Assembly (NCBI GenBank): GCA_947624555.1
Contig: CANQKW010000005.1
Span: 1-64,000, forward strand
DNA from: an uncultured Clostridia bacterium
GTDB lineage: Bacteria; Bacillota; Clostridia; Oscillospirales; Ruminococcaceae
Direction of reading: 5' to 3'
DNA length: 64,000 nt
Shown here: positions 1 to 64,000 of the stretch, in pieces
Numbering within the stretch: position 1 is the stretch's first letter
How the letters are laid out: each line of letters begins with the position of its first letter
The notes under the pieces: model-generated
Told to the model about the DNA's origin: nothing
Seen by the model: the letters and a program-made list of their open reading frames with translations, nothing else
Database searches by the model: none
Translations under genes and position numbers: made by a program

Positions 1-53
1 TAAGGTGTAACGCATAATTTCCGACGGACGATTTTATTGTTCGGCGATATTAA

Positions 54-1727
<1,674 letters not shown>

Positions 1728-1748
1728 TACCGTTATTCAAGAATACAA

Positions 1749-1784
1749 GAAAAGCTCCCTCATTTCGAGGGAGCTTTATTTATT
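1749..1784 (+). terminator. Rho-independent terminator after groEL
   Basis: aaagctccctc-atttc-gagggagcttt stem-loop followed by a T-rich run. Confidence 0.8.
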
Positions 1785-1830
1785 GGGTTTAACGCTAAGA
1801 AAAAGCAGATGACCTGACAGTCTGAATTTT

Positions 1831-2589
1831 TTAGGGATTTACGATATTCCCCTCAACGATATTATTCAGTACGGTGAGAGCACGACTGCGCTGTTCAATG
1901 ACATTTTTATCGTTTGCCTTTGAGCCTTCGGGTATCGCACGGACGCAGAAAATATACTGTTCCGAAAAATCAACGTCAATTTTATTGCTAAGAACGCCCT
2001 TTCGGTTATAGAGAATATCTTCGGGATAAACGCCCGTAAAATCCGTGTAAAGCTCATAGCCGTAATCGCATTTGGGGACATAATTATCAATAAATCCCTT
2101 GTCGGCAAGAACAAGCGTCCGCTCGCACATCTCGTGAGCAAGAGCCATTTTCTGACGCTCAATATCGGCATACTGGACCATAGCGTCGTCCATTGACAAA
2201 TCTATTTCCTGCACGCTGACGTGAACGTTTCCGTTACTGTCAAAATCGGGGCAGTATTTTTCAAGCGTTTCTTCAATAACGTCAATATATCTAAGCAACT
2301 CGGAGCGTTGGTCTGTGATAACTACAATCATTTTCAGATCGTCTTTTTCACGCATAAGAATTTGCGCTGTAAGGAAAATCGCCAAAGCCGCAAACAAAGC
2401 AATCGGGACAATATACCAGACGTTATGATAGCAGAAATTTTTGAATTTAGCAAATCCGTGAAGTTCATAGGACGCCTTGCTCACGTCCTGCGGAATAATA
2501 TCGCTTTCCTCAATTATCCCCTGTTTCATTTTGAGCAGCTCCAGCTTTTCCTGCCGGAGTTTTTCTTCGTCTTTTTCGCTTTTCGGCAT
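1831..2589 (-). CDS. Hypothetical single-pass membrane protein
   Basis: 252 aa ORF directly downstream of lysS; one TM segment (VWYIVPIALFAALAIFLTAQIL). Confidence 0.7.
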   Translation of the reverse strand: MPKSEKDEEKLRQEKLELLKMKQGIIEESDIIPQDVSKASYELHGFAKFKNFCYHNVWYIVPIALFAALAIFLTAQILMREKDDLKMIVVITDQRSELLRYIDVIEETLEKYCPDFDSNGNVHVSVQEIDLSMDDAMVQYADIERQKMALAHEMCERTLVLADKGFIDNYVPKCDYGYELYTDFTGVYPEDILYNRKGVLSNKIDVDFSEQYIFCVRAIPEGSKANDKNVIEQRSRALTVLNNIVEGNIVNP

Positions 2590-2592
2590 AAA

Positions 2593-4101
2593 TCAGTTAA
2601 TCCTCATTGTCGGGAACAAAAGCACATCTCTTATGCTTGCAGAATCGGTCAGCAGCATTACAAGCCTGTCCAGACCGAAACCTAAACCTGCCGTCGGGGG
2701 CAAACCGTATTCAAGCGCAGTGATAAAATCCTCATCGACCTGTGCGTCGTTTCCGCCCTGCGCACGCTTAGCCTCGACCTGCTTTACAAAACGCTCTTTC
2801 TGGTCTATGGGGTCGTTCAGTTCGGAGAATGCGTTTCCGAATTCCATACCGTTTATGAAATACTCAAATCGCTCCGTAAACGCAGGAAACTCAGGCTTTC
2901 TCTTTGCAAGAGGAGAGTTTTCCACGGGATAATCGTAAATAATAGTCGGCTGAATTAGTTTGTCCTCGACAAACTCCTCGAAAAATGCAATAAGCACATC
3001 GCCCTTTGTGGATTTTTCGCTTATATCGCCGACATTGTGAGATTTTGCGCAGGCTCTTGCGGCTGCGTCGTCCTCCCACGAGCTGTAATCAACGCCGGCA
3101 TATTTCTTGACAGCCTCAATCATTGTAAGCCGCTCCCACGGCTTTCCGACAGCGATTTCCCTGCCCTGATAAGGAACGGTATCAGTTCCGCAGACATTGA
3201 GTGTAACGGTCCTGTACAAATCTTCAATAAGGTCCATCATCTGGAAATAATTTATATATGCCTGATACATTTCGATAGTGGTAAATTCGGGGTTATGGGA
3301 GCTGTCCATTCCCTCGTTCCTGAAAATTCTTCCCACCTCGTAAACCTTATCGAAACCGCCGACTATCAATCTCTTCAGATACAACTCGGTTTCAATTCTC
3401 AAATACATATCTATATCGAGAGCATTATGGTGAGTTTTGAAAGGGCGTGCGGCTGCGCCTATCTCAAGCGGCAAAAGCACGGGCGTATCCACCTCGACAT
3501 AGCCGTGACCGTCGAGGAATTTTCTTATTTCGGAGATGATTTTTGAGCGCTTGATAAAGGTGTCCTTTACCTCGGGATTTGCAATCAAATCAAGATAACG
3601 CTTGCGGTAACGCTCTTCCTTGTCCTTCAGACCGTGCCATTTTTCGGGGAGCGGCAGCAGCGACTTTGACAAAAGGCAGATTTCCTTTGCGTGAACGGAA
3701 ATTTCACCCATTTTTGTCTTGAAAACAAAGCCTTTTACGCCGATAATATCGCCCAAATCCCATTTTTTAAATTCCTTGAAAGTTTCCTCTCCGACATCGT
3801 CAATTCTAACGTAAATCTGCATTCTGTCAGAACTGTCACGAACGTCGATAAAGCTTGCCTTTCCCATATTTCTGCGGGTCATCATTCTTCCGGCAATAAC
3901 AACGTCCTTGTTTTCAAGCTCTTCAAAACGGCTGCGTATTTCACTGCTGTAAATATCAACAGGGAATTTTGTTATCGTATACGGGTCTTTTCCCGATTCT
4001 TTCAATGCGGCGAGTTTTCCCAGACGAACTCTGTGCTGCTCGTCAAGCTCTTCCTGAGTAATTTCGGTTACTTCTCCGTTCTGATTGATCTCATTTGACA
4101 T
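2593..4101 (-). CDS. lysS: Lysyl-tRNA synthetase (class II)
   Basis: RYRKRYLDLIANPEV, FRNEGMDSSHNPEFTTIEMYQAY, GLGFGLDRLVMLLTDSASIRDVLLFP. Confidence 0.98.
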   Translation of the reverse strand: MSNEINQNGEVTEITQEELDEQHRVRLGKLAALKESGKDPYTITKFPVDIYSSEIRSRFEELENKDVVIAGRMMTRRNMGKASFIDVRDSSDRMQIYVRIDDVGEETFKEFKKWDLGDIIGVKGFVFKTKMGEISVHAKEICLLSKSLLPLPEKWHGLKDKEERYRKRYLDLIANPEVKDTFIKRSKIISEIRKFLDGHGYVEVDTPVLLPLEIGAAARPFKTHHNALDIDMYLRIETELYLKRLIVGGFDKVYEVGRIFRNEGMDSSHNPEFTTIEMYQAYINYFQMMDLIEDLYRTVTLNVCGTDTVPYQGREIAVGKPWERLTMIEAVKKYAGVDYSSWEDDAAARACAKSHNVGDISEKSTKGDVLIAFFEEFVEDKLIQPTIIYDYPVENSPLAKRKPEFPAFTERFEYFINGMEFGNAFSELNDPIDQKERFVKQVEAKRAQGGNDAQVDEDFITALEYGLPPTAGLGFGLDRLVMLLTDSASIRDVLLFPTMRIN

Positions 4102-4105
4102 TTAA

Positions 4106-4594
4106 TTATTCCTCGTCTTCTTTCTTAATTTCCAGTATTTTGAACTTCAAAACTCCCGACTGAGTTTCAACTTCTACCTCATCGCCGACCTTATGACCGA
4201 TAATAGCGGCGCCTATAGGGCTTTCATCGGACATTTTTCCTTCGTTGATATTAGCCTCTTTTGTGCCTACTATTTTAAATTCAAGCTCTTCGTCCATTTC
4301 AACGTCATAGAGCTTTACTGTGATGCCTATGCCAACCTTTTCCGTTGAAATATCCACATCGTCGATTACCTGTGAATGAGCAAGCGTCGCCTCGATTTCG
4401 GCAATTCTGGACTCGATAATGCCCTGCTCGTTTTTAGCCTCGTCATACTCGCTGTTTTCGGACAAATCTCCGAATGACAGAGCAACTTTAATTTTTTCGG
4501 CAACCTCACGGCGGCGAACGGAACGAAGTTCGTTAAGTTCGTCCTTGAGCTGCTGCTCGCCCTTACGGGTCAATACTGTAATAGGTTTGTTCAT
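4106..4594 (-). CDS. greA: Transcription elongation factor GreA
   Basis: LTRKGEQQLKDELNELRSVRRREVAEKIKVALSFGDLSENSEYDEAKNEQ; GreA/GreB C-terminal SPIGAAIIGHKVGDEVEV. Confidence 0.97.
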   Translation of the reverse strand: MNKPITVLTRKGEQQLKDELNELRSVRRREVAEKIKVALSFGDLSENSEYDEAKNEQGIIESRIAEIEATLAHSQVIDDVDISTEKVGIGITVKLYDVEMDEELEFKIVGTKEANINEGKMSDESPIGAAIIGHKVGDEVEVETQSGVLKFKILEIKKEDEE

Positions 4595-4647
4595 TTGTGT
4601 TCCTCCAAAATTTATTATTTTTCAGTCTTACGTTTGACCGCCTGCTG

Positions 4648-5871
4648 TTACTCGCCTGTACCGCTTTCCCCGGAGCCTGAGGGGGCAGCCGGAGTAAGAA
4701 TTTCTATCGCTTTCTGAAGTTGACTGTCGTTTTCACGAGAAACTGTTTCAGGCGTATCGCCGGGGGAAAGCTCAATAACATAATCGGGTTTCAGTCCGAC
4801 GCCGTCATAAGACGGAGATTTTGACGGGATTATTTTAGCGTTTGAAATAGTAAGCGCCGTACCGTCCGGGAAACCGTATGTTCCCTGCATAACAGCCTTT
4901 CCGTAGGTCTGCATTCCGACAAGGAGCGCTTTTCCCTCATCTCGGAGAGCAACGGCAAAAAGCTCTGCCGCAGACGCTGTACTTCCGTCCACAAGAACCA
5001 CCATAGGTACGTTTATATACTCCTGTGAGTCGGTTTCTATAAGCGTTCTCCTTACTCCGTTTTTGTATTCCGCAGTTGCGGCAACACACGCAGGGAGCAG
5101 CCTGTTAAGCATTGATTTGAGCGGGGAAATTACTCCTCCGCCGTTTTGCCTTACGTCAAGAATGAGCGAATTTAATCCTCTGTCCACCAGATTATTGAGT
5201 GCGCCCGAAAACTGCTCGGCGGTTTTATCGTTGAAAGCGGTTATTTTGATATAGCCTATTCCGTTGTCAAGCATTTCTCCGATCACGGACTCTATATCAA
5301 TCTGCTGACGGATAAGACTTACCGATATTTCCTCTCCGTTGCGGAGAAGTTTTAATCCGATAGTTGTTCCTACCGCTCCCGAAATTTTTTCCAGTGCGGT
5401 TCCCTCATCCATTGAAAGAAGACTTCTTCCGTCTATTTCGGTTATAACGTCGCCTGCTTTAATGTTGTTAAGATAAGCGGAGCTGTTCCTGTACACATTT
5501 GATATGACAAGATAGCCCGAACCGTCCGCCTCAGCCTCAAAGCCTGCGCCGACAACAACTCCTCCCGTTGTCTGCTGGAGCTCATAGTAAGAGTTTGCCT
5601 GAAGGAACGAGGCGTATTTGTCGCCCAAACCGCTTACATAACCGTTTATTATGGCGTTTTCGACGGATTCGTCGTTTACAGTGCCGATATAGTTGTTTCT
5701 TACAACAGCGTCCAACTCGCGAAGTTTTTCATAAACGCCCTCGTACTGGTCGCCGCTGCTGATTTTGGAGTTATAGATATTCAGCGAAACCGTCCACGTC
5801 AGCACGAAAGTTATAGCGCAGCCGATAGCAATAAGGCTTATTGCCACGCCCAAAGATATTTTTTTATTCAC
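4648..5871 (-). CDS. S41 family C-terminal processing peptidase (PDZ domain)
   Basis: PDZ region (VVGAGFEAEADG...KAGDVITEIDG), LILDVRQNGGG, VDGSTASAAELFAVALRD, GKAVMQ. Confidence 0.93.
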   Translation of the reverse strand: MNKKISLGVAISLIAIGCAITFVLTWTVSLNIYNSKISSGDQYEGVYEKLRELDAVVRNNYIGTVNDESVENAIINGYVSGLGDKYASFLQANSYYELQQTTGGVVVGAGFEAEADGSGYLVISNVYRNSSAYLNNIKAGDVITEIDGRSLLSMDEGTALEKISGAVGTTIGLKLLRNGEEISVSLIRQQIDIESVIGEMLDNGIGYIKITAFNDKTAEQFSGALNNLVDRGLNSLILDVRQNGGGVISPLKSMLNRLLPACVAATAEYKNGVRRTLIETDSQEYINVPMVVLVDGSTASAAELFAVALRDEGKALLVGMQTYGKAVMQGTYGFPDGTALTISNAKIIPSKSPSYDGVGLKPDYVIELSPGDTPETVSRENDSQLQKAIEILTPAAPSGSGESGTGE

Positions 5872-5887
5872 TTTTTTTCACCTTGAA

Positions 5888-6787
5888 TTACACTTTCAAA
5901 TATCTGCCCATACTGATAACCGTTCCTACTGCGCCCAAAAGAGCGCCGACGATACAATTTATCAGCAAAACAAACGGGCTTATTCCGTTAAAGGGGATAA
6001 GGTCGACGAAACCGAACATCTCCCACAGCGTAAGATTATCCTCGAACAGGGAGAACACCGAGTCATAAATAAACCACGTCAATCCCCACGCAGCCGCTCC
6101 TGCAAGAATGCCGATAAACATACCCTCTACAAAGAACGGCAGCTTGATAAAGCTGTCGGTAGCGCCGACATACTTCATTATGGTAATCTCATTACGTCTT
6201 GAAAAAACGCTGGTTCTTATGGTATTTGAAACCACGACCACACTTACGATAATCAATGCCACCAGAATTGCGACAATTATTATCGTAAAGGTATTTCTGA
6301 TATTTATAAGCGCACCCGCAAATTCATACGGGGCTTTTACCTGATCTACTCCGTCTATGCTTGAAACAGCGTTCACGGAGAGCTGTATTTTGGACAAATC
6401 CTTTACACGGACAAGGAATGTTTCTGGCACGGGATTATCAATATAATCGAGCAGCTCTGCGTACTCTCCCATATTATCCTTGAAATTTTCAAGTCCCTGT
6501 TCCTTTGAAATAAACTGAACGTCCGTGAGATTTTCATTCTCTTTAAGTATTCTTTCTATCGTCTTTCTCTGCGACTCTGTTGTGCCTTCCTTGACGTAAA
6601 TGGTAATTTCGTTGGTGTCCTCGATATTCTTCATAATGATATTTATGTTCAGCATAACGAGCGCCGTTATGCTTACCTGAAGAAGGCTTACAAGAAGTAT
6701 GCTGAACGAGGCGAACGACATTATGAAATTCTTCCAGACGGAAGAAACTCCTTTTTTTACAAGATAGCTGACATTACTGGTCCTCAT
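5888..6787 (-). CDS. ftsX: Cell division ABC transporter permease FtsX
   Basis: FtsX topology; EITIMKYVGATDSFIKLPFFVEGMFIGILAG; adjacent to ftsE. Confidence 0.95.
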   Translation of the reverse strand: MRTSNVSYLVKKGVSSVWKNFIMSFASFSILLVSLLQVSITALVMLNINIIMKNIEDTNEITIYVKEGTTESQRKTIERILKENENLTDVQFISKEQGLENFKDNMGEYAELLDYIDNPVPETFLVRVKDLSKIQLSVNAVSSIDGVDQVKAPYEFAGALINIRNTFTIIIVAILVALIIVSVVVVSNTIRTSVFSRRNEITIMKYVGATDSFIKLPFFVEGMFIGILAGAAAWGLTWFIYDSVFSLFEDNLTLWEMFGFVDLIPFNGISPFVLLINCIVGALLGAVGTVISMGRYLKV

Positions 6788-7466
6788 CAGTACCTCCGAT
6801 CGTTTCGTCGAACGTTATTGAACCTTCGTCGAGATTGATAATCCTGCCGCCGAAATATCTTACAAGCTCGTGCTCGTGGGTAATCATAACGACGGTAGTT
6901 CCGCAGCGGTTTATCTCCTTTAGCAGTCCCACAAGCTCATAAGAACGCTCAGGGTCAAGATTTCCCGTCGGCTCGTCTACAATAAGCAAATTCGGGTCGT
7001 TGGCAAGCGCTCTTGCGATAGCGACACGCTGCTGTTCGCCGCCCGAAAGCTCTCTGGTCTTGGATTTTGCCTTTCCTGCAAGCTCTACAAGATTGAGGAC
7101 ATAAGGCACTCTCTGTCGGATATACTTGTTGGACTGGTCGGCTATACGCAAGACGAAAGAAACGTTCTCATAAACCGTAAAATCCTGTATCAGCCGGAAC
7201 TCCTGAAAAACCACTCCTATCGAACGGCGGAATTTCGCCACTTTATTTCTTTTGAGTTTGGAAAGATTGTAGCCGTTTACGAATACCCTTCCCGACGACG
7301 GCTCAATCTCACGCATCATAAGTTTCATCAGAGTGGATTTTCCTGCGCCGCTTTTGCCGACGATAAAGACAAACTCTCCCTCGTTTATCCGAAGATTAAC
7401 GTCAACGAGCGCATCTACACCGCTTGAATAATGCACGTTGACATTCTTCATTTCTACCATTGACAT
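6774..7466 (-). CDS. ftsE: Cell division ABC transporter ATPase FtsE
   Basis: Walker A GKSGAGKSTL, LSGGEQQRVAIARAL, VDEPTGNLDP; start set to MSMVEMKNV (ORF extends to 7484). Confidence 0.95.
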   Translation of the reverse strand: MSMVEMKNVNVHYSSGVDALVDVNLRINEGEFVFIVGKSGAGKSTLMKLMMREIEPSSGRVFVNGYNLSKLKRNKVAKFRRSIGVVFQEFRLIQDFTVYENVSFVLRIADQSNKYIRQRVPYVLNLVELAGKAKSKTRELSGGEQQRVAIARALANDPNLLIVDEPTGNLDPERSYELVGLLKEINRCGTTVVMITHEHELVRYFGGRIINLDEGSITFDETIGGTDEDQ

Positions 7467-7499
7467 TTTATATTTCCCCCGCAATTCAAGTCAACTTTA

Positions 7500-7522
7500 T
7501 TCCCCCGTTTTTGACGGGGGAA
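7500..7522 (-). terminator. GC-rich hairpin between the cdaR-like gene and ftsE
   Basis: ttcccccgt-ttttg-acgggggaa; no strong T tract. Confidence 0.45.
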
Positions 7523-7526
7523 ACAA

Positions 7527-8612
7527 TCAATACTTTGTAGGATTTGCAGCGAGATACTTCTTTACCATAAGTGCGATTTTGAAGATTATCGCATGGTCGA
7601 ATTCGCGCAAATCAAGTCCTGTAAGTTTCTTTATCTTATCCAGACGGTAAACCAATGTATTTCTGTGAACGAAGAGCTTTCTCGATGTTTCCGAAACGTT
7701 AAGGCTGTTCTCGAAGAATTTCTGAATGGTGAAAAGCGTTTCGTGGTCAAGACTCTCTATGGAATTTTTCTTGAATACCTCCTTCAGAAATGTTTCGCAG
7801 AGGGTCGTGGGCAGATGATAAATCAATCTTGCGATACCCAAATTATCGTAAGAAACGATATTTTTGTCGGTATCAAAGACTTTTCCGACTTCAAGCGCCG
7901 TCTGAGCCTCTTTGAACGAACGAGCCAGATCCTTTACTCCGAGAACGGGTGTGCCTATGCCTACGTTTACCTTTGTGAAGAACTCTCCCGAAAGAGTATC
8001 GGAAATGCTCCGTGCAAGCTTTTCCAGATCCTTAACGTCAATATTATTCTTTACTTCCTTTACAAGAACTATGTCGTTTTCGGTAATATTGAACACGAAA
8101 TCCTTGTTTTTGTCAGGGAAGAGGTTCTGTATAACGTCATAAGCCGAAACATCGTTCGACGCAATAACGCTGATAAGGAAAACGACTCTTCCTATATCTC
8201 CGTTGAAATGGAGCTCTCTTGCCTTTAGTGTAATATCTCCCGGGAGAACGTTATCGAGAATGATATTCTTGACAAAATTGTTGCGGTCGTATTTTTCGTC
8301 ATAATACTGCTTTATCCCCAACAGAGAAATAGAGATAAGACCCGCAAATTTTGCGGCTGCCTCATCGGTTCCCTCTACAAATACGGCATAGTCGGGCTTT
8401 ACGTGAACGCCAAACGGCTTGTAGGTAAAACCGTCCCTGATAAATACCTCGTGAGAGTCTGAAAGCTCAATCGAGAAAAAATCGTTTCCGCCGCCAACCT
8501 TTGAAAGGTCGGAGCAGGCAATAACCGTTCCGTTTTCATCAATCACGCCCACAACTCTGTTTATAGTGTCCTTCATCTGATGAACTATGCCCTGAAAAAG
8601 CCTGTTTGACAT
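7527..8612 (-). CDS. CdaR/PucR-family helix-turn-helix regulator
   Basis: N-terminal sugar-diacid-recognition-like region; C-terminal HTH NVSETSRKLFVHRNTLVYRLDKIKKLTGLDLREF. Confidence 0.88.
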   Translation of the reverse strand: MSNRLFQGIVHQMKDTINRVVGVIDENGTVIACSDLSKVGGGNDFFSIELSDSHEVFIRDGFTYKPFGVHVKPDYAVFVEGTDEAAAKFAGLISISLLGIKQYYDEKYDRNNFVKNIILDNVLPGDITLKARELHFNGDIGRVVFLISVIASNDVSAYDVIQNLFPDKNKDFVFNITENDIVLVKEVKNNIDVKDLEKLARSISDTLSGEFFTKVNVGIGTPVLGVKDLARSFKEAQTALEVGKVFDTDKNIVSYDNLGIARLIYHLPTTLCETFLKEVFKKNSIESLDHETLFTIQKFFENSLNVSETSRKLFVHRNTLVYRLDKIKKLTGLDLREFDHAIIFKIALMVKKYLAANPTKY

Positions 8613-8798
8613 TTTGTTTTACCTCTTTCTTTTTTTAAAGCTGAATACCGCTTTGGTTCCCCTTAGTAGGTTCGGGGGTAAAATTGCACAGTTTAAACCC
8701 CTCTTTTTTGTACCTATCTATATTGTACTAAAAAACTCAAAAAAAATCAAGTGTTTTTTATGTAAAATGTAAAATTTTCTTGTTTTTTTTGATTATTA

Positions 8799-8827
8799 TT
8801 GAAAATTATCCGAAAACGTTATATAAT
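8799..8827 (+). promoter_or_regulatory. SigA-type promoter for metG
   Basis: TTGAAA (8799-8804) - N17 - TATAAT (8822-8827). Confidence 0.7.
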
Positions 8828-8889
8828 ATACTTATATAATAGCGTTTAAAACAGATTTACAAAAAATGTAAAATAAGAGGTCACAGTAA

Positions 8890-10827
8890 ATGGAAAATAA
8901 AACATTTTATATAACGACGCCGATATATTATCCTTCGGGCAATCCGCATATCGGACACTGCTATACTACAGTTGCCTGCGACACTATCGCAAGGTTCAAG
9001 CGTATGCAGGGATATGACGTTATGTTCCTCACGGGTACGGACGAGCACGGTATGAAAATCGAGCAGAAAGCAAAAGAGCTGGGTGTTACTCCGAAGGAAT
9101 ATGTTGATAATATCGTCGATAACTTCAAAAAGCTCTGGAACGTAATGGGGATAAGCAACGACCGCTTTATCCGCACGACAGACGACTACCACATCAAAAC
9201 GGTTCAGAATATTTTCAAGAAACTCTACGACAAAGGATATATCTACAAGGGCAAATACACGGGAAAGTACTGCACTCCCTGCGAGAGTTTCTGGACGGAC
9301 AGCCAGCTTGACGAGAACGGCTGCTGCCCCGACTGCCACAGACCTGTTATTGACGCTTGTGAAGAGGCGTATTTTCTGAAAATATCGGAATATGCCGACA
9401 AGATTGAAAAATTCCTCACGGAAACGGATTATCTTAACCCGAAATCCCGTGTAAACGAAATGGTAAATAATTTTATAAAGCCCGGACTTGAGGATCTGTG
9501 CGTTTCAAGAACGTCTTTTACCTGGGGCATTCCCGTGACATTCGATGAAAAGCACGTTGTGTACGTATGGATCGACGCTCTGACGAACTATATCAGCGCT
9601 CTGGGATATGAAAACGACAGATACAACGATTTTGACAAATATTGGCCTGCCGATATGCATATGACTGCAAAAGAAATCGTGAGATTTCATTCTATCGTGT
9701 GGATCATTATTTTAATGATGCTTGAACTGCCGCTGCCCAAAAAGCTTTACGGTCACGGCTGGATAAACTTTAACGGTCAGAAGATGTCCAAATCGGTCGG
9801 AAATGTAATAGACCCGTTTATCCTTGCAGAGCGGTACGGCTCGGACGCTGTGCGTTATCAGATAATGCGCGATATGCCCTACGGTTCGGACAGCAATTTC
9901 TCCAACGAGATTATGATAAACCGCATAAACTCCGATCTTGCAAACGATTTGGGAAATCTCGTTTCAAGAACGGTCGCTATGGCAGACAAATATTTCGGCG
10001 GAACTCTTCCTTCGGAGAGAAGTGCAGAGCCGCTCGACAGCGAACTTATTGAAATGGCGTCGGCGCTTTGCGAAAAAGTTGCTCCTATGATCGAAGAGGC
10101 AAGACTGTCGAACGCTCTTGAGGAGATTTTCAAAGTAGTTTCAAGAGCCAACAAATATATTGATGAAACCGAGCCGTGGATACTCGGAAAGGACGAGAGC
10201 AAAAAGGCTCGTCTTGCAAGCGTTCTGTATAATCTTCTCGAAACGATAAGAATTTGCTCCGGACTGCTTTATCCGTTTATGCCGAAAACAATGCCTGAGG
10301 TTTGGACGCAAATCGGCGCAAGGACCGAAGATACGGAATATAATACTCTTGGAAAATTCGGAATTCTTCCTCAGAATGTTACGGTCCATAAGGGAGAGGT
10401 GCTTTTCCCCAGAATAGACATCAATAAGGAAATTGACGAGCTTAACGCTCTTCTTAAACCTGCAAAAACTATCCGTGAGGACGAGGATCTGGACAAGGCA
10501 AACATCATAAGCATTGAGCAGTTTGCCGAAATCAAGCTTAGGAGCGGGGAAATCATCGCCTGCGAAAAGATACCGAAAGCGAAAAAGCTGCTTAAACTTA
10601 CTGTTGACGACGGCAGAAACGGCAGACAAATCGTTTCGGGAATTGCAAAATGGTATTCTCCCGAAGAGCTTATAGGAAAGAAAATAGTGTTTGTTGCGAA
10701 TTTAGCTCCTGCAAAGCTCTGCGGCGAGCTTTCCGAAGGAATGATTTTAGCGGCAGACGCAGGCGAAGATGACGTAAAAGTACTGTTTTTGGATAAGGAT
10801 GTGCCGAACGGCAGCACTATAAGGTAA
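8890..10827 (+). CDS. metG: Methionyl-tRNA synthetase with C-terminal tRNA-binding domain
   Basis: TTPIYYPSGNPHIGHCYTT, KMSKSVGNVIDP, C-terminal EMAP-like EIKLRSGEIIACEKIPKAKKLLKLTVDDG. Confidence 0.98.
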   Translation: MENKTFYITTPIYYPSGNPHIGHCYTTVACDTIARFKRMQGYDVMFLTGTDEHGMKIEQKAKELGVTPKEYVDNIVDNFKKLWNVMGISNDRFIRTTDDYHIKTVQNIFKKLYDKGYIYKGKYTGKYCTPCESFWTDSQLDENGCCPDCHRPVIDACEEAYFLKISEYADKIEKFLTETDYLNPKSRVNEMVNNFIKPGLEDLCVSRTSFTWGIPVTFDEKHVVYVWIDALTNYISALGYENDRYNDFDKYWPADMHMTAKEIVRFHSIVWIIILMMLELPLPKKLYGHGWINFNGQKMSKSVGNVIDPFILAERYGSDAVRYQIMRDMPYGSDSNFSNEIMINRINSDLANDLGNLVSRTVAMADKYFGGTLPSERSAEPLDSELIEMASALCEKVAPMIEEARLSNALEEIFKVVSRANKYIDETEPWILGKDESKKARLASVLYNLLETIRICSGLLYPFMPKTMPEVWTQIGARTEDTEYNTLGKFGILPQNVTVHKGEVLFPRIDINKEIDELNALLKPAKTIREDEDLDKANIISIEQFAEIKLRSGEIIACEKIPKAKKLLKLTVDDGRNGRQIVSGIAKWYSPEELIGKKIVFVANLAPAKLCGELSEGMILAADAGEDDVKVLFLDKDVPNGSTIR

Positions 10828-10903
10828 CAGACAGTGCAGCTTTTTTACTCTCAGGGAAGGGAGGGAAATTCGGGGACACGGCAGGTGTTTACCGAGAATA
10901 AAT

Positions 10904-11548
10904 ATGGATATTTCAAGAATGGCGAATATTTCTGCGGTCAACCAGACGAATTTGACAAAATCGTCCGAACACCGCACGGAAATGAAAAGTACAACTCTCA
11001 CGGCTGAACATACCGACAGCTTTGTGAAAAGTCAGGCGGCTTTTACTCCTGCTTATACGAAAAGGTCTGCACAAAAGCAAAATTCGGACAATAATCTCAC
11101 GCAGAAGGAAAACGCAGGCGAAAAGGAGCTGGAAAGGATCTCCGAGGGAGGCAAAAAAGCTCCCGAAGAGCTGCTTACAAAAGGCGTAAGTCATATCATC
11201 AGAGCTATGTTTGTAAAACAAGGCGAGGTTCTGCTGGGAAATGTGCCGAGCGTCGGTGCGAAAATGTATGCGGAAGAATTGCTCTCTCAATTGAGAAATA
11301 TGTACGGAAACACGGCTGCCGAGGAAAATACCCCCGAATACTGGCAGCCCGATGAAACAGCAGCGAGGATATTGATGTTTTTCGACTGTGTAAATATTGA
11401 GGGTACGGATAAAATGAATATTCTGGAGCGTTCGTTTATAAGCGCATTCAATGACACCGAAAATCTTTTCGGCGGAAGAGGACGCTTGCCGCTGGAGAGC
11501 TACGAAACAAAGCAGCTTGTTATGGGGAGCTTTTTCAGCGGAGTTTAA
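10904..11548 (+). CDS. Hypothetical protein, possibly DUF5610-like C-terminus
   Basis: 214 aa ORF between metG and tatD; low-complexity polar N-terminus, conserved-looking C-terminus (ETAARILMFF...LERSFISAFNDTENLFGGRGRLPLESYETKQLV). Confidence 0.6.
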   Translation: MDISRMANISAVNQTNLTKSSEHRTEMKSTTLTAEHTDSFVKSQAAFTPAYTKRSAQKQNSDNNLTQKENAGEKELERISEGGKKAPEELLTKGVSHIIRAMFVKQGEVLLGNVPSVGAKMYAEELLSQLRNMYGNTAAEENTPEYWQPDETAARILMFFDCVNIEGTDKMNILERSFISAFNDTENLFGGRGRLPLESYETKQLVMGSFFSGV

Positions 11549-11580
11549 GGCAAAAGAAAGGCAAAAAAACTAAACTTGAT

Positions 11581-12345
11581 ATGGGAATTTTTGATACACA
11601 CGCACATTATTTAAGGCGTGACTTCGGCGATGAGCTGGAAAGCGTTCTGGAAGAACTTCCGCATAAAAATGTCGAGCGTGTTCTGGCTATCGGCTGCGGA
11701 ATTGACGAATTTGAAGAAACCGCAGCTCTCATTAACAGATACGATTATATTTACGGGGCTTTCGGTATTCACCCCGAATATGCCGACGGACTTCCCGAAA
11801 ACCGAATGGAACTTCTGGAAACCGCCCTCAAAGAGAAAAAAGCGGTGGCTTTGGGCGAGATAGGTCTTGACTACCACTATAACGACCAAAACAAGGACGC
11901 ACAAAAAGCTGTTTTTACAGAGCAGCTTGAACTTGCAAAAAGGCTTGATTTGCCCGTTATAATCCACTCACGTGATGCCTGCGAGGACACAATGGCTCTG
12001 CTGAGAAAGTACAAGCCAAAAGGAGTTATGCATTGTTTTTCTTACAGTGCTGAAACGGCACAGGAGGTCATAAAGCTGGGAATGTACATCAGCTTTACGG
12101 GAGTGCTTACGTTCAAAAACGCAAAAAAGGCGGTTGCTGCCTGCGACGTCGTGCCTATCGACAGGCTGCTGCTCGAAACCGACTGCCCGTATATGTCGCC
12201 TGAGCCTCATCGAGGCGAACGCTGCGACAGCTCTATGATAAAGTTTACCGCTGCAAAAATGGGTGAGATAAAAGGTGTTTCTGCGCAAGAAATGATTGAA
12301 ATTGCCAACAAAAACGGCAAAAGACTGTTTTTTGGCGAAGAATAA
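11581..12345 (+). CDS. TatD family metal-dependent hydrolase
   Basis: FDTHAHY, AFGIHPEYA, GEIGLDYHY, VIIHSRDA, LLETDCPYMSPEPHRG. Confidence 0.96.
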   Translation: MGIFDTHAHYLRRDFGDELESVLEELPHKNVERVLAIGCGIDEFEETAALINRYDYIYGAFGIHPEYADGLPENRMELLETALKEKKAVALGEIGLDYHYNDQNKDAQKAVFTEQLELAKRLDLPVIIHSRDACEDTMALLRKYKPKGVMHCFSYSAETAQEVIKLGMYISFTGVLTFKNAKKAVAACDVVPIDRLLLETDCPYMSPEPHRGERCDSSMIKFTAAKMGEIKGVSAQEMIEIANKNGKRLFFGEE

Positions 12346-12349
12346 CGCT

Positions 12350-12373
12350 GTGCCGCACAAAGCCGTGCGGCAC
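12350..12373 (+). other. Perfect 9-bp stem hairpin in the tatD/CBS gene spacer
   Basis: gtgccgcac-aaagcc-gtgcggcac; no T tract. Confidence 0.5.
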
Positions 12374-12407
12374 ACATTTCAAAGTATAAAATCAATACGG
12401 AGGATTT

Positions 12408-13355
12408 ATGGATACTGACGGCAGTCGAAGTACGGATAATCAACAAAACGAACACAAAGCGGCAAGATTTTTTCTTGCGCCGCTTATTGGAATTGAAAAG
12501 GGACTTTCGGCAATGCTGAAGAGAGTGCTCGGAGCAAACTATGCCGATGTTACGGAGGACGAGGTGTTAGACCTCGTGGACGCACTGGCAAAGGACGAGG
12601 AAGAGGGCGGCATAGAAGAAGACTCGGCACAGATGATAAGCAATATCTTCGAGTTTGCGGGACTTACTGCCGCAGATGTTATGACGCACCGCACATCTAT
12701 TGTCGGCGTAAATATCAGCACAATTACTCTTGACGACCTTATTTATCTTGCGCTGGATATGGGATTTTCAAGAATACCCGTCTACGAGGAAAGCGTTGAT
12801 AAAATTATCGGGATAATCATTGTCAAGGACTTGCTTTGTCTTATCGGAAAGCCCGATTTAAGCGATTTTAATGTAAAAGAGTTTGTTCGTGATGTGAGCT
12901 TTATCCCTGAGGCTTGCTCCTGCTCTGATACGTTTAAAACTCTTACAAAAATGAAGTCGGGAATGGCTGTTGTCGTTGACGAATACGGCGGTACGGCAGG
13001 AATTGTCACGCTGGAGGATATTATCGAGGCTGTTATGGGCAATATCCAAGACGAATATGACGATGAAAAGGCTGAAATTACACGGATAGACGACGACAAC
13101 TATGAAGTTCTCGGAGATGCAGACCCCGATGACGTTTTCGCATTGTTTGATGTAACGCTGCCCGATGACCACGATTACGAAACTATTGCGGGATTTGTAA
13201 CGGATAAGCTGGGATATATCCCCGAAGGCACGGATATAATGCCGCCTGCCGTGGAATACGAGGGAGTTAAGCTCATTGTGACTTTGATTGAGGACAGAAA
13301 TATTCTTAAAATCCGTGCGACAAGACTGCCAAAGCAAGAAGAAGAGGAAGAATGA
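12408..13355 (+). CDS. CBS-pair / CorC (hemolysin-like) domain protein
   Basis: FAGLTAADVMTHRTSIVGV, MAVVVDEYGGTAGIVTLEDIIEAVMGNIQDEYD, C-terminal transporter-associated domain. Confidence 0.93.
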   Translation: MDTDGSRSTDNQQNEHKAARFFLAPLIGIEKGLSAMLKRVLGANYADVTEDEVLDLVDALAKDEEEGGIEEDSAQMISNIFEFAGLTAADVMTHRTSIVGVNISTITLDDLIYLALDMGFSRIPVYEESVDKIIGIIIVKDLLCLIGKPDLSDFNVKEFVRDVSFIPEACSCSDTFKTLTKMKSGMAVVVDEYGGTAGIVTLEDIIEAVMGNIQDEYDDEKAEITRIDDDNYEVLGDADPDDVFALFDVTLPDDHDYETIAGFVTDKLGYIPEGTDIMPPAVEYEGVKLIVTLIEDRNILKIRATRLPKQEEEEE

Positions 13356-13984
13356 ACAGGAAAAAACTTGCCGCTGAGGTTATAAAGCGGCTCAAAGCGA
13401 AATATCCCGATGTGAAATGCGCACTGGTCTACGAAAAACCGCACGAGCTGCTGATAGCAACAAGACTGTCTGCGCAGTGCACGGATAAAAGAGTAAATAT
13501 GGTAACGCCTGCTCTTTTCGGGAGATTTCCCACAATAAAATCCTTCGCAGACGCAGAGGTTTCCGAGGTCGAAGAATACATAAAGTCCTGCGGTCTGTTT
13601 CACACAAAAGCAAAGGATATTGTCGAAATGTGCAGACAGCTCCGTGATATATACGACTGCGTTGTTCCGGACAGCGTTGAAGAGCTTGTAAAGCTGTCGG
13701 GGGTCGGCAGAAAAACCGCAAATCTTGTCGCAGGGGATTTGTACGGAAAGCCTGCGATCGTCTGCGACACGCACGTAATAAGACTTACAAACAGGATAGG
13801 TCTTGCCAAAGGGAAAGACGCAGTTCAGGTCGAAAAACAGCTCCGTGAGGTAGTTCCTGCCGATGAGGGACTGTATCTCTGCCACCGACTTGTTTGGCAC
13901 GGGAGAGAAATTTGCACGGCAAGAGCGCCGAAATGCGAGGAATGTTCGTTAAGAGATTTATGCTCTTCAAAGGACAAAAAATAA
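13352..13984 (+). CDS. nth: Endonuclease III
   Basis: LSAQCTDKRVN, LSGVGRKTANLV, 4Fe-4S motif CTARAPKCEECSLRDLC; overlaps the preceding stop. Confidence 0.96.
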   Translation: MNRKKLAAEVIKRLKAKYPDVKCALVYEKPHELLIATRLSAQCTDKRVNMVTPALFGRFPTIKSFADAEVSEVEEYIKSCGLFHTKAKDIVEMCRQLRDIYDCVVPDSVEELVKLSGVGRKTANLVAGDLYGKPAIVCDTHVIRLTNRIGLAKGKDAVQVEKQLREVVPADEGLYLCHRLVWHGREICTARAPKCEECSLRDLCSSKDKK

Positions 13985-14034
13985 AAACTGTCTGTTTAAC
14001 AGAACCTTTCGAGCCGATAAACAGGCAGTTTTTT
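13983..14034. terminator. Bidirectional terminator between nth and the convergent GH26-like gene
   Basis: aaaaactgtctgttt ... aaacaggcagttttttt. Confidence 0.7.
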
Positions 14035-14046
14035 TGTGAATTTTCG

Positions 14047-15660
14047 TCAGTACACGCCGACAGCGTACGTTGAAAGGTCGGGCAGTTCGTCACGGGTGAT
14101 GAAAAGCGTACTGTTGTAGGAAGTATTCAGCGAGGAAAGCGAATTATACTCCGAAGAAAGCATACCGTTTTCCTTGATGATGTATTTTCCGCTTTCAACG
14201 GCACTCCAAAGCCACAGTGCATTATCGCGTTTCATAAAATCGGCGTTGGGCAAAACATCTCGCGAGGTCGCCGCAATAGGCTTTCTCGTCAGGAACGAGT
14301 CCGAAAGGACCGAAAATCTCCCTGCAAAGGAAGAATCGGAATTTTCAAATATGCTTTGTCCTATTATGTCGCAATAGTCTGCTCCGGGGTAATAGCTTGT
14401 ACTTCCGCCGTTCCATACCCATATAAGATTTGACAGTTTATGATAGCGGCAAAGTCTGTCGAAAATCAGCCTGTAAAGTTTCTGATAATCTTCAGCGTTG
14501 TTTCCCCACCAGTAAAGTCCCGAATCACCGCTCGGAACAGGCTCAAAAATAACCGGTATCTTTTCCTTGCTGAAAAGTTCAAGCACAAGAGCTATTTTAT
14601 CTATATCGTTCAGTAATGTTACCGTATACGGCGACAAAAAGTTGTTTTCGACCATTGTGATAAGCTCGTCCGATGTCATAAGAGCGACATCTTCGAGATT
14701 TGTCACATCAAGTGCCTCGTGAGTATCAAACGCACCCAAATCGACCGAACGCCTTGTATTCGGAGAGTACCAGTGCCACTTGTATGAAACTATGCCGTTG
14801 TTTTTGCCCCATTCAAGGGCAAGCTCTGTGTCCTTTTGGACCTTGTTCATACTCTCCTCGTCGTCAAGGACAGCCGCAGCAAGCTCGCTTGTGCGAATTG
14901 CCGGGTATCTGCCTGTTGCCTTGTAGACAGCCTCGATTTCCGCATTTGTGCCGAAGGAAACGTTCGCCGCAGTAAGAACTCCTGTTCCGTATATCTCTGT
15001 AAGATATTTCACAACGCCGACCGTTTCAAGGCTTGCAGAAGGATTTACCGCAGAAGTGCCTGTTTTATAGCAGAACGGGTCTACCGCATCAGAATTTTCC
15101 ACGAGAATATAGTCGATGTCGGCATCTCCCTTTTCGACTTCAAAATCCATAACGTTTGAGCCGCCCGACAGATAAACAGAGTCCACCGCATAATATTCAA
15201 AGCTGTTTTCGCTGTTTTCGGACGCAGGCGGAATGTAAAATTCGCCCTCTGCTCTCTTTTTGATATAAAGCTTTATTGCCGCACCGTTTTCAGACCTTGC
15301 GGCGATAATTATTCTGTAAAATTGCGTAGTATTTGCGTTTACAATATGGGTAAGCTTTCCCTTTTCTTTAAATCGAAGGTAGCTTTTTCCGTCAAAATCT
15401 CCGTCCACAAGCTCATAAGCGTCCTCGAAAACCCCACCCTCTGCATTAAGCTTTGACAGGAAATTCTGTTTAACAACGATATAATCGCTTGTGGTATAGG
15501 CGTCGGATTTTCCCGAACTTTCCGACGACTGCTCCTGTTCGGTGTCGTCAGATAGATCTCCGCTCACGGTATAATCGGGGATTTTTGAACAGCCCGAAAT
15601 GATTGCCGCTGCAAGCAGCATTGCCGTAAATTTTAAATAATTCTTCATATATAAACTCAC
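14047..15660 (-). CDS. Lipoprotein with CBM-like N-terminal domain and GH26 (beta-mannanase)-like domain lacking canonical catalytic residues
   Basis: Lipobox AAIISGC; GH26-like GIVSYKWHWYSPN, IPVIFEPVPSGDSGLYWWGN, NLIWVWNGGSTSYYPGADYCDIIG; only ORF in this frame, intact. Confidence 0.75.
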   Translation of the reverse strand: MSLYMKNYLKFTAMLLAAAIISGCSKIPDYTVSGDLSDDTEQEQSSESSGKSDAYTTSDYIVVKQNFLSKLNAEGGVFEDAYELVDGDFDGKSYLRFKEKGKLTHIVNANTTQFYRIIIAARSENGAAIKLYIKKRAEGEFYIPPASENSENSFEYYAVDSVYLSGGSNVMDFEVEKGDADIDYILVENSDAVDPFCYKTGTSAVNPSASLETVGVVKYLTEIYGTGVLTAANVSFGTNAEIEAVYKATGRYPAIRTSELAAAVLDDEESMNKVQKDTELALEWGKNNGIVSYKWHWYSPNTRRSVDLGAFDTHEALDVTNLEDVALMTSDELITMVENNFLSPYTVTLLNDIDKIALVLELFSKEKIPVIFEPVPSGDSGLYWWGNNAEDYQKLYRLIFDRLCRYHKLSNLIWVWNGGSTSYYPGADYCDIIGQSIFENSDSSFAGRFSVLSDSFLTRKPIAATSRDVLPNADFMKRDNALWLWSAVESGKYIIKENGMLSSEYNSLSSLNTSYNSTLFITRDELPDLSTYAVGVY

Positions 15661-15667
15661 AAGAACG

Positions 15668-17773
15668 TTATTCTATAACAATAACATCACCATTATGTAT
15701 TACCTCGTCAAGACGGGCTATCTTGCCGTTTATCGTTATTACCCCTGCGTGAGCGAGCAGCTGTGTCGGGTCGTCCGAAAAAGCCGCCGCCACATCAAGG
15801 AAAATCGGCGGTTTCCCGTCACTTCTCGCAGGAAAACGTGTTTCAATCCCGTTTACCGTGACAATAGGCTCATTTTCATTTGTTTGGACAGGGTCTTGTC
15901 CGACCTCGTCGGCAGGCGATACGGATTTTGCGACCTCTGTGAAAGGCTTTGCATAATCTATAATATCTCCGCTGTTCAGCAGCTCAGAATTATCCGCTTT
16001 TTTGCCGTTAAGGAGAACATCGCCGTTTATACCGAGCGACGCCGTAAGCTTTCCGAGAGTTTCTTTCTCAACAAGGACTATTTCATCGCCCTCGTTTATG
16101 CGTCTGTCGCCGAAAACCACTTTTCCGTTTATCATAACGAAAACACCTGCACGGGTTTTCTTGCCGAAAGCGTTTACCGTAAACGACTTTATCTTCTGCA
16201 TCTCAAAATAATCCGAAATATGAGCCGACGCATTTTCTCCCTTTTTTGCAGGAACAATTACCGCCTCATCGCCCTTTGCAACAACGGTATTAAGCGACGC
16301 TGCCTCTCCGTTCAAAAGAATTTCCGAAGGCTTTGCAGGCTCGCCCCGAAGTGTGACAGGTTCTCCGTTTAACGTAAACGAGAGCGATTTTCCTGCGCCT
16401 GCAATAAGGTCTTCGGGCTTGATTTTCGCAAAATTAAGAAGTTCAAAAATCGTAAGCCGCCTTGTGTCAAGCGCACGGAGCTTTTTACCGTTGACAGTAA
16501 TTGTAGTAAAATCGTAGGAAACGCCCTCGCCGTAGCTCAAAGCAATTCCCAAAGGAGTGGCGTGCTCTGCGTCAAGGGGCATATCTTCGGGGGAGATTAT
16601 TCTTCTGAAAAGCTCTTTTCTTCCGATAATAACTCTTGATTTATCCATTTTAAGCTCGCCTGCAACACGCTCTGCAAGTCCTTCTATCTTACTGCCTCCG
16701 CCTACGAGAAATACCGCCTGCGGAGGAGTCGCATTTGCCGAAAGTATTTCCTGTGCCACAACCTTTGCAAGCTCTTCTATCGCAGGAGCGATTATTTCAA
16801 GCACACGGTTTTTGTTAATCAAATTCTCCCTCAAAAGAATATCTGTATAGACGATCTCGTCCTCGGAGCTTGTTTTCAGCATTTCTGCCGTGTTAAAATC
16901 CACCAGAAGTTCTTTCATTAACACTTCGGTTATTTCATCGCCTGCCGTTGTGGACATACCATAGGCAACGACACTTCCGTCACGTGAAACGGCGACATCG
17001 GAAGTGCCTGCGCCTATATCGCACAGTGCCAGATTGATAAGGCGAAGTTCAGAGGGAATTACCGCATTCATTGCCGCTATCGGTTCAAGGGTTATTCCCG
17101 AAATTTCAAGACCCGACTCGTCCACTGCCGAGCAAAGACTTTCCACAACATAAGCAGGCAAAAATGCCGCAATAATCTCTGTTGTAAGCCGCTCTCCCCT
17201 ATGACCCTCGGGTTTGGACACCTTAAATCCGTCAAGAGAAAGCGAAATAACGCTGTGACCCACGCAATAAAACGCCGAAGAGTCATTTTTCGAGGCAAAA
17301 TCCGCACACGTTCTGCGGACAGCGTCAAGCTCGGTTACCTTGAGAATTTCATCTGTAATCATTTTTTCCGTGGGAAGTTTGTATTCCCACGAGCAGCGAA
17401 CCGTTTTCAGCGCACGTCCGGCAGCAGCTATGCAGGCGGTTGAAAGCGAAATTCCTCTGCGCTGTTCAAGAGCTTTCTTGACCTTTTTAATGTCATCGGA
17501 AACAGCCTTGATATCCTCGATCTGACCGTCGCTCATACAACGTTTTTCGTGCGCTGCGGTTTCCATATCGAGAATTATACAGCCGTCAGGCGTTTTTTTC
17601 GCCAGCACGCCCACAACCGTGCGAGTGCCTATATCCAGCGCAAAAATTATATCGTTCTGCGGTGATTTTTTAGCGGCTGTTGATTTGGTTTCCTTCTTTT
17701 TGACAGCCTTTTTAACAGGCTTATCGCTTTTCTTCGGTCTTCCGACAGGTCGTTTCTTTTCCATAATCATCAC
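15668..17773 (-). CDS. FtsA/actin-fold ATPase with long C-terminal beta-grasp-like tail
   Basis: ALDIGTRTVVGVL, CDIGAGTSDVAVSRDG, VFLVGGGSKIEGLAERVA; C-terminal repeats of hNGxxx...GDxhxh; basic AT-hook-like N-terminus RPVGRPKK. Confidence 0.8.
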   Translation of the reverse strand: MMIMEKKRPVGRPKKSDKPVKKAVKKKETKSTAAKKSPQNDIIFALDIGTRTVVGVLAKKTPDGCIILDMETAAHEKRCMSDGQIEDIKAVSDDIKKVKKALEQRRGISLSTACIAAAGRALKTVRCSWEYKLPTEKMITDEILKVTELDAVRRTCADFASKNDSSAFYCVGHSVISLSLDGFKVSKPEGHRGERLTTEIIAAFLPAYVVESLCSAVDESGLEISGITLEPIAAMNAVIPSELRLINLALCDIGAGTSDVAVSRDGSVVAYGMSTTAGDEITEVLMKELLVDFNTAEMLKTSSEDEIVYTDILLRENLINKNRVLEIIAPAIEELAKVVAQEILSANATPPQAVFLVGGGSKIEGLAERVAGELKMDKSRVIIGRKELFRRIISPEDMPLDAEHATPLGIALSYGEGVSYDFTTITVNGKKLRALDTRRLTIFELLNFAKIKPEDLIAGAGKSLSFTLNGEPVTLRGEPAKPSEILLNGEAASLNTVVAKGDEAVIVPAKKGENASAHISDYFEMQKIKSFTVNAFGKKTRAGVFVMINGKVVFGDRRINEGDEIVLVEKETLGKLTASLGINGDVLLNGKKADNSELLNSGDIIDYAKPFTEVAKSVSPADEVGQDPVQTNENEPIVTVNGIETRFPARSDGKPPIFLDVAAAFSDDPTQLLAHAGVITINGKIARLDEVIHNGDVIVIE

Positions 17774-18438
17774 CCTTTTATCTTCAGCGCTCGTCTGAGT
17801 TCTTTTTCCTTTGAATTCATCATAACAACCAGCACTTCATCTCTGCTTAAAAGCATTGTACCGCCTCTTGGAATAATCGTTCTTCCGTCACGGTTTATGC
17901 AGGCTATATTGCACTGGTCGGGAAGAGAAAGCTCTGCAATTGTTTTTCCCTCATAGACATATCCTTCGGGCAGGGTTATCTGTACAAGAGAGGCTTCATC
18001 GTTGTCTTCGTCAAGCGAAAGCAGCCTTTTCATTGAGCTGAAATCAACCTCGTTCTCCAAAAGCTGGATAATATTATCCGTAGCAGAAACGACAATATCG
18101 ACGCCCAACTGTTTCATAACCTCTGCATTTTTGGGATTGTTTACTTTTGCGATAGTTTTTCTTATGCCGAACGCACGCTTTGCCACCTGACAGCAAATAA
18201 GATTACATTCGTCAAGTCCCGTGACCGCAATAATGCAGTCCGCTTTATCCGCTCCGCAGGACGCAAGCGTTTCAACGGAAGTGCCGTCTCCGCAGGACAC
18301 CTCTGCGTCGAGAGTATTTGCACAGTAACGGCTTTGTTCTTTATCATGCTCAATTATCGTTACCTCATAATCATGCTCCAAAAGCGTTTTCGTGAGATAA
18401 AAACCGACCTTTCCGCCGCCAACGATTATTGCTTTCAT
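17770..18438 (-). CDS. TrkA/RCK family potassium channel/transporter regulatory protein
   Basis: MKAIIVGGGKVGFYLTKTLLEHDYEVTIIEHD (Rossmann) plus RCK-C domain. Confidence 0.9.
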   Translation of the reverse strand: MKAIIVGGGKVGFYLTKTLLEHDYEVTIIEHDKEQSRYCANTLDAEVSCGDGTSVETLASCGADKADCIIAVTGLDECNLICCQVAKRAFGIRKTIAKVNNPKNAEVMKQLGVDIVVSATDNIIQLLENEVDFSSMKRLLSLDEDNDEASLVQITLPEGYVYEGKTIAELSLPDQCNIACINRDGRTIIPRGGTMLLSRDEVLVVMMNSKEKELRRALKIKG

Positions 18439-18449
18439 AATAATTTACC

Positions 18450-19070
18450 TCAATTCTTTTTGGCAAAAACCAGTTTATCGCCCATTTCAAACGCAACAGG
18501 CTGATCACGGTACAGAATAAATCCCGTGCTTTCGCGTATTATCCCGAAAAGCGACTCGTCACTTTCAAGCTCAATATCGCTTGGCAGACAGCCGATATAA
18601 TTCTCCGGAAGTCCTATTACCGAAAATTTTATCTGTGCGTTTCCGAATTGCAGCTCCTTATCCTCAGACTCGCCTTCATCAAGAGCCTTACACGCTGCAC
18701 TTACGGTAAGTTTAGTGGGGCTGATTATATTCACATCGAGATTTTCAAACACGCTGCATTTCGCAACATTATCCACTCTCACGAAGATTTTCTGTACGTT
18801 GAACACACATTTTGCTATCTGTGCGGTCATTAAATTCATATCGTCGTTGTCCGTAACGGCAAAAAGCACATCGCAGGAACCTATTCCCGCACGCTTTAAA
18901 ACGTCCTGGTCGATAGCTATTCCTGTTGCGGTAAATCCGCTGAAATTCGCAGGCAGCGAGTCAAAACTGTCGGCGTTTCTGTCAATGACCGAAATATCGT
19001 TTCCCTTTCTGTCAAGCTCCGCCGCAAGCGTACTGCCCACCGTGCCGCAGCCTATGATCAGTATGTTCAT
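18450..19070 (-). CDS. TrkA/RCK family regulatory protein, second copy
   Basis: MNILIIGCGTVGSTLAAELDRKGNDISVIDRN plus RCK-C-like domain. Confidence 0.9.
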   Translation of the reverse strand: MNILIIGCGTVGSTLAAELDRKGNDISVIDRNADSFDSLPANFSGFTATGIAIDQDVLKRAGIGSCDVLFAVTDNDDMNLMTAQIAKCVFNVQKIFVRVDNVAKCSVFENLDVNIISPTKLTVSAACKALDEGESEDKELQFGNAQIKFSVIGLPENYIGCLPSDIELESDESLFGIIRESTGFILYRDQPVAFEMGDKLVFAKKN

Positions 19071-19089
19071 AAAAACACCTCAAAGTATG

Positions 19090-20463
19090 TTATTTTCCGA
19101 CGCAAAATCTTTTGAACACCTCAGCGATGACCTCATCGCCTGCTTTCTTTCCCGAAAGCTCATAAACAGCGTCAAGCGCAGCCTCAAGCTCTACTCCGAC
19201 AGCGTCTGCGGTAACTCCTGCGGTTACTGCCGAAAGAGCCGCACGGACGTGTTCTTCCGCACGGATAACGCAGGCTCTCTGCCGCTCGTTTGCAAGAAAT
19301 CCTGCATTACCGTCAAATCTGTCAAGCTTTAGCCGTGACGTTATCTCTTTTCCGATTATCTCAGCTGCTTTTCCCTCTTTCGCCGAAATTACCGCAGCTT
19401 TTCCTAACCGACTTTCAACGGCGTTAAGGTCAAGCTTTATCTCCAAATCGCTTTTATTTACGACAGGAATAACGTTTTTGCTGCCGATATGCTCTATCAG
19501 ACGCAAATCCTCGTCCGAAAGCTCTTTTGAGCCGTCAAAAACAGCCAAAACGACATCTGCGTTTTCAAGGCGCTTCAGCATAATTTCCACGCCGATTTTT
19601 TCAATTTCATCATCGGTTTCACGTATTCCTGCACAGTCCGAAAGCAGGCAGACCGCACCGTTTAAATTTACCGTTTCCTCGACAATATCTCTTGTTGTTC
19701 CTGCAACCGAGCTTACAATGCTCCGTTGACGACCCGAAAGGCTGTTCATAATCGTGGACTTGCCGACGTTGGGTTTTCCGACGATAACGCAGGAAATTCC
19801 CTCACGGATAAGCCGTCCCGTGTCATATTCCGAAAGCAGCTCACTGAGATCATTTTCTACATCGGACAGCTTTTCCGAAAGCCATTCGGGAGTTACAACG
19901 GGGGTATCGTCGTCAGGATAATCTATCCAGGCGGAAATTTGAGCGGATACCTCCATTATTTTCTCAGAAACAGCCTCTGCTCTTCGGTATAACGCCCCCT
20001 CACGCTGTGCGTTCGAGCAGGACAAAAGCTGCTGTCCCTGCGCTGAAATTATATCTGCAACTGCCTCCGCCTGAGTAAGCGACATTTTCCCGTTGAGCAG
20101 CGCTCTTTTGGTAAATTCACCCGCCGCAGCAGGCTCTGCTCCCGATTTAAGGCAAGCCGTAAGCACACGCTGCGTCACATAAATGCCGCCGTGGCAGAAA
20201 ATTTCGCAAACGTCCTCTCCCGTATAGGAATGAGGTGCTCTGTAAACCAGCAAAACTCCGTCATCCAGCCGCTCACCGCCGTCAAATATTTTACCGTAAG
20301 CCGCCGTGTAGCCTTTCATTTCCTTTACCTCGATTTTAGGATAAAACGGCTTGAAAACCTTTCCGGCAATTTCAAAAGCCTGCTCTCCCGAAATCCTTAC
20401 TGCGGAAATTCCGCCTACAGCGGCAGGTGTAGCAATAGCGCAAACGGTCGACAAAAAACTCAC
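19090..20463 (-). CDS. mnmE: tRNA modification GTPase MnmE
   Basis: STVCAIATPAAVGGISAVRISG, GKPNVGKSTIMN, GTTRDIVEETV, C-terminal CVGK; start set to GTG at 20463 (the longer ORF only reads through the secA-like 3' end). Confidence 0.96.
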   Translation of the reverse strand: MSFLSTVCAIATPAAVGGISAVRISGEQAFEIAGKVFKPFYPKIEVKEMKGYTAAYGKIFDGGERLDDGVLLVYRAPHSYTGEDVCEIFCHGGIYVTQRVLTACLKSGAEPAAAGEFTKRALLNGKMSLTQAEAVADIISAQGQQLLSCSNAQREGALYRRAEAVSEKIMEVSAQISAWIDYPDDDTPVVTPEWLSEKLSDVENDLSELLSEYDTGRLIREGISCVIVGKPNVGKSTIMNSLSGRQRSIVSSVAGTTRDIVEETVNLNGAVCLLSDCAGIRETDDEIEKIGVEIMLKRLENADVVLAVFDGSKELSDEDLRLIEHIGSKNVIPVVNKSDLEIKLDLNAVESRLGKAAVISAKEGKAAEIIGKEITSRLKLDRFDGNAGFLANERQRACVIRAEEHVRAALSAVTAGVTADAVGVELEAALDAVYELSGKKAGDEVIAEVFKRFCVGK

Positions 20464-20464
20464 C

Positions 20465-22720
20465 TTATTTCTTCCCGAACAATTTTTTGAAAAATCCCTG
20501 CTTTTCTCCGTCCTGCTCTGTATCGGAAGAGCTTTCTTCGTCATCATCTTCTGAGAAAACATTAAGCAGGATAGGCTTAGCCTTAAACTCCTCAGCCATA
20601 TCATTCAGCAGATAGGTATAGAGATTTGTGGGCTTTTCTATTTTGTAATCCTCAATTTTATCGCAGCGGACAAGCTCTTCCAGCTTTTCGCCCATTCTTT
20701 CGGGAACGGACTTTGTAGCGCTTTCGTAATACTCCTCGCAGGCGATATTGTATTCCTCGGCAGGATTTCTTCCTGCAATCTGCGTAAGATGTATGCCCTC
20801 ACGCAAATAAGCCGTATAGTCAAGATAATCGCTGTGAAATTCGTTCAGGAGAGCCGCAAGCACTTCATTTTCCAGCTTTGCGACTGCCTCTTTCGAGAAT
20901 TTTTCACAGGCTTTTTCGTATAATTCGGGACTGTATTTCTGCCACATATCGGAATTATATTCTCCGTCAAGCAGCGCATTTCTCTTTGAAAAGGTCATTT
21001 CACGGTGCTTTTCACCGATAAACGTGTATTTCATCAGATTTACACGCTCGTCAAAAGCGTTGCTTTCGGATATTCTCTGGATACGCTCTGCCTCTCGCAG
21101 GACGGTTTTGTCTGTAACAGCTCCCTCAAACGCCTCTGTGGGATAATGTCTTCCGCAGAGCTTTTTCAAGCCGTTTTTCACCATAATTTCATCGTCAAGA
21201 GCCGCAAAAAACCTGCTCTCTCCGACATCTCCCTGACGTCCTGCTCTTCCCCTGAGCTGCTGTGCGATACGTGAGCTTTCTCTCATTGATGTTATGATAA
21301 CAAGCAGACCGCCCACAGAAACCACAAAATCCTTATCCGAACTGTCCTCGCCGCCCAGCTTTATATCGACGCCGCGTCCTGCCATATTTGTTGAAATGGT
21401 GACTGCGCCCCGTTCGCCTGCTTTTGCGATAATTCCTGCCTCTTCAAAGTTATTTTTGGCATTGAGGACTTTACATTCAATGCCGATTTTCATAAGCTCT
21501 TCGGCAAGGCTTTCGCTTTCGCTGATGCTCTCCGTTCCTACAAGCACAGGACGCTTTTTTTCGTAAGCCTCTTTTACGGCGTTTACAACGGCTTTTCTCT
21601 TTTCCTCGCCGTTAAAATAAATCTCAACAGGGTGGTCTATTCTTTTACAGGGCAGCCTTGTGGGAATGATTGCAGTAAGCATTCCGTAGAACTTTTCAAA
21701 CTCTTCCTGCGAGGTTTCGGCTGTTCCCGTCATACCTGAAATTTTCGGGTAAAGCCGTGCAAAATACTGCAAAGCGATACTTCCGATAATTCTGCCTCTT
21801 GAAGTGATTTTAAGCCCGTGTTTTGCCTCGCAGGCAGACTGAACCTCTCCGGGGAAAACACGCCCTGCGGCGGCTCTTCCCGTAAATTCGTCGATTAGAA
21901 CGATTTTCCCGTCCTTTACGATATAATCCTTATCCTCCTGCAAAATGTCCCTTGCCTTTATGCAGGCGGTAATTTTTGCAAGAAGTCCCGTGTTTTTTTC
22001 GCTGTAAATGTTATCTGCGGAAAATATCATTTCAGCCTTGTCCGCACCGTTATCGGTAAGATAAATATTTCTCGATTCCTCGTCGAACTCATAATCGCCT
22101 TCGGAAAAACAGTCTATTTTCCCGTAAACAGCGGCTGTGCTGCCGTTTTCACGGACAGCGACATCTCCTGCGATAACAAGAGGTATCCTCGCCTCGTCGA
22201 TAAGAATGCTGTCCGCCTCGTCGAAAATCGCAAAATCGGGCTTTGGAAAGCACATTTTTTCGGTTTCAAAGCAAGCAAAATCTTTGAGATAATCAAATCC
22301 CGCCTCTTTTGCGGTAATGTATACGACCTGCCTGAGATAAATCTCTCTGCGCTGTTCACGGGGAGTATCTTCGGTGATACAGCCAACCGAAACGCCCATT
22401 TCATCATAAACGGGTTTCATCCACTCGCAGTCACGTTTTGCCAGATAATCGTTAAACGTAAGTACGTGGACGTTTCCGCCGTTCAATGCGTGACAGCAAG
22501 CGGCAAAAACCGCACAGAGCGTCTTGCCCTCGCCCGTCTGCATCTGCACTATTTTCCCTTCGGAGAGCGCCAAAGCCGCCTCAAGCTGTTGGTCGAAAGG
22601 CGTTATTTCAAGAGTTTTTTCCACCGCTTTATAACAACGGGCAAAAATTTCTTCTTTGGTATTTCCCGAAAAATCGCCCGAAAAAACGAGCTGTTTTATT
22701 TTTTCAACCGTTTTGTTCAA
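20465..22720 (-). CDS. secA2: SecA-family ATPase, short form (SecA2-like)
   Basis: QMQTGEGKTL, TFNDYLAKRD, DEADSILIDEARIPL, GTESISESESLAEEL, STNMAGRGVDIKLGG, QLRGRAGRQGDVGES; 751 aa, no C-terminal zinc-binding tail. Confidence 0.82.
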   Translation of the reverse strand: MNKTVEKIKQLVFSGDFSGNTKEEIFARCYKAVEKTLEITPFDQQLEAALALSEGKIVQMQTGEGKTLCAVFAACCHALNGGNVHVLTFNDYLAKRDCEWMKPVYDEMGVSVGCITEDTPREQRREIYLRQVVYITAKEAGFDYLKDFACFETEKMCFPKPDFAIFDEADSILIDEARIPLVIAGDVAVRENGSTAAVYGKIDCFSEGDYEFDEESRNIYLTDNGADKAEMIFSADNIYSEKNTGLLAKITACIKARDILQEDKDYIVKDGKIVLIDEFTGRAAAGRVFPGEVQSACEAKHGLKITSRGRIIGSIALQYFARLYPKISGMTGTAETSQEEFEKFYGMLTAIIPTRLPCKRIDHPVEIYFNGEEKRKAVVNAVKEAYEKKRPVLVGTESISESESLAEELMKIGIECKVLNAKNNFEEAGIIAKAGERGAVTISTNMAGRGVDIKLGGEDSSDKDFVVSVGGLLVIITSMRESSRIAQQLRGRAGRQGDVGESRFFAALDDEIMVKNGLKKLCGRHYPTEAFEGAVTDKTVLREAERIQRISESNAFDERVNLMKYTFIGEKHREMTFSKRNALLDGEYNSDMWQKYSPELYEKACEKFSKEAVAKLENEVLAALLNEFHSDYLDYTAYLREGIHLTQIAGRNPAEEYNIACEEYYESATKSVPERMGEKLEELVRCDKIEDYKIEKPTNLYTYLLNDMAEEFKAKPILLNVFSEDDDEESSSDTEQDGEKQGFFKKLFGKK

Positions 22721-23259
22721 ACAAAATTTCCTCCGTTTTTCCGCCTGTAAGACGCCCTTTGCGTAAGAGCATAAAGCTCGTCATAACGATTGTTTATCCA
22801 GCGAGCAACCGTACGGGTCGTCTGACCGCTGTGCGCCATTTCGCAAAATCGCTCAAAGGACACCCATTTTGCCGCACAAACCTCTACTGTCTGCAATTTA
22901 AGAGCCGAAAGCGGCACATCTCTTACAAGGACGTAAAAATCTCTCAGCATACTGTCGGTGATCATCGTCCATTCAAGCTGAAGTTCTTCAGGACGGGCTC
23001 TTATGCCTGTTTCTTCAAAAAGCTCCCTGACAGCAGCATCACGGGAGGTTTCTCCCTCAACGGCGCAGCCCCCCGAACATTCCCATTTGCCTCCGCTGGT
23101 TTTTTCCGGAACTCTCTGCGTAAGCAAAATTTCCCCGTTTTCATTTACCGTCATAACCTGAACAACAATATGATACTCCCCGTAAGGTATCGGCGCTCCT
23201 CGCATAACTCTTCTTCCGAGAGGCTGACGGTCGATAGAATATAAATCAAAATACTCCAT
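22717..23259 (-). CDS. NUDIX hydrolase
   Basis: Nudix box GGCAVEGETSRDAAVRELFEETGI; overlaps the secA-like start. Confidence 0.92.
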   Translation of the reverse strand: MEYFDLYSIDRQPLGRRVMRGAPIPYGEYHIVVQVMTVNENGEILLTQRVPEKTSGGKWECSGGCAVEGETSRDAAVRELFEETGIRARPEELQLEWTMITDSMLRDFYVLVRDVPLSALKLQTVEVCAAKWVSFERFCEMAHSGQTTRTVARWINNRYDELYALTQRASYRRKNGGNFV

Positions 23260-23347
23260 TAAAATATAAACTCCGTCTATTCATTATTGAATATTATAAA
23301 ATTATGTTTTTAAAACCCCAATGGGCTTTTTCAATCAATCATCTACT

Positions 23348-23376
23348 ATTATAACATATTTGTATGTAAATTTCAA
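23348..23376 (-). promoter_or_regulatory. SigA-type promoter for the NUDIX-secA2-mnmE block
   Basis: Minus-strand TTGAAA - N17 - TATAAT. Confidence 0.7.
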
Positions 23377-23377
23377 G

Positions 23378-23406
23378 TTGACAAAGCAATTTTTCTGATT
23401 TATAAT
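23378..23406 (+). promoter_or_regulatory. SigA-type promoter for the HAD phosphatase gene
   Basis: TTGACA - N17 - TATAAT. Confidence 0.75.
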
Positions 23407-23467
23407 AGAACAGAGGCAGAAAAAATATAAGATTTTTCAAAAAATAGACAGAACAGGAGCATAAATT

Positions 23468-24121
23468 ATGTACAATCCCGTGATTTTTGACCTTGACGGT
23501 ACTCTTCTGAATACGTTGGGAGATCTTGCCGCCGCAGGAAATTACGCTCTTTCGCAGCTGAATTATCCCACTTACGGGGAAGAGGATTATAAATTATTCG
23601 TAGGAAACGGAATTCCTGTACTAATCAAGAGAATTTTACCGGAAGAACAGACCGAAACCGACTTTAATACGGCATATGAGCTTTTCACAAAATATTACGA
23701 GCAGCATAAAACCGATGCCACAAAGCCGTATGACGGCATTTCAAAGCTGCTCGGCAAGCTTTGTTCCTGTGGGATAACTTGCCTTTGCAACACAAACAAA
23801 TCGCACAGCTTTGCTTGTGAGCTGCTGAAAATGTTCTTTGGGGACAAAATAACGGAGATAGTCGGCGGAGAACACGGTTTTCCGAAAAAGCCCTCGCCCG
23901 AAGCTGCGCTGTATCTCGCTGAGAAGTATAAAAAAGACGGCTTTTCGCCGCTTTACATAGGTGACAGCTCCGTCGATATGCAGACTGCCTCAAACGCAGG
24001 AATTGACGTATGCGGCGTGCTTTGGGGTTTTCGTGACAGAGCCGAACTTGCAGGTTTTTCTCCGAAATTTCTTGCAGAAAATGCCAAAGAGCTGGAAAAA
24101 ATCATTCTCGAAGAGCATTAA
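23468..24121 (+). CDS. HAD family hydrolase, phosphoglycolate phosphatase-like
   Basis: FDLDGTLLNTLGDLA, YIGDSSVDMQTASNAGIDVCGVLWGFR. Confidence 0.93.
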   Translation: MYNPVIFDLDGTLLNTLGDLAAAGNYALSQLNYPTYGEEDYKLFVGNGIPVLIKRILPEEQTETDFNTAYELFTKYYEQHKTDATKPYDGISKLLGKLCSCGITCLCNTNKSHSFACELLKMFFGDKITEIVGGEHGFPKKPSPEAALYLAEKYKKDGFSPLYIGDSSVDMQTASNAGIDVCGVLWGFRDRAELAGFSPKFLAENAKELEKIILEEH

Positions 24122-24147
24122 GGACCTTCTCTGAGAAAAGGTCCTTG
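24120..24147. terminator. Hairpin between convergent HAD and spoVAE genes
   Basis: aaggacctt-tctctgaga-aaaggtcctt. Confidence 0.6.
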
Positions 24148-24155
24148 AAAAACTG

Positions 24156-24542
24156 TCATTTTTCATTGATTTTTGTGCCGCTCTTAAAGAATAGGGATGC
24201 TATCAGACCGAAGAAGATCGCAGCCGAAACTCCAACCGCCGCCGAAGTAAATCCGCCCATAAATGCGCCGAGAAGTCCGTTTTCATCAACGGCACGGCGC
24301 ACTCCTTTTGCCAGAAGATTTCCAAATCCTGTCAAGGGAACGGTAGCGCCGCCGCCTGCGACCTCAATGATAGGATCATACCAGCCCAATGCGCCTAAAA
24401 CCACGCCTGCCACTACATAAGACGTGAGTATTCTGGCAGGAGTGAGCTTTGTCAGATCTATAAGGACCTGTCCTATCGCACAGAGAGCTCCTCCTACAAG
24501 AAATGCCCAAAGATAATCGAGAAATAAATCCATATTTTTCAC
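24156..24542 (-). CDS. spoVAE: Stage V sporulation protein AE
   Basis: FLVGGALCAIGQVLIDLTKLTPARILTSYVVAGVVLGALGWYDPIIE...GATVPLTGFGNLLAKGV. Confidence 0.94.
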   Translation of the reverse strand: MKNMDLFLDYLWAFLVGGALCAIGQVLIDLTKLTPARILTSYVVAGVVLGALGWYDPIIEVAGGGATVPLTGFGNLLAKGVRRAVDENGLLGAFMGGFTSAAVGVSAAIFFGLIASLFFKSGTKINEK

Positions 24543-24555
24543 CTTTTCTATAAAA

Positions 24556-25560
24556 TCACTTATACGTTATCTCAACGGCGTGCGCTACTCCGGGGATACT
24601 TTCTCCCTGCTGAACAATTGTCGGAGACATCAGCGCACCTGTCGCTACATACAATATCCGCTTTAAATCGCCGTTTTCAACGTGTTTCAAAAAGTGTCCG
24701 CACATCATTGACGCAGAACAGCCGCAGCCGCTTCCCCCTGCGTGAACGTCCTGCTTTTCACGGTCATAAATCATCAAACCGCAGTCCTTGTGATGCTGCT
24801 CAATAGAAATACCGTCGCGTTTGAAAAGCTCATAAAGCATATTGCTGCCGACTTCTCCCAAATCTCCCGTAATAATTGCGTCATAATCCTCAGGGTGTGA
24901 GGACATATGCTTGAGATGACGGGAAATCGTATCATAAGCAGCGCCCGACATAGCCGCACCCATATTGTTGGCGTCGGTTATTCCCATATCCTCGATTTTT
25001 CCTACTGTTGCTGCTTTGATGAACGGGGGTTTCTGACTTGCAGAAATAATTGCCGCTCCTGCTGCCGTCGCCGTCCATTGAGCAGTCGGAGTACGCACTC
25101 CGCCGTAATTCAGCGGAAATCTGAACTGCCTTTCCGCCGAAGAATAATGCGATGAAGTAACTGCCGCAGCGTTATCGACATAACCTGCGTTTACCATTGC
25201 TCCTGCAAGAATTAAGCCTTCGGCAAAGGTCGAACAAGCGCCGAAAATTCCAAAAAACGGTATATAATAGTCCTTTAATCCGCAGGACGAGCCTATGCAT
25301 TGATTAAGCAGATCTCCCGCAAAAACCAGATCCATTTTTTCGGGAACAAGATTTGCTTTATCCATAGCGTGCTTGAGCGCTTTCTGCTGAAAAAGAGCCT
25401 CCGCCTGTTCCCACGTCTGTGCGCTGCCCTTGTTATCCTTGATTATTTCGTCAAATTCGTCTCCGAATGGTCCTTCGCTTTCAACCGATCCTGCCACCGA
25501 ACCATAAGAAATGATTGACGCATTGCTGTATCGAAAAGTTTTTCCTTCGCAAACCGACAC
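24556..25560 (-). CDS. spoVAD: Stage V sporulation protein AD
   Basis: Thiolase-like SpoVAD: FGIFGACSTFAEGLILAGAMVNAGY, AAVTSSHYSSAERQFRFPLNYGGVRTPTAQWTATAAGA. Confidence 0.96.
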   Translation of the reverse strand: MSVCEGKTFRYSNASIISYGSVAGSVESEGPFGDEFDEIIKDNKGSAQTWEQAEALFQQKALKHAMDKANLVPEKMDLVFAGDLLNQCIGSSCGLKDYYIPFFGIFGACSTFAEGLILAGAMVNAGYVDNAAAVTSSHYSSAERQFRFPLNYGGVRTPTAQWTATAAGAAIISASQKPPFIKAATVGKIEDMGITDANNMGAAMSGAAYDTISRHLKHMSSHPEDYDAIITGDLGEVGSNMLYELFKRDGISIEQHHKDCGLMIYDREKQDVHAGGSGCGCSASMMCGHFLKHVENGDLKRILYVATGALMSPTIVQQGESIPGVAHAVEITYK

Positions 25561-25574
25561 AAAATCTTCCCCCT

Positions 25575-26018
25575 TTAAAGAAGCGTCTGTATATAATAAA
25601 TCACGCCGTAAATTATTGAAGCTGAAATGCCGTAAACCAGCACAGGTCCTGCGATGATAAACATTTTTGCACCAAGACCGAGGACATAACCCTCTGATTT
25701 AAATTCAAGAGCGGGCGACACAACGGAGTTTGCAAATCCCGTTATGGGAACAAGCGTTCCTGCGCCTGCGTGCTGTGCAATTCTGTCGTAAAGCTTTAAG
25801 CCCGTAAGAAGTGCGCTCAAAAAAATCAGCGTAAGTGAAGTCATTGCTCCTGCATTGTCCTGCGAAAATCCGATTGCGCCGTACATATTGAGCAGAGCCT
25901 CTCCCAAAACGCAGATTGCTCCTCCTACCACAAAAGCCATAGGAATTGTTTTTGTCATTGAAGAAGGCGGCGAAACACGTTTTACTATTCTGCCGTATTC
26001 TTGATTTGAAATATTCAT
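25575..26018 (-). CDS. spoVAC: Stage V sporulation protein AC
   Basis: FVVGGAICVLGEALLNMYGAIGFSQDNAGAMTSLTLIFLSALLTGLKLYDRIAQHAGAGTLVPITGFANSV. Confidence 0.95.
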   Translation of the reverse strand: MNISNQEYGRIVKRVSPPSSMTKTIPMAFVVGGAICVLGEALLNMYGAIGFSQDNAGAMTSLTLIFLSALLTGLKLYDRIAQHAGAGTLVPITGFANSVVSPALEFKSEGYVLGLGAKMFIIAGPVLVYGISASIIYGVIYYIQTLL

Positions 26019-26041
26019 AAAATTCTCCCCTCCTTTACAGA

Positions 26042-26071
26042 TATTCTGTCAAAAATAATCGAATAAATTCA
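26042..26071 (-). promoter_or_regulatory. Candidate SigG-like forespore promoter upstream of spoVAC
   Basis: Minus-strand TGAATT - N17 - CAGAATA, close to the SigG pattern TGAATA / CATAHTA. Confidence 0.4.
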
Positions 26072-26115
26072 CTTTTTATAAAATCCAAATTTTTCACAAA
26101 AGCCTTGATTAAAGC

Positions 26116-26141
26116 AAAAAGGCGGCATTTCTGCCGCCTTT
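26116..26141 (-). terminator. Terminator of VWA lipoprotein gene
   Basis: aaaggcggcagaaatgccgccttttt on the minus strand. Confidence 0.8.
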
Positions 26142-26152
26142 GAAAGCGTATT

Positions 26153-27430
26153 TTATTCAAGATAGCTGTTTACTATTCTTATCAGCATATCGGAGAGCTT
26201 TTCTACGTTAAACGCACCGACAGTCGGCGCAAGATGACTGTTTCCTATGCCGCTGTCGTCGGTGAGGAAAGTGTAGGTGCCGCCCGTCTGAAATGCAATC
26301 GTGCGAAGAAGATACTCGGTAGATGTATCAATTCCGCTGGAGGCTAACGGGATAATTCTGACGCCCATTTCTGCGGCTTTTTTAATGCTGTCGTTTACGC
26401 TGTCGATTATCTGTGCGTCCTCGTGAGGGGGAGCGTCAAGCACAAGGAACATAATTTTCACGGCGTCCTCTCTCCATTCATGATTGTCAAGCGCACTTTC
26501 AAGGGCTGCGTGGACAGCCTCGGCGAAATCTCCGCCGCCGTCCGCCGACTGCTCCCGAATAGCAGCCGCAGCCTCTTCAATATCATCTGTAAACGGAAAC
26601 TGACGGACTACATATTCGTCGCCCTCGTCACGGTAAAAATTCACGCTGATGTTGGTGGGAATATTTTCATTGTCGGACTTGATTTTCCGCACGATATTTT
26701 CAAGTTCTTTCTTGAGATAATCCAGCTCGTCGTTCATAGAGCCTGTGGTATCGCACATAATCATAAGGTCGAGTTTGCCGCCGACAGATGACTCTGAACC
26801 GTCAAGGGTTATGCTTATTGTCTGGTCGACCGAAGGATCTACCCAATCCACATTTAACGAACAGCTTTTATCTTTGCACTCACAGGATAATTCAAACGGA
26901 GCGGTATCATCAAAGAACAGATAAGCCCTGCCTTTATTATCGGTAACTGCGGAATTTAAGCAGCCCTTGCCCCATAATTTTGCGCCCTCAACAGGGGTTT
27001 TTCCGTCTGAAGTGACCGTTACGGCTACTCGGTGGGCTGTGCGGTTCTCCCATATCTCCTTTAAGCTGTTCCATTCGCTGTGAGTAGAATACAGATCCTG
27101 CCAGTCCTCCCAATGAGCATTGTCGTTCCATTCGCCGCCCGTAAGCATTCCTGCCTGCGGTTCGGAAAAATCACCCGCATCATTGACGCTTTCGGCAGCT
27201 ATATCCAAGCCCTCGCTTATCGTATCACCGACCTTACTTCTGCCGGGAGTTATGCCCGTAAGGTCGGTCGACTCATAACCTTCACCTTCCGCATTTTCCA
27301 AAGGAACAGAGTCGACAGCAGACGGACTTTCCGTCGCATTTGAGTCAGGCAAATCGTATGTTTTTCCTGCACAGCCTGTCAGCGAAAGTATGACCGCTGC
27401 CGCCGCTATAATTGACAAGTATTTTTTCAT
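26153..27430 (-). CDS. VWA-domain lipoprotein
   Basis: Lipobox LSLTGC; MIDAS DTTGSMNDELD; GGGDFAEAVHAALESAL. Confidence 0.88.
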   Translation of the reverse strand: MKKYLSIIAAAAVILSLTGCAGKTYDLPDSNATESPSAVDSVPLENAEGEGYESTDLTGITPGRSKVGDTISEGLDIAAESVNDAGDFSEPQAGMLTGGEWNDNAHWEDWQDLYSTHSEWNSLKEIWENRTAHRVAVTVTSDGKTPVEGAKLWGKGCLNSAVTDNKGRAYLFFDDTAPFELSCECKDKSCSLNVDWVDPSVDQTISITLDGSESSVGGKLDLMIMCDTTGSMNDELDYLKKELENIVRKIKSDNENIPTNISVNFYRDEGDEYVVRQFPFTDDIEEAAAAIREQSADGGGDFAEAVHAALESALDNHEWREDAVKIMFLVLDAPPHEDAQIIDSVNDSIKKAAEMGVRIIPLASSGIDTSTEYLLRTIAFQTGGTYTFLTDDSGIGNSHLAPTVGAFNVEKLSDMLIRIVNSYLE

Positions 27431-27652
27431 AGTATACCTCTTTTCTGCCGGACAAATCGGTGAAAAAGCGCCATTTGCTTATGTGAACCCCGATTATTTT
27501 GTCTGTTTAATGCTGAAATTTTTTGCTGAATATCTATATAAACGCCATTTGGCGCTTTTTCCGTTTTTTTCTTTCTGATAATAATACCCCGTAAATCGAA
27601 AAAAGTTGCAAAAAAATAAGCACTTTTTTCAAAGCGCTTGATTATTATATTT

Positions 27653-27688
27653 TTAAAAAAATTCCCCGATTTGGCAAACGGGGAATTT
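27653..27688 (-). terminator. Terminator of SCP2-like gene
   Basis: attccccgtttgccaaatcggggaattttttt on the minus strand. Confidence 0.8.
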
Positions 27689-27720
27689 GTCTTATAGAAA
27701 AAGCCTTTTTTATGAAAAAA

Positions 27721-28041
27721 TCACTTTTTAAGCAGCTTTGAAAACTCCAGAGCTTTTCCCAAATCGCCCTTTACTTTGAGCTTTCCTGTTGTATAAGCAA
27801 TAACAGGGTCAAGCTTTCCGTCGATGAACTTCAAAAAATTTTCGGGAGTCATAACGATTTCACAACTTCTGTCGTTGTATTCGTAAGGTTCAACATTAAC
27901 CTTTTTGTCCTTTATTTCAACGTAAAAAACGCCGCCGTTCTTGCCCGTAAGCGTTACCATTACCGCCAGAAAATCCGTGTTGGAAGCGTCAATGCTGTCT
28001 TTCATACTGCGGACCTTTTCCACTATTTCTTCAAAATTCAT
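27721..28041 (-). CDS. SCP2 sterol-binding-like domain protein
   Basis: GVFYVEIKDKKVNVEPYEYNDRSCEIVMTPENFLKFIDGKLDPVIAYTTGKLKVKGDLGKALEFSKLL. Confidence 0.82.
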   Translation of the reverse strand: MNFEEIVEKVRSMKDSIDASNTDFLAVMVTLTGKNGGVFYVEIKDKKVNVEPYEYNDRSCEIVMTPENFLKFIDGKLDPVIAYTTGKLKVKGDLGKALEFSKLLKK

Positions 28042-28059
28042 GGTTTACCTCCTGTCTTG

Positions 28060-29436
28060 TCAAAAGAAAATTCTTTCCTCAATATATGCCTTTACTTCGG
28101 CAATCGGTATTCTTACCTGCTGCATCGTGTCACGCTCACGGACAGTTACGCAGCCGTCGGTTTCGCTGTCAAAATCGTAGGTGATGCAAAACGGCGTGCC
28201 GATTTCGTCCTGACGGCGATAACGCTTTCCTATTGCACCTGCCTCGTCAAAATCAACAGGAAAACTCTTGGAAAGCTCTTCAAAAAGCTCTGTGGACTTC
28301 TCCGAAAGCTTTTTCGACAAGGGAAGAACCGCCGCTTTCACGGGTGCAAGGGCAGGGTGGAAGTGCATAACATTTCTCGTTGTGCCGTCCTCAAGCTGTT
28401 CTTCGTCGTATGCGTCGCAGACGATTGCAAGGAACAGACGTTCTACGCCCAGCGAAGGCTCAATAACATAAGGAACATACTTTTCGTTGGTTTCGGGGTC
28501 GAAATATTCGAGAGATTTTCCGCTTGTTTTGATATGTTGATTGAGGTCATAGTCGGTTCTGTCGGCAACGCCCCAAAGCTCTCCCCAACCGAACGGGAAA
28601 AGGTACTCAAAATCCGTGGTAGCCTTTGAATAGAAACAAAGCTCTTCGGGAGAATGGTCGCGCAGACGGATATTTTCTTCCTTTATGCCGAGCGAAATCA
28701 GGAAATTTCTGCAATAGGTCCTCCAGTACTCGAACCATTCCAGATCCGTTCCGGGCTTGCAGAAAAATTCAAGCTCCATTTGTTCAAATTCACGCACACG
28801 GAAAATAAACTGTCCGGGAGTTATCTCGTTTCTGAAAGATTTGCCGACCTGAGCCACGCCGAAAGGCACTTTTTTGCGTGATGTTCTTTGAATATTGGCG
28901 AAATTCACAAAAATACCCTGTGCGGTTTCAGGACGGAGATAAAGATCGTTCTTGCTGTCCTCGGTAACGCCCTGTGCGGTCTTGAACATCAGATTAAACT
29001 GACGAATATCGGTGAAATTCGTACTTCCGCAGTTAGGGCATTTGATACCCTTTTCACGAATATACTCGACCATCTTCTCGTTGGACCAGCCGTTTGCATC
29101 GGTTTCGCCAAAGTCCTCGATAAGCTTATCCGCACGGTGACGGGTCTTGCAGTCCTTGCAGTCCATAAGCGGATCGGAAAAGCCTCCTACGTGTCCCGAA
29201 GCGACCCACGTCTGAGGGTTCATCAGGATAGCGGAGTCAAGACCGACATTGTATTTGTTCTCCTGAATAAACTTTTTGCGCCACGCTTTTTTAATATTTT
29301 CTTTAAGCTCAACTCCAAGAGGACCGTAATCCCACGTATTTGCAAGTCCGCCGTAAATTTCACTTCCCGGATAAACAAATCCTCTGTGAATGCACAGCGT
29401 TTTGATAGTATCAAGAGATTTCTGCTTGTTGTCCAT
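28060..29436 (-). CDS. glyS: Glycyl-tRNA synthetase (dimeric type)
   Basis: [80 protein letters not shown]. Confidence 0.98.
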
Positions 29437-29457
29437 AAATCACTTTACCTTTCTTTA

Positions 29458-30009
29458 TTATTGCGAAACCGCATTTTCTGTGTTTTCCGTTTCGGGAAAT
29501 TCCGACTCAAGTTTTGCCTTTATCATAAGATAAACCGTTGTAAAAGGCATACCCGTTTCCGTTTCGGACAGCTTTTCCTCACGTTCCTTGAACTGCAGGT
29601 TTACCGCTTTCAGCTCATCAAGGCTCGTCACCTTGAAAAGCTCTCCGTAAAGCTCAAGCTGGCGGTATTCCCAGGCGTCCTCCGATTCGATAAGGCTTTG
29701 GTGCAGTTCTTCGTACTTTTCGGGAGGAACAATCGCCTTAAAATCATCAAGGCACTGCCTTCTCATTTCAAGAACAGGCTCAGCCTTATCAGCGTTTTCC
29801 CCAAGCGTTCTGACGCTTTCCTCGTTTTCTTCAAGCGGAATCAAATCAATAAAATCCAGCATTGAATTGAGGTATTTGTCCCAGGCGCTTTCCATTGCCG
29901 CCTTATATTCACCGAGAGTAAGCTGTTTTTTCTGCTCCGAAGAGCATCCGCAGAACATCACAATCGGTAAAATCAGCGCAATCATCAGAGAAAACGCATG
30001 CTTAGTCAT
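29458..30009 (-). CDS. Hypothetical lipoprotein
   Basis: MTKHAFSLMIALILPIVMFCGCSSEQ signal/lipobox; start trimmed from 30033. Confidence 0.7.
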   Translation of the reverse strand: MTKHAFSLMIALILPIVMFCGCSSEQKKQLTLGEYKAAMESAWDKYLNSMLDFIDLIPLEENEESVRTLGENADKAEPVLEMRRQCLDDFKAIVPPEKYEELHQSLIESEDAWEYRQLELYGELFKVTSLDELKAVNLQFKEREEKLSETETGMPFTTVYLMIKAKLESEFPETENTENAVSQ

Positions 30010-30019
30010 AAAATTCTCC

Positions 30020-31084
30020 TTAAAGCTTTTCAATCCAGCCCATATCGTCGGGGAGCTTGCCGTACTGCATTCCCGTCATTGTATCGTAGAGGCGCTGTGT
30101 GAGCTTTCCTATCTTATTGTTGCCGATTTCCATTACCTTATCGCCCCAACGGAGATGACCTACGGGAGATACGACAGCCGCTGTGCCCGTACCGAATACC
30201 TCGTCGAGCTTTCCTGCGTCATAAGCGTCTGCGACTTCCTGAATGGAAATTCTGCGTTCGGTCGCCTTAACTCCCCACTTCTTGCAAAGCTCCAGAACGG
30301 ATTTTCTCGTAATTCCGCTTAAAACCGAACCTTGCAGCTGAGGAGTAACGACTTCTCCGTCAATAACAAACATAATGTTCATAGAGCCGACTTCTTCGAT
30401 GTACTTCTGCTCGATACCGTCAAGCCAGAGTACCTGCGAATAGTTGAGCTTATGTGCGTCGTCCTGCGAATGGAGCGAGGCAGCGTAGTTTCCGCCTGTT
30501 TTGGTAAAGCCCATACCGCCTCTTACGGCTCTTACATATTTAGTTTCAACGTAGATCGAAACAGGCTCAAGTCCTGTAGAATAATATGCACCCGACGGGC
30601 TCATAATTATCATAAAGTAATATTTATCGGCAGGGCGAACGCCGAGGAACGGGTCTGCTGCGAAAATAAAGGGACGAATGTACAAAGACGCTCCGTCGGT
30701 ATGAGGAACCCAGTCCTTATCGACTTCTACGACGGTATGAAGAGCCTGCAATGCGTCCTCGACAGGAATTTCGGGAATAACAAGACGCTCTGCGGAGATA
30801 TTCATTCTCTTGAAATTCTCTTCGGGACGGAAAAACTGAATTGAGCCGTCTGCTGTCCTGTAAGCCTTCAGACCCTCGAAAATCTCCTGACCGTAATGGA
30901 GTACCATAGCGGCAGGGGAAAGCTCAATATTACCGTAAGGTACAACTCTTGCGTCGTGCCAGCCCTTGCCTGTATCATAGTCCATAACGAACATATGGTC
31001 TGTAAAAATATGACCGAAACCGAGCTTTGACTCATCCTGCGGCTTTGCCTTAGGAGTTTTTGTCTTTTCAATTCTGATTTCCAT
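30020..31084 (-). CDS. ilvE: Branched-chain amino acid aminotransferase
   Basis: LHYGQEIFEGLKAYRTADGSIQFFRPEENFKRMN, GSVLSGITRKSVLEL, EVFGTGTAAVVSPVG. Confidence 0.97.
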   Translation of the reverse strand: MEIRIEKTKTPKAKPQDESKLGFGHIFTDHMFVMDYDTGKGWHDARVVPYGNIELSPAAMVLHYGQEIFEGLKAYRTADGSIQFFRPEENFKRMNISAERLVIPEIPVEDALQALHTVVEVDKDWVPHTDGASLYIRPFIFAADPFLGVRPADKYYFMIIMSPSGAYYSTGLEPVSIYVETKYVRAVRGGMGFTKTGGNYAASLHSQDDAHKLNYSQVLWLDGIEQKYIEEVGSMNIMFVIDGEVVTPQLQGSVLSGITRKSVLELCKKWGVKATERRISIQEVADAYDAGKLDEVFGTGTAAVVSPVGHLRWGDKVMEIGNNKIGKLTQRLYDTMTGMQYGKLPDDMGWIEKL

Positions 31085-31263
31085 AGTAATCTACCTTCCT
31101 TAAATTTAATTCAGGAGCGGGAATATGAACCTTTTTGCAAGCTTTGTTTTTTCTCGCTTCATTATTCTCTACTATTTTACCACTTTTCCTCGTAATTGTC
31201 AAGAATAATCGCTTTGATTTATCATTTTATGACAGAGAAATTATTTTTTTATGCTTTTGGGAA

Positions 31264-31296
31264 GAGCAAAATCCCCGTTCTTTCGGGAACGGGGGC
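31264..31296 (-). terminator. Hairpin terminator after the 31.3 kb hypothetical gene
   Basis: ccccgttc-tttc-gggaacgggg stem. Confidence 0.6.
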
Positions 31297-32025
31297 TTAT
31301 TTCCAGTTTCTGCTGTAGCTGGGAGCTTCAAGCGCCGCATTTGACGTACGGAGTTTTTTTCGTTTCTCCACCGAAATATGCTCTGAGATATTGAACGGTT
31401 TTTTTTCGGGCGTATTTTTAAACTGCTCCCAATAAAAATTTACGGATTTTTCCAGCTTTTTCGTGTTGCCGAAACGATCCTTGATGACAAGCTGCGGAAT
31501 AATTTCAAAAAGTCGGACATTAAGCTCGATACTGTCAAACTCAATGTCGTTGTCCTCGTTTACGTGATAACCCAATCTGTCGCTCTCGTGAAAATATGAG
31601 CGTATCTCTCCCGAAAACGACAAATTGTGAGGAGCAGTTTTAGGGTCACGGGAAACTTCGGTCAGCTTATCGAACGGGATATAATAAAGCCTTCTGAGTA
31701 TTACCTTGTTGCCGTAACGGACAAATTCTCCCGCATATTCGCTGAAAATCATTCCCTTTGGAAGAAAGTCAAAATAGGTATATTTGCTGTGTCGGCGAAT
31801 GTACTTATCCGCAAAATAAACCGCCATAAAAGAGGCAGTCATTCCCAGAAACAGGCAGCCGCCTATCACGGCAAGCAGGAGAAGTATCACTTCCGATCCG
31901 AGATTAAGAACAATATTGACCGTGCAGAATGTGCTTACTGCAAAAACCGACATTGCCGCAAGCAAAACCGTAAATTTCAGGCGTTTTTTATATTTTTGAG
32001 TTTCGGCGTGGAAAAAGTACTTCAA
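31297..32025 (-). CDS. Hypothetical two-TM membrane protein
   Basis: TM segments FTVLLAAMSVFAVSTFCTV and VILLLLAVIGGCLFLGMTASF; start inferred as TTG at 32025, since the listed ORF start overlaps the upstream gene. Confidence 0.6.
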   Translation of the reverse strand: MKYFFHAETQKYKKRLKFTVLLAAMSVFAVSTFCTVNIVLNLGSEVILLLLAVIGGCLFLGMTASFMAVYFADKYIRRHSKYTYFDFLPKGMIFSEYAGEFVRYGNKVILRRLYYIPFDKLTEVSRDPKTAPHNLSFSGEIRSYFHESDRLGYHVNEDNDIEFDSIELNVRLFEIIPQLVIKDRFGNTKKLEKSVNFYWEQFKNTPEKKPFNISEHISVEKRKKLRTSNAALEAPSYSRNWK

Positions 32026-32044
32026 ATCATCACTTCTTTTCTTG

Positions 32045-33235
32045 CTATTCCTCCTCGGAGGATTTCGGGATACTTGCAAAACCGCTGTCAAAGGATATTA
32101 CACAGCGGATACCGGGGAATTTCACCGCCATAAACCGGGAAATTTCTTCCTTTATTCCGTCCTCGGAAAGACCGCTGTTCGGGGGAGCAACGCAGTCAAA
32201 GATGATTTTTGTTTCATCTTCGTTATGAACTGTCCTTAAATCGTGAATAGTGATACGCTCGTCAATTTTTTTGACTATCCTGCAAAGCTCAAAGTTGATT
32301 TTTCCTTCAAGCGTGTCCTCCGAAGCAATAGGGTCGGGGTGAACCAGCATATTCAGTCCGCTGCGGAGAAAATCCCGTTCAATGTTATCAATTATTTCGT
32401 GGCACTCCACAAGCGTCATTTCGGCAGGAACTTCTACGTGAACCGTCGCAAACTGCCGCACAGGACCATAATCGTGTATCATAAGGTCGTGCGTCCCCAT
32501 AACTCCTTTATAGGAGAGTATTTTTCTGCGGATTTCTTCTGCCTGCTCTTCATCGGGCGCTTTTCCTAAGAGAGTGTCCATTGCGTCCTTGATAAGTCCG
32601 ATGCCGCTGTACAGAATAAAAATCGAAACAGCCGCTGCGATAATCCCGTCGAGTTTAACGTTGAAAAAATGTGAAATCAGCAAAGTCGCAAGGACCGTGC
32701 TTGTGGTGATAACGTCGTTTCTGCTGTCGGCAAAGGTCGCTTTAAGAGCCTCGGAATGTATTTTTTTATCGAGCTTTCTGTTGAAAAACATCATCCACAG
32801 CTTAACGGGTATAGATACTCCCAAAACGACCGCAGGAAGTATCCCGAACTCCACTTCGGTGGGAGTTATTATCTTGCTTATTCCGTCACGCAAAAGCCCG
32901 AAACCGATTGAAAGAATAAGCGCAGCAACCACAAATGCCGCTAAGTACTCATATCTTCCGTGCCCGTAGGGGTGCTCTCTGTCGGCAGACCTTTCACTTA
33001 GTTTAAATCCGATAAGGCTTATAATGCTTGAAGAGGCGTCGGACAGGTTATTTGCGGCGTCTGCTGTTATCGAAACGCTCCCCGAAATCATTCCTGCGGC
33101 AAATTTTCCTGCGCAGAGCAAAACATTACAAAAAATACCGACCTTCCCCGAAAGCTTTCCGTAGGCTGTCCTCACAGAGGGATTTTCGATATTTTCATAA
33201 TCTTTTATAAACTTTTTTACAAGCAAATCAGTCAT
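32045..33235 (-). CDS. Cation diffusion facilitator family transporter
   Basis: GKFAAGMISGSVSITADAANNLSDASSSIISLIGF; DREHPYGHGRYEYLAAF; start MTDLLVKKF at 33235. Confidence 0.95.
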   Translation of the reverse strand: MTDLLVKKFIKDYENIENPSVRTAYGKLSGKVGIFCNVLLCAGKFAAGMISGSVSITADAANNLSDASSSIISLIGFKLSERSADREHPYGHGRYEYLAAFVVAALILSIGFGLLRDGISKIITPTEVEFGILPAVVLGVSIPVKLWMMFFNRKLDKKIHSEALKATFADSRNDVITTSTVLATLLISHFFNVKLDGIIAAAVSIFILYSGIGLIKDAMDTLLGKAPDEEQAEEIRRKILSYKGVMGTHDLMIHDYGPVRQFATVHVEVPAEMTLVECHEIIDNIERDFLRSGLNMLVHPDPIASEDTLEGKINFELCRIVKKIDERITIHDLRTVHNEDETKIIFDCVAPPNSGLSEDGIKEEISRFMAVKFPGIRCVISFDSGFASIPKSSEEE

Positions 33236-33283
33236 AAAATTCTCCGAAAATTGCTTTAAAATTGCTTTGATATAATTTATTAT

Positions 33284-33313
33284 ATTATAACACTTCAATA
33301 TGCGGTTAGTCAA
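33284..33313 (-). promoter_or_regulatory. SigA-type promoter for CDF transporter gene
   Basis: Minus-strand TTGACT - N18 - TATAAT. Confidence 0.65.
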
Positions 33314-33324
33314 GAATAAATTGC

Positions 33325-33353
33325 TTGACAAACACAAGAAAATATGGTACAAT
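33325..33353 (+). promoter_or_regulatory. SigA-type promoter for thi operon
   Basis: TTGACA - N17 - TACAAT. Confidence 0.75.
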
Positions 33354-33437
33354 AAATATCGGAGATTAAAGCCGTTTTCCATGGAAATGGAAAGCGTCTT
33401 GACAACCGACTGCAAACAATTCCAGCGCAATACTTTT

Positions 33438-33576
33438 CAGTGCCGGGGGTACTTTTTCAGACAGATACCGATAAAGCGCAAAAAAATCAGCTTTGCGATA
33501 CTGCCTGTGTTAAGTTGAGAGAACAATGCGTTCAACCCTTTGAACCTGTTGGTTAATACCAGCGAAGGAAGGCAAA
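33438..33576 (+). ncRNA. TPP riboswitch (THI element)
   Basis: TTGAGAGAAC ... ACCCTTTGAACCTGTTGGTTAATACCAGCGAAGGAA upstream of thiD-thiC-thiE; long P3 arm. Confidence 0.93.
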
Positions 33577-33582
33577 TTTTGC

Positions 33583-33613
33583 TTAAACCCTCGCTTTTGG
33601 CGGGGTTTTTTGT
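33583..33613 (+). terminator. Riboswitch expression-platform terminator
   Basis: accctcgc-ttttg-gcggggttttttg, immediately after the aptamer and before the thiD SD. Confidence 0.75.
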
Positions 33614-33625
33614 TGGAGGTTAAAT

Positions 33626-34450
33626 ATGCAAAACATAAAGAAATGCCTTACGATAGCAGGGTCGGACTGTTCGGGAGGAGCAGGGATACAAGCCGATTTA
33701 AAGACTTTTGCAGCTCACGGCTGTTACGGAGCAAGCGTTTTAACTTCAGTCGTTGCGGAAAACACTACCCGTGTTATATCTGTTTTCAATCTTCCCGTTG
33801 ATGTTATCGAAAAACAGATCGATGCCGTTTTTGAGGATATTGAGATAGACGCCGTAAAGCTCGGTATGCTGCCGACGGCTGAAATTGTCCGCACTGTTGC
33901 AAGAAAGCTTTCGGACAAGAGGGCAGGATTTATCGTCTGCGACCCCGTTCTTACCGCAACAAGCGGCGATAAGCTCTCTGAAAGCGATGTTGTTTCGGCG
34001 TATGTTGAAAATATCTTCCCGATTGCCGACCTGATAACCCCGAATATACCCGAAGCAGAGGCTTTTACGGGGGATAAAATATCGAACGTCAACGATATGA
34101 AGAATGCCGCAGCAAAGCTTGTGTCTATGGGAGCGCACGCTGTTCTCGTAAAGGGAGGACATCTTGACGCAGGATATTCGACGGATATTCTTTACGACGG
34201 AGAGAATACTTCCTCGATAAAAACGATAAAGATAGACTCTCCGAATACACACGGCACAGGCTGTACGCTTTCTTCGTCTATTGCGGCAAATCTTGCTTTG
34301 GGGTTTGCGCTTGGCGGCGCTGTTTTCTCCGCCAAGGACTACATTACGGAAGCTATACAGAAATCTTATGCCGTCGGAAAGGGTCACGGACCTGTAAATC
34401 ATTTTCACGACATTAAAATCATTCATAAGAATAAACAGGAGAAAAAATGA
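33626..34450 (+). CDS. thiD: Hydroxymethylpyrimidine/phosphomethylpyrimidine kinase
   Basis: [53 protein letters not shown]. Confidence 0.97.
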
Positions 34451-35763
34451 TGAGAGATTATTCAACACAAATGGAAGCGGCTAAAAAGGGAATTATCACT
34501 CCCGAAATGAAAGTCGTTTCGGAGAAAGAATATGTCGATGCTGAAAAAATACGTGAAAAGACAGCCGCAGGCGAGATTTGTATTCCGGCAAATATCAATC
34601 ACAAATCGCTTTCTCCCGAAGGAATAGGCGGCGGTCTGCGCACAAAAATCAATGTTAATCTCGGAATTTCGGGCGATGCAAAAGATTATGACCTTGAAAT
34701 GCAAAAGGTCGATATGTCCATAAAATTCGGCGCAGAGGCTATTATGGATCTGTCAAATTACGGCAAAACCAATACTTTCCGCCGTGAGCTTATCGCAAAA
34801 TCTCCCGCAATGATAGGCACTGTGCCTATGTACGACGCTATCGGCTATCTTGAAAAGGATTTGCTTGATATTAAAGCGGAGGATTTTCTCAAGGTAGTGC
34901 GTGCTCACGCAGAAGAGGGCGTGGATTTTATGACAATTCACGCAGGAATAAACCGCCGTGCCGTTGAGGCTTTCCGCCGTGACCGCAGAAAGATGAATAT
35001 TGTGTCAAGAGGCGGCTCTCTTCTGTTTGCGTGGATGTCTATGACAGGCAACGAAAACCCGTTCTATGAATATTATGACGAGGTGCTTGATATTCTGAGA
35101 GAGTTTGACGTGACTATTTCTCTGGGCGATGCGCTCCGTCCGGGCTGCATAGACGACAGCACAGACGCAGGTCAGATTTCCGAATTGATCGAGCTTGGCG
35201 CTCTTACCGAAAGGGCTTGGGCAAAAGACGTTCAGGTTATGGTAGAGGGTCCGGGACATATGGCAATGAACGAAATCGCCGCAAATATGCAGCTGCAGAA
35301 ACGCATTTGCCATAACGCTCCGTTTTATGTGCTGGGTCCGCTTGTCACCGACATTTTCCCCGGCTATGACCACATCACTTCGGCAATTGGCGGTGCGATT
35401 GCCGCTGCCTCGGGCGCAGACTTCCTGTGCTATGTCACTCCTGCGGAGCATCTTCGCCTTCCGGACCTCAACGACGTCAAAGAGGGAATTATCGCAAGCA
35501 AAATAGCCGCACACGCTGCCGATATAGCAAAGGGCGTTCCTCACGCAAGAGATAAGGACAGCGAAATGGCTGCCGCACGTCACGCTGTGGATTGGGACGA
35601 GATGTTCAAAATCGCCGTTGACCCCGACAAGGCAAAAGCGTACTTTGAAAGCACTCCTCCTGCGGACAGACACACCTGCTCAATGTGCGGAAAAATGTGT
35701 GCGGTGCGCACAACGAATATGATACTTGAGGGTAAGGAAGTAAAATTCTGCACCGAAAAGTGA
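34447..35763 (+). CDS. thiC: Phosphomethylpyrimidine synthase ThiC
   Basis: [44 protein letters not shown]-terminal [11 protein letters not shown]. Confidence 0.98.
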
Positions 35764-35782
35764 TTTCTGAAAGGGCAAATAA

Positions 35783-36421
35783 ATGGGATTTGATAAATCC
35801 AAAATCGACTACACCTTGTATTTCTGCACGGACAGAAAGCTTATGTCCTGCGATACGGTCGAGAAATCGGTCGAGCTTGCAATTGCAGGGGGTGTTTCGG
35901 TCGTTCAGCTCCGTGAAAAGGATATAAGCTCACGAGAATTTTACGAAACAGCTCTTCGTGTGCTTAAAATAACAAAAGCGCACAATGTTCCTCTGATAAT
36001 CAACGACAGGCTTGATATTTGTCAGGCGGTCGGTGCGGACGGCGTTCATCTCGGTCAATCGGATATTCCGTGCAAAATCGCCAGAAAAATTCTCGGTGAC
36101 GATAAAATTATCGGAGTTTCCTCGCATAATGCTAAAGAGGCTGCCAAAGCTCAGTCCGACGGAGCGGATTATCTCGGAGTCGGGGCGGTTTTTACCACTT
36201 CAACGAAGGCAAATACAGTACCTGTTTCTCCCGAAATGATCCGTGAAATACGCAAATCAGTCGCTATCCCGTTTGTCGTGATAGGCGGCGTAAATGAGAA
36301 AAATATTTCTCAGCTTTACGGTCTTGGAATTAACGGTGCGGCTGTAGTTTCGGCAATTTGCTCTGAAAAAGACATAACCGCCGCCTCCCGTACAATGCGA
36401 AAGGCAGCGGAAATGCTGTGA
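35783..36421 (+). CDS. thiE: Thiamine-phosphate synthase
   Basis: VSVVQLREKDISSREF, LIINDRLDICQAVGADGVHLGQSDIP, IPFVVIGGVNEKN. Confidence 0.96.
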   Translation: MGFDKSKIDYTLYFCTDRKLMSCDTVEKSVELAIAGGVSVVQLREKDISSREFYETALRVLKITKAHNVPLIINDRLDICQAVGADGVHLGQSDIPCKIARKILGDDKIIGVSSHNAKEAAKAQSDGADYLGVGAVFTTSTKANTVPVSPEMIREIRKSVAIPFVVIGGVNEKNISQLYGLGINGAAVVSAICSEKDITAASRTMRKAAEML

Positions 36422-36423
36422 TA

Positions 36424-37311
36424 TTACAATCCTTTTAAATCAAAGCTCGGCGTGTATTCTTCCTTCGCTGAGCTTTTTTCCTGCATAAATCCCCGTAAAT
36501 TCGACTCAATGACTGCGTCGAGCGCTTTTTTGTACTCGAACGTAGTTATTCTCCGGTTTAATTTTTCATAATCGGGGCTGATTTTTACCTCGCCGAAAGG
36601 AGTATACTGGCTCATCAGGCTGAACAAAATTTTATCGCCGAACCGCTCTCCGACACGCTTTATGACTTCAATGCTGTCTTTGTAACAATTCGGTAAAACG
36701 AGATGCCGAACGATCGTTCCTCGAAGTATTATCTTATTCTCATCAAAAACGGGTCTGCCCGTCTGCCTTACCATTTCTTCGACCGCATTCATAGCAATAT
36801 CGAAATAGCCGTTTGCTTTTGAGAGCCTTACTGCCAGCTCATCGGAAAAGTACTTCACATCGGGCAGATAAACGTCAATAAGTCCGTCAAGCAATTTAAG
36901 CGTTTCCACACGTTCATATCCGCCGCTGTTATAGACTATCGGTATATTTAATCCGTTTTTCTTTGCATTTTCAAGAGCTTTTATTATTTGTGTAACAAAA
37001 TGTGTGGGATTTACAAGATTTATGTTCAATGCACCCTGCGACTGAAGTTCCAGGAAAATCTCCGATAGACGCTCTTCTGTGATTTCCTTGCCGTATTTGT
37101 CACGGCTTATCTTGCTGTTCTGGCAGAAAACGCACCTCATCACGCACCCCGAAAAGAACACCGTGCCGCTGCCTTTATCTCCCGAAATGCAAGGCTCTTC
37201 CCAATAGTGGAGAGCAGCTCTTGCGGCGGTAATTTTTTCTCCCATTTGACAGTATCCCGTATCCTTTGAGCGGTCAACTTTGCATTTTCTCGGACATAGC
37301 TCGCATTTCAA
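36424..37311 (-). CDS. Radical SAM protein, PflA-like
   Basis: CxxxCxxC in GCVMRCVFCQN; N-terminal CELCPRKCKVDRSKDTGYC; start taken as TTG at 37311. Confidence 0.88.
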   Translation of the reverse strand: MKCELCPRKCKVDRSKDTGYCQMGEKITAARAALHYWEEPCISGDKGSGTVFFSGCVMRCVFCQNSKISRDKYGKEITEERLSEIFLELQSQGALNINLVNPTHFVTQIIKALENAKKNGLNIPIVYNSGGYERVETLKLLDGLIDVYLPDVKYFSDELAVRLSKANGYFDIAMNAVEEMVRQTGRPVFDENKIILRGTIVRHLVLPNCYKDSIEVIKRVGERFGDKILFSLMSQYTPFGEVKISPDYEKLNRRITTFEYKKALDAVIESNLRGFMQEKSSAKEEYTPSFDLKGL

Positions 37312-37351
37312 CTTTTCTCCCCACCTTTTTTTGAAGATTTTCCCCTGTAAA

Positions 37352-37390
37352 ATCAAAAGCCGCCTCGCTCCCTGCTTGGCGGCTTGATTT
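37352..37390 (-). terminator. Terminator at the end of the late flagellar operon
   Basis: aagccgcc ... ggcggctt stem with flanking aatcaa/ttgatt extension and T-rich tail on the minus strand. Confidence 0.75.
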
Positions 37391-37392
37391 AA

Positions 37393-37878
37393 TTAAAGAT
37401 TGCGGTTAAGCGACTGACCTGTTGCTCTGCCAACGACCGCACTGTTGTAATAACCGATTTTCTGCTTAGTCTGTTTCAGAGCCTCAAGCTCACGTCGGGA
37501 GTCGATGTGCTGGTTCTTGAACTGTCCCGATATTACCTTATCCTTGTCGAGTATCCTCTGCTTTGCAACAGCGATATTTCTCTGCAAAATCTGCAGCTTT
37601 TTATGCTCCTCGTCAAGCGGGGTATTGATATAGCTACCATTGATAAGCTGTTTTAAAAGTGCAGCCTCATCGGGATTTTCAAACTCAAGCACAGCGTCAA
37701 GGTCATCTTTAAGCTCATCAAGGGTCGCAATCAGCTCATTTCTGGCGATAAGCCCCTGCTGTATGACCTCGATTTCCGCATTGACCATATTATCGGTCTG
37801 CTTTTCATATTCCTGTAAGGTTTCAAGGATCTTCTCCATAATCTCCCTGACTTTTTCACAGCCAAATGTATCTGCCAT
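37393..37878 (-). CDS. Hypothetical helical protein, possible FliT/FlgN-like flagellar chaperone
   Basis: 161 aa heptad-rich helical protein directly downstream of fliS. Confidence 0.6.
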   Translation of the reverse strand: MADTFGCEKVREIMEKILETLQEYEKQTDNMVNAEIEVIQQGLIARNELIATLDELKDDLDAVLEFENPDEAALLKQLINGSYINTPLDEEHKKLQILQRNIAVAKQRILDKDKVISGQFKNQHIDSRRELEALKQTKQKIGYYNSAVVGRATGQSLNRNL

Positions 37879-37919
37879 AATTCTCCCCTCTTTCCTGAGA
37901 ATATTATTTTCAGCTTAAC

Positions 37920-38330
37920 CTATGCCTTTTTTTTATTATTTTTAGCGTCCTGTGCCTCGATTTCCTGCCTTGTCATCTGACTTATCTGCGTAAAAGCGTC
38001 ACGAAGTTCCCCTACAAGCGGAATGATTTTCTTCACCTCTGTGCAGTCCTTGCTGACATTTGCTTTTACTATTTCCTTGTAGAAAAAAACGTAATAGCTT
38101 TCAAGCTCTTTCGAAATCGGAATTGACATATCCAGCGATTCGCGAAGTGCGTCAATGCAGTCCTCCGCCTTGATAAATGCCGTATTTGCCTTGGGAATAT
38201 CCTTAGCCTCGACCGAATTTATCCCGATAGCGAGCTGACGTTCAATCTCTCTGTAAAGTCTGATTACGACCTCAACAGGCGTCATTGTTGTAACCGACTG
38301 TTTCTTATATTCCGAATAAGGATTAGACAT
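37920..38330 (-). CDS. fliS: Flagellar export chaperone FliS
   Basis: NPYSEYKKQSVTTMTPVEVVIRLYREIERQLAIGINSVEAKDI. Confidence 0.93.
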   Translation of the reverse strand: MSNPYSEYKKQSVTTMTPVEVVIRLYREIERQLAIGINSVEAKDIPKANTAFIKAEDCIDALRESLDMSIPISKELESYYVFFYKEIVKANVSKDCTEVKKIIPLVGELRDAFTQISQMTRQEIEAQDAKNNKKKA

Positions 38331-38369
38331 TTCGCAACACTCCTTAGCGTTAGTTTTACAGTCGGATTA

Positions 38370-40763
38370 TTACTGATAGTTTCCGAAACCGCCGAGGTAG
38401 CTGGAAAGGTAAGCAGACTGGTTATTGAAATCGCCCATTACAGATTCAAGGTTTGTAAATACCTTCCACCAGTATTCTTCTTTGCTGTCGTATCTGTCCT
38501 GAAGTTGGCTTATACGTTTCTTTATGGACTCCATCTGGCGGTAAATATAGTTATCGGTTGAAGAAGAACCCGATTTAAGACCTGCCTTGCTGATAAGCGA
38601 GCCCTTTACAGAGCCTGTGGTTCTTACGGCGTTGTCGATAGCCTTATTGACCTTGCCCATAATTCCTGTATCGGGATCGGTAAAGAGCTTGGTTATAGCG
38701 TCTGCGTTCTCTTCAAATGCCTTGTCGAACTTTTCCTCGTCAATTTTAAGCTTACCGTGATCGCTGTAATCCGAAGACGTCTTTATTCCCATATTGTAGA
38801 TACCGAACTTAGATCCGTCGTCAAGCGTAACGGAATTGTAAAGAGCGGTTCTTATCTGAGACATAATGCTTGAAACGGTCGTATCGTTATAAATAACGCC
38901 TTGCTTTGCGGCTGTTTCCCACTTTTCGATATCTTTTTCGTCCATCTCATCTTTTTCTGCATCGGTGAGCGGTTCATAAAGATTATTCTTTTCATCTCTT
39001 GCGGGAGCTGTACCGATATAGCCGTAAACGTCGTCAATCAGCTGGTTGTAATCTTCGACAAAGTCTTTGATATTCTGCTTTACATCGTCGTAACTCTTGC
39101 TGATAACGATGTCATATTCTTCGCCGATAGTTATATTTTCATCAAAGTTGAAAGTCGTACCGTCTGTTGTAAACGAGTTGGAGTTGTGATAAATCTCGGT
39201 GCCGTTTACATTTATTACAGCATTTTTGCCCTCTGTAAAATCAGCGTCAGCAAGACCGAGCGCTTTAATAACATCGTTATTGGGGTCAAACTCAATCTTT
39301 TCAGCGGAGCCCATATTGTTTGCGGTCAGCTCAAATGTATTCGTAAGATTTGAGAAAGACATCGTAACGCCTGCGCCGCTCTTGTTTACCGCCTCTATAA
39401 GGCTGCCGATAGTAGCGTCGCTGCCAAGCTCGATTGTCTTGCCGTTGATGTCGAAAGTATACTTTCCATCGTCGCCGTTTGCAACAATTCCCATATCCTC
39501 AAGAGTTGTCTTTTCAGACATCTTGTTTGACGCACTTCCCTTAGAAAGTCCGAACGTACCGCCCTCTACAGCCGTCATAGTGAACGACATAGCCGTACCG
39601 TCAACCTTCATTGCGGCAACATTTCCGTCAGAAATACCGAATACTATTCCGTCCTCGTCAAATGCCTCGTTAAGAGCATTCTGGAGCAATACGGTGTTTC
39701 TGTCATTAGCTGCCTGTGCGCTTGTATATGTAAATTTGTCAAGAGCGTCCTTGTCAATTACCGCTGTGCTGCTTAAATTATGCGCATCTCTGTAAGCTGC
39801 CTCCTTGAGAGCGTTGTACTCTGCAAGAATACTTTCGTTTCCGCTTTCGTCTTTGCTGTCGAAATATGTTGAAGAAACGCCGTTAAAAGTTACTTTCTTG
39901 ATTTTGCCGTCTATTTCGACAGCAATTGTATTTTCACCTGTAACAGCGCTCTGCGGCGAGATAGAAACTACCTGCTGAGCCTTTACCATTCCGAAACTGC
40001 CTTCTCTTTCGGAAACGCTTACAGCGGCATTTCCGCCGACATTAAATTCGATAATGGAAGAACCGGTGCTTGAAGATACGGAAATGAAATCATCAATAAC
40101 TCCGTCATTATCCGAATCTCCGCCCGTCTTGCCGAAAGCGTCTTTGAGTGCGTCATTCAGGCTTGACGTAAGAGAATCCGTAAATGCGTCCATATCAACG
40201 CTGCCGTCATCTCCGATTTTATCTGCGGAAAGTTCTGCGTTGAAACTTACGGTCTTGGATACACTGCCGACTTTAACGTCAAGACTGAATTCATAGGTCC
40301 TGTTTCCGTCCTCATCGGTCGTATATTTTCCTGTCTGTGCAGCCTTAGATGCATCAAGCTTGAAATTGGTAGGCATAACAGACTTTCCCGACGCCTTTGC
40401 GGCAGATGCAAGCTGACTTACACTTACCTTATAACTTCCCTCAGATGAGCTTGAAGTCGTCGATACTCTCAATCCCTTCGCATTGTCACCGAGAGTTTTT
40501 CCGCTTACGGTGCTGGTGAAATTTTTGAAGGTATTCGGACTCATGATATAGCTCTTCTTATTAAGAATATCGAAATACTTATTCTTAAAGGTCGTCAGCT
40601 TATCAATAATATCGCGATATGCGTCCTGTTGCCATGTGAGCTTTGTGAGCTTTTTATTCTGACTATCAATTTTTGACTGATAGCTCGAAAGCATCTGCTC
40701 TATCATAGCCTCGGTATCATATCCCGAATTTATTCCGCTCAATCTTAAATTACTTACTGCCAT
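38370..40763 (-). CDS. fliD: Flagellar filament cap protein FliD
   Basis: LRLSGINSGYDTEAMIEQMLSSYQSKIDSQNKKLTKLTWQQDAYRDI; C-terminal DRYDSKEEYWWKVFTNLESVMGDFNNQSAYL; start MAVSNLRL. Confidence 0.95.
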   Translation of the reverse strand: MAVSNLRLSGINSGYDTEAMIEQMLSSYQSKIDSQNKKLTKLTWQQDAYRDIIDKLTTFKNKYFDILNKKSYIMSPNTFKNFTSTVSGKTLGDNAKGLRVSTTSSSSEGSYKVSVSQLASAAKASGKSVMPTNFKLDASKAAQTGKYTTDEDGNRTYEFSLDVKVGSVSKTVSFNAELSADKIGDDGSVDMDAFTDSLTSSLNDALKDAFGKTGGDSDNDGVIDDFISVSSSTGSSIIEFNVGGNAAVSVSEREGSFGMVKAQQVVSISPQSAVTGENTIAVEIDGKIKKVTFNGVSSTYFDSKDESGNESILAEYNALKEAAYRDAHNLSSTAVIDKDALDKFTYTSAQAANDRNTVLLQNALNEAFDEDGIVFGISDGNVAAMKVDGTAMSFTMTAVEGGTFGLSKGSASNKMSEKTTLEDMGIVANGDDGKYTFDINGKTIELGSDATIGSLIEAVNKSGAGVTMSFSNLTNTFELTANNMGSAEKIEFDPNNDVIKALGLADADFTEGKNAVINVNGTEIYHNSNSFTTDGTTFNFDENITIGEEYDIVISKSYDDVKQNIKDFVEDYNQLIDDVYGYIGTAPARDEKNNLYEPLTDAEKDEMDEKDIEKWETAAKQGVIYNDTTVSSIMSQIRTALYNSVTLDDGSKFGIYNMGIKTSSDYSDHGKLKIDEEKFDKAFEENADAITKLFTDPDTGIMGKVNKAIDNAVRTTGSVKGSLISKAGLKSGSSSTDNYIYRQMESIKKRISQLQDRYDSKEEYWWKVFTNLESVMGDFNNQSAYLSSYLGGFGNYQ

Positions 40764-40998
40764 CTTGATTTTCCTCCTGTTTATGATTATCAAAAAGTTG
40801 TTTCAAAGCTGAATTTGATATATGCGCCGACTGCTCGTTTGTCTGCTTTGCAGTTTTCAGTTCACTCCTGAATACTTTTACTTCCCGGGGAGCATTTATT
40901 CCGATTTTAACCTTATCCTTTGAAATTTCAAGGACCGTTATTTCAATATTGTCAGCAATCACAATGCCTTCATCGGTCTTTCTCGTTACTACCAGCAT
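40750..40998 (-). CDS. csrA: Carbon storage regulator CsrA
   Basis: MLVVTRKTDEGIVIADNIEITVLEISKDKVKIGINAPREVKVFRSEL. Confidence 0.96.
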   Translation of the reverse strand: MLVVTRKTDEGIVIADNIEITVLEISKDKVKIGINAPREVKVFRSELKTAKQTNEQSAHISNSALKQLFDNHKQEENQDGSK

Positions 40999-40999
40999 A

Positions 41000-41437
41000 T
41001 TATGCCTCCTCAGAATAAACGGGACACTTAAAATCGTAATCCTCAAGCATAACCTGTGCCGCTATATTATCTTTTGTATTGATAACGATAGGGCAGCGCA
41101 GATTGATTGTTGTCTTTTTATAGTCATCGGGGACAATTGCTACGGCAAGACACCTGTAAGGTGTACTTTCATCAATCTTCAAAAGTTCCTGTTCCTCGTC
41201 TGTGATTTCAAAACGGTAATCGGGATAAATGAGCATCGGGTCATAAACCACGAAACAAGGCTCTTTATCCTCAACAGACTGGAGCCACATCGGGAAAACA
41301 TCATCTCCTAGAGGCGACAAAAGCGTATACTTTTTTGTGCCCTCAAATCCGATAATGCCGTTAGGCATATTGATTATTGTGCTGTCGTCTATCTCGGTTG
41401 CTCCGAAATCTCTGGTGTTAATCTTCATAAACTTCAA
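41000..41437 (-). CDS. fliW: Flagellar assembly factor FliW
   Basis: IINMPNGIIGFEGTKKYTLL, AIVPDDYKKTTINLRCPIVINTKDNIAAQVML. Confidence 0.96.
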   Translation of the reverse strand: MKFMKINTRDFGATEIDDSTIINMPNGIIGFEGTKKYTLLSPLGDDVFPMWLQSVEDKEPCFVVYDPMLIYPDYRFEITDEEQELLKIDESTPYRCLAVAIVPDDYKKTTINLRCPIVINTKDNIAAQVMLEDYDFKCPVYSEEA

Positions 41438-42066
41438 CCCTTCGTGTTAAATATCGGCGGGATATACGGCGGTTCATAATTTGGATTTGAGCTTGGCGGT
41501 ACATAAATCGGTCCGCCTACGTACTCAATTTCTACTCTGGGTCTGTCACGCACGATAAGCTCAACATTTCCCGGTATAAATTCCATCGGAAGATCGGGCT
41601 TGAGGTCCCAGTCAAAGTCCTGTGTGCCCATTTGATACTCGATATTGAGCTTTCCCTCGTCAAATGTTATATCTGCGCCTTCCTTGGGCAGAAACTCCAT
41701 TATCGTTTCAATCGTTGCGCCTGCTCTTGCATTGTTTATTGCGATTTCAGAAGGTGACATTCCTCTTGCGAGCTGGTCTCCCTCCTGGACGACCTTTGCA
41801 GATCCCTGATAAGCGATTGAAAAGCCTTCCTGTGCTTTCTGCTTGAGCATATCTCCGTCATTCATATGACCCATACCCAAACTCTTCCTCGCCTCATAAG
41901 TATCAATATTGAGTTTCATAGGCTCTGCCTGCATAACATAACCACCGTTTTTCGTGGTAACGTTGACCTTAGGCTGCCTATCCTCTGCATACTCAAACTT
42001 TGCGTTTGTAATCTTGATCTCGATCTGTATCGGTATAGTCGTAATTTGCAGCAAGTTAGAATTCAT
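41434..42066 (-). CDS. DUF6470 (YviE-like) flagellar-locus protein
   Basis: LLQITTIPIQIEIKITNAKFEYAEDRQP; between flgL and fliW, as yviE is in Bacillus. Confidence 0.85.
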   Translation of the reverse strand: MNSNLLQITTIPIQIEIKITNAKFEYAEDRQPKVNVTTKNGGYVMQAEPMKLNIDTYEARKSLGMGHMNDGDMLKQKAQEGFSIAYQGSAKVVQEGDQLARGMSPSEIAINNARAGATIETIMEFLPKEGADITFDEGKLNIEYQMGTQDFDWDLKPDLPMEFIPGNVELIVRDRPRVEIEYVGGPIYVPPSSNPNYEPPYIPPIFNTKG

Positions 42067-42090
42067 CAGAAACACCCCCTCCTGAATTAA

Positions 42091-43701
42091 TTAACTGATA
42101 TAATTGAATATACTGTTCGGAACAACCTGTGACGCCATTTGCAGGCACGCATTGTAAAGAGCCGAATAGGTCTTCATCAGCGTTGACTCAGACTCCAGGT
42201 CTGCGGTTTCAAGCTCATTCTGACGCTCACTAAGGTTAAATTCTCTCGTTGTAAGACGTTCGACGTTAAAGCTTATGAAATCCTCATTACAGCCTAAGTT
42301 TGCGATTTCGGACAACAGCTTTTCGCTGGACTCTACTATTCTGTCGATACAACCGTTTGCGTAGTCAATATCGCCGCTCCTCAATGCTTTTACCGCATCA
42401 AGCGTAAGCTGCAGATAATTGTTTGAATAAAAAGCGTCTCTTTCGGTAATGCTCTCCTCGGCGTCTGCAACTCCCTCGGGAACTATTGTTGAAAGCTCTA
42501 CCGACTGACCCTCGCAGGTGATAGTACCCAAAACAGCCTGAGTTTTTGAAATAACGGGTTTATATCCCGTATCCGCAAATGCCGCATCGAGCGCTGCCTG
42601 AATATTTGCCAGATTTTCATCACGAGCAGCCTCATAATCGCCTTCTTCACTTGCGGTGAAAGTGATTTTCTTGGCTACATCGCCGACTTTTACTTCGATT
42701 GTGTACTCTTTTCCGTCCTCAAGCTTATCAAAGTTCACCTTGAACTTGTTCGTATAGCCCGAATCGTTGTCTATCGCAAGCTTTCCTGTTCTTTCAGCGA
42801 ACGGATTATTCAAAGCGCATACAATTCCGCCGTTTTCCAGCGATATTACGCCCTGCTCGTCGATTTTAGGGATCTCGTCCGACTTTTTGAAAGCCTCGTT
42901 CAGTGCGTCCTGGATTGCCGTCAAATTGTCAGCGGCGTCCGCTGCACCCGTAAATTCAATGGTTTTCTTAACGTTATCTGCATAAACGTCTATGCAATAT
43001 TTTTTTCCGAGCTTAATGGAAGAAAGGTCGATATCGGCTGTTCCTTTTTCTGTGCCGCTGCCTGTGATTTCCGCACCGTTGAACGAAATTCTCAATGCTG
43101 ACTGAGGGTCTATTACCTGAGTCTGCTGGTCTATGTTTAAGCCGAGACCTATGTCGCCGAAAACTTCATCCGAGTAAGGAAACGACCCCGGGTCGCTCAA
43201 CGCATTCAAGGGAACACCGTGATAAAGAACCGTTGACGCATATCCCTGTGCGTCAAACTCTATCGTAAACGGCATTGATTCGTCGCTTGAACCTCCGAAA
43301 ATCGCTCTGCCGGCAGTATCTGTATTAAACACCGAGCAAAGCTGCTTTACCTTGGTTTCAAGCTGCTGAGAATAAATGTTGTATTCTGTGCTGTCCTTTG
43401 TGGTGTTGCAGGCGGCAACAATCGTTTCTCGTATTTCCGCAAGCTCTTCGGACACCTTAAGGAGAGATGTTTCAGCCTCGGTATAGAAACTGTCCGCAAC
43501 GCTGAGATTTTCCTTATACTGGTCTGAAAAATACATGGATTTTCTTACGTTGAGCGCCTTTGCTGCGGTAAGAGGAGTTTCACTCGCTCTGTTGAACTGG
43601 CGGGTCGTGGTAATGCGGTGCATTGTCTTATCCTTAAGATTACCCACCCTTTTGAGGTCACGGTTAAATCCTCTCATTACAATTGAATTTGTTATTCTCA
43701 T
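42091..43701 (-). CDS. flgL: Flagellar hook-associated protein FlgL, with enlarged central region
   Basis: MRITNSIVMRGFNRDLKR...; C-terminal TTREFNLSERQNELETADLESESTLMKTYSALYNACLQMASQ. Confidence 0.92.
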   Translation of the reverse strand: MRITNSIVMRGFNRDLKRVGNLKDKTMHRITTTRQFNRASETPLTAAKALNVRKSMYFSDQYKENLSVADSFYTEAETSLLKVSEELAEIRETIVAACNTTKDSTEYNIYSQQLETKVKQLCSVFNTDTAGRAIFGGSSDESMPFTIEFDAQGYASTVLYHGVPLNALSDPGSFPYSDEVFGDIGLGLNIDQQTQVIDPQSALRISFNGAEITGSGTEKGTADIDLSSIKLGKKYCIDVYADNVKKTIEFTGAADAADNLTAIQDALNEAFKKSDEIPKIDEQGVISLENGGIVCALNNPFAERTGKLAIDNDSGYTNKFKVNFDKLEDGKEYTIEVKVGDVAKKITFTASEEGDYEAARDENLANIQAALDAAFADTGYKPVISKTQAVLGTITCEGQSVELSTIVPEGVADAEESITERDAFYSNNYLQLTLDAVKALRSGDIDYANGCIDRIVESSEKLLSEIANLGCNEDFISFNVERLTTREFNLSERQNELETADLESESTLMKTYSALYNACLQMASQVVPNSIFNYIS

Positions 43702-43723
43702 AATTATCTACCTCCGCGGCAAA

Positions 43724-45274
43724 TTATAAACCTACTCTGCCCGTGCCGTTTATAAGCTTATCGAGCATATCGTCAAGAGTTGTCAGAATTCTTGAAGATG
43801 CGTTATACCATTTCTGATAATTCATCATATTGATGCCCTCTTCGTTCATTGAGGGAGCTGAAACGTCATCTCTTGCGTCGAGCAGACCGTCGACTGTGAC
43901 AACTGCCGTATCATAGCGGCTTGACTCATACTGTATCGTCTGTCCCAGACGATTTGAGATGAACGAAATATATTCGTAAAATCCGCCCTGGAAATCGTGT
44001 GCCGTTCCGAAAAGAATATTGGAATTTTCAAGCTGTGAAACAAGGTACTGTACATTGGTGTTCTGCAAGGTGACCTCGCCTGTCAGCTCGTCACGCAGCT
44101 CGTCATAGCCGTATTCATAAAGTCCCGTTTCCTCGTTGAGCCTTCTGACCTTTCCTATCATTGTCGGGTCTTTAAGCCACTCATCTGAAACGTGGATATT
44201 TCCTGCCGTTATAAGCGCACCGTCGGGAATAGACGTAAACATTCTTCTTGACTCGTCCGTAAGAGCGCCGTTTGCGTTGTTGAACGTATCTGCGAGCGTT
44301 CTGGCGAACTGGTCTATAGCCGACTTGATGTAAGCAATTCCGTAAGAACCGTTCTGGTGACCTTTAGCGTAAACGCCGTTTCCGTTTATCATATTATAAT
44401 ATGCTTTGAGCTGTCCCGAAGTAAGATTAAGCTCTTCGCCGCTCTCGTAAAAGAGGATTGCCTCTCCGTATGTGTCGTAATCCTCCATAAGAATACGGTT
44501 CGTCTGGAAATCTATTCCGTCCAGAATTTCGATGCCGCCCATTTTAACGGAAAAAGTACCGCTGCTGTGCTGAGTAACTTCGATATTACCGTAGGTCGAA
44601 AGCTCGTCAATATACAAATTCATTTCATCGTAAAGCTCGTTGGGACCGTATTCCTCATTGAAGTGTACTTTCTCACGCTCAATTCTCTCGTTGAGCACAT
44701 TCATCTGCTCTGTCAGCTTATTGATATGGTCAAGCGTGTCCACAAGCTCGTTCACGTAGGTATGCTCTACCTCGTCAAGCTGCATATCGTAAGAATGGAG
44801 CAGATTGCAAAGGTTTTTTGCGGTATTTGCCACTATCGTTGCAGAGTCGCTGCTGTCGGGCTTTTCCATTGAATATCTCTGCATTGCGTTGAAGAACTGC
44901 TGTGTAAAATACTGCAAACCGTCCGACTCAAAGTTATCGAGAATATCTTCAATATCGGAAAGGATAGACACGTTCTTCTCTGTTTCTGCCTCTATCGCAA
45001 CATTTTCACGATAGCGTCTGTCTATGTATATATCTCTGATTTGGCTTACGCCGTAAGCGTTTACGCCCTGTCCCTGCATTGAGAGGTTAGCGTTCGGACT
45101 TGCCCAGCGAAAGCTCGAATTGACCGAAACATACTCGGAATACAAATCGACACGCTGTCTTGTATAACCGGGAGTATTGATATTTGAAACGTTATTTCCT
45201 ACAATATCAATATTCTTCTGTGCGAGCTGAAGGGTGCGCTTTTGCACCTCAAAACCCATATATGTTGGACGCAT
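43724..45274 (-). CDS. flgK: Flagellar hook-associated protein FlgK
   Basis: GFEVQKRTLQLAQKNIDIVGNNVSNINTPGYTRQRVDL; C-terminal EEGINMMNYQKWYNASSRILTTLDDMLDKLI. Confidence 0.97.
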   Translation of the reverse strand: MRPTYMGFEVQKRTLQLAQKNIDIVGNNVSNINTPGYTRQRVDLYSEYVSVNSSFRWASPNANLSMQGQGVNAYGVSQIRDIYIDRRYRENVAIEAETEKNVSILSDIEDILDNFESDGLQYFTQQFFNAMQRYSMEKPDSSDSATIVANTAKNLCNLLHSYDMQLDEVEHTYVNELVDTLDHINKLTEQMNVLNERIEREKVHFNEEYGPNELYDEMNLYIDELSTYGNIEVTQHSSGTFSVKMGGIEILDGIDFQTNRILMEDYDTYGEAILFYESGEELNLTSGQLKAYYNMINGNGVYAKGHQNGSYGIAYIKSAIDQFARTLADTFNNANGALTDESRRMFTSIPDGALITAGNIHVSDEWLKDPTMIGKVRRLNEETGLYEYGYDELRDELTGEVTLQNTNVQYLVSQLENSNILFGTAHDFQGGFYEYISFISNRLGQTIQYESSRYDTAVVTVDGLLDARDDVSAPSMNEEGINMMNYQKWYNASSRILTTLDDMLDKLINGTGRVGL

Positions 45275-45317
45275 ATTATTCCTCCTGAGAACGTCTTTGC
45301 CCGTTGTCGGCAGACGC

Positions 45318-45800
45318 TTATACTTGTCTTATCACCTGAGCTGCCGACTGTCCCGAAACAACTTTTGACGCATTTTTGTCATATATTTCGGGTTTATCGA
45401 GAATGCCTGCTCTTTTGACGAACTCTTTCTGATTATCGAGTTTTCTCTTTACTATCTCGGTCGTTTCGGTATTCAGCTCTCTGATATTTTCAACAAGCTC
45501 CCTCAACTGACCAGCAAGCATTTCGATTTTCGGCTTATATTCATCCGGAGCCGCTTCGGACAGCTCCGAGAGTTTCAGATTATCTATGCCCAATCCCCGA
45601 AAGAGAGCAAGTCGTTTTTCCTCAAGCGAACGGCTTTTCATAATGTAAGCCTGCTCGTCGTTAAGCGAGTCGGTAAGCCAGTTTATATCGTCAGCAAGAA
45701 TTTTCATATGCTTTTTCATAAGAAAAATCGTCAGCTCACGGTAAAAATCGACATTGATTTCCAGACACTTTACGACTGCGTCCGCTGTTTTTTTATCCAT
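45318..45800 (-). CDS. flgN: Flagellar chaperone FlgN
   Basis: Helical FlgN-like protein between flgM and flgK. Confidence 0.82.
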   Translation of the reverse strand: MDKKTADAVVKCLEINVDFYRELTIFLMKKHMKILADDINWLTDSLNDEQAYIMKSRSLEEKRLALFRGLGIDNLKLSELSEAAPDEYKPKIEMLAGQLRELVENIRELNTETTEIVKRKLDNQKEFVKRAGILDKPEIYDKNASKVVSGQSAAQVIRQV

Positions 45801-45829
45801 ACTCTCACCCCTTTCGGTATGTCATGCGA

Positions 45830-46093
45830 TTAACCCAGAATGTAAGCCGCAAGAACAGACGCATCTACCCCGTCCTCTGCGACCCGGTTAGCCTCGACCA
45901 AATCTTTGGGAGAAGCATCAGCCTTTACTTCCGCCGCAATTGCCGCCTTTGCGTTGGCGATCGCAGCCTCAAACCCGAATTCTACTCTGTCGGTTTTGGT
46001 TTTAACGGCAGCCGAGGCACTCGGTTTCTTAGGTGACTGAGTTTTATTCATCCTGTAAGCTGATATCATACCGCCAATACCCTTTATCTCCAT
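45830..46093 (-). CDS. flgM: Anti-sigma-28 factor FlgM
   Basis: MEIKGIGGMISAYRMNK...KTDRVEFGFEAAIANAKAAI...; first gene of the late flagellar operon; start trimmed to the SD-preceded ATG. Confidence 0.85.
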   Translation of the reverse strand: MEIKGIGGMISAYRMNKTQSPKKPSASAAVKTKTDRVEFGFEAAIANAKAAIAAEVKADASPKDLVEANRVAEDGVDASVLAAYILG

Positions 46094-46157
46094 AGTGCCG
46101 ACCTCCTTTTTATTTTGTAGTTTTGTTTGAAAATAGCGCACTATTCCCACAATTTAT

Positions 46158-46184
46158 ATATCGGCAAATCATTTAAAAACTTTA
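46158..46184 (-). promoter_or_regulatory. SigD (sigma-28) promoter for the flgM operon
   Basis: Minus-strand TAAA - N15 - GCCGATAT, matching the SigD consensus. Confidence 0.88.
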
Positions 46185-46214
46185 GCATTTTATTACATAT
46201 TTTCTTATGAAATT

Positions 46215-46242
46215 ACAAAAAAGCGCCCAAAAAAGGGCGCTT
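46215..46242 (-). terminator. Terminator of the pilin gene block
   Basis: aagcgccc-aaaaaa-gggcgctt, T6 tail on the minus strand. Confidence 0.8.
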
Positions 46243-46264
46243 AAATTTGTTTATCCCTACAAAA

Positions 46265-47050
46265 TTACGGTTCAACCAGGCTGAAATAAGACGACTGTGT
46301 GCCAATATATTTTCCCGCAATTCTCTGACTTGAGCAAACGCCCATATAATATCCGTTTGCAAGCCTGAAATTCTCGTTGAAGAGAAGAGTACTCCGCTTA
46401 TAAGACTCAAAATCGGCAGGAGCGATAGGCAGCTCATCAACGCAGTATGCCGCTGCGAGGACCCTCATACAAGGGTTTGTGGACGTATCGTCGAGAACGC
46501 TTACCGTCACGCCCTCTGAACGGATAATTGCGTAATAAACGCCGTCCTGCTGCTCAAAAAGTGGGTCGATGTCCTGTGCGAAAGCCCTTTCAAACGGGGT
46601 AAGAACGTAATTTCCGCCCTCCGTTTTAACGCCGTTCTGCTGGAAAATTTCCCTCTCGCAGTCGGCGATACTGTCATACGAAACTGCGTCAACGTAAACT
46701 ATCCTCGACTGTCTTACAACCATTGAAATCATAATGTATGTATGCGCAGGATAATTTCCGAAAAGCGCCTTATCGTAGTTCAAAATACAGTCATCTTTGA
46801 GATTTTTCGGGTCGTTTCCAAGCTGCTGCTGTTTCATCTCGTCGGAAATATAACCCTCAAATCGAGAATATTTCGTCATCATATACTGCGCTGCCGAATA
46901 GAAATCCTTTGACGCAGAAAGCGCCGCTTTTTTATTCGCCTCGGATGTGGACAAATTCGGCAAGACCATCGCAAGAATAATGCCTATTATTGCAACCACG
47001 ATAACCAGTTCTATGAGCGTAAAACCCTTTTTTCTCAAAATTTTTTTCAT
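46265..47050 (-). CDS. Type IV prepilin-like protein
   Basis: MKKILRKKGFTLIELVIVVAIIGIILAMVLPNL. Confidence 0.92.
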   Translation of the reverse strand: MKKILRKKGFTLIELVIVVAIIGIILAMVLPNLSTSEANKKAALSASKDFYSAAQYMMTKYSRFEGYISDEMKQQQLGNDPKNLKDDCILNYDKALFGNYPAHTYIMISMVVRQSRIVYVDAVSYDSIADCEREIFQQNGVKTEGGNYVLTPFERAFAQDIDPLFEQQDGVYYAIIRSEGVTVSVLDDTSTNPCMRVLAAAYCVDELPIAPADFESYKRSTLLFNENFRLANGYYMGVCSSQRIAGKYIGTQSSYFSLVEP

Positions 47051-47121
47051 AAATAACCTCCTGCTTATGCTTAGGTTTCTACGGAGTTCTCACATCGCAA
47101 AAACCAAGGCACAAGCCTTGT

Positions 47122-47682
47122 TTATGAATTGACAATAGTAGGAGAAGTGCCGATAATAACCCCGTTTTTGCCTATGCCGTTTGCGTCCTGCCAGAAATCG
47201 TTTCTCTTGAAATCGGCAGGCAGAGGCGCACCCTCGGGGGCGGTGTCCATTTCCACATAGTACAAAGCCTCAAATCTCCCGTTTACAAGGTATGCGACCG
47301 CATATTTTTGCAGAGTTCCGAGCGCTTTTTCGCAATAATCCTGCAAATCCTTTTCGAGCTGAGAAATATCTTCCTCGTCCGACCAGAAATTTCCGACAAA
47401 TCTCGGCGTTGCAAATTTACCGTCCGAGCATTTTATCTCGACGTACACACTTCCGTCGGGACTGCCCGAAGTGGAGAAAATTTTATCCGCATTTTTCTGC
47501 ACGAGCCACGCATTAAGCAGCTTTCTCACGTCGCCTGCCGTCTGGTTTAAGGACGCTACCTGTGCGCCCCTTGACGCTCCGAGCAAAATCGGAACGAGAA
47601 TTGCCGCCAGAATGCCGATTATGGCGATAACCACAACAAGCTCAATAAGAGTAAAGCCCTTTGCCCGTAGAATTTTTTTCAT
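47122..47682 (-). CDS. Type IV prepilin
   Basis: MKKILRAKGFTLIELVVVIAIIGILAAILVPILLG; start trimmed. Confidence 0.93.
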   Translation of the reverse strand: MKKILRAKGFTLIELVVVIAIIGILAAILVPILLGASRGAQVASLNQTAGDVRKLLNAWLVQKNADKIFSTSGSPDGSVYVEIKCSDGKFATPRFVGNFWSDEEDISQLEKDLQDYCEKALGTLQKYAVAYLVNGRFEALYYVEMDTAPEGAPLPADFKRNDFWQDANGIGKNGVIIGTSPTIVNS

Positions 47683-47763
47683 AAAAACCGACCTTAAAAT
47701 ACACACAATCCCTCGGCAGCCTAAGCCGCCGAGGAACGTTGTGTTTAGATTAAATTTCTAATC

Positions 47764-48375
47764 TTATGCTGCCTTGTGCTCAATCTTGGGAGCAGTACCG
47801 ATGATAATACCGTCATCAGCAAGACCTGACTTGCCGCCTGCCCATGTCATTTCGCCTGCTGAGAAGTCAGTAGCTGCGGGCACATCTCTCGCCGTATTTG
47901 AACCTTCAATAGCTGCTACGCCGACAACCTTGCCGCTACTATTGATATAAACCTTTGCATAGCAATCTTTCATATCAGAAAGAGTGTCAGCAACATATCC
48001 TACAAGTACTGTATCCTTGTCAGTGATTTCACTGGTTGCATCTGCAGTTGAACCCCAGTGATTCTCGCCATCAAGGAAGTCATTAGCATCACCGCCATCT
48101 ACTGTCCAAGTAGAAGCATCAGCAGAGATTGTCAACTCCATTTCTCCGCCGATGTAAGATGCCTTAGCGGTATCCATTTTAGCGAAGAACTCTGTAACTC
48201 TGTTCTTGATGTTAGATGCAAGAGTATTAGCAGAAGTAATTCTGGAGTCCTGAACAACACCGAGCATTGTAGGAACGAGAATTGCAGCAAGTACGCCGAT
48301 GATAGCGATTACTACAACGAGCTCTACGAGAGTAAAGCCCTTTTTGGCTTTGAGAGCCTGAAGTTTCTTTATCAT
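47764..48375 (-). CDS. pilA: Type IV prepilin, candidate major pilin
   Basis: MIKKLQALKAKKGFTLVELVVVIAIIGVLAAILVPTMLG; own promoter and leader. Confidence 0.9.
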   Translation of the reverse strand: MIKKLQALKAKKGFTLVELVVVIAIIGVLAAILVPTMLGVVQDSRITSANTLASNIKNRVTEFFAKMDTAKASYIGGEMELTISADASTWTVDGGDANDFLDGENHWGSTADATSEITDKDTVLVGYVADTLSDMKDCYAKVYINSSGKVVGVAAIEGSNTARDVPAATDFSAGEMTWAGGKSGLADDGIIIGTAPKIEHKAA

Positions 48376-48468
48376 TGTAAAGACCTCCTGTAAAAGAATT
48401 TATTTATGTATAACCCCGGCGGAGTTATATCCGAAATTATTTGCAGACCGTTTTCGGTTTGCAATTTT

Positions 48469-48497
48469 ATTATACTGTATCAAAACGGGAATTGCAA
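48469..48497 (-). promoter_or_regulatory. SigA-type promoter for the pilA-like gene
   Basis: Minus-strand TTGCAA - N17 - TATAAT. Confidence 0.6.
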
Positions 48498-48632
48498 GCG
48501 TTTTTTTAAAAAAAACGCCAAATCAGATTATTTTCGTTAAAAATATTTCAATAACTTGATTATTTTTATGCAATTTCACGGCAGATTTCGTGTAACCAAC
48601 ATTACAAATTACGCAAAACGGCAGGTTTATCT

Positions 48633-49718
48633 TCAATTTACGCCCATTTCGAGGTAGCGCTTGTACTCGCTCAAATCCTGTACTCTTGTGCGTGCGACCT
48701 CGTCTTGGACCTTGCCCATTCGTACAAGACGAGCCAAATCCTGGTCGAGCGTGAACATTCCGTATTTTTTACCCGTTGCAACGGCGGTCGGTATCTGGAA
48801 AATCTTGCCCTCGCGTATCATTGCACGGATAGCGTCCGTCGCACCGAGAACTTCAAGAGCCGCACAGCGACCTTTTCCGTCGGACGTAGGCACGAGCGTC
48901 TGGGAGATAATGCCAACGATTGAATTTGCAAGCTGTGAGCGGATTTGTCCCTGAGAATGGGGCGGATAAACGTCGATTATACGGTCGATAGTAGGCGCAG
49001 CGCCCGTCGTATGCAGCGTTGAAAGAACCAAGTGACCTGTTTCTGCGGCGGTTACGGCGGCGTTTATCGTTTCAAAGTCACGCATTTCTCCGACGAGTAT
49101 TACATCGGGGTCCTCACGAAGAGCAGCTCTAAGCGATCCTGCGAACGAATCGACGTCCTGACCTATCTCACGCTGATTTATCATAGACTGCTTATGCGTG
49201 TGAAGATACTCGATAGGGTCCTCGACGGTGATTATGTGGCAGTTTTTCTGACGATTTATGTGGTCAATCATAGCCGCAAGCGTCGTCGATTTACCCGAAC
49301 CGGTAGGTCCTGTTACAAGAACAAGTCCTCTGGGTGCAAGCGCAAACTCTCCGAGAGTAGCAGGAAGATTAAGGTCAGAAAGCGTGGGGATATCGTTTCT
49401 CAAAAGACGTATCGCAACAGCGTGGTAACCTCTCTGGCGATAAACGTTTACTCTGTGACGGTAACCCGAAGAGGAAACGTAGGAAAAGTCCGTATCAAGA
49501 CCTTTTGAAATCTGAGACTTATGCTTTATAGACGTAATCTGATTGATTACGTTTACGATAAGCGGTTCGGTGCAGTCGGGATATCCCGAAAGCTTTCTGA
49601 TAGAGCCGTGAAGTCTTACAACAGGGGGAAGTCCTGCCGTAAAATGAAGGTCTGAACAGCCGAGATCTCGCGCCTCGTCAAGTATACGGTTTATATCCAT
49701 AATGTTGTTTATTTCCAC
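48633..49718 (-). CDS. pilT: Type IV pilus retraction ATPase PilT
   Basis: GLVLVTGPTGSGKSTTLAAMIDHIN, HIITVEDPIEYLH, LREDPDVILVGEMRDFETI, STLHTTGA. Confidence 0.96.
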   Translation of the reverse strand: MEINNIMDINRILDEARDLGCSDLHFTAGLPPVVRLHGSIRKLSGYPDCTEPLIVNVINQITSIKHKSQISKGLDTDFSYVSSSGYRHRVNVYRQRGYHAVAIRLLRNDIPTLSDLNLPATLGEFALAPRGLVLVTGPTGSGKSTTLAAMIDHINRQKNCHIITVEDPIEYLHTHKQSMINQREIGQDVDSFAGSLRAALREDPDVILVGEMRDFETINAAVTAAETGHLVLSTLHTTGAAPTIDRIIDVYPPHSQGQIRSQLANSIVGIISQTLVPTSDGKGRCAALEVLGATDAIRAMIREGKIFQIPTAVATGKKYGMFTLDQDLARLVRMGKVQDEVARTRVQDLSEYKRYLEMGVN

Positions 49719-49772
49719 TGCCTTGTTCTCCTTTAATGTTAATATTATCGGGATATAATGAGCTTTGCCGTT

Positions 49773-51479
49773 TTATACTGAATATGTTGCCTTAACCAAC
49801 TCATCCATTGAGGTTTTTCCTGCAAGAACCATTTGTGTAACGTTGTCACGAAGGAGCAAAGTGCCGTTTTCTCTTGCCATTGCGCCGATTTCCTCGGCGG
49901 TAGCTCCTGCGGAGATTATTTCTTTCAGCTTAGGTCCAACCACGATGATTTCGTGAATTGCGGTACGTCCCGAATAGCCCGTGCCTCTGCACGCACGGCA
50001 GCCGCCGGGGTGAGGTCTGCATATCTCTACGGGAGCAGTTTTATTCATAAGTTTGAGGTCTTCGGGATCAGTAAGCGTAAACGTTTCCTTGCAGGTCTTG
50101 CAAAGGAGCTTTACAAGTCGCTGTGCGATAATTCCTACGAGCGAAGATGCGACCATATAAGGCGCAACGCCCATATCCACAAGACGGGTGATTGTCGTTG
50201 CTGCGTCGTTTGTATGCAGCGTCGATAGAACAAAGTGTCCCGTGATTGCCGCTCTTATCGCAATATCGGCGGTCTCGCCGTCACGGATTTCTCCGACCAT
50301 TATGATGTCGGGGTCCTGACGGAGGATTGAACGAAGTGCCGCCGCAAATGTCATACCCGCTTTATCGTTTATCTGGCACTGATTTACGCCGTCGATTTTC
50401 TTTTCGACAGGGTCCTCTACCGTAACGATGTTTACGTTCGGCTGAGAAAGCTCTCCCAATGTCGCATAAAGCGTCGTGGATTTACCCGAACCCGTAGGAC
50501 CTGTAACCAGCATTACTCCGTTAGGACATCTTATGATTTGCTTGAACATCTGGTAGTTATATTCCGTCATACCGAGGTCGGTGATTTTTCTCGTTTTTTC
50601 ATCTGCCGTTGAAAGCAGACGTATAACGCACTTTTCTCCGTATACGCAGGGGATTGTGCTGACACGCATATCGAGGTTTACACCGTCAATTCTTGTTCCG
50701 AAACGTCCGTCGAGCGGTATTCTTCTTTCGGCAATATTCATTCCGCCCAGTATTTTTATACGTGTGATTATCGAATTATGGAAAGACGGAGGGATTTTCA
50801 TATCCTGCTCGACAAGCTCGCCGTCCATTCTGAAACGTATTCTTGTTCTGTCCTTGAAAGCCTCTATATGAATATCGGTTACCTGGTTTCTGAAAGCCGT
50901 TTCGACCATCATATTTACGAGCTTAACGATAGGAGCGTTATCTACACGTCCGTCAGACTCTGCTTTTGCGAGATCTTCTTCAATATTTGTAGAATCAGAC
51001 TCGCTTTCCAGCTCTCTCACCGTGCTGTCAACTGCCTGCGAGGAATAATATTTTCCGATTGCAGCCTCAATCTGAGTTTTTGTAGAGATTTGAGGAACGA
51101 TTTCCATTCCCGTCTGTACCTTCAAATCCTCAAATATATAGAAATTTACAGGGTCATTTGTTGCGACGAAGAGCCTGTTATTCTTATACTGAAACGCAAA
51201 TACGCACTTTTCTCTCGCAACATCTTCTGAGATCTTAGACACGGCATTTGAATCGACTTTTATCGCTGAAAGGTCTATAAACGGCACTTTCAGGCGAATG
51301 GACAAAGCCTGTGCAAGCTGGCTTTCAGACACAATTCCCATTTCCAGCATAACATCTCCGAGCATTTTGCCCCCTGATTTTTTCTGCTCGGCAAGTGCGT
51401 CCTCAAGCTGATTTTTGTTGATAAAGCCCTGCTCTATCAAAATCTCTCCTATTGGTATGTTTTTAATTGGTCCCGGCAT
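49773..51479 (-). CDS. pilB: Type IV pilus assembly ATPase PilB
   Basis: MSHN/GspE N-terminal domain, VTGPTGSGKSTTLYATLGEL, LRQDPDIIMVGEIRDGETADIAIRAAITGH, tetracysteine CKTCKE...CRACRGTGYSGR. Confidence 0.97.
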   Translation of the reverse strand: MPGPIKNIPIGEILIEQGFINKNQLEDALAEQKKSGGKMLGDVMLEMGIVSESQLAQALSIRLKVPFIDLSAIKVDSNAVSKISEDVAREKCVFAFQYKNNRLFVATNDPVNFYIFEDLKVQTGMEIVPQISTKTQIEAAIGKYYSSQAVDSTVRELESESDSTNIEEDLAKAESDGRVDNAPIVKLVNMMVETAFRNQVTDIHIEAFKDRTRIRFRMDGELVEQDMKIPPSFHNSIITRIKILGGMNIAERRIPLDGRFGTRIDGVNLDMRVSTIPCVYGEKCVIRLLSTADEKTRKITDLGMTEYNYQMFKQIIRCPNGVMLVTGPTGSGKSTTLYATLGELSQPNVNIVTVEDPVEKKIDGVNQCQINDKAGMTFAAALRSILRQDPDIIMVGEIRDGETADIAIRAAITGHFVLSTLHTNDAATTITRLVDMGVAPYMVASSLVGIIAQRLVKLLCKTCKETFTLTDPEDLKLMNKTAPVEICRPHPGGCRACRGTGYSGRTAIHEIIVVGPKLKEIISAGATAEEIGAMARENGTLLLRDNVTQMVLAGKTSMDELVKATYSV

Positions 51480-51561
51480 CTGTATTCTTCCTTTCGGGTT
51501 GCATTATAATATGAAAAGCCTTCTTGGGATTTCATTATTCAAACCGTCTTTAAAATTGCTA

Positions 51562-51590
51562 TTGAAAAAAAGCAACTCATATGATATAAT
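51562..51590 (+). promoter_or_regulatory. SigA-type promoter for pilD
   Basis: TTGAAA - N17 - TATAAT. Confidence 0.7.
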
Positions 51591-51619
51591 GAGAATATAA
51601 AAATCTAAGGAGGCGGTCT

Positions 51620-52681
51620 TTGACTATGTCCAACGTTGAAACAATCATTTATGCGGTACTGGCGTTTATTTTCGGCTCTGTTATCGGCAGCTTTTTAAAC
51701 GTCGTTATACTTCGTACTCCCCGGAAGGAGTCGATTATCACCGAACCTTCCCACTGCTTTTCCTGCGGTCACAGGCTTGCGTGGTACGATATGTTTCCTA
51801 TTTTCAGCTGGATTTTTCTTCGGGGAAAATGCCGCTACTGCAAGAGCAAAATTTCTCCCCGTTATATGATCATCGAAGCGATCACCGCTTGTCTTTACTG
51901 TCTTGCTTTTATCTGTTTTCGTTTTCTGTGGAACGGAGATGTGTGGAAACTCGTTTTCTCCGCAATTCTTTTTCCTGTGCTTATTGTTCTTTCTGCTATT
52001 GATATTGACCACTTCGAGATACCTTACTGGTGCAGCATATCGGTCGCTGTCCTCGGAGCAGCGTCGTTTCTGATTTTCTCCGACGAAACTGTCTGGTACG
52101 AACGTCTTATTGCCTTTGGAATAGTAATTGTACTTTTTGCGATAATGGTGCTTATCGGCGGAATGGGCGGCGGCGACCTTCAGCTCATGGGAGGCGCTGC
52201 GCTGCTGCTGGGGTACAAGGTTTTTGCTGCGCTCTTTATAGGAATTATCCTGGGCGCTGTTTACGGCGTGATAAAGAAATTCCGTGACAGGAAATCAGAG
52301 CGCATTGTAAGCCACACCATAGAAGGCATAGCCGAAAAATGGTATCAAAATCAACTTGACCGCGATATAGGATATGTTACGGACGGAAACGCTGATATTA
52401 TTGTCGGTAGTATTAGCGAGGGAAATCCCGATATTGAATGGGAATTTCTCGAAGAAAAGTTCTGGAAAGGTCTGCCCGAAAAGGCTGAGCTTTCGCAGGC
52501 GCTAAGGGAAAAAATCACCGATGAACGAGAGGGCGGCTTTAAAATCTTCATAAAGGGCAACAAAATCGAAAAGGTAAAATATTCGAGGAGAATGGTTTTC
52601 GGTCCTTTCCTTGCCTTTGGTATCGCCGCCTCGTGGCTTGTCGGCATATACATTATCGGCTGGTATATGAGTTTGTTCTGA
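51620..52681 (+). CDS. pilD: Prepilin peptidase PilD
   Basis: FGSVIGSFLNVVILRTPRKESIITEPSHCFSCGHRLAWYDMFPIFSWIFLRGKCRYCKSKISPRY, GGMGGGDLQLMGGAALLLG. Confidence 0.95.
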   Translation: MTMSNVETIIYAVLAFIFGSVIGSFLNVVILRTPRKESIITEPSHCFSCGHRLAWYDMFPIFSWIFLRGKCRYCKSKISPRYMIIEAITACLYCLAFICFRFLWNGDVWKLVFSAILFPVLIVLSAIDIDHFEIPYWCSISVAVLGAASFLIFSDETVWYERLIAFGIVIVLFAIMVLIGGMGGGDLQLMGGAALLLGYKVFAALFIGIILGAVYGVIKKFRDRKSERIVSHTIEGIAEKWYQNQLDRDIGYVTDGNADIIVGSISEGNPDIEWEFLEEKFWKGLPEKAELSQALREKITDEREGGFKIFIKGNKIEKVKYSRRMVFGPFLAFGIAASWLVGIYIIGWYMSLF

Positions 52682-52700
52682 TAACAGTTAAAATTTCAAC

Positions 52701-52733
52701 AAAATCGGGGCGAGGTTTTCGCCCCGATTTCTG
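52701..52733. terminator. Bidirectional terminator between convergent pilD and pilus gene
   Basis: aaatcggggcga-ggttt-tcgccccgattt. Confidence 0.75.
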
Positions 52734-52741
52734 TTTATTTT

Positions 52742-53596
52742 TTAGGGAGCGGTTTCTTCTGCTGCCATAGTCTTTCTGCCTACGTAGTAGATAAATGTCG
52801 TGCTGTGCGGATCTGCGCTTTCAAGCGAAACTATCGGATAGAACTTGTATCTTCCGTCCTGGTTGATAGTTTTGTTCTTTATAGTACCGAACTCCGTATA
52901 TCCGACGCCCATAAATTCAAGAGCATTCATATCCTGATTAGTATAAATGTTCGTAGAAATTTTCATTGCGGGCACGGGTTTCTTTTCTTCGATATCGCTT
53001 GTATCGCTTGTTTCCGATTCAGATGACGCCGACATATCGGGAGCGGTGTCCGTTCCCTCAAGCTGTTCCACGGTAAATATTGGGAAAAGTCCGTCGTAGA
53101 AACAATTCTCAAAAACAGGTATAGGTTTGTTTTCAATGATGAGCGAATTTGGGTTTGTAAACGTTTCGTTCATTACCATATACTTGCTTTCAAATGTCTG
53201 TGGGTCGTTTTCCCACGAGAACGAAATGCACTTCAGCTCAAAAACCTTTTTGCCGTCTGAGTCGACGCATTTGTCGATAAATTCCCTCATTGCCTTGAGA
53301 TTTTCATTTTCGGCAATTGCACCGCCGTCGTATGCGTCACTTCTGTCGGCATTTGTGAAAATCTGCACGAAATATGCACTTCTCATACTTCTGTTGATGT
53401 AATTGTCAATAGTTTCCGCAAGCAGATTTGCACGCACATTTGCCTCGTTTGACGCAGCCGACCTCAGAACAGGCGTTATAAACAACGTTACTCCGAGAAC
53501 CAAAATTCCCAGCAATCCGCAGGAAATTACGACCTCAACGAGCGTAAAACCGCTGTTTTTCCGTCTGCGCTTAAGAAGTTGCTTAAGCTTTTTCAT
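52742..53596 (-). CDS. Minor pseudopilin
   Basis: NSGFTLVEVVISCGLLGILVLGVTLFI prepilin signal. Confidence 0.87.
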   Translation of the reverse strand: MKKLKQLLKRRRKNSGFTLVEVVISCGLLGILVLGVTLFITPVLRSAASNEANVRANLLAETIDNYINRSMRSAYFVQIFTNADRSDAYDGGAIAENENLKAMREFIDKCVDSDGKKVFELKCISFSWENDPQTFESKYMVMNETFTNPNSLIIENKPIPVFENCFYDGLFPIFTVEQLEGTDTAPDMSASSESETSDTSDIEEKKPVPAMKISTNIYTNQDMNALEFMGVGYTEFGTIKNKTINQDGRYKFYPIVSLESADPHSTTFIYYVGRKTMAAEETAP

Positions 53597-53616
53597 TACA
53601 GTTCACCTCCGACGTC

Positions 53617-54699
53617 TTACTTATAAACTCTCTTGTACATATATGCGCCGTAGATGTAGTTACTGTACTTATCCCCGTCCTGTTCGTACTTGCAGGTACC
53701 GTCGCTGTTGTAGGTTTCAAGGTACATTGGGAAGTTTGTGTATGAGCCGCCCGAACTGTTATGACCGAATGAATCAACCGTCAGATTGGGGTCGGTTTCA
53801 AATACAACATAGATCTTAAAGCTGTCGCCCACAAATCTCTTTGAACTGCCCTCGTTTTTATACGGGGAGCTTATTCTCAAAGTATTCGGTGCAGTTTTTG
53901 CTACATAATAGGGGCTGTACGAGTAGTCGCCCGACTCAATGTTTCTCTCCAGAACGACCGATTTGCAGTTTGTACCCCATTTAAGGGTAGAACCGTTTAC
54001 ATAACCTGCGTCGATAATAGTCGCCTCGGGGTATTCTTCTCTCGTGTAGACCCTGTGTGTATCGGGGTCCTCATACTCTCTGGTAGCCGTGAAAGGCTCT
54101 GAAGTGAAGAAATTAAGTCTGAACTGTGCATAAGGCTCTTCTGCCGAAGTCATTGAAGGATCTGCCAGCGCATACAGCTCAATAAGATAGCAAACGCCGG
54201 GTCCTGTATACTCTTCGCCTGCTTTCTGCACGGTCTTTATCTTGATTTCCTTGAACTTCGGAGAACCTGTAATTCTTGCGTCAACGGCGCTCATCTGACC
54301 TTGCTCTCCGCCTTTTCCCGAGTCGCTCGGCTGAGTAAGCTGATCTGCGCTGTCTTCCTGAGAGTTTTTGGAAACAAAGTATGTAAGACCGTCGCCTATG
54401 CCCTCTTCATCGCCGTTTGCGGCTTTCATATCGTAGGCAATCTTCTTGGGAGTGGAAGTGTCCTTAAAATTCAGCACGACCTCTCCGTCCTGGGTTGTAA
54501 ACTTCTGTTTTCCGTCTGCGGCAAGCTTTTCCTCCTGTGCCGCAAGCGTTTCCATAAACTTTGCATTTTCGGATTTTTCTGATGATACAAGTACAAGTAT
54601 CTGCATTATCATAGATGCCATTATTGCGAAAATCGCAAATGCAACTACTATTTCCACCAATGTGAAGCCGCTTTTCTTTGAAAGTATTTTCTTGATCAT
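53617..54699 (-). CDS. Minor pseudopilin
   Basis: KSGFTLVEIVVAFAIFAIMASMIMQILVLV prepilin signal. Confidence 0.87.
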   Translation of the reverse strand: MIKKILSKKSGFTLVEIVVAFAIFAIMASMIMQILVLVSSEKSENAKFMETLAAQEEKLAADGKQKFTTQDGEVVLNFKDTSTPKKIAYDMKAANGDEEGIGDGLTYFVSKNSQEDSADQLTQPSDSGKGGEQGQMSAVDARITGSPKFKEIKIKTVQKAGEEYTGPGVCYLIELYALADPSMTSAEEPYAQFRLNFFTSEPFTATREYEDPDTHRVYTREEYPEATIIDAGYVNGSTLKWGTNCKSVVLERNIESGDYSYSPYYVAKTAPNTLRISSPYKNEGSSKRFVGDSFKIYVVFETDPNLTVDSFGHNSSGGSYTNFPMYLETYNSDGTCKYEQDGDKYSNYIYGAYMYKRVYK

Positions 54700-54715
54700 T
54701 TTTAAGCGCCTCCAA

Positions 54716-57088
54716 TCAATATGCAGCCTTGAGCTTTACTCTGTATCTCTTTTCGGACAAGGGTGAAAGCGTTGAGCTGAGGCTTTCCTCGTCAAGAACG
54801 CCCTGCGGAGGATATACGCTGGGCCAGCAGGCAATAAAGCTGTTCTTTGAGAGGAATTTATAATCGGATACGACCATTCCGCCCATATGGAGGATAAAGT
54901 CACCAAGGTCGCTGCCGTTTGCCTTGTAAGACATATACGGAGCGTAGATAAATCCTGCGAAACAGTTGTATGCAACAGGTCCAACGTCGTCTATCGTTCT
55001 GCCGAATCTGAACTCTGCGCTTTCGGAGCAGGAAACAAGGAAGATATTGCAGTTAGGAACGATTATTTCGCCGGAGCTGTCCTTATTTACGGGGCGTGAC
55101 GCCGAGTCTATCGCCCTCAGAGCGTCAATGCACTTCTGCTTTTCAACTCTGTCCTTGCATACTCCCACGGGATTTATAACGGGATTTTCGGGGTCTGTGC
55201 TTGTGAAATATTCAGGCTCGCACGAAGGACAAATCGTGTACTCCTCGTGCAGGCTGCATGATACGATATAGGCAGGTCCGCCGCAGGACTCGCAGGGTTC
55301 GGGGGATCTTCCCTCTTCCGTGTAAACGCAGCCGTCGCCCTCCGTGCAGGAGGAATGTACATACGGGCTGAGCGTTGCACCGAGGAATGCGCCCTGATTC
55401 GTGGTATAATATTTTCTGCCGTCCTGTGTCTGCAAGCCGCTGCCGTTTGTAAGCATATACCAGTTATAGTGTGCGACACGGACATTGTCTGCGTCCTGAT
55501 ATACAACGCCTTCGGGGACGTCTATTACAAGAGAGCCGTTGCCCTTTACAAGCAGCTGCATTGGTCCGCAGAGATTTCCGAATGCGTCCTTAGGCTGCCA
55601 GGTAAAATACGAAGTGCCTTTAGGACTTACGGTATTATTCTGAAGACGTATTACATATGTATTGTCGGGGCTGTCGCCGGTATCAATGATAAGCGTCGGT
55701 ATTTTATCGGGGGTGTTGTTTCCGCCGCCGTCTATTCTGATATTCTTGATAATGCAGCCGATGCCGTCAACGCCGTATTTCAGCTCGACAGGCTCATACA
55801 TCGACTGATTGTTTATGCTGTGGAAAACGATTTCTCTCTCTTCGCCGCCGATAAGCGTACCGCTATCAGTAACCTTACCGATTGAAGAGGCAAGCTTGGT
55901 TTCATCGAGTTTCCAAAGCTTATACTGGATATTCGGGGTTTTGGAGTCAAGCATCTTCATAGCCTCGCTGAAAGTGAGTCTCATCTGCCTGCTGCCCGAA
56001 CCGTGCCGATTATCCTTATCGGACTCCCAGTCCAAGCCTTCTTCCCACTCGCCGTTGCCTGCTCTGTTATAATTTGAGAGGCTGTATCCGTCTCTGAATT
56101 TGAACGACCTGCAGTAAACTACTCCCGGAATAGCGCCGTTGCCTGTCGTATTTACAATAACATCGCCCGCAACATAGAACTTCAGCCTGTTGGAATTGAG
56201 GTTCTGTGCGCCGTTTTCGAGGTACAAATCTCCTCCGACATACACTTCAAGCACATCGTCGTTCGATGCGGAATTGAAAGCTCTTGCAAGATGCATATCG
56301 CCGCCGACAAGTATATAGCTGTCGCCTTTGATGTCTATTCCGTCGCCCATTCCGATATTATAGTTGCCTCTTACTGCGTGGATTATCGGACCTGCCGCAT
56401 AATTCTTGATATTTACGTAATCGAGGAGTGAAAGCGAGTTTTCGCAGTAGATGTTGGAATAGAAATGTATTTCTGTTCCGCTGAACGCACCGATTACCGT
56501 ATCCTCGTTGCTTACATAAACGTCCGAATAGAACGAACCTTTGCTGAGGAACGAGTCGTTAGGCACATAACCTGTTGATGCGAAAATTTTGCCCTTCTGG
56601 TTGGGCGTGCCGCCTTCCTGAATTACGTTTACTACCTGGTGGAATATTTCCTTTACGTCATTTACGGACGTAGTAACAGCTATATCAATAGTAAAATACG
56701 TTTCACCGTCAAAAGTTTCGTCCGCAAGTCTGGTCAATGTTACATCATATGCGCCCAGATAATGGTCATCATCGCTGTCAGCGTTCGGATTAAGCGCCTT
56801 ATAGCCGTTTCCGTCTGTCGTAAGAATAGTACCGCCTACGGGCACGCTGTCAATTGAAACGCCCGAACCTATCAGAATATCGCTGAGATTTCCGACTGTC
56901 ATTTCGGCGATAGAAACGGACGACTGATAAGACTGCTGCTGGTTAAATACCGCAAATCCCGCAGACCTCGATGATACAACAGCAAAATACATTGCCATAC
57001 AAGTTATCATAAGCGCCGTCATTGTACTTATTACCATAAACAACGCACTTCCGCGGTTGCTTAGGTACTTTCTCAATGAATGTACCAT
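54716..57088 (-). CDS. Large pilus-associated exported protein (PilX-like N-terminus, beta-helix-like body, CxxC insertion)
   Basis: N-terminal NRGSALFMVISTMTALMITCMAMYFAVVSSRSA; between pilO and pseudopilins; repetitive beta-strand-rich body. Confidence 0.75.
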   Translation of the reverse strand: MVHSLRKYLSNRGSALFMVISTMTALMITCMAMYFAVVSSRSAGFAVFNQQQSYQSSVSIAEMTVGNLSDILIGSGVSIDSVPVGGTILTTDGNGYKALNPNADSDDDHYLGAYDVTLTRLADETFDGETYFTIDIAVTTSVNDVKEIFHQVVNVIQEGGTPNQKGKIFASTGYVPNDSFLSKGSFYSDVYVSNEDTVIGAFSGTEIHFYSNIYCENSLSLLDYVNIKNYAAGPIIHAVRGNYNIGMGDGIDIKGDSYILVGGDMHLARAFNSASNDDVLEVYVGGDLYLENGAQNLNSNRLKFYVAGDVIVNTTGNGAIPGVVYCRSFKFRDGYSLSNYNRAGNGEWEEGLDWESDKDNRHGSGSRQMRLTFSEAMKMLDSKTPNIQYKLWKLDETKLASSIGKVTDSGTLIGGEEREIVFHSINNQSMYEPVELKYGVDGIGCIIKNIRIDGGGNNTPDKIPTLIIDTGDSPDNTYVIRLQNNTVSPKGTSYFTWQPKDAFGNLCGPMQLLVKGNGSLVIDVPEGVVYQDADNVRVAHYNWYMLTNGSGLQTQDGRKYYTTNQGAFLGATLSPYVHSSCTEGDGCVYTEEGRSPEPCESCGGPAYIVSCSLHEEYTICPSCEPEYFTSTDPENPVINPVGVCKDRVEKQKCIDALRAIDSASRPVNKDSSGEIIVPNCNIFLVSCSESAEFRFGRTIDDVGPVAYNCFAGFIYAPYMSYKANGSDLGDFILHMGGMVVSDYKFLSKNSFIACWPSVYPPQGVLDEESLSSTLSPLSEKRYRVKLKAAY

Positions 57089-57127
57089 CTTGTCCTCCTT
57101 TTCTCAATAGTTGTTTCTGATGTCAGA

Positions 57128-58060
57128 TTATGCATTTATACCGTCCTGAGCATCAAGCTGGGACTTGGGGTCCTGCATACGTTCTATACTGTAGAACGTG
57201 ATAGAGGTGCTAACCGTGTAAACGTAGTCGGTTACATCGACCTTCTCATCGTTGACATTTTCCTGACCCTCGCCGGTTGTTTCTTCTGAAGATGACTGGC
57301 TGCTGTCGCCTGAGCTTTTGCCTGTTTCTTCCTCTAACGCCCTGCGACCTGCCTCTTCGGCATCTTCATTGATCTCTGAAACCAGATCGTCGTACTTCTT
57401 TTCTACTTCGGGGAATGAAAAGCTCATTCCGTTGAGGATTATTGCTTTTCTTGTGCTGTTGCCGTTTTCGTTTATTATGTAGTTATTGACCTCGTCGGCA
57501 AATTTAAGAAGTTCCGAACGGTCAATTGCGGAAACGTCAAATGTGACTGTGCTTGCGCCGATAGTCTGAGCTGCACCCAGCTGCGCCTCAAGCTCTCTTA
57601 TTCTTGCCTCGTGCTTTGCCTCCTCCTCACTCGGCTCTGCACCCTGAGTTGCATAGGTTTTAAGGTCGTATACAACATCTTCGGGAGCATAGAAATACGG
57701 AGAAAGCGTGCCTGTGGTGGGGTCTTCGACCGTGAGATCTTCAACGATGATATTTGCCTCGCACTGAGCAAGGAATGCTCTCATAGCCTCGTCAGCCTCA
57801 TAGGAGGTAAGTTCGGGGAAGAACATATCCGCCATATGCTCGCCGTCGCTGTAAGCCTCTTCGATCTGAGTCCTCAAGCCTTTTTTTCTGGCTTGTTTTT
57901 CCGTAACAGTCTGATATTCAGCCTGTTTATTGTCGAGATTTTTCTGTGTAGCGGAAAGTCCGTCTATCGCAGGCATAATGAATACAAATATACCTACACC
58001 CAAAATAACCAGCAGCAATACTACTATCGTTGCGATGCGTTCCTGTTTACTAAGTTTCAT
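57128..58060 (-). CDS. pilO: Type IV pilus protein PilO-like
   Basis: Short cytoplasmic N-terminus, TM IATIVVLLLVILGVGIFVFIMPAI, coiled coil, periplasmic-type domain; overlaps the PilMN stop. Confidence 0.8.
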   Translation of the reverse strand: MKLSKQERIATIVVLLLVILGVGIFVFIMPAIDGLSATQKNLDNKQAEYQTVTEKQARKKGLRTQIEEAYSDGEHMADMFFPELTSYEADEAMRAFLAQCEANIIVEDLTVEDPTTGTLSPYFYAPEDVVYDLKTYATQGAEPSEEEAKHEARIRELEAQLGAAQTIGASTVTFDVSAIDRSELLKFADEVNNYIINENGNSTRKAIILNGMSFSFPEVEKKYDDLVSEINEDAEEAGRRALEEETGKSSGDSSQSSSEETTGEGQENVNDEKVDVTDYVYTVSTSITFYSIERMQDPKSQLDAQDGINA

Positions 58061-59688
58061 TACTGATTAACCTCCTCTTGAGCGTTTTCCTGAGTTTCGG
58101 GGAGTTTCGCATTTTCCTCGTCATTTCCCATTTGGAGGGACATCTCTATTTCAAATGAGAATACTGTGTCGAATTTCGTTGCACCTGCACTCTGGAGGTA
58201 TGCATAAGTATTGTACGTGGTGATATTTTCCTTTTTAAAGCCGCTGTACGAAATTGCCTGGAAATAAGGCTCGTTGTACTTGTTGAGGACGTTTTCTGCA
58301 AGGTATCTTACATACTTTGAAGGAACAGCAGACGGGTCGCCGTTTGAAAGACCCTTGAAACTTAGTCTTACGCTATATCCCGATACGTCAAATTCGACAA
58401 GTTCAAGCTCTTCGTTTTCCGTGAGGATTGATTTGATAGGCGACAAAGCTCTGTTATAGACATCGCTTGTTACCTTAGGCTGATAGTTGAACAGATGTAT
58501 CGAACGGCTTACCGTGTTATTGTAGCTTTCAAATCCCGAAAGCATAGCGTCGCGGGCGTCGACGATTTCAAGATCTCTTTGTACTTCGGGGGCGTCAATC
58601 TGAGCCTGTATCCTCTGTATCTCATCGGTCTTGCCGTTTTTGATCATATTGATAACAAAGCAAGCGCCTGCAACTAGAACCACGCCGCCTACCACAACTC
58701 CCGCAAGAGCCAGCAGGAACGAATTTCCTCCCGAAGAACCCTTTGCGGAGGTCGCTTCAAGCAGGTTGATATGTTCAAGCTCTTTGTTTCTGCGGTAGAG
58801 AGCGCCGATTGCATTTGCGAATTTCGCAAAATCGAACTGTGCTGTCGTTGAAACCGAAGAGGGGAGCGAAAGCATATTTGTAGGAACGTTGAACGAAGAA
58901 ATGGCGTTTGTAATTTCGATAAAGCTGTCGATTTCTCCGTAGAACAGTATTTCCTGGAGCGGCTTAGCGCCTTTACGGCTCCTGATGAACTGCATCATTC
59001 TGAACAGGTTGTCGTAAACCGCACGGGTAACGTAATCGGGAGCATTCTCATAATCGTTGGGGTCGATATTGAAGAAACGCGAGAATACGATTTGATTATC
59101 CTCGTACAGGTTCATATTGAGGAAGTTTTTGTCTATCTGGATAAGGAGCATCGGCATTCTTTCCGACATCTTCGGAGTATTTATGATAAGACGTGTCACG
59201 GAGTTGTTGGAAATATACACGCCCTTCAGCTGAAGTCCGATGTGAGAAAACAGCCTTACATAGCCGTCGACAAGACGCTGAGGACAAGCCGACGCAATGA
59301 CTTTGAGCATTTTGTTCTTTTCTTCGTCCTCGGTTTCGCCTGCTATAGTAAAGGATATGTTATAGTCGTTTGTAATGTTCATATTCGACTGTATCATCGC
59401 CTCGATAATAGCAGGGTTTTTCATATTCTTCGGCTTTGCTACAAGCATTTCCTTGTAAACTATTGCGCTGGAGGTAATGGAAACGACCGCCTCCTTTTCC
59501 TTGATATCCTTCTGCTTGATAATATCATTGAGTTCTGCTGCTACCATAGGAACGTCCGTTATGTAACCGTTTGAAACCATTCCCATTGACAGCTCTCGCA
59601 TATCAGCGTCCTGCACTCTTATTTTATTTCCGCTGTGTACGCCTCTGACAAGCTTTATCTGCCTATCTGTAATATCTATTGAAAGCAT
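58060..59688 (-). CDS. pilMN: PilM-PilN fusion protein
   Basis: N-terminal PilM-like actin fold (MLSIDITDRQIKLVRG..., VVSITSSAIVYKEMLVAK), then TM (FLLALAGVVVGGVVLVAGACFVINMI), coiled coil and PilN-like domain. Confidence 0.85.
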   Translation of the reverse strand: MLSIDITDRQIKLVRGVHSGNKIRVQDADMRELSMGMVSNGYITDVPMVAAELNDIIKQKDIKEKEAVVSITSSAIVYKEMLVAKPKNMKNPAIIEAMIQSNMNITNDYNISFTIAGETEDEEKNKMLKVIASACPQRLVDGYVRLFSHIGLQLKGVYISNNSVTRLIINTPKMSERMPMLLIQIDKNFLNMNLYEDNQIVFSRFFNIDPNDYENAPDYVTRAVYDNLFRMMQFIRSRKGAKPLQEILFYGEIDSFIEITNAISSFNVPTNMLSLPSSVSTTAQFDFAKFANAIGALYRRNKELEHINLLEATSAKGSSGGNSFLLALAGVVVGGVVLVAGACFVINMIKNGKTDEIQRIQAQIDAPEVQRDLEIVDARDAMLSGFESYNNTVSRSIHLFNYQPKVTSDVYNRALSPIKSILTENEELELVEFDVSGYSVRLSFKGLSNGDPSAVPSKYVRYLAENVLNKYNEPYFQAISYSGFKKENITTYNTYAYLQSAGATKFDTVFSFEIEMSLQMGNDEENAKLPETQENAQEEVNQ

Positions 59689-59734
59689 ATATTCACCTCA
59701 TATTTTATTTTATTTACGGTACTTCTGCTTTTTA

Positions 59735-60925
59735 TCAGGCGATGTTCGTAATTCCGCCGTAGAGCATCGGGAACATACCTGCGAGGAACAAACCGATTGC
59801 AATACCCATGAGCACGATCATCATAGGTTCCATAAGTCCGACGAGTTTTGTTACCGCAGCGTCTGCCTCTTCATCGTAATAGTCCGCACTCTTTGAAAGA
59901 ATGGTATCCAATGTACCCGACTCTTCGCCGACGAAGATAATCGACGTAAACATTCCTTCAAAAATGCCGGTTTTTTCTATTGCCTTCGACATACTTTCAC
60001 CGAGCTTGATGTCGCTTATAACGTCTTTGAACCTCTCGTGAACGTACATATTATTGACTGCCGCTATGGATTTTTCAATACACTCGACCATCTGCAAGCC
60101 TGCGCCGTAAAGATTGGACATATTTCTTGCAAACGTTCCCGTGTACATCGTTGCAACCAGCTTTCCGACCTTCGGGATTTTCAAAAGCAGTTCGTCCATC
60201 TTCAGTCGCGTAGCCGGGGTTCTTCTCATAATGAAAATCGTTACAACAACGCCGACTATTACGAGTATGTATACGTACCAGTGATTGATAAGCGAATCAG
60301 AGAACGCCAGCAGCGCTTTTGAAAGCGGCGACATATCTTCCTCGGACATCATTCCGGCAAACGTCGGCAAAACCGCTACGAACAGCAATATGATAACAGC
60401 AAGCAGCAATACAAGCAAAATAATAGGATAAACCATTGCGCTCTTTGCTTTGTTTTTTGTCTTGTTTGCGTTTGCGTAGTGATCGGACAGTCTGTTCAGC
60501 ATCTGGTCAAGCGTACCTGATGCCTCACCTGCCGCAACAAGGCTGACAAACATTTCAGGGAAAACGCCCGGCTTTGACTTGAGTACATCCGAAAAGGATT
60601 TACCTTTCTGCACCTCTTCGTAAATATCCAAGAGAACAGCCTTTGCTTTTTTGTTCTCCTGCTGATCCTGCAGAATGAACAGCGCTCTTACAAGTGAAAG
60701 ACCTGCCGACGTCATCGAACCGAGCTGACGGCTGATGAACGAAACTTCCTTCGTCTTGAACTTGTACTTCACGTCGACAGCGCCCGAACCAAGGTCACGA
60801 TAGCTTGTTACGTAAAGATTTTTCTCTCTCAGCTTTTGCTGAAGATCTCTGAAATCTTCCGCCATCTCGCTGCCTCGTGTCGTTTTGCCGTTGACATCGG
60901 TGGCAACATAAGAGAATTTATTCAC
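59735..60925 (-). CDS. pilC: Type IV pilus inner-membrane platform protein PilC
   Basis: Two T2SSF domains: RQLGSMTSAGLSLVRALFIL..., ARNMSNLYGAGLQMVECIEKS...; GTG start. Confidence 0.95.
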   Translation of the reverse strand: MNKFSYVATDVNGKTTRGSEMAEDFRDLQQKLREKNLYVTSYRDLGSGAVDVKYKFKTKEVSFISRQLGSMTSAGLSLVRALFILQDQQENKKAKAVLLDIYEEVQKGKSFSDVLKSKPGVFPEMFVSLVAAGEASGTLDQMLNRLSDHYANANKTKNKAKSAMVYPIILLVLLLAVIILLFVAVLPTFAGMMSEEDMSPLSKALLAFSDSLINHWYVYILVIVGVVVTIFIMRRTPATRLKMDELLLKIPKVGKLVATMYTGTFARNMSNLYGAGLQMVECIEKSIAAVNNMYVHERFKDVISDIKLGESMSKAIEKTGIFEGMFTSIIFVGEESGTLDTILSKSADYYDEEADAAVTKLVGLMEPMMIVLMGIAIGLFLAGMFPMLYGGITNIA

Positions 60926-61095
60926 CTGAAAACCTCCGTTTCCATAAATTATTTTAGCGACAGCCTTGATGTAGATTAAATGTTAAGGATTCGCTCCCCG
61001 AAAACCGTTTTATACCGCCTGTTGAATTTCTTCTGCGATATACCGTCAGTTTCCGAAAAAGGGCGCACTAAACCTTAAGCCGCCTACTTTAAATC

Positions 61096-61124
61096 ATTAT
61101 ATCACAAATCGTTCTTTTTTTCAA
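61096..61124 (-). promoter_or_regulatory. SigA-type promoter for the pilC-pilMN-pilO operon
   Basis: Minus-strand TTGAAA - N17 - TATAAT; about 165 nt upstream of the pilC start. Confidence 0.7.
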
Positions 61125-61262
61125 GCACCGCCAACGGCTTATTTTCAGAAAATGCGTGTAGAAATTCAACACTTACATATGTGCATTTTTAACAAAAACT
61201 TGATACTTTGTTGATATTTCAATAGATTTTTCTTCATTACGGAGATTTTTCGCCACTTTCTC

Positions 61263-61291
61263 TTGATTTTGCCGACATAATGTGGTAAAAT
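61263..61291 (+). promoter_or_regulatory. SigA-type promoter for glgP
   Basis: TTGATT - N17 - TAAAAT. Confidence 0.5.
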
Positions 61292-61396
61292 TAAAAGGTA
61301 GGCGTTTCAAAAAGCCTGCTTTATATAGAAGATTTTATTGTGCTTTGTATACGGCACAGGCATTTGGTTCAAGGATAAGATCAAGGAGATTAAATT

Positions 61397-63745
61397 ATGA
61401 TTGACAAGACTTTGCTGAAAAACGATTTTGAGGACATTATCAGGGAATATCGCATTGTAGGAAAGCGCTGTACGCCTGTACAGCTCCACGACGCTCTTTC
61501 CAAAGCTATTATGCGTCAGGCTGTTCCTATGATGAACTGCTCCTCGCCGAAGGGCAGAAGTGCAAGCTATCTCTCAATGGAATTTCTCGTAGGAAGGGCA
61601 ATCTACAACAATATACTGTGTCTGGGACTTGCCGATTATGCCGAAGAGCTGCTTTCGGGAGAGGGAAGTTCTCTTTCGGAATTTGAGGAAATAGAGGACG
61701 CCGCTCTCGGAAACGGCGGTCTGGGCAGACTTGCCGCCTGTTTCCTTGACAGCGCAGCAACGCTTAAACTCCCTGTAACGGGATACGGTATCAGATACAA
61801 ATACGGTCTTTTCAGGCAGACCATAGAAAACGGTTTTCAGCGTGAATATGCCGATGACTGGACATCTCAGGGCGACCCGTGGAGCCGCCGTGTCGACGAG
61901 GATACGGTCATTGTCCATTTTGCGGACAGCGATGTCAAGGCTGTTCCTTATGATATGCCGATTTTCGGCTATCAGAACGATTTTGCCTGCACCCTCAGAC
62001 TGTGGCAGGCAGAGCCTGTGAATTCCTTTGATTTTGACGCATTCAACCGGCAGGATTATTACGAGGCGGCAAGGGGAGAAATCGAGTCCGAAAATATCTC
62101 CAAAACACTCTATCCCAACGACGACGCACGTCCCGGAAAGCTGCTCCGCCTGAAACAGGAATATTTCTTCAGCGCAGCGTCTGTCGAAGATTTGATAAGA
62201 AAACACCTCGCCGCAGGCAGAAAACTGTCTGATTTTGCGGAATACAACACTATCCAGCTCAACGACACACACCCCGTTATTGCAATTCCCGAACTTATCC
62301 GCAATCTTATCGGCAGAGGCTGCAGCTTTGAAGAGGCTCTTGAAATTGCAAAAAAGACCTTTAATTACACGAACCACACGATTATGGCTGAGGCTCTCGA
62401 AAAATGGCAGACCGACCTTGTGGAAGAACTGCTCCCCGAAGTTTATGCCGTAATTCTCCGTATAAACGAGGCGTTTATCTCGGATATGTACCGCCGCGGC
62501 GTTTCACGTGAAAAAATCGAAACTATGCAGATCGTTTCAAACAATATGGTGCATATGGCAAGAATGGCAATCTATTGCTCTTCTCACGTAAACGGAGTTG
62601 CAAGGATACACACCGAAATACTCAAAAAAGACGCTCTTCCCGATTGGTACGAAATGTTCCCCGAACGTTTCCTCAACGAAACGAACGGCATTACTCCCCG
62701 CCGCTGGCTGGCTCTGTGCAACCCGAAACTTTCGTCAATGATAACCGAACTTCTCAAAAGCGAAAGCTGGCTTACCGACCTTGCACAGCTCAAAAATCTG
62801 CGTCCGTTCTGCGATGACAAGGCAATCCGGGACCGTTTTGCCGCTATCAAACAGGAAAACAAGTCGGCTCTTGCAAAGTATATTTCTGCTCACGAGAATG
62901 TCGAAATCGATGCGGAAAGCCTGTTTGATATTCAGATAAAGCGTCTTCACGAATACAAGCGTCAGCTCCTCAATGCGTTCTCGATACTGTATATTTACTT
63001 CGGATTGAAAGACGGCTCTGTCGCAAGGGAGAATTTTGCCCCCACAACGTTTATTTTCGGTGCAAAATCTGCTCCGGGCTACGCAAGAGCAAAGGCTATA
63101 ATCAAATATATCAACGAAATTGCCAATCTCGTAAACAACGACAACTCTCTCGGCGGACTTATCAAGGTCGTTTTCGTGCAGAATTATAATGTATCCTATG
63201 CCGAAAAGCTGGTTGTGGCTGCCGACATTTCCGAACAGATTTCCACAGCAGGCACAGAGGCGTCGGGTACGGGAAATATGAAATTTATGCTCAACGGAAC
63301 AATGACCCTCGGCACATACGATGGCGCAAACGTTGAAATTGCAGAAGAGGCAGGCGAAGAAAACAACTACATCTTCGGTGCAAGGGTACAAGACCTGGAG
63401 CGCATTATGCCGACCTACGACCCCAGAAAGCTGTATTCCGAGAATACAAGGATAGCGAGAGTACTCAATACGCTTATAGACGGCACATTCTCCGACGGCG
63501 GAAACGGCTCTTTCAGAGAACTGTACTACTCGCTGCTCGACGGCGCATCCTGGCATAAGCCCGACCACTACTATGTTCTCGGCGACCTTGAAAATTATGT
63601 TCAGGCAAAGCTCAAGGCAAACTCGGACTACAAATTCAACCGAGATGAATTTACCAAAAAATCTATGATAAATATGTGCTTTGCAGGAAAATTCAGCTCC
63701 GACAGAACTATCGAGGGCTACGCAAAGGATATTTGGAAAATTTGA
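61397..63745 (+). CDS. glgP: Glycogen/starch phosphorylase
   Basis: EDAALGNGGLGRLAACFLDSAATL, NDTHPVIAIPELIR, RLHEYKRQLLNAF, EQISTAGTEASGTGNMKFMLNGTMTLGTYDGANVEI. Confidence 0.98.
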   Translation: MIDKTLLKNDFEDIIREYRIVGKRCTPVQLHDALSKAIMRQAVPMMNCSSPKGRSASYLSMEFLVGRAIYNNILCLGLADYAEELLSGEGSSLSEFEEIEDAALGNGGLGRLAACFLDSAATLKLPVTGYGIRYKYGLFRQTIENGFQREYADDWTSQGDPWSRRVDEDTVIVHFADSDVKAVPYDMPIFGYQNDFACTLRLWQAEPVNSFDFDAFNRQDYYEAARGEIESENISKTLYPNDDARPGKLLRLKQEYFFSAASVEDLIRKHLAAGRKLSDFAEYNTIQLNDTHPVIAIPELIRNLIGRGCSFEEALEIAKKTFNYTNHTIMAEALEKWQTDLVEELLPEVYAVILRINEAFISDMYRRGVSREKIETMQIVSNNMVHMARMAIYCSSHVNGVARIHTEILKKDALPDWYEMFPERFLNETNGITPRRWLALCNPKLSSMITELLKSESWLTDLAQLKNLRPFCDDKAIRDRFAAIKQENKSALAKYISAHENVEIDAESLFDIQIKRLHEYKRQLLNAFSILYIYFGLKDGSVARENFAPTTFIFGAKSAPGYARAKAIIKYINEIANLVNNDNSLGGLIKVVFVQNYNVSYAEKLVVAADISEQISTAGTEASGTGNMKFMLNGTMTLGTYDGANVEIAEEAGEENNYIFGARVQDLERIMPTYDPRKLYSENTRIARVLNTLIDGTFSDGGNGSFRELYYSLLDGASWHKPDHYYVLGDLENYVQAKLKANSDYKFNRDEFTKKSMINMCFAGKFSSDRTIEGYAKDIWKI

Positions 63746-63785
63746 TACTGCACGAAAATGTATTTGAGTTTTTTTGAAAAAACGC

Positions 63786-63814
63786 TTGACTTTTTTGGGC
63801 AAATCTGTTATAAT
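63786..63814 (+). promoter_or_regulatory. Strong SigA-type promoter for rpsF
   Basis: TTGACT - N17 - TATAAT. Confidence 0.8.
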
Positions 63815-63852
63815 AATGAAGTTAATCGCCGAAAATCAGCGAATAACCCCTT

Positions 63853-63873
63853 TCTCACGGAAGGACCGTGAGA
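63853..63873 (+). promoter_or_regulatory. Leader hairpin upstream of rpsF, candidate S6:S18-binding autoregulatory element
   Basis: tctcacgg-aagga-ccgtgaga perfect 8-bp stem just before the SD. Confidence 0.45.
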
Positions 63874-63900
63874 TATATATCCATAAGGAGGTGCAAATAA

Positions 63901-64000
63901 ATGGCAAAGCTTGGTGAAAAGTACGAGGCTATGGTCGTTCTTTCCGTAAAGGCCAACGACGAGGAGCAGATAAAGGCTCTTGTCGAAAAGTTCTCAAATC
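63901..64000 (+). CDS. rpsF: 30S ribosomal protein S6 (5' end only, truncated by the window)
   Basis: MAKLGEKYEAMVVLSVKANDEEQIKALVEKFSN after aaggaggtg SD. Confidence 0.88.
   Translation, partial: MAKLGEKYEAMVVLSVKANDEEQIKALVEKFSN

Follow-up and report, generated by a model that had tools for sequence, protein, structure and literature searches.

A GH26-family lipoprotein without its catalytic glutamate pair, retained across a gut genus of Clostridia, is probably a pseudoenzyme

The window, a stretch of 64,000 nucleotides from an uncultured Clostridia bacterium, carries on its minus strand an open reading frame (14047..15660) that encodes a GH26-like lipoprotein of 537 amino acids when read from the GTG at 15660, from which all residue numbers below are counted. 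Because the orthologues start with MKK, the ATG at 15648 is the more likely start (533 amino acids), a minor correction to the GTG. Sequence inspection predicted a signal peptide (15589..15648, minus strand) ending in the lipobox IISGC, in which Cys24 is the predicted lipidation site; this residue was invariant in 65 of 65 relatives, and the sequence has the signature of a bacterial lipoprotein. A CBM35-like beta-sandwich (residues ~60-200; 15061..15483) and a GH26 barrel (residues 205-524; 14089..15048) follow on the same strand.

Directly upstream lies an FtsA/PilM-like gene with ThiS-like repeats (15668..17773, minus strand), which was recognized by Pfam and, judging from the gap and synteny, is probably co-transcribed with the GH26-like gene. 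Promoter and terminator scans gave nothing above chance. Two trkA-like genes, mnmE, and secA (17770..22720, minus strand) make up the rest of a conserved string, as indicated by inspection and synteny; except for the FtsA-like gene, the gene names at the locus were assigned by sequence inspection. The order secA, mnmE, two trkA-like genes, the FtsA/PilM-like gene, and the GH26-like gene, convergent to nth, was common to much of the genus, and the gap between the last two genes, where measured, was mostly below 30 bp or a small overlap. Most genomes of the genus and many of its sister genus showed this adjacency; elsewhere in the family, no relative of the GH26-like gene was found beside the FtsA-like gene in the sampled genera that carry the latter. 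In one subclade (L025, L030, L037, and L038), the GH26-like gene directly followed the trkA pair and no FtsA-like match lay in between, and G034 of the same subclade gave no FtsA-like match at E 1e-40. With such a subclade lacking the FtsA-like gene at the locus, an obligate FtsA-like partner is unlikely. The FtsA/PilM-like protein, whose ThiS-like repeats are C-terminal, was found in 30 of 124 genera of the family, a patchy distribution, and the genome encodes two further FtsA-domain proteins. In four genomes (L158, L161, L164, and L170), a second lipoprotein of ~450 amino acids, SGNH-esterase-like by eye, was encoded after the GH26-like gene on the same strand.

The Pfam profile PF02156 (Glyco_hydro_26) was matched from position 1 to 310 of 311 by residues 205-524 with an E-value of 4.7e-36, and Foldseek aligned the protein with GH26 structures at TM scores of up to 0.83 by target length; the whole barrel thus belongs to GH26 by both fold and sequence. 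The AlphaFold model, built from the 65 relatives, had a mean pLDDT of 88.7, with residues 1-51 below 50. The best solved relative was the CBM35-GH26 mannanase PaMan26A (3zm8), with E-values of 6.8e-33 by phmmer and 9.5e-37 by Foldseek, and its structure aligned across both domains. The N-terminal domain showed the CBM35 fold (2w1w, TM 0.81 by target length); the Pfam CBM_35 profile did not match the window protein, though it matched 21 of the 65 relatives. The NCBIfam search of the window protein returned zero matches. In the initial annotation, the intact frame, the lipobox, the GH26 landmarks, and two altered motifs had been read by eye, and all were found in place, with the motifs running from ~14559 and ~14283. 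The mannanase-like fold suggested there was borne out by Pfam and Foldseek, and the CBM35-like N-terminal domain likewise stood, on the basis of its fold.

The catalytic centre was compared with that of PaMan26A, whose catalytic residues are E300 and E390 (PMC3838371). In the phmmer alignment, RPLHEAEGGWFWWG lay opposite EPVPSGDSGLYWWG and IAAAEVGAAP lay opposite IAATSRDVLP, each motif being ungapped. From the known positions in PaMan26A, the acid/base glutamate corresponds to S377 and the nucleophile to S466, which agrees with the alignment of both glutamates to Ser made earlier by eye. An active enzyme needs two glutamates, the acid/base on strand 4 and the nucleophile on strand 7, and the window protein has Ser in each place. 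In the former acid/base loop (residues 372-386; 14503..14547, minus strand), E373 replaces the invariant Arg of RPxHE, P376 replaces the His before the acid/base, and a new D379 is present, whereas the former nucleophile loop (residues 462-470; 14251..14277, minus strand) carries the E466-to-Ser change. A misalignment in which a nearby Glu takes over the catalytic role was rejected, since the motifs are ungapped and the only Glu nearby, E373, stands for an Arg.

The active-site positions were compared between 43 sequences of the genus and 43 active-type relatives, defined as those with both Glu present. R373, E377, D436, and E466, among others, were invariant in the active set and gone in the genus, and Trp489 (42 of 43 active relatives) was likewise gone. 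In the window protein, residue 436 (14353..14355, minus strand), an Asp in 43 of 43 active relatives, is Ser, and residue 489 (14194..14196, minus strand) is Glu. The loss of these five residues indicates that the centre of the active site was dismantled, well beyond a swap of two residues, and the loss of D436 and Trp489 speaks against mannose still being held in the manner of the enzymes. The barrel face retained invariant tryptophans and aspartates in the genus (W295, W297, W384, W385, D431, and W483), and P376, D379 (or Glu), P425, G434, Q435, and A446, among others, were newly fixed. The C-terminal ends of the barrel strands were better conserved than the rest (entropy 1.16 vs 1.61; permutation p 0.0013). 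However, the opposite strand ends were almost as conserved as this catalytic face (1.26 vs 1.16), so that fold constraint may explain part of the conservation.

An orthologue, 42-70% identical, was found in all 43 genomes sampled from the genus, most of which are probably metagenome-assembled. None of the 43 carried both glutamates together; L019 retained Glu at position 377 only and L072 at position 466 only. Position 377 was Asp in 27 of 43 and Asn in 12 of 43, the full range being D, N, S, E, Y, and H; position 466 was Ala in 20 and Ser in 16 of 43, with A, S, F, R, T, N, G, and E all seen. The commonest combination was Pro-Asp together with a nucleophile position occupied by Ala or Ser. 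The clade of the window has Asn at 377, where the window itself has Ser. Consequently, the Glu-to-Ser change expected from the window was not itself conserved; Ser at both sites is the version of the window lineage. In the twelve nearest pairs, dN/dS was 0.09-0.25. The gene was split into two frames in G024 (73% complete), possibly by an assembly error. The earlier proposal of a pseudoenzyme, not a decaying gene, was upheld, as the loss was common to 43 of 43 genomes under purifying selection. For the same reason, the changes were not the random inactivation that the initial annotation had named as the mark of simple decay. The gene therefore combines lost catalytic residues with retention by selection, as a pseudoenzyme does.

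When the two active-site segments were left out of the tree, the genus formed a single clade (SH-aLRT 99), which joined the copies of the sister genus with a support of 85 (unstarred). These sister copies (L116 and others) also lie behind the FtsA-like gene, but in 21 of 35 rows the two Glu and the remaining active-site residues were retained, and the His was altered. The other 14 of 35 rows had lost one or both Glu in several separate lineages.

Mannan use in the genus was judged by the presence of GH130, which was found in 22 of 43 genomes and was absent from the genome of the window. On the tree of the GH26-like protein, the state of GH130 changed three times; by this measure, mannan use disappeared within the genus on about three occasions, and the protein was kept each time. 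In 13 of the 22 GH130 genomes, a GH130 gene lay within 12 kb of the GH26-like gene on the same contig. In these 13 genomes, a GH130 gene of ~395 amino acids headed the same gene string upstream of the NUDIX-secA block (L158-L170), and at L165-L167 it lay near the FtsA-like and GH26-like genes after rearrangement. In 17 genomes, including that of the window, the GH26-like protein was the only GH26 match and GH130 was absent. An obligate partner in mannan use was rejected, as GH130 was absent from 21 of 43 genomes and the protein was present in all 43. This retention suggests that the protein probably arose in a mannan-using ancestor and outlived the trait, and its persistence in species that lost mannan use indicates a present role other than mannan feeding. 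Asp377 was present in 22 of 22 GH130 genomes, and all four losses of Asp377 occurred where GH130 was absent. These four losses fell on 38% of the branch length, giving a naive p of 0.02 for a pattern noticed post hoc; by independent pairs, the association was non-significant, with too few pairs, and the link between Asp377 and GH130 is suggestive only.

A GH26 fold that has lost both catalytic Glu and other active-site residues, sits at a fixed locus, is under purifying selection, and has fixed new residues on its catalytic face is, in our judgement, probably a pseudoenzyme, namely a non-hydrolytic, lipid-anchored binding or scaffold protein encoded by a vertically inherited core gene of the genus. 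Such a protein, with its CBM35-like domain and dead GH26 barrel, would sit on the outer face of the membrane and would no longer hydrolyze glycosides. The remodelled cleft, the CBM35-like domain, or both may bind a ligand, which is most likely an envelope glycan or one from the surroundings, and the protein may act as a receptor or scaffold. Several points count against this reading: the comparable GH26B protein of Segatella copri, described below, bound nothing tested, the aspartate that most species have at 377 could reflect some residual chemistry, the catalytic face is only slightly better conserved than the opposite strand ends, and the genomes are for the most part probably metagenome-assembled. 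A wider and bolder account, which we regard as conceivable but rather doubtful, is that a secreted mannanase, its gene fixed next to the FtsA-like one, turned step by step into an envelope protein that is a genus-defining core receptor or scaffold. On this path, Pro would have replaced the His, Asp and later Asn or Ser would have replaced the acid/base Glu, Ala or Ser would have replaced the nucleophile, and the mannose-site Trp and Asp would have been removed. Two genera would then contain living intermediates, and some members with Asp377 may keep residual or new chemistry.

Other explanations were weighed against the binding or scaffold protein. A mannan-binding surface protein for beta-mannan utilization, the counterpart of glycan-binding proteins in the mannan loci of Bacteroidota, is suggested by descent from a mannanase, the CBM35-like domain, the proximity of GH130 (within 12 kb) in 13 genomes, and the confinement of all four Asp377 losses to GH130-less lineages. 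This role is nevertheless unlikely: the last pattern is post hoc and non-significant by independent pairs, key residues of the mannose site are lost, and the protein was kept in 21 GH130-less genomes, being the sole GH26 match in 17 of them. We also think it improbable, somewhat more so, that the protein has remained an enzyme by rebuilding its active site, with Asp377 (in most species), Asp379, or Asp468 serving as acid and base, perhaps on a substrate other than mannan. Residue 379 is indeed Asp or Glu in 43 of 43, residue 468 is Asp in most orthologues, and Asp377 occurs in 27 of 43, including every GH130-bearing genome. However, the window protein has Ser at both catalytic positions, Arg373, Asp436, and Trp489 are also gone, and Asp468 is found in some active relatives too. 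Moreover, Asp468 is Ala in three orthologues, which leaves D379 as the one new acid close to the former site that all orthologues share; a standard retaining mechanism thus appears very unlikely from the residues present.

A joint role with the FtsA-like protein in cell division or the growth of the envelope would fit the gene arrangement: in most of the genus, and in many sister-genus genomes, the two genes are neighbours, as a rule within 30 bp of each other or overlapping. Nevertheless, the FtsA-like protein is cytoplasmic and the GH26-like protein lipid-anchored outside, and neither L025, L030, L037, and L038 at the locus nor G034 at E 1e-40 gave an FtsA-like match, so we give this partnership little credence. 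Still harder to credit is a decaying former mannanase without function. The catalytic positions do differ among species, as decay would allow, but the gene was kept by all 43 genomes with long open frames in nearly all (G024 being split); on the grounds of this retention, the low dN/dS, and the residue conservation, simple decay was rejected.

In the open-access literature searched, only one conserved dead GH26 was found, namely GH26B of S. copri PUL7, with no ligand found. It has lost both catalytic Glu, the loss is conserved in many genomes, and the protein is predicted to face outward (PMC12704710). Hydrolysis of beta-mannosides was not detected, and the mannans and oligosaccharides tested were not bound (PMC12704710). 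A dead GH26 with a conserved loss is, by this precedent, already a known kind. However, the S. copri protein belongs to Bacteroidota, is encoded, along with a SusC/D pair, in a glucomannan locus, and reportedly lacks a Cys directly after the signal peptide (PMC12704710), whereas the window protein has a classic lipobox and a CBM35-like domain and is encoded by a core chromosomal gene that, in the window, lies outside a mannan locus. The two proteins thus come from different phyla and genomic settings and differ in their domains, and the present one is independent of a mannan locus. PaMan26A, the top match by both sequence and structure, shares the domain order and fold, but is active with E300 and E390, both of which are Ser in the window protein. 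YKL-39, Klotho, and CyRPA are pseudoglycosidases (review PMC7828330) that likewise keep a glycosidase fold for another role after the loss of catalysis, although they belong to other GH families and to eukaryotic organisms.

Every sampled species of this gut genus has kept the dead GH26 lineage, with or without genes for mannan use, and a GH26 annotation alone would overcount mannan degraders. The intact copies at the same locus in the sister genus provide a ready series for testing the change from a glycosidase to a non-enzyme and the purpose for which the latter is retained. In that sister genus (g16; L116-L147), the losses among the FtsA-linked GH26 copies showed the patterns ADD, SDD, PQE, PTE, and HQE and constitute a second set of dead or dying GH26 proteins. 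In another genus (g64; L150-L152), the His that precedes the acid/base Glu was replaced by Asn in GH26 relatives, giving the pattern NEE.
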